The notes beneath the pieces were generated by a model. The model was not told the DNA's origin. It was given only the letters and a program-made list of their open reading frames with translations, and did not search any database. The translations under genes were made by a program, and so were the position numbers. A stretch of DNA of 14,548 nt from Treponema sp. (GTDB taxonomy: Bacteria > Spirochaetota > Spirochaetia > Treponematales > Treponemataceae), in assembly GCA_012513125.1 (NCBI GenBank), contig JAAZCS010000185.1, positions 1-14,548 on the forward strand, given 5' to 3'. Positions 1 to 14,548 of the stretch are shown here, piece by piece (position 1 is the stretch's first letter; the number at the start of each line of letters is the position of its first letter).

Positions 1-2636
1 AATGGTGAGCAAGATACATAGTTTAATCCAATATCGTAGCAAAGTGTTATTGATGCTGGATCTCCACCGTGTTCTCCACAGATTCCAAGGTGTAAGTCAG
101 ATTTAACTGAACGTCCTTTAGATTCTGCAATTCTCATTAATTCACCAGGACCATCTGGATCAAGTGTTGCAAATGGATCATCTTCAATGATGTTCTGTGA
201 AAGGTAAGATTCAATGAACTTGCCATAGTCATCACGGCTGAAGCCGAATGTTGTCTGAGAAAGGTCATTAGTTCCGAATGAGAAGAAATCTGCATATTTA
301 GCAACTTTATCAGCGATAAGAGCAGTTCTTGGGAATTCAACCATTGAACCAATCTGGAATGAAAGTTTTGTACCACAGTCAGCGTTTACATTAGCAATTA
401 CAGCTTCTGCCTGAGCACGAATTTGTTCAACTTCACGATAAGAAACAACGTTAGGAATCATAATCTGAACTTCGTGTTTAACACCTTCTTTGTCCAATTG
501 AGCTGTTGCACGAGCAATAGCTTCAACTTGCATTTCGTAGATTTCTGGGTAAGTAATAGCAAGACGACATCCACGGTGTCCAAGCATTGGATTGTGTTCA
601 TCAAGAGCAACAACTTTAGCTACAAGAGCAGCTTTGTCCATGCCGAGTTTGTTTGCAAGTGTTGTTGTAGCTGCATCATTTTCAGCCTGGATAAATTCAT
701 TTAATGGTGGATCCAAAAGACGGATTGTAACTGGACGACCAGCCATAGTTTTAATAATTTCATAGAAATCTTTCTGTTGGAAAGGAAGGATAGCTTTGAG
801 GTTTTCTTTACGAGCTTCTGTTGTTTCAGAAACAATCATTTTCTGGAAAGAAGTAAGTTTTGGTTCATCAAAGAACATATGTTCTGTACGACAAAGACCA
901 ATACCAGCAGCTCCAAAACGGAAAGCATCTGCAGCATTCTGTGGTGTATCACCATTAGCAAGAACGTCAAATCCTTTAACTTTTTTGCCAGAATCAGTAG
1001 TTCTTACAGACTTTGCACGAACTTCATCAGCCCATCCAAGGAATGTTTCAAGATCACCAGAAATAGCAGCAGCTTTTACGGCAATCTGACCTTCGTATAC
1101 TTTACCAGTAGAACCGTCGATTGTGATAAAATCACCTTTTTTCAAAGATTTGCTACCGATAGTAACTGTGTCATTTCCTGGGAATTTAACAGCTTCACAA
1201 CCACAAACACAAGGTGTTCCCATACCACGAGCTACTACAGCAGCGTGTGATGTACGTCCACCAGTTGAAGTCAAGATACCTTGAGCAACAGCCATTCCTG
1301 CAATATCATCAGGAGATGTTTCTTTACGAACGAGCATTACTTTTTTGCCAGCTTTTGATTCAGCTTCAGCTTCTTCTGATGTAAAGTAAATCTGTCCACA
1401 ACCAGCTCCAGGAGATGCATTCAAACCAGATGCAATTGCTTCTGCTTTTTTAACAGCAGCAGGATCAAGTGTTGGGTGAAGTAACTGATTTAACTGTTCT
1501 GGTTCTACGCGTAAAAGAGCCTGTTCTTTTGTAATAAGCTTTTCTGCAACCATATCAACTGCCATTTTAACAGCTGCTGCACCAGTACGTTTTCCGTTAC
1601 GACACTGTAACATATAGAGTTTTCCCTGTTGAACAGTGAATTCCATATCTTGCATATCATGATAGTGATTTTCTAGGCGAGCACGAATCTGACAAAGTTC
1701 ATCGTAAATGCCTTTATTTTCTTTTTCAAGTTGTGAAAGTTTTTCTGGAGTACGGATACCAGCAACAACGTCTTCACCTTGTGCGTTCATAAGGTATTCA
1801 CCCATGAATACATTTTCACCAGTTGAAGGGTCACGGCTGAAACAAACACCAGTACCAGAATCATTACCCATGTTACCGAATACCATAGCCATAACAGTAA
1901 CAGCAGTACCTTTAAGAGCACCTTCTTTAATGTTATTTAACTGGCGATATTTAATAGCACGTGGGTTATTCCAAGAACCGAATACAGCTCCGATAGCACC
2001 CCACATCTGATCTTTTGGATTCTGAGGGAAATCTTCACCTTTTTCTTGTTTGTACATTGCTTTGTATTTTGTAACGATTTCTTGTAATTCTTCTGTTGTA
2101 AGTTCAGTATCGTTTTTGATTCCACGATGAGATTTAACTTCATCAATGATTTCTTCAAATTTAGCGTGTTCTACGCCCATTGCAACATCACCGTACATCT
2201 GAATAAAACGACGGTAAGCATCCCATGCAAAACGTGGGTTGTTTGTTTTGTTAGCAAGACCAAGAACTGATTTATCATTAAGACCAAGGTTTAGGATAGT
2301 ATCCATCATACCAGGCATAGAAATTGCAGCACCAGAGCGAACAGATACTAATAAAGGATCATCATCAGCTCCAAGTTTTTTACCCATAACTTTTTCAAGT
2401 TTAGCTAAATACTCATCAACTTCTTTATCCAAACCAGATGGATAATTGCGGTTTAATTTGTAGAATTCTTGACAAACGTCAGTAGAAATTGTAAATCCTG
2501 CTGGTACAGGAAGGCTTAAAGGTTTCTTAGCCATCTGGGCAAGGTTAGCACCTTTGCCACCAAGTTCAGCGCGCATTGATTCATCACCATCTGCATCGCC
2601 GTTTCCAAAAAAGTAAACATACTTTGTTTTAGACAT
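1..2636 (-). CDS. ppdK: Pyruvate, phosphate dikinase (partial, C-terminus beyond the window)
   Basis: Interconverts pyruvate + ATP + Pi and PEP + AMP + PPi in the cytoplasm; in anaerobes it often works as a PPi-linked glycolytic enzyme. The reading frame is open from the ATG at 2636 to the window edge, 878 codons. The N-terminus (MSKTKYVYFFGNGDADG, then ELGGKGANLAQM) is the ATP-grasp start typical of the family. The phosphohistidine motif GGRTSHAAVVARGMG lies near residues 459-473, with catalytic His464. The C-terminal PEP/pyruvate barrel carries GICGEHGGDP with the catalytic Cys853, and the visible end is YVSCSP. Compared with the family (about 870-900 residues) only some 20-30 residues are missing. 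Start choice is supported by GGAGT seven bases upstream and by the conserved N-terminus. It is transcribed alone here, divergently from the glycoside hydrolase gene. Identification is secure. Confidence 0.97.
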   Translation of the reverse strand, partial: MSKTKYVYFFGNGDADGDESMRAELGGKGANLAQMAKKPLSLPVPAGFTISTDVCQEFYKLNRNYPSGLDKEVDEYLAKLEKVMGKKLGADDDPLLVSVRSGAAISMPGMMDTILNLGLNDKSVLGLANKTNNPRFAWDAYRRFIQMYGDVAMGVEHAKFEEIIDEVKSHRGIKNDTELTTEELQEIVTKYKAMYKQEKGEDFPQNPKDQMWGAIGAVFGSWNNPRAIKYRQLNNIKEGALKGTAVTVMAMVFGNMGNDSGTGVCFSRDPSTGENVFMGEYLMNAQGEDVVAGIRTPEKLSQLEKENKGIYDELCQIRARLENHYHDMQDMEFTVQQGKLYMLQCRNGKRTGAAAVKMAVDMVAEKLITKEQALLRVEPEQLNQLLHPTLDPAAVKKAEAIASGLNASPGAGCGQIYFTSEEAEAESKAGKKVMLVRKETSPDDIAGMAVAQGILTSTGGRTSHAAVVARGMGTPCVCGCEAVKFPGNDTVTIGSKSLKKGDFITIDGSTGKVYEGQIAVKAAAISGDLETFLGWADEVRAKSVRTTDSGKKVKGFDVLANGDTPQNAADAFRFGAAGIGLCRTEHMFFDEPKLTSFQKMIVSETTEARKENLKAILPFQQKDFYEIIKTMAGRPVTIRLLDPPLNEFIQAENDAATTTLANKLGMDKAALVAKVVALDEHNPMLGHRGCRLAITYPEIYEMQVEAIARATAQLDKEGVKHEVQIMIPNVVSYREVEQIRAQAEAVIANVNADCGTKLSFQIGSMVEFPRTALIADKVAKYADFFSFGTNDLSQTTFGFSRDDYGKFIESYLSQNIIEDDPFATLDPDGPGELMRIAESKGRSVKSDLHLGICGEHGGDPASITLCYDIGLNYVSCSP

Positions 2637-2643
2637 TGATTTT

Positions 2644-2648
2644 ACTCC
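2644..2648 (-). promoter_or_regulatory. Ribosome binding site of ppdK
   Basis: GGAGT on the minus strand lies seven bases before the ppdK ATG, which fixes the start at 2636. Confidence 0.7.
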
Positions 2649-2685
2649 ATAAAATAAAAAATTTGCTTAGTTAAATAGTTCTATT

Positions 2686-2714
2686 ATTTTACAAACAAAT
2701 GTTATAACAGTCAA
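2686..2714 (-). promoter_or_regulatory. Promoter of ppdK (sigma-70 type)
   Basis: On the minus strand TTGACT (2709-2714) and TAAAAT (2686-2691) are separated by exactly 17 bases. This predicts a transcript start near 2679 and a 5' leader of about 43 bases carrying the ribosome binding site. It is the best match to the housekeeping consensus in this intergenic region. Confidence 0.65.
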
Positions 2715-2778
2715 TCAGTACAAAAAGCTATGAGTGTAATTGGTTTGTGTAATAATTAAACAAAAAAGTATGAAAAAA

Positions 2779-2792
2779 AACATTTAAATGTT
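2779..2792. promoter_or_regulatory. Perfect 14-base palindrome upstream of the glycoside hydrolase gene (possible operator)
   Basis: AACATTTAAATGTT is a perfect palindrome with no central spacer, ending 25 bases before the glycoside hydrolase start. Its position suits an operator or a site in the untranslated leader. Because the region is very AT-rich, chance is a real alternative; no regulator is encoded next to it. Confidence 0.35.
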
Positions 2793-2817
2793 GGAATAAG
2801 TTGTTTATAGTATATAT

Positions 2818-4272
2818 ATGAACGAAATCAGAAAAGTAACTTTGAAAAAAGCAATGTGTGCAGTCGATTTAGGTGATGGTAGTGAACGTGGTTTATATGT
2901 AAATCAAGACTATATTTTGGAAAAAATGAAAAGAATTCATAGGGGAATAAGTTTAATGTATACTTATTATCCAAAGGATGAATCTTGGCCTGTAAGAGCA
3001 AGCATAGCTCATCCTCAAAAAGTTCCGTCTGGAGCTTGGGATTATCCATATGAAGATTATTTTCCATATAGAGGGGGCGTTGAAGGTAAAACCGATGACG
3101 AACCATTTGTTTTCATGAAAGAAATTCGTCAGCGAGGACAGGATGTTGTTCTGACAATGACAATTGATCCAAAACTAACGCGTGAAGATTTGATTTTAGT
3201 TGCAAAAGATTTGCGTTGTTACGGAAGGGTTTTTCTAAGGGTAAATCATGAATGTACTGGAGGATGGTTTTGCTTTACGAAACGAGCAACTTATCCAGAA
3301 TTGGCAGACTTTTTTGTTCTTGTAAGCAATGTTATGCATGAATATGCACCAAATGTAAGAATGATTTTGTGTGCTGGAATGTTTGATGAAGCAGCTCAAA
3401 AAATTGAAATGGAAGATATCTTTCTTGAAGCTTATAAAGTTGCAGATTATTGGTCAGGCGATAAATATTTATCACTTAACTGGGGTTGGCCTGTTGAAGT
3501 GGCAAAGAAAAATGGAAAGCAATTTATTTGTTATAATGTTGATGAAGTTTATGATTGTGCAAAGAAAACATGGAAAAGATTGAAAGAAATTACTGGTCAA
3601 GATAAAAGAATGCTTCTTTCTGAATTAAATGCAGATGGAGATGTTACCGGTGCTTACGAACAAGCAAATATGATGAAGCATTTTATGGAAAAACTTCGTA
3701 AAGATAAAGAGAACTGGCTTTCCGGATTCACTATGTATCAATTTAGGGATGATGGTCGTTTGGGGCTTGAAATAACAAATCCAAATAACAAAGAAGTAGG
3801 AATTGAACAGCCAATTTTAAGTGTTTATAGAGATGAAATATTAAAAGAATATTTTAATCCAAAGATTGAAGTTGGTGAACAAATTAAATTTCCGTATATG
3901 TTGCGTTGGGGAAATTCAGAAGACGCAGATGGTTTGGAAGTTTCTGTAAAAGTTGATAAAGATCCTCATTATGCAGAACTATATTTTGGCGAAGATTCAA
4001 TTGATTCAAATCTAATGATTGAATTAAATGGATATTGGTTCTATAAAAAATCAGGTGTAAAGTGTATAGATTTAATGAGTTACTTTTATAACAATAAAAT
4101 CAAAAAGAATTCTGAAATCAAGTTACGATTCTTTGCACCACCAAAAACAGGGTTAAATGAAGAAAATGATAATTACGACTGGCAAAATAATTATTTCACT
4201 GAAATAAATTCGTTGCCAGAAATACGTATTGAAACAGAGCCTGTCAGTTTAGTAAAACATTATAAAGATTAA
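2818..4272 (+). CDS. GH26-like (clan GH-A) glycoside hydrolase, putative beta-mannanase/mannosidase
   Basis: A 484-residue protein without signal peptide or membrane segment, so probably cytoplasmic. Residues about 1-340 look like a retaining TIM-barrel hydrolase. RVNHECTGGWF (141-151) matches the His-Glu acid/base motif followed by G-x-W-F seen in family GH26, giving Glu145 as candidate acid/base. MLLSELNADG (265-274) offers Glu269 as candidate nucleophile. A conserved-looking stretch, GFTMYQFRDDGRLGLE, follows at 303-318. Residues about 345-484 appear beta-rich and may be an accessory domain. The start is limited by an in-frame stop at 2797-2799; no clear Shine-Dalgarno sequence is visible, which is odd. 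It converges on a CE2-type esterase. Family assignment rests on motifs only; another clan GH-A family is possible, and the substrate (mannan) is inferred. Confidence 0.55.
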   Translation: MNEIRKVTLKKAMCAVDLGDGSERGLYVNQDYILEKMKRIHRGISLMYTYYPKDESWPVRASIAHPQKVPSGAWDYPYEDYFPYRGGVEGKTDDEPFVFMKEIRQRGQDVVLTMTIDPKLTREDLILVAKDLRCYGRVFLRVNHECTGGWFCFTKRATYPELADFFVLVSNVMHEYAPNVRMILCAGMFDEAAQKIEMEDIFLEAYKVADYWSGDKYLSLNWGWPVEVAKKNGKQFICYNVDEVYDCAKKTWKRLKEITGQDKRMLLSELNADGDVTGAYEQANMMKHFMEKLRKDKENWLSGFTMYQFRDDGRLGLEITNPNNKEVGIEQPILSVYRDEILKEYFNPKIEVGEQIKFPYMLRWGNSEDADGLEVSVKVDKDPHYAELYFGEDSIDSNLMIELNGYWFYKKSGVKCIDLMSYFYNNKIKKNSEIKLRFFAPPKTGLNEENDNYDWQNNYFTEINSLPEIRIETEPVSLVKHYKD

Positions 4273-5363
4273 AAGCTTAATAATTCTTTTGCTAAAATTT
4301 CGGACATTTTAATATGGGTTTTTGAAGAAGGATGCCAATCTGCCGCAATTCCGTCAGTATCCGATTGAACTGGAAATTTGACAGATTTGATTTTGGCAGA
4401 TGGGAATTCTTTTTTGAATAAATTAATTGCTTCGTCAATTGAATCACATAAATCTTGACCCATAACTCCAAGGCAACAACAAATTTTTGCATTCTGATGT
4501 ATTCGATGAATATTTTCAATAAACAAGAATAGGCTGTTAACGTAAGATAAGCGACGTTCTTCAATTTTTCTAACAAAACTAGCATCATTTGTTCCAAGGT
4601 TTATTACGACAATATCAGGGGAAAATTTTGAGTTGTCCCAAACCTCTGGTTCAAGACCTAATCGTGATTGACATGATTTGTCTGTATAAGGAAATAAACC
4701 GGGCATTACTATTGATGTGTCAGGGATGTTTATTGATTCATCAACATATTTTGAAATAAGTCCTATTCCGCTCCAGCTGACAAGATTAAAGTCTGCATTT
4801 AGTTTTTTAGCTGTTTGAAAGGCGTAAGCCAAATCTGGTCTTTCTTGTTGTGTTGTAAAAGTATCTTTTTCGAAAACGCCTTCTATTCCGTATCCACAAG
4901 TTATTGAATCACCAATAAAAAGTATCTTTTTCTCAGTTGAAGGATTTTTATTTACTGAATGAATAAGTTTTCCTTCTATTTCTACATTGACAAGACCAGC
5001 ATATGAAAAAGCACATTCACTTAGTTTTAGAACTTTTATACAAACTGTTTGTGGTTTGTCTGATTCAAATATTGTAAATGTTTCTTCCGGTTTTGTAAGA
5101 ATTAACTTTTTTGAAAGGTCTCCTGAAAAATTTGACCAAAAAGAATGATTTTCATATTTATCTGAAGAAGTATTTGAAATGTAAATTCCTAAAACGCCTT
5201 TTGTTGTATTATCCCAAGATGAGGCATCGCTTTTTATTGTAATTTCAGCTTTCGTTCCTGTAAAACAAAAATCAAATCCACTAGCTGAGAAGTCGAAATA
5301 ACGAATATCTTTATAGTCAAAATTTCTTCCGTACCAATTTAATTCATCTTTTGTTAATTTCAT
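4269..5363 (-). CDS. SGNH/GDSL hydrolase, carbohydrate esterase family 2 (CE2) type acetylesterase
   Basis: A 364-residue two-domain protein with no signal peptide. Residues 1-140 are beta-rich, as in the jelly-roll N-terminal domain of CE2 enzymes. The SGNH hydrolase domain starts with ILFIGDSITCGYG (147-159), nucleophile Ser153. The oxyanion Gly is in SWSGIG (196-201), the Asn in LGTND (256-260), and the D-x-H pair is Asp342/His344 in DWHPS. The GDSITCGYG block and the N-terminal sandwich favour CE2, whose members remove acetyl groups from xylo-, gluco- or manno-oligosaccharides. The ATG overlaps the argA stop as TAATG, with AAGGA inside the argA end, so translation is probably coupled. The stop overlaps that of the convergent GH26-like gene. 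Lack of export suggests action on imported oligosaccharides. Substrate is inferred. Confidence 0.8.
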   Translation of the reverse strand: MKLTKDELNWYGRNFDYKDIRYFDFSASGFDFCFTGTKAEITIKSDASSWDNTTKGVLGIYISNTSSDKYENHSFWSNFSGDLSKKLILTKPEETFTIFESDKPQTVCIKVLKLSECAFSYAGLVNVEIEGKLIHSVNKNPSTEKKILFIGDSITCGYGIEGVFEKDTFTTQQERPDLAYAFQTAKKLNADFNLVSWSGIGLISKYVDESINIPDTSIVMPGLFPYTDKSCQSRLGLEPEVWDNSKFSPDIVVINLGTNDASFVRKIEERRLSYVNSLFLFIENIHRIHQNAKICCCLGVMGQDLCDSIDEAINLFKKEFPSAKIKSVKFPVQSDTDGIAADWHPSSKTHIKMSEILAKELLSF

Positions 5364-6676
5364 TAGTTTTTCCTTAATCTATAAACTTTGGAATTTCTAT
5401 CTTGAGACCAGAGTGCAAGCCTTTCCTGTGGTAGGGAATTTAAATTGTCAAGTTCAAATCCTAGTTTTTCAAACCAATCGGAAGCTTGTGTTGTTAAGAT
5501 AAAAATATTGTTTATTTTATTTTGATGTGCTTTATTGATTAAAAAGCTTATCATTTTTGGTCCAATTCCCATGTGAGCAAATGAATCATCAACTGCTACG
5601 GCTGCGATTTCTGCTTGATTGTCCTGATAAACGTGAAGAGAAGCACACGCTCTTATTCCTCCGTCTAATTCGTAAACAATATAATCGTTTATTGATTCTT
5701 CTATTTGATTTTCTGTCCGAGGTAATAATTTTCCAGAATCGACGAATGGTTTTTGAATTGATATTACAGAAGGAATGTCATTTTGTTGCATAGAACGAAT
5801 TGTTCCGTAATCGCTTGTGTAAATCATTGTTCCAGAACCCAAATCAGAAAAAATCTCACTTAGAATTACGCCATCAACATTTCCATCAACTATGTGAACA
5901 CGAGTAACGCCATTTTGGCATGCTTCTTTTGCAGATGAAAGAAGGGCTGGAATTGTTCCTGTTGAAGATGGATTTTCTTTAAGAAATAAATCAACCTGTG
6001 TTAAGTCCATGGCTGGAATATTGCCATTTTTAGTCAATGGGAAATTTTGAGGGATGTTATACAAAGATGAATTTAGTGTTGGAGAACTGACATAAAAGAA
6101 AAGTTTATCTGCCTGAAGATTAATTGCGATTTGTTGTGCCAGAGATACTGTTGAAATATTATATGGACGACCAATAGAATTCCAGCCAATGCATGGAAAA
6201 ATAGGAATAAAACCATCAGAAAGAACTGTTTTAATTGATGAAACTTCCAATTTATCAATTTCGCCAGCGGTACCATAATCAAAACCGTCAATAATTCCTT
6301 TTGCACGAGAACGAACCCAATTTCCAATTACGGCAGTAATACCATTTGCGGCAAGACTAGTCATTACAGTATTAGAAACATCAAATGCCGCCATTTTAAT
6401 TAATGGCATCGCTTCTGAAGAGGTGATTCTTACATTATTTTTATATGTCCATTTGATTTTTGATGTTGTAAGAATTTCATCTATCCTATTTCTTGCACCT
6501 GGGATAATTATCACTTGCAGTCCTGCTTTATGAAGAAGAGCAATATCATTTATATGGCTAGAAAATAAAGATGAATCTATTGTTTTTTCATCAATATAAA
6601 TAACAATCAGTGCATTTTTAAATTGTTGGACGTATCGAATAACGCCACGAATATTTTCAGCTTGTTTTGATTTCAT
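5363..6676 (-). CDS. argA: Amino-acid N-acetyltransferase (N-acetylglutamate synthase)
   Basis: Makes N-acetylglutamate from glutamate and acetyl-CoA, the first step of arginine synthesis. The 437 residues match classical ArgA (about 440). Residues about 1-280 form an amino-acid-kinase fold used for allosteric arginine binding rather than catalysis (VIIIPGARNRIDEIL, near 55-69). Residues about 290-437 are the GNAT acetyltransferase, with the acetyl-CoA loop in AHMGIGPKM and the ArgA-typical end LTTQASDWFEKLGFE ... LPQERLALWSQDRNSKVYRL. AAAGGA lies seven bases before the ATG. The gene follows queH after 62 bases and overlaps the esterase gene by one base. A weak promoter candidate, TTGAAT-17-TATTGT, sits at 6714-6742 on the minus strand. 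No other arginine gene lies beside it, except carA across the divergent junction. Confidence 0.92.
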   Translation of the reverse strand: MKSKQAENIRGVIRYVQQFKNALIVIYIDEKTIDSSLFSSHINDIALLHKAGLQVIIIPGARNRIDEILTTSKIKWTYKNNVRITSSEAMPLIKMAAFDVSNTVMTSLAANGITAVIGNWVRSRAKGIIDGFDYGTAGEIDKLEVSSIKTVLSDGFIPIFPCIGWNSIGRPYNISTVSLAQQIAINLQADKLFFYVSSPTLNSSLYNIPQNFPLTKNGNIPAMDLTQVDLFLKENPSSTGTIPALLSSAKEACQNGVTRVHIVDGNVDGVILSEIFSDLGSGTMIYTSDYGTIRSMQQNDIPSVISIQKPFVDSGKLLPRTENQIEESINDYIVYELDGGIRACASLHVYQDNQAEIAAVAVDDSFAHMGIGPKMISFLINKAHQNKINNIFILTTQASDWFEKLGFELDNLNSLPQERLALWSQDRNSKVYRLRKN

Positions 6677-6738
6677 GATACCGTCCTTTAATTAACATAG
6701 GCAATAAAAATTTACAATATATATTTTAACTCAAAAAT

Positions 6739-7383
6739 TCAATTCTTTTTTTCTGATGAGTTGTTAAGAGAATAAATACAGCCACAATAATCTTGCCTAT
6801 AAAGATTATATTCTTTGCTTAATTGTAAGCTTCTTAAAAATCCGCTGCTTTTCTTAAAATCAGAAAAAAGCCACTTTGTTTTACTGTCTTTGCATAATTC
6901 TTCACCTATTTCATTTATTTGTAAAGAATCTTTAAATGGACTTATTGATAGAGTTGTACAAAAAAAGTCAAAATTGTTATGCTCTGCATATTCAAAAGTC
7001 TTTTTAAGTCTAAATTTATAGCAAAGATGACAACGATTACCTTTTTCTTTTTCATTTGCAAATTCTGGATGATTAATAATATCGATTGAAGAATAAAAAT
7101 CATCAGGGTTATAAATTTCTTCTATTAGTTTTACTTTATTTTGAATAACTGGCGGAAATTCTTTGTAAAAATTCTTTAATTCTGACAATCGTCTTTCATA
7201 TTCAGCAGAAGGATAAATGTTTGGATTATAAAAAAAAACAGTAATATCAAAATGAGAAGATAAATATTCAAGAACATATGAAGAACACGGCCCACAACAA
7301 GCGTGAAGTAAAAGTTTTGGTTTTGAATTATTCTGCAAATTGATTAAAATATTATCTAATTCTTTTTGATAATTGTGTTTCAT
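6739..7383 (-). CDS. queH: Epoxyqueuosine reductase QueH
   Basis: Catalyses the last step of queuosine synthesis in tRNA, reduction of epoxyqueuosine, in organisms without QueG. The 214-residue protein shows all the cysteine motifs of the family (formerly DUF208): LLLHACCGPCSS with Cys29, Cys30 and Cys33; GNRCHLCYKFRL with Cys118 and Cys121; and DYCGC with Cys200 and Cys202. These hold the iron-sulfur/metal centre described for QueH. The stretch FCTTLSISPFKD (141-152) is also typical. There is no evident ribosome binding site; the ATG overlaps the stop of the preceding gene as ATGA, which points to translational coupling. Other queuosine genes are not in the window. Confidence 0.93.
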   Translation of the reverse strand: MKHNYQKELDNILINLQNNSKPKLLLHACCGPCSSYVLEYLSSHFDITVFFYNPNIYPSAEYERRLSELKNFYKEFPPVIQNKVKLIEEIYNPDDFYSSIDIINHPEFANEKEKGNRCHLCYKFRLKKTFEYAEHNNFDFFCTTLSISPFKDSLQINEIGEELCKDSKTKWLFSDFKKSSGFLRSLQLSKEYNLYRQDYCGCIYSLNNSSEKKN

Positions 7384-7811
7384 TGTTCTGAATTAAGAGT
7401 TTCTAAATAACCTTGGCGAAGAGCGTTTGTTGCAGTACTGATAAATACAAGACTTCCGAGTTCATCAGATTTAACAACTGGAACTATTGGTTTATTGTTT
7501 AATATCATGTCATCAATAATCTTTGCAGCGTTTAATCCTTTTGAACCTTCATTTTCAATAATGTTAATTTTTTCAATTTTATGGTTTAGGACAGTAATTT
7601 CAAGCGTTAAATGCATAAAACTTGTTTTGGAAGAGCTTGTATAAGTTCCGTCTTGAACTTGATCCATTGAAATTGTGTAATATGGTAATTCTCTTGCTTC
7701 TTTGATTTGAGATCTGCCTTTTTGTACAAAAATGGAACAAAGCATTAGGACAGCTACAATTGAAACTAATAAAAAAGGAATTTTAACTTTCATAAAAAAA
7801 TTATATAACAT
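7380..7811 (-). CDS. Membrane-anchored FMN-binding domain protein
   Basis: A 143-residue protein with an N-terminal membrane segment at about residues 11-30 and a single FMN_bind-type domain at 48-138 (DGTYTS ... LEITVLNHKIEKINIIE ... STATNAL). In relatives such as RnfG and NqrC, a Thr in an S-G-A-T motif carries covalently bound FMN, attached by ApbE. Here the motif reads STAT, with Thr128 in the equivalent place, so a flavin attached outside the cytoplasmic membrane is plausible but not shown. The translation start is uncertain: Met1 or Met7 (7793) both fit, and neither has a Shine-Dalgarno sequence. It is first in the operon with queH, sharing ATGA. The Cys25 context (VLMLC) is a poor lipobox. 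Electron-transfer partner unknown. Confidence 0.72.
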   Translation of the reverse strand: MLYNFFMKVKIPFLLVSIVAVLMLCSIFVQKGRSQIKEARELPYYTISMDQVQDGTYTSSSKTSFMHLTLEITVLNHKIEKINIIENEGSKGLNAAKIIDDMILNNKPIVPVVKSDELGSLVFISTATNALRQGYLETLNSEQ

Positions 7812-7872
7812 TTATAGAAAAAAAATAATAGTTGTTGATAGAAAGTTAGAAAAACCATACAAAATATATCAA

Positions 7873-7901
7873 TTGACAAAGAAAGTTTATATCAATATCT
7901 T
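7873..7901 (+). promoter_or_regulatory. Promoter of carA
   Basis: TTGACA (7873-7878), a full -35 match, is 17 bases from TATCTT (7896-7901). Transcription would start near 7908, leaving a leader of about 88 bases that holds the attenuator hairpins. Confidence 0.65.
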
Positions 7902-7909
7902 ATAAAACT

Positions 7910-7978
7910 AATGAGCTGGGCGTTCATTCAATTTCCTAACAGAATGTGTTGTTGGAAAATAGGATGAGCGCCTTTTTT
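7910..7978 (+). promoter_or_regulatory. carA leader attenuator (intrinsic terminator with competing upstream hairpin)
   Basis: GGCGTTCAT (7919-7927) pairs over nine positions, one of them G-U, with ATGAGCGCC (7964-7972), which is directly followed by six T (7973-7978). Inside, TTTCC (7932-7936) pairs with GGAAA (7954-7958) and AACA (7938-7941) with TGTT (7950-7953), so the whole segment forms one long terminator hairpin before the carA start. Upstream, AATGAGC (7910-7916) can pair with GTTCATT (7922-7928), using the same bases as the terminator's 5' arm. Two mutually exclusive folds in the leader of a biosynthetic gene indicate transcription attenuation. I do not recognise a known riboswitch or the PyrR-binding loop; the signal (arginine, pyrimidine, RNA-binding protein or leader translation) is unknown. 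Confidence 0.65.
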
Positions 7979-7995
7979 GAAAGAAATGAGGTTCT

Positions 7996-9294
7996 ATGAA
8001 TAAAGCTGTTTTGCTACTTGCAAATGGGCAAGTTTTTGAAGGAAATGGATTTGGTGCTTCTGGCTGTATAATTGGAGAAGCGGTTTTTACAACAGGTATG
8101 ACAGGTTATTTGGAAACACTAACAGATCCAAGTTATTATGGTCAAATTGTTACTCAAACTTTTCCGCTGATTGGAAATTATGGAGTTATTCATCCTGATT
8201 TTGAAAGTGAGAAAAGTCATGTTCGTGGTTATATAGTGCGTGATTTTTGTGATAAACCTTCGAATTTCCGCTGTGAAGGAGATTTGGATTCATTCTTAAA
8301 ATCAAATCAAATAATTGGACTTTGCGGAATAGACACAAGAAAATTAACAAAGGTATTACGAGAAGCCGGAGTTATGAACGGAATGTTAATTTCTGGAGAT
8401 AGTGCTGAAGCAAAAGACGCGTTTGATTCACTAAATGATAAAAATAAAAAAGACGCATTAATACAACAAATAAAATCTTATACAATAAAAGATGCTGTAA
8501 AAACAGTAACTTGCAATGCAGTCAAAATTGAAGAATCTGCAGATGTTGTTTTTGAAACTAGTGCAAAGTATAGAGCAGTTCCAGTTACAAAAGATGGACT
8601 TAAGGTTAATGATGAAAATGAAGCTATGAAAAATGGCAAAGGCAAACGTGTTGTTCTTTGGGATTTTGGGGCAAAAGCGAATATTCGTAGGGAATTGCTA
8701 AAACGCGGTGTTGAAGTAATCACAGTAAAATGTGATACAAAAGCATCAGAAATATTAAAATTGAATACTGATGGGGTTATGCTGTCAAATGGACCGGGTG
8801 ATCCTTCTGAAAATGTAGAGATAATTACAGAGATTAAGAAAATTTGTGATAGTGGAATTCCTGTTTTTGGAATCTGCCTAGGACATCAGATGTTAGCTTT
8901 GGCTCAAGGGGCAAAAACCTTGAAATTAAAATATGGACATCGTGGTGGAAATCAACCGGTAAAACAGCTTTCTACTGGAAGAGTTTATATTACAAGCCAA
9001 AATCATGGATATGCTGTTGATAATGATTCATTGCCAAATAACGTAGAATTAAGCTTTGTAAATACTAATGATGGAACTTGCGAAGGAATCACTTATACAA
9101 ATATTCCAGCTTTTAGTGTTCAATTTCACCCAGAAGCAAGTGGTGGACCGCTAGACACAAACTTTTTGTTTGATGATTTTATTAATCTTATTAATAATCC
9201 AAAGTTATTTAAGGATTATAAGCAGAATTTTGAGCGTGTAGATGCTATCAGTTATTTTAATAGCACTATTAAAAAGACAAAAGAAGCAAACTAA
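7996..9294 (+). CDS. carA: Carbamoyl-phosphate synthase small (glutaminase) subunit
   Basis: Hydrolyses glutamine and passes ammonia to CarB for carbamoyl phosphate, the shared precursor of arginine and pyrimidines. The N-terminal CarA domain is clear (GEAVFTTGMTGYLETLTDPSY, GIDTRKLTKVLREAG). The class I glutamine amidotransferase domain begins near residue 218 with VVLWDFGAKANI and carries GICLGHQMLA with nucleophile Cys294, then FHPEAS with His378 and Glu380. At 432 residues it is longer than usual (about 355-385): a low-complexity insert of roughly 25 or more residues lies around 163-216 between the domains, and a polar tail extends past about 400. GAGG at 7988-7991 is only four bases from the ATG. 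carB does not follow; an intrinsic terminator does, so carB must be elsewhere. Confidence 0.95.
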   Translation: MNKAVLLLANGQVFEGNGFGASGCIIGEAVFTTGMTGYLETLTDPSYYGQIVTQTFPLIGNYGVIHPDFESEKSHVRGYIVRDFCDKPSNFRCEGDLDSFLKSNQIIGLCGIDTRKLTKVLREAGVMNGMLISGDSAEAKDAFDSLNDKNKKDALIQQIKSYTIKDAVKTVTCNAVKIEESADVVFETSAKYRAVPVTKDGLKVNDENEAMKNGKGKRVVLWDFGAKANIRRELLKRGVEVITVKCDTKASEILKLNTDGVMLSNGPGDPSENVEIITEIKKICDSGIPVFGICLGHQMLALAQGAKTLKLKYGHRGGNQPVKQLSTGRVYITSQNHGYAVDNDSLPNNVELSFVNTNDGTCEGITYTNIPAFSVQFHPEASGGPLDTNFLFDDFINLINNPKLFKDYKQNFERVDAISYFNSTIKKTKEAN

Positions 9295-9312
9295 ATTAAT
9301 TTTTTTTATAAA

Positions 9313-9346
9313 GCACCTTGAGAAATTCCTTGGGGTGCATTTTTTT
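9313..9346 (+). terminator. Intrinsic terminator of carA
   Basis: GCACCTTGAG (9313-9322) pairs with CTTGGGGTGC (9329-9338) over ten positions, three of them G-U, around a six-base loop. Seven T follow at 9340-9346. It lies 18 bases after the carA stop and before the cysK promoter, so the two genes are separate transcription units. Confidence 0.85.
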
Positions 9347-9355
9347 AGTTAAATA

Positions 9356-9374
9356 ACCTATTGACGGAGTAGGT
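9356..9374. promoter_or_regulatory. cysK operator dyad 1 (ACCTA-N9-TAGGT)
   Basis: A 19-base inverted repeat, ACCTA and TAGGT around nine bases, whose spacer starts with the -35 box TTGACG. A protein bound here would block the promoter. It has the same arm sequence and spacing as the second dyad at 9396-9414. The ACC...GGT arms recall sites of Rrf2-family regulators (IscR, CymR), which often control cysteine genes, but that assignment is inference. Confidence 0.65.
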
Positions 9375-9389
9375 ATAAGATGTTATAAA
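9361..9389 (+). promoter_or_regulatory. Promoter of cysK
   Basis: TTGACG (9361-9366) and TATAAA (9384-9389) are 17 bases apart, each five of six to consensus. Transcription should start near 9396, inside operator dyad 2. Confidence 0.7.
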
Positions 9390-9395
9390 TAATAA

Positions 9396-9414
9396 ACCTA
9401 TGTTGTAAGTAGGT
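9396..9414. promoter_or_regulatory. cysK operator dyad 2 (ACCTA-N9-TAGGT)
   Basis: Second copy of the ACCTA-N9-TAGGT inverted repeat, covering the predicted transcription start. Its centre is 40 bases from that of dyad 1, about four helical turns, so two bound dimers would sit on the same face of the DNA. The spacers of the two copies differ (TTGACGGAG and TGTTGTAAG), which argues that the arms are selected. Confidence 0.65.
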
Positions 9415-9422
9415 AAAAAAAC

Positions 9423-9428
9423 AAGGAG
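9423..9428 (+). promoter_or_regulatory. Ribosome binding site of cysK
   Basis: AAGGAG six bases before the ATG at 9435, the strongest Shine-Dalgarno sequence in the window. Confidence 0.8.
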
Positions 9429-9434
9429 CTTATT

Positions 9435-10367
9435 ATGTCGAACGTATTTACATCAGCAGACCAGTTGATTGGTCATACCCCACTTTTGGAACTATCTCAT
9501 TTGGAGAAAGAATTTAATTTAGATGCAAAGATTATTGCAAAAGTTGAATATTTTAATCCATCTGGAAGCGTAAAAGATAGAATTGCTTTTGCAATGATTG
9601 AAGATGCGGAGAAATCTGGAAAACTGAAAAAAGATTTTACAATAATTGAACCAACTTCCGGTAACACTGGCATAGGATTGGCAAGTGTTGCAGCTGCAAA
9701 AGGGTATAAAATCATTATTGTTATGCCAGAAACTATGAGTGTAGAACGTCGACAATTAATGAAAGCATATGGAGCAGAGCTTGTTTTGACAGATGGTTCA
9801 AAAGGAATGAAAGGTGCAATTGCTAAAGCCGAAGAATTATCAAAAAGTATTTCTAAAAGCATTATTCTTGGTCAGTTTGTAAATCCTGCAAATCCTGCAA
9901 TTCATGAAAAAACAACTGGACCTGAGATTTATAACGATTTAGATGGAAATGTTGATGTTTTTGTTGCTGGGGTAGGAACTGGTGGTACTATTACTGGGGT
10001 TGGACATTATTTGAAGTCAAAGAATAAGAATATAAAAATAATAGCGGTTGAACCCTCATCATCCGCAGTTTTGTCTACTGGAGTGTCAGGATGTCATAAG
10101 ATTCAAGGAATTGAGGCTGGATTCGTTCCAGAGATTTTAGATACTAAGATTTATGATGAAATTGTTACTGTAGAAAATGAAGATGCTTTTAAAACTGGAA
10201 AACTAATTGCAAAAAAAGAAGGAATTCTTACGGGAATTTCTTCTGGTGCAACTGTGTGGGCTGCTATAAGTGTTGCAAAAAGACCGGAGTTTAAGGGAAA
10301 GAATATCGTTGTATTATTACCAGATGCAGGGGATAGATATTTTAGCACACCCTTGTTTGCTGATTAG
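9435..10367 (+). CDS. cysK: Cysteine synthase (O-acetylserine sulfhydrylase)
   Basis: PLP enzyme that makes cysteine from O-acetylserine and sulfide in the cytoplasm. The 310 residues equal the family length. Seen in order: IGHTPLLEL (12-20); NPSGSVKDR (41-49) with the PLP Schiff-base Lys47; TSGNTG (74-79), the substrate loop; GVGTGGTITG (179-188), the phosphate-binding loop; HKIQGIEAGF (221-230); and GISSGA (267-272), which holds the pyridine nitrogen. The motif set is CysK-type rather than cystathionine beta-synthase, and no CBS domain follows. It is monocistronic: terminator before it, convergent cls after it. Its promoter is overlaid by two inverted repeats, so tight repression is likely. 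No cysE or transport gene is adjacent. Confidence 0.95.
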   Translation: MSNVFTSADQLIGHTPLLELSHLEKEFNLDAKIIAKVEYFNPSGSVKDRIAFAMIEDAEKSGKLKKDFTIIEPTSGNTGIGLASVAAAKGYKIIIVMPETMSVERRQLMKAYGAELVLTDGSKGMKGAIAKAEELSKSISKSIILGQFVNPANPAIHEKTTGPEIYNDLDGNVDVFVAGVGTGGTITGVGHYLKSKNKNIKIIAVEPSSSAVLSTGVSGCHKIQGIEAGFVPEILDTKIYDEIVTVENEDAFKTGKLIAKKEGILTGISSGATVWAAISVAKRPEFKGKNIVVLLPDAGDRYFSTPLFAD

Positions 10368-10375
10368 CCAATATT

Positions 10376-10450
10376 AAAAAAAATCTACACTAATGGAGAG
10401 AATATTCTGAAAACTCTTCCAATCATTCTTTTTATTAGTGGGATTTTTTT
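10376..10450. terminator. Possible bidirectional terminator between cysK and cls
   Basis: CACTAAT (10388-10394) pairs with ATTAGTG (10434-10440), and GGAGAG (10395-10400) with CTCTTCC (10414-10420) with one bulged base, leaving an unpaired stretch of 13 bases in one arm. Eight A lie on the left (10376-10383) and seven T on the right (10444-10450), so both cls (leftward) and cysK (rightward) transcripts would end in a hairpin plus U-run. Most of it is inside the 3' end of cls. The internal asymmetry makes it weaker than the carA terminator. Confidence 0.5.
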
Positions 10451-11968
10451 GTATTGTTCAATTGTAAATTCACTGCAATCATTTAGCGTATTTTCAAAAT
10501 CAGTTTTTATTTCATTAATGACTTTCGATTTGTAGATAAAAGTTCCGCACTCAAAATGATGGAAAAAACTTCTGTAATCTAGGTTTGCGGATCCAACAGT
10601 TGCAATTTTATCATCAGAAATAAATGTCTTTGCGTGGATAAAACCTTTTTCATAGCAGAATACTTTAACTGAATTTTCGATAAGATTTTTAATAAAAGTT
10701 CTTCCAATACAAAAAGTAATCAAGTGATCAGGTTTTTTAGGAACTATCAATATGACATTTACTCCTTTTTTGGCAGCAAAAATTAATGATTCTTTTATTT
10801 GATAGTCCAGAATGACATATGGTGTTGTGATGTATAAATATTGTCTCGAATTCTCAATAACATAATTGTAAACATCTTCAGCAATATCTTCATTGTTGTA
10901 TGCATCATCATCATACGGAATTAAAAGACCATCGGGTTCGTATGTTTTACTAGGAATGATATTCAAATATTTGTTAAAATCATCAGAAATTTTCATATTT
11001 GAAATATTCCATGTTTGTAAGAACATATTTGTAAAATTCTGAACTGCGGAACCTTCAATTTTAATAAAATTGTCTTTCCAATAAGGAAATCTGTTTTCTC
11101 CGACATTAAAATATTGATTGGCTAGATTAAGACCGCCTGTATAGCCTATTTCGCCATCTATAATGACTATTTTTCTATGATCACGATTATTTTGCTGTGT
11201 CGAAAAGAATGGTATTAGTGGCAAGAAAACTTTTGCTTTTATGCCAAGAGAATTCAGATATTTTACATATCTTTTAGTGGATGTCATTAATGAACCCAAT
11301 GCATCATAAAGAATACGCACCTCAACACCTTCAGAAACTTTTTGTTGCAAAACTTCTAATAGCAAAAGCCAAGATTCATCAATGTTGATAATAAAGAATT
11401 CAAGAAAAATGAATTTTTTTGCAGATTTTAGAGTGTTAAGAAATTTTAAATAAAAATCTTCACCACAAGAATAATATTCTAATTGATTATTAATATGGGG
11501 TTTGTTGGCACTTTGTTTTAATAAATAATAGCCGATTCCCTGTACTTCTGGAAATGATTCTAAGATTTTTAGTGAATTTTCATCATTTGCAATATATTCG
11601 TTTGTTTTCTTTTTGAGTTTTTCAAGTTTTGACCTTAGAAGAAGACCACCGCTATTGATATGATAGAGAATATAACAAGCTAATCCAAAAATAGGCATGA
11701 TTAATACTGGCAAAAGCCAAGCAAGTTTATATTCGTTTTTTCCTTGTATATTGGATAAATAGATAAAGAAAAGCAATGTAATGACAACATTACCACCGAT
11801 AAAATATTCAATATAAGGTTCTAGCTTTAATAAAATAAGAAATGAAAAAACTATTTGTGCAATTAATAAAAGGGCAATAATTACGACTCTGCTGTATACG
11901 CTTTGTTTTATTGCCCTTTTTACTTTTTTGTCTTTTATATATTTGTAGTTAAAATCCTCTTCGTTCAT
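10385..11968 (-). CDS. cls: Cardiolipin synthase (phospholipase D family)
   Basis: Condenses two phosphatidylglycerols to cardiolipin at the inner membrane. The 527-residue protein has hydrophobic segments at about 28-47, 59-72 and 82-103, then two phospholipase D catalytic motifs: DHRKIVIID with His264, Lys266 and Asp271, followed by GYTGGLNLANQY; and HAKTFISDDKIATVGSANLD with His445, Lys447 and Asp452. The order and the spacing of about 180 residues match bacterial Cls. It is slightly longer than usual, mainly at the N-terminus. The gene starts 34 bases after the rubrerythrin stop on the same strand and has no clear Shine-Dalgarno sequence, so it may be read from the rubrerythrin promoter, or from a weak one at TATAAA just upstream. 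Other PLD-type phosphatidyltransferases are possible but less likely. Confidence 0.92.
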   Translation of the reverse strand: MNEEDFNYKYIKDKKVKRAIKQSVYSRVVIIALLLIAQIVFSFLILLKLEPYIEYFIGGNVVITLLFFIYLSNIQGKNEYKLAWLLPVLIMPIFGLACYILYHINSGGLLLRSKLEKLKKKTNEYIANDENSLKILESFPEVQGIGYYLLKQSANKPHINNQLEYYSCGEDFYLKFLNTLKSAKKFIFLEFFIINIDESWLLLLEVLQQKVSEGVEVRILYDALGSLMTSTKRYVKYLNSLGIKAKVFLPLIPFFSTQQNNRDHRKIVIIDGEIGYTGGLNLANQYFNVGENRFPYWKDNFIKIEGSAVQNFTNMFLQTWNISNMKISDDFNKYLNIIPSKTYEPDGLLIPYDDDAYNNEDIAEDVYNYVIENSRQYLYITTPYVILDYQIKESLIFAAKKGVNVILIVPKKPDHLITFCIGRTFIKNLIENSVKVFCYEKGFIHAKTFISDDKIATVGSANLDYRSFFHHFECGTFIYKSKVINEIKTDFENTLNDCSEFTIEQYKKIPLIKRMIGRVFRIFSPLV

Positions 11969-12002
11969 AAATAAGGTTTATAACAAATAAAGATGAATTA
12001 AA

Positions 12003-12539
12003 CTAGTAGTTAGTTGCTTCGATTTGGAAATAGCTTTTTGGATGTACACAAACTGGGCAAACTTCAGGAGCTTTTTTTCCAACAACAATGTGTCCACAGT
12101 TGCGACATTGCCAAATTGAATCTCCATCGCTACTGAAAACTACTTCGTCTTCAATGTTCTTTAATAATTTGCGATATCTTTCTTCATGGTGTTTTTCGAT
12201 TGCTCCAACCATTTCAAAAAGTTTTGCAATGTAAGCAAAGCCTTCTTCTTTTGCTGTTTTTGCAAATGAACTATACATATCTGTCCATTCGTAGTTTTCA
12301 CCTTCTGCAGCAGCTTTCAAATTTTCAACAGTAGTACCAATATCACCGTTTAATAATTTGAACCACATTTTTGCATGTTCTTTTTCATTTCCTGCAGTTT
12401 CTTCAAAAATTGCGGCAATTTGTTCATAACCGTCTTTTTTAGCTTTGCTTGCGAAATAAGTGTATTTATTACGAGCCATTGATTCGCCAGCAAAAGCTGT
12501 TTGTAGATTCTGTTCTGTTTTTGTTCCTTTTAATTCCAT
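12003..12539 (-). CDS. rbr: Rubrerythrin
   Basis: Cytoplasmic non-haem iron peroxidase that reduces hydrogen peroxide in anaerobes. The 178-residue protein has the two expected parts. The N-terminal four-helix diiron domain (about 1-135) shows [12 protein letters not shown] with Glu19, NEKEHA with Glu52 and His55, and [10 protein letters not shown] with Glu115 and His118. The C-terminal rubredoxin-like domain (about 142-173) has CRNC (145, 148) and CPVC (161, 164) binding one iron. All ligands appear present. AGGAGA lies six bases before the ATG. A PerR-type box sits just upstream, so induction by peroxide is likely. Cls follows after 34 bases and may be co-transcribed. Confidence 0.96.
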
Positions 12540-12545
12540 AATTAT

Positions 12546-12551
12546 TCTCCT
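12546..12551 (-). promoter_or_regulatory. Ribosome binding site of rubrerythrin
   Basis: AGGAGA on the minus strand, six bases before the ATG at 12539. Confidence 0.75.
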
Positions 12552-12554
12552 AAA

Positions 12555-12569
12555 TTGTAATGATTACAA
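12555..12569. promoter_or_regulatory. PerR/Fur-type box upstream of rubrerythrin
   Basis: TTGTAATGATTACAA is a perfect 7-1-7 inverted repeat. It differs from the PerR consensus TTATAATNATTATAA only at the third base of each arm. It lies between the rubrerythrin start and the likely -10 region (TATAAT, 12580-12585 on the minus strand), where a repressor would act. A degenerate second copy, ATATTATTATTATAA at 12572-12586, overlaps that -10; in such AT-rich DNA it may be chance. Other Fur-family proteins (Fur, Zur) bind similar sites, but the target gene favours PerR. Confidence 0.7.
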
Positions 12570-12647
12570 AAATATTATTATTATAAATATATATTACTTT
12601 AAAAAAAAAACAAGCAGAATTTCAAGTTATTTTCGCATTTTCTAGCG

Positions 12648-12676
12648 TTGACAATCAAACTTAAGATGTTTAACAT
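12648..12676 (+). promoter_or_regulatory. Promoter of the Hsp70-domain/acidic membrane protein gene
   Basis: TTGACA (12648-12653), a full match, is 17 bases from TAACAT (12671-12676). The start would be near 12683, giving a leader of about 17 bases with GGAG (12691-12694) five bases before the ATG. Confidence 0.65.
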
Positions 12677-12699
12677 ATAAGAAATCAATTGGAGAAATT

Positions 12700-14548
12700 A
12701 TGAGAACAATAGGTATAAAATTAGCAGATGGCACTTTTTATCCAGTTTTGGAAGAAGGAATGCCTCAAGAAAAAGAGTTAGAATTAACTACAGCTAATAA
12801 CAATCAGACAAGAGTTATGGTTGATTTATATCGTTCAAAAACTTGTACAATGAGTGACGCAGAATATGTTGATTCTCTTCAAATTGATAATATAATTGAA
12901 CATCCAACTGGTGAGCCTGATATTTCTTTTAATGTTTCACTTGATGAAAATAATCAACTTTCTGCAAAAATTGTCGATTCTGAAACAGGAGCACAAAGTA
13001 ATTCAACAATTACTTTAATTTCAAGAACATTGGAAGAAAGATTGAATACAGATAATTATGAAATTTCAGATAAAAAAACAAATGATTCAGATGGTGCGGT
13101 AAAAGCTGCAGTTGTCGGCGGTGGATTATTGGCAGCAGCGTCTTTGTTGAGCAAAGCGGAATCTGTTGAAGAAAAACCAGAAGTTACAAGTGAAGTGCCA
13201 GAAGAAATTACATCAGATGAAACAACTGAAACTGTGGCAGATTCTTTTGATGAAGTTGCAACTGAAGAACAAAGTTTCGAAGAACCAGTTGCAGATAAAG
13301 AACCAGATTTTGATGAACCAGGTTCTGACGCAACAATTGCAGATGACATTGTTACAGACGAGACCGTAGTCGAAAAAACAGCAGATGAAGACATTCTTTC
13401 AGATGATTTTAGCGACATAGAGATTCCTGAAGCTACAGAAAACTCACTTGATGATTTTAATTTGCCAGATGATTTTAATGAAACAGAACTAAAACCAGAA
13501 GAAAAACTTGAAGAACCTGATTTTGACATGGATACAGATGAACATTTTGGTGAAAGGGAAGATACTGAGGAAGTAAATCCTTTTGACGATACAGAACCAA
13601 AAGTTGAGGAAGAATCGTTGTCACAAGAGGATGATTTTTCTGATATAACAATACCAGATATGGATGAAAAACCTGAATCATTGTTGAGTAAAGCTGAATC
13701 ATTTGATGAAACATCAGAAGATAATACAGATTCAGTTGCAGACGAAACAATTGCAACTGCTTTTGACGAGGCAACAACTGAAGAACCAGCTTTTGAGGAA
13801 TCAGTTGCCGACGAAACAGTGCCAGAAGATACAGAAGTGAATGATTTTGACGAAACAATACCTGAAGAAACTTCTACAGACATGTTTGCCAACTCTTTTG
13901 ATGAGATTGCAGATAAAGAACCAAGTTTTGAAGAAACAGTTGCCGACGCAACAGTAGCAGATGACACTGTTACAGACGAGACCGTAGCCGAAAAAACGAC
14001 AGACGAAGACATTCTTTCAGATGATTTTAGCGATATAGAAATTCCTGAAGATACAGAAAACTCACTTGATGATTTTAGTTTACCAGATGATTTTGATTTA
14101 ACAAAAGAAAGTGAAAAATCAAAAGAAAACGAAGACGATATGTTTGTTATGGCTGATGACCAAAATAAAGGGGAAAATATGAAGGGAGAGAATTCTAATA
14201 CTGACAGAATCAGTTTTACGGGGCTTTATGATAAAGAAACGGAATTAGGTGAATCGTCTGTTCAAGAAGAGATAAAAAAGAAGACTAAAACACCTATGAT
14301 AATTTGTATAATTTGTGCGATTATTTGTATTTTGGCAACTTTATTAATCTTATTTATCATTCCTTCAAAATTGAATATTCTTACAAATAAAGCAGAAAAA
14401 ACAACTGAAAAAGTTATTAGGGTGGTAGAACAGGTACCTGGCCTCATTACCCCCGGTGTATGGGATGGACAGGCTTTTTCCATGAATAGTTCCATGTATG
14501 AGTATCTAGCTGAAATTAATGCAGATACTGGTGAACTTGATCCTATAC
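12700..14548 (+). CDS. Hsp70 substrate-binding-domain-like protein with acidic repeat linker and one membrane helix (partial)
   Basis: Open for 616 codons to the window end. Residues about 4-115 resemble the beta substrate-binding domain of DnaK: IGIKLADGTFYPVLEEG aligns with the segment after the DnaK linker (LGIE...GG...), TTANNNQTRVMVDLYRS with the TAADNQ..V.I.V..GE strand, then LQIDNI, PTGEPDISFNVSLDENNQLS and AKIVDSETG, as in DnaK's P.G.P.I.V.F..D..GIL.VSA.D..TG. There is no ATPase domain. A small hydrophobic stretch (136-150) follows. Residues 155-510 are strongly acidic, rich in Glu, Asp and Thr, with repeats: DDFSDIxIP at 235, 311 and 441, and an FEExVAD motif three times. A transmembrane helix at 533-554 has Lys on its N-terminal side, placing the acidic part in the cytoplasm and the tail outside. 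Function unknown; a client- or partner-binding scaffold is speculation. Confidence 0.8.
   Translation, partial: MRTIGIKLADGTFYPVLEEGMPQEKELELTTANNNQTRVMVDLYRSKTCTMSDAEYVDSLQIDNIIEHPTGEPDISFNVSLDENNQLSAKIVDSETGAQSNSTITLISRTLEERLNTDNYEISDKKTNDSDGAVKAAVVGGGLLAAASLLSKAESVEEKPEVTSEVPEEITSDETTETVADSFDEVATEEQSFEEPVADKEPDFDEPGSDATIADDIVTDETVVEKTADEDILSDDFSDIEIPEATENSLDDFNLPDDFNETELKPEEKLEEPDFDMDTDEHFGEREDTEEVNPFDDTEPKVEEESLSQEDDFSDITIPDMDEKPESLLSKAESFDETSEDNTDSVADETIATAFDEATTEEPAFEESVADETVPEDTEVNDFDETIPEETSTDMFANSFDEIADKEPSFEETVADATVADDTVTDETVAEKTTDEDILSDDFSDIEIPEDTENSLDDFSLPDDFDLTKESEKSKENEDDMFVMADDQNKGENMKGENSNTDRISFTGLYDKETELGESSVQEEIKKKTKTPMIICIICAIICILATLLILFIIPSKLNILTNKAEKTTEKVIRVVEQVPGLITPGVWDGQAFSMNSSMYEYLAEINADTGELDPI
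13327..13479 (+). repeat. Internal direct repeat, copy 1 (51 codons)
   Basis: This 153-base segment within the acidic linker recurs at 13945-14097, in frame, 618 bases (206 codons) further on. By hand count 140 of 153 positions agree, with no gap. It encodes the DDFSDIEIP and SLDDFNLPDDF motifs (residues 210-260). Confidence 0.85.
13945..14097 (+). repeat. Internal direct repeat, copy 2 (51 codons)
   Basis: Second copy of the in-frame repeat at 13327-13479, encoding residues 416-466 with DDFSDIEIP and SLDDFSLPDDF. About half of the 13 differences are silent, so the copies are older than a fresh slippage event but still close, as after a segmental duplication or gene conversion. Confidence 0.85.

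Follow-up and report, generated by a model that had tools for sequence, protein, structure and literature searches.

Why would a spirochaete encode the substrate-binding domain of an Hsp70 without the ATPase that accompanies it in the chaperone, and anchor it to a membrane? The question is raised by an open reading frame at the end of a 14,548-nucleotide stretch of Treponema sp. DNA (the window), which is the entire contig C4 of a draft genome in 406 contigs, 81% complete. An initial annotation, made from the letters alone, had described an isolated substrate-binding domain, a long acidic linker with repeats, a membrane anchor and an extracytoplasmic tail leaving the window. All of this description stands except, probably, the tail. 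The protein is not the oddity of a single genome, but a member of a conserved spirochaete family.

The protein at the contig end

The reading frame spans 12700..14547 of the forward strand (616 codons, with no stop before the contig ends). Residues 4-109 (12709..13026) form an Hsp70 substrate-binding domain β (SBDβ) sandwich, on which a Pfam profile and a predicted two-layer beta fold agree, and which corresponds to the residues 4-115 previously aligned to DnaK by eye. The profile match is to the C-terminal part of PF00012, beginning at model position 394 and protein residue 4, and at most 16 further open codons lie upstream (632 against 616); the nucleotide-binding domain is absent, as had been claimed. 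The helical lid (SBDα) is also missing, with no lid helices in an AF2 model of residues 1-130 and the acidic linker following directly. The model has an extra strand at 120-124, which may sit in the groove of the domain.

The linker (about residues 116-530, 13045..14289), presumably cytoplasmic, is as acidic as had been described, with 36% D/E and 4.5% K/R in residues 116-470, and its internal repeats include two 200 bp copies, 89% identical, at 13289..13488 and 13907..14106. A single transmembrane (TM) helix, placed by hydropathy at 14299..14367, starts at residue 534 just after a KKKTK motif, and relatives likewise have a TM helix between SBDβ and a LysM domain. Weak NCBIfam matches to GltJ were put down to the proline-rich and TM region. 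Elsewhere in the window, 2818-12539 holds ordinary Pfam neighbours (a GDSL/CE2 esterase, an AA-kinase plus GNAT, QueH, CarA, a PALP enzyme, a PLD-type protein and a rubrerythrin), with no Pfam match at 1e-5 for 2818-4272 and 7380-7811.

The final stretch, 14421..14548, is probably foreign to the gene, with a junction near 14420-14430. Compared with 59 relatives, the last 40 codons gave a sole match below E 0.07, to G057 (72%, E 2e-13), and this falls within a 504-aa SBP_bac_5 transporter binding protein; by DNA, the window end gave only chance-level matches to three SBD relatives. Conversely, contig C329 of the same genome ends in an open 100-aa frame that is a LysM C-terminus (PF01476, 38.6 bits), 77% identical to that of locus L003. 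Behind it come the lytic transglycosylase gene discussed below (LTase, cluster c0) and clusters c3, c4, c2, c5 and c6, the same genes that come after the SBD gene in L061 and other relatives. The last 40 residues were therefore rejected as the protein's own tail. The C329 LysM frame likely belongs to the reading frame broken off from C4, making the likely true build SBDβ, acidic linker, TM helix and LysM. The simplest account of the contig end is that it is probably an assembly chimera, which is preferred to a true rearrangement carried by some members of the population.

A conserved spirochaete family

The family was surveyed with the A1 profile, counting E 1e-20 or better as a strong match, a line above the level at which DnaK itself scores. 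Strong matches occur in 128 of 392 Spirochaetota genomes, declining with distance from all 50 of the same genus to 29/30 of the family, 25/31 of the order, 16/103 of the class and 8/178 of the phylum. This total is a lower bound, because weaker true members fall below the line: G409 is one, and G114 another, which at 54.7 bits has the SBD, the TM helix, LysM and LTase next door. A tally of 51 of 59 relatives includes G047, whose sole match (E 6.9e-5) is at DnaK's level. G056, G342, G047 and G376 have no strong SBD match despite a match to the flagellar FliF model; all four are drafts. G107, a genome of f6, seems to have two members of the family, with a short SBD-TM copy beside LTase and a longer reading frame elsewhere (L245 3602-4210; G107:C1:186606-186920).

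The build was read from two overlapping locus sets, in which genomes present in both are counted in both and masked loci are scored as misses. Set 1 comprises 80 loci (78 complete ORFs). The genome collection holds 347 relatives, of which the best 80 make up set 2 (77 complete ORFs), titled Treponema or unclassified Spirochaetes and including T. bryantii, T. porcinum, T. parvum, T. ruminis, T. socranskii and T. berlinense. LysM, one of the envelope domains for which a search of the tail had been suggested, is found in 69/78 complete ORFs of set 1 and 75/77 of set 2, and PF01476 is over its cut-off in the same ORF in L003, L028, L037, L188, L199 and L227, with none in L187. The long acidic linker is typical of the Treponema set rather than the whole family. 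Its median is 309 residues in set 2 (75 proteins, range 69-572). For 15 proteins from the order's other families the median is 59 (34-285), and for 20 from the class and phylum it is 65 (29-265), although the ranges of the three groups overlap. The mean numbers of K/R residues on the N- and C-terminal sides of the TM helix are 3.5/2.7 in set 2, 3.7/1.7 in the order's other families and 3.4/1.6 in class and phylum members together. This excess before the helix fits an N-terminus inside the cell, and the predicted topology is a cytoplasmic SBDβ with LysM on the wall side. The initial annotation knew of no described family of this build. Nor was any description of it, of tp0042 or of bb0260 found in the literature searched, which excluded most subscription papers; the parts seen of PMC5421087, PMC2386257, PMC7864442, PMC8517470, PMC3726837 and PMC3914990 hold no description of the family, and no NCBIfam model of an SBD-TM-LysM build was among the matches obtained.

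Whether the domain could still grip a peptide depends on its groove. Residue numbers here are those of DnaK, at what we take to be the equivalent alignment positions. Glutamine occupies position 433 in all 123 rows of a mostly Treponemataceae alignment and in all 37 distant rows, giving 160/160 non-Borrelia rows, of which many are close relatives or duplicates. Outside Borrelia, S427 (as T), T428 and V436 (V, I or A) are also largely kept, while the M404 arch position is mostly alanine. In the 13 Borrelia-type rows, the groove loop is lost, with no Q at 433 and K at T428. Peptide binding by SBDβ is thus a prediction from groove positions retained outside Borrelia. Such retention is what might be expected of a membrane-tethered holdase, in which SBDβ would hold unfolded clients, such as secretion or flagellar export substrates, and pass them to DnaK. 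Yet the lid and ATPase are missing, Borrelia has lost the groove loop and retains the locus, and the only chaperone recognised among conserved neighbour clusters was one judged by eye to be FKBP-like (c2), encoded within a few genes of the SBD gene in part of the genus. Hence a holdase appears improbable.

The initial annotation had also offered a regulator of DnaK, to which a competitor of DnaK may be added, and had suggested looking for a lone Hsp70 ATPase gene nearby. In this 81%-complete genome, PF00012 yields only the window gene, the two pieces of DnaK (the nucleotide-binding part on C123 and, on C312 next to DnaJ, the substrate-binding part) and a C291 fragment resembling MreB by eye; a nearby lone ATPase was accordingly rejected. 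The sequences of dnaK, dnaJ and a grpE-like gene are all on other contigs, and no DnaK system gene was noticed by eye in the neighbour-cluster samples. With homology to the DnaK substrate-binding domain as the one point in its favour, regulation of, or competition with, DnaK is very improbable. The same annotation's other proposal, a passive platform or structural scaffold, pointed in the right direction, and its concrete setting comes from linkage to a flagellar gene.

Linkage to a flagellar lytic transglycosylase

The gene following the SBD gene matches NF047373, "flagellar assembly lytic transglycosylase", at 602.8 bits against a cut-off of 234, with scores of 719 in G114 and 517.2 in G107, and the model is over its cut-off in 166/392 genomes. 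Where loci had room for a following gene, LTase was next on the same strand in 60/74 of set 1 and 75/77 of set 2. The 14 failures in set 1 were in f4, f6, f10, f18, f23, f25, f36 and two f1 genomes, and one of the two in set 2 has a masked stretch. Under automatic start choice, 32 of 34 measured gaps between the genes were 90 bp or less, or overlaps, and the pair presumably forms an operon. In G408, LTase and FliF are present with no SBD gene at LTase.

FliF matches (TIGR00206, E 1e-15) were found in 127 of 129 SBD-carrying genomes, these being the 128 with strong matches plus G114. This co-occurrence is confounded by descent, and FliF is much the wider of the two, in 344/392 genomes against 129/392 for SBD, leaving 217 FliF genomes without a strong SBD match. 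The two carriers without a FliF match, G353 and G038 (of 48 FliF-less genomes), would be natural if the protein were instead a general envelope scaffold, linking cytoplasm to peptidoglycan for shape or wall upkeep, with its neighbour serving general wall turnover. LysM binds cell walls in general, and the failed f6, f10, f18, f23 and f36 loci, where the SBD gene is not beside LTase, also fit such a role. However, the neighbour belongs to the flagellar LTase family rather than being any SLT, and in f13 every genome lacks both a strong SBD match and a match to FliF. A general scaffold therefore seems rather unlikely, albeit a more serious contender than the chaperone readings above.

Diverged copies extend the linkage to T. 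pallidum-like and Borrelia-type genomes. In the T. pallidum-like genome G114 (L235), the SBD gives no Pfam HSP70 match, and the tp0041-42 forward primer in the part of PMC7864442 seen matches just upstream of its gene. The gene is therefore taken as the tp0042-region gene, its number being inferred; identification as TP0046 was rejected, as it is the tp0041-42 primer that matches beside this gene. A G run lies at about 5361-5371 of L235, between a chemoreceptor gene and the SBD gene, and a poly-G site at tp0041-42 is listed in the same part of PMC7864442. Some kilobases from the SBD-LTase pair is a bactofilin-like gene (13052-13492; by eye, with no NCBIfam match), and TP0046-TP0048 are linked to motility in the portion seen of PMC2386257.

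The Borrelia-type family f7 has 36 genomes with LTase and none with a strong SBD match. In all 18 loci examined, however, an SBD-like protein is encoded directly upstream of LTase, with a TM helix near its C-terminus and no LysM. It gives no Pfam or NCBIfam match, and no HSP70 domain. Its alignment was thin (Neff 1.9), and profile comparison with the SBD family gave 92.8% probability over 102 columns, the E of 4e-7 being that of a single comparison. Of 13 copies, the SBD profile detected 11, at 18.9-24.1 bits, and missed two; L261 scored 25.5 bits. A primer used for the bb0259 knock-out, in the part of PMC8517470 seen, falls inside the SBD-like ORF of L261, which is therefore the gene upstream of bb0259; the numbering would make it BB0260, a name absent from that paper. 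In Borrelia-type loci, a TPR protein gene (5114-6484 in L236) lies divergently beside the SBD-like gene, resembling by eye the one beside the SBD gene in f5 loci.

A probable wall-held adaptor and its known counterparts

The combination of SBDβ, linker and TM helix recurs, usually with an LTase neighbour, whereas some lineages have lost LysM or the groove: Borrelia copies have neither LysM nor the groove loop, and LysM is also absent from examined members of f8, f9, f12, f22, f25 and one of f4. Hence an adaptor is favoured over a chaperone. The SBD protein would be a single-pass inner-membrane adaptor, whose cytoplasmic SBDβ head, having lost ATPase and lid, would hold extended peptides with no need of nucleotide cycling. 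From the acidic linker, the chain would cross the membrane into a periplasmic Pro/Glu-rich linker and a LysM domain holding peptidoglycan, thereby fastening to the wall a cytoplasmic partner that probably belongs to the flagellar apparatus, so that the LTase of the next gene would open peptidoglycan where the periplasmic flagellum passes. The domain build, predicted fold, conservation and linkage are observed, and with topology, LysM binding and functional pairing deduced from them, a membrane- and wall-held flagellar adaptor working with LTase is, on balance, the probable reading. The peptide partner of SBDβ and the direction of control are guesses, and a need for the SBD gene in flagellar assembly is predicted from gene linkage and co-occurrence. 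More tentatively, and with rather less confidence than in the adaptor itself, SBDβ may have become, at an early stage of Spirochaetia, the docking head of a dedicated flagellar protein, working without nucleotide and linking a flagellar component in the cytoplasm, across the membrane, to the local opening of the wall by LTase, in which case the gene upstream of bb0259 and the tp0042-region gene would be unrecognised flagellar genes of this family. If true, the peptide grip of an Hsp70 would be used without ATP as a fixed adaptor.

Compared with Hsp70, DnaK and BiP, the family shares the sequence and predicted two-layer beta fold of SBDβ (the C-terminal part of PF00012), but differs in lacking the nucleotide-binding domain, interdomain linker and helical lid, in having mostly alanine at M404, and in being joined to TM and LysM segments. 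A TM helix plus LysM (PF01476) is common to single-pass LysM membrane proteins, none of which, to our knowledge, has an Hsp70 SBDβ head. A functional counterpart involves SltF, a flagellar lytic transglycosylase recruited by FlgJ in Rhodobacter. In Borrelia, according to the part of PMC8517470 seen, BB0259 binds FlgJ and acts in periplasmic flagellum assembly, its mutants being non-motile; recruitment of the FlgJ-SltF type is cited there, and the authors suppose a pre-localised LTase that makes the opening in the wall needed by the periplasmic flagellum, the means of placing it not being given in that part. BB0259 (LTase-Bb, NF047373) represents the family of the adjacent gene, and is therefore the counterpart of the partner rather than of the SBD protein. 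For placing this enzyme, a direct candidate is the product of the conserved neighbour gene, with its TM helix and, in most cases, a domain that binds the wall. As with FlgJ and SltF, a non-enzymatic protein is paired with a flagellar transglycosylase, but whereas FlgJ is an exported flagellar protein, the SBD protein is a membrane protein with an SBDβ head and, usually, a tail that binds the wall.
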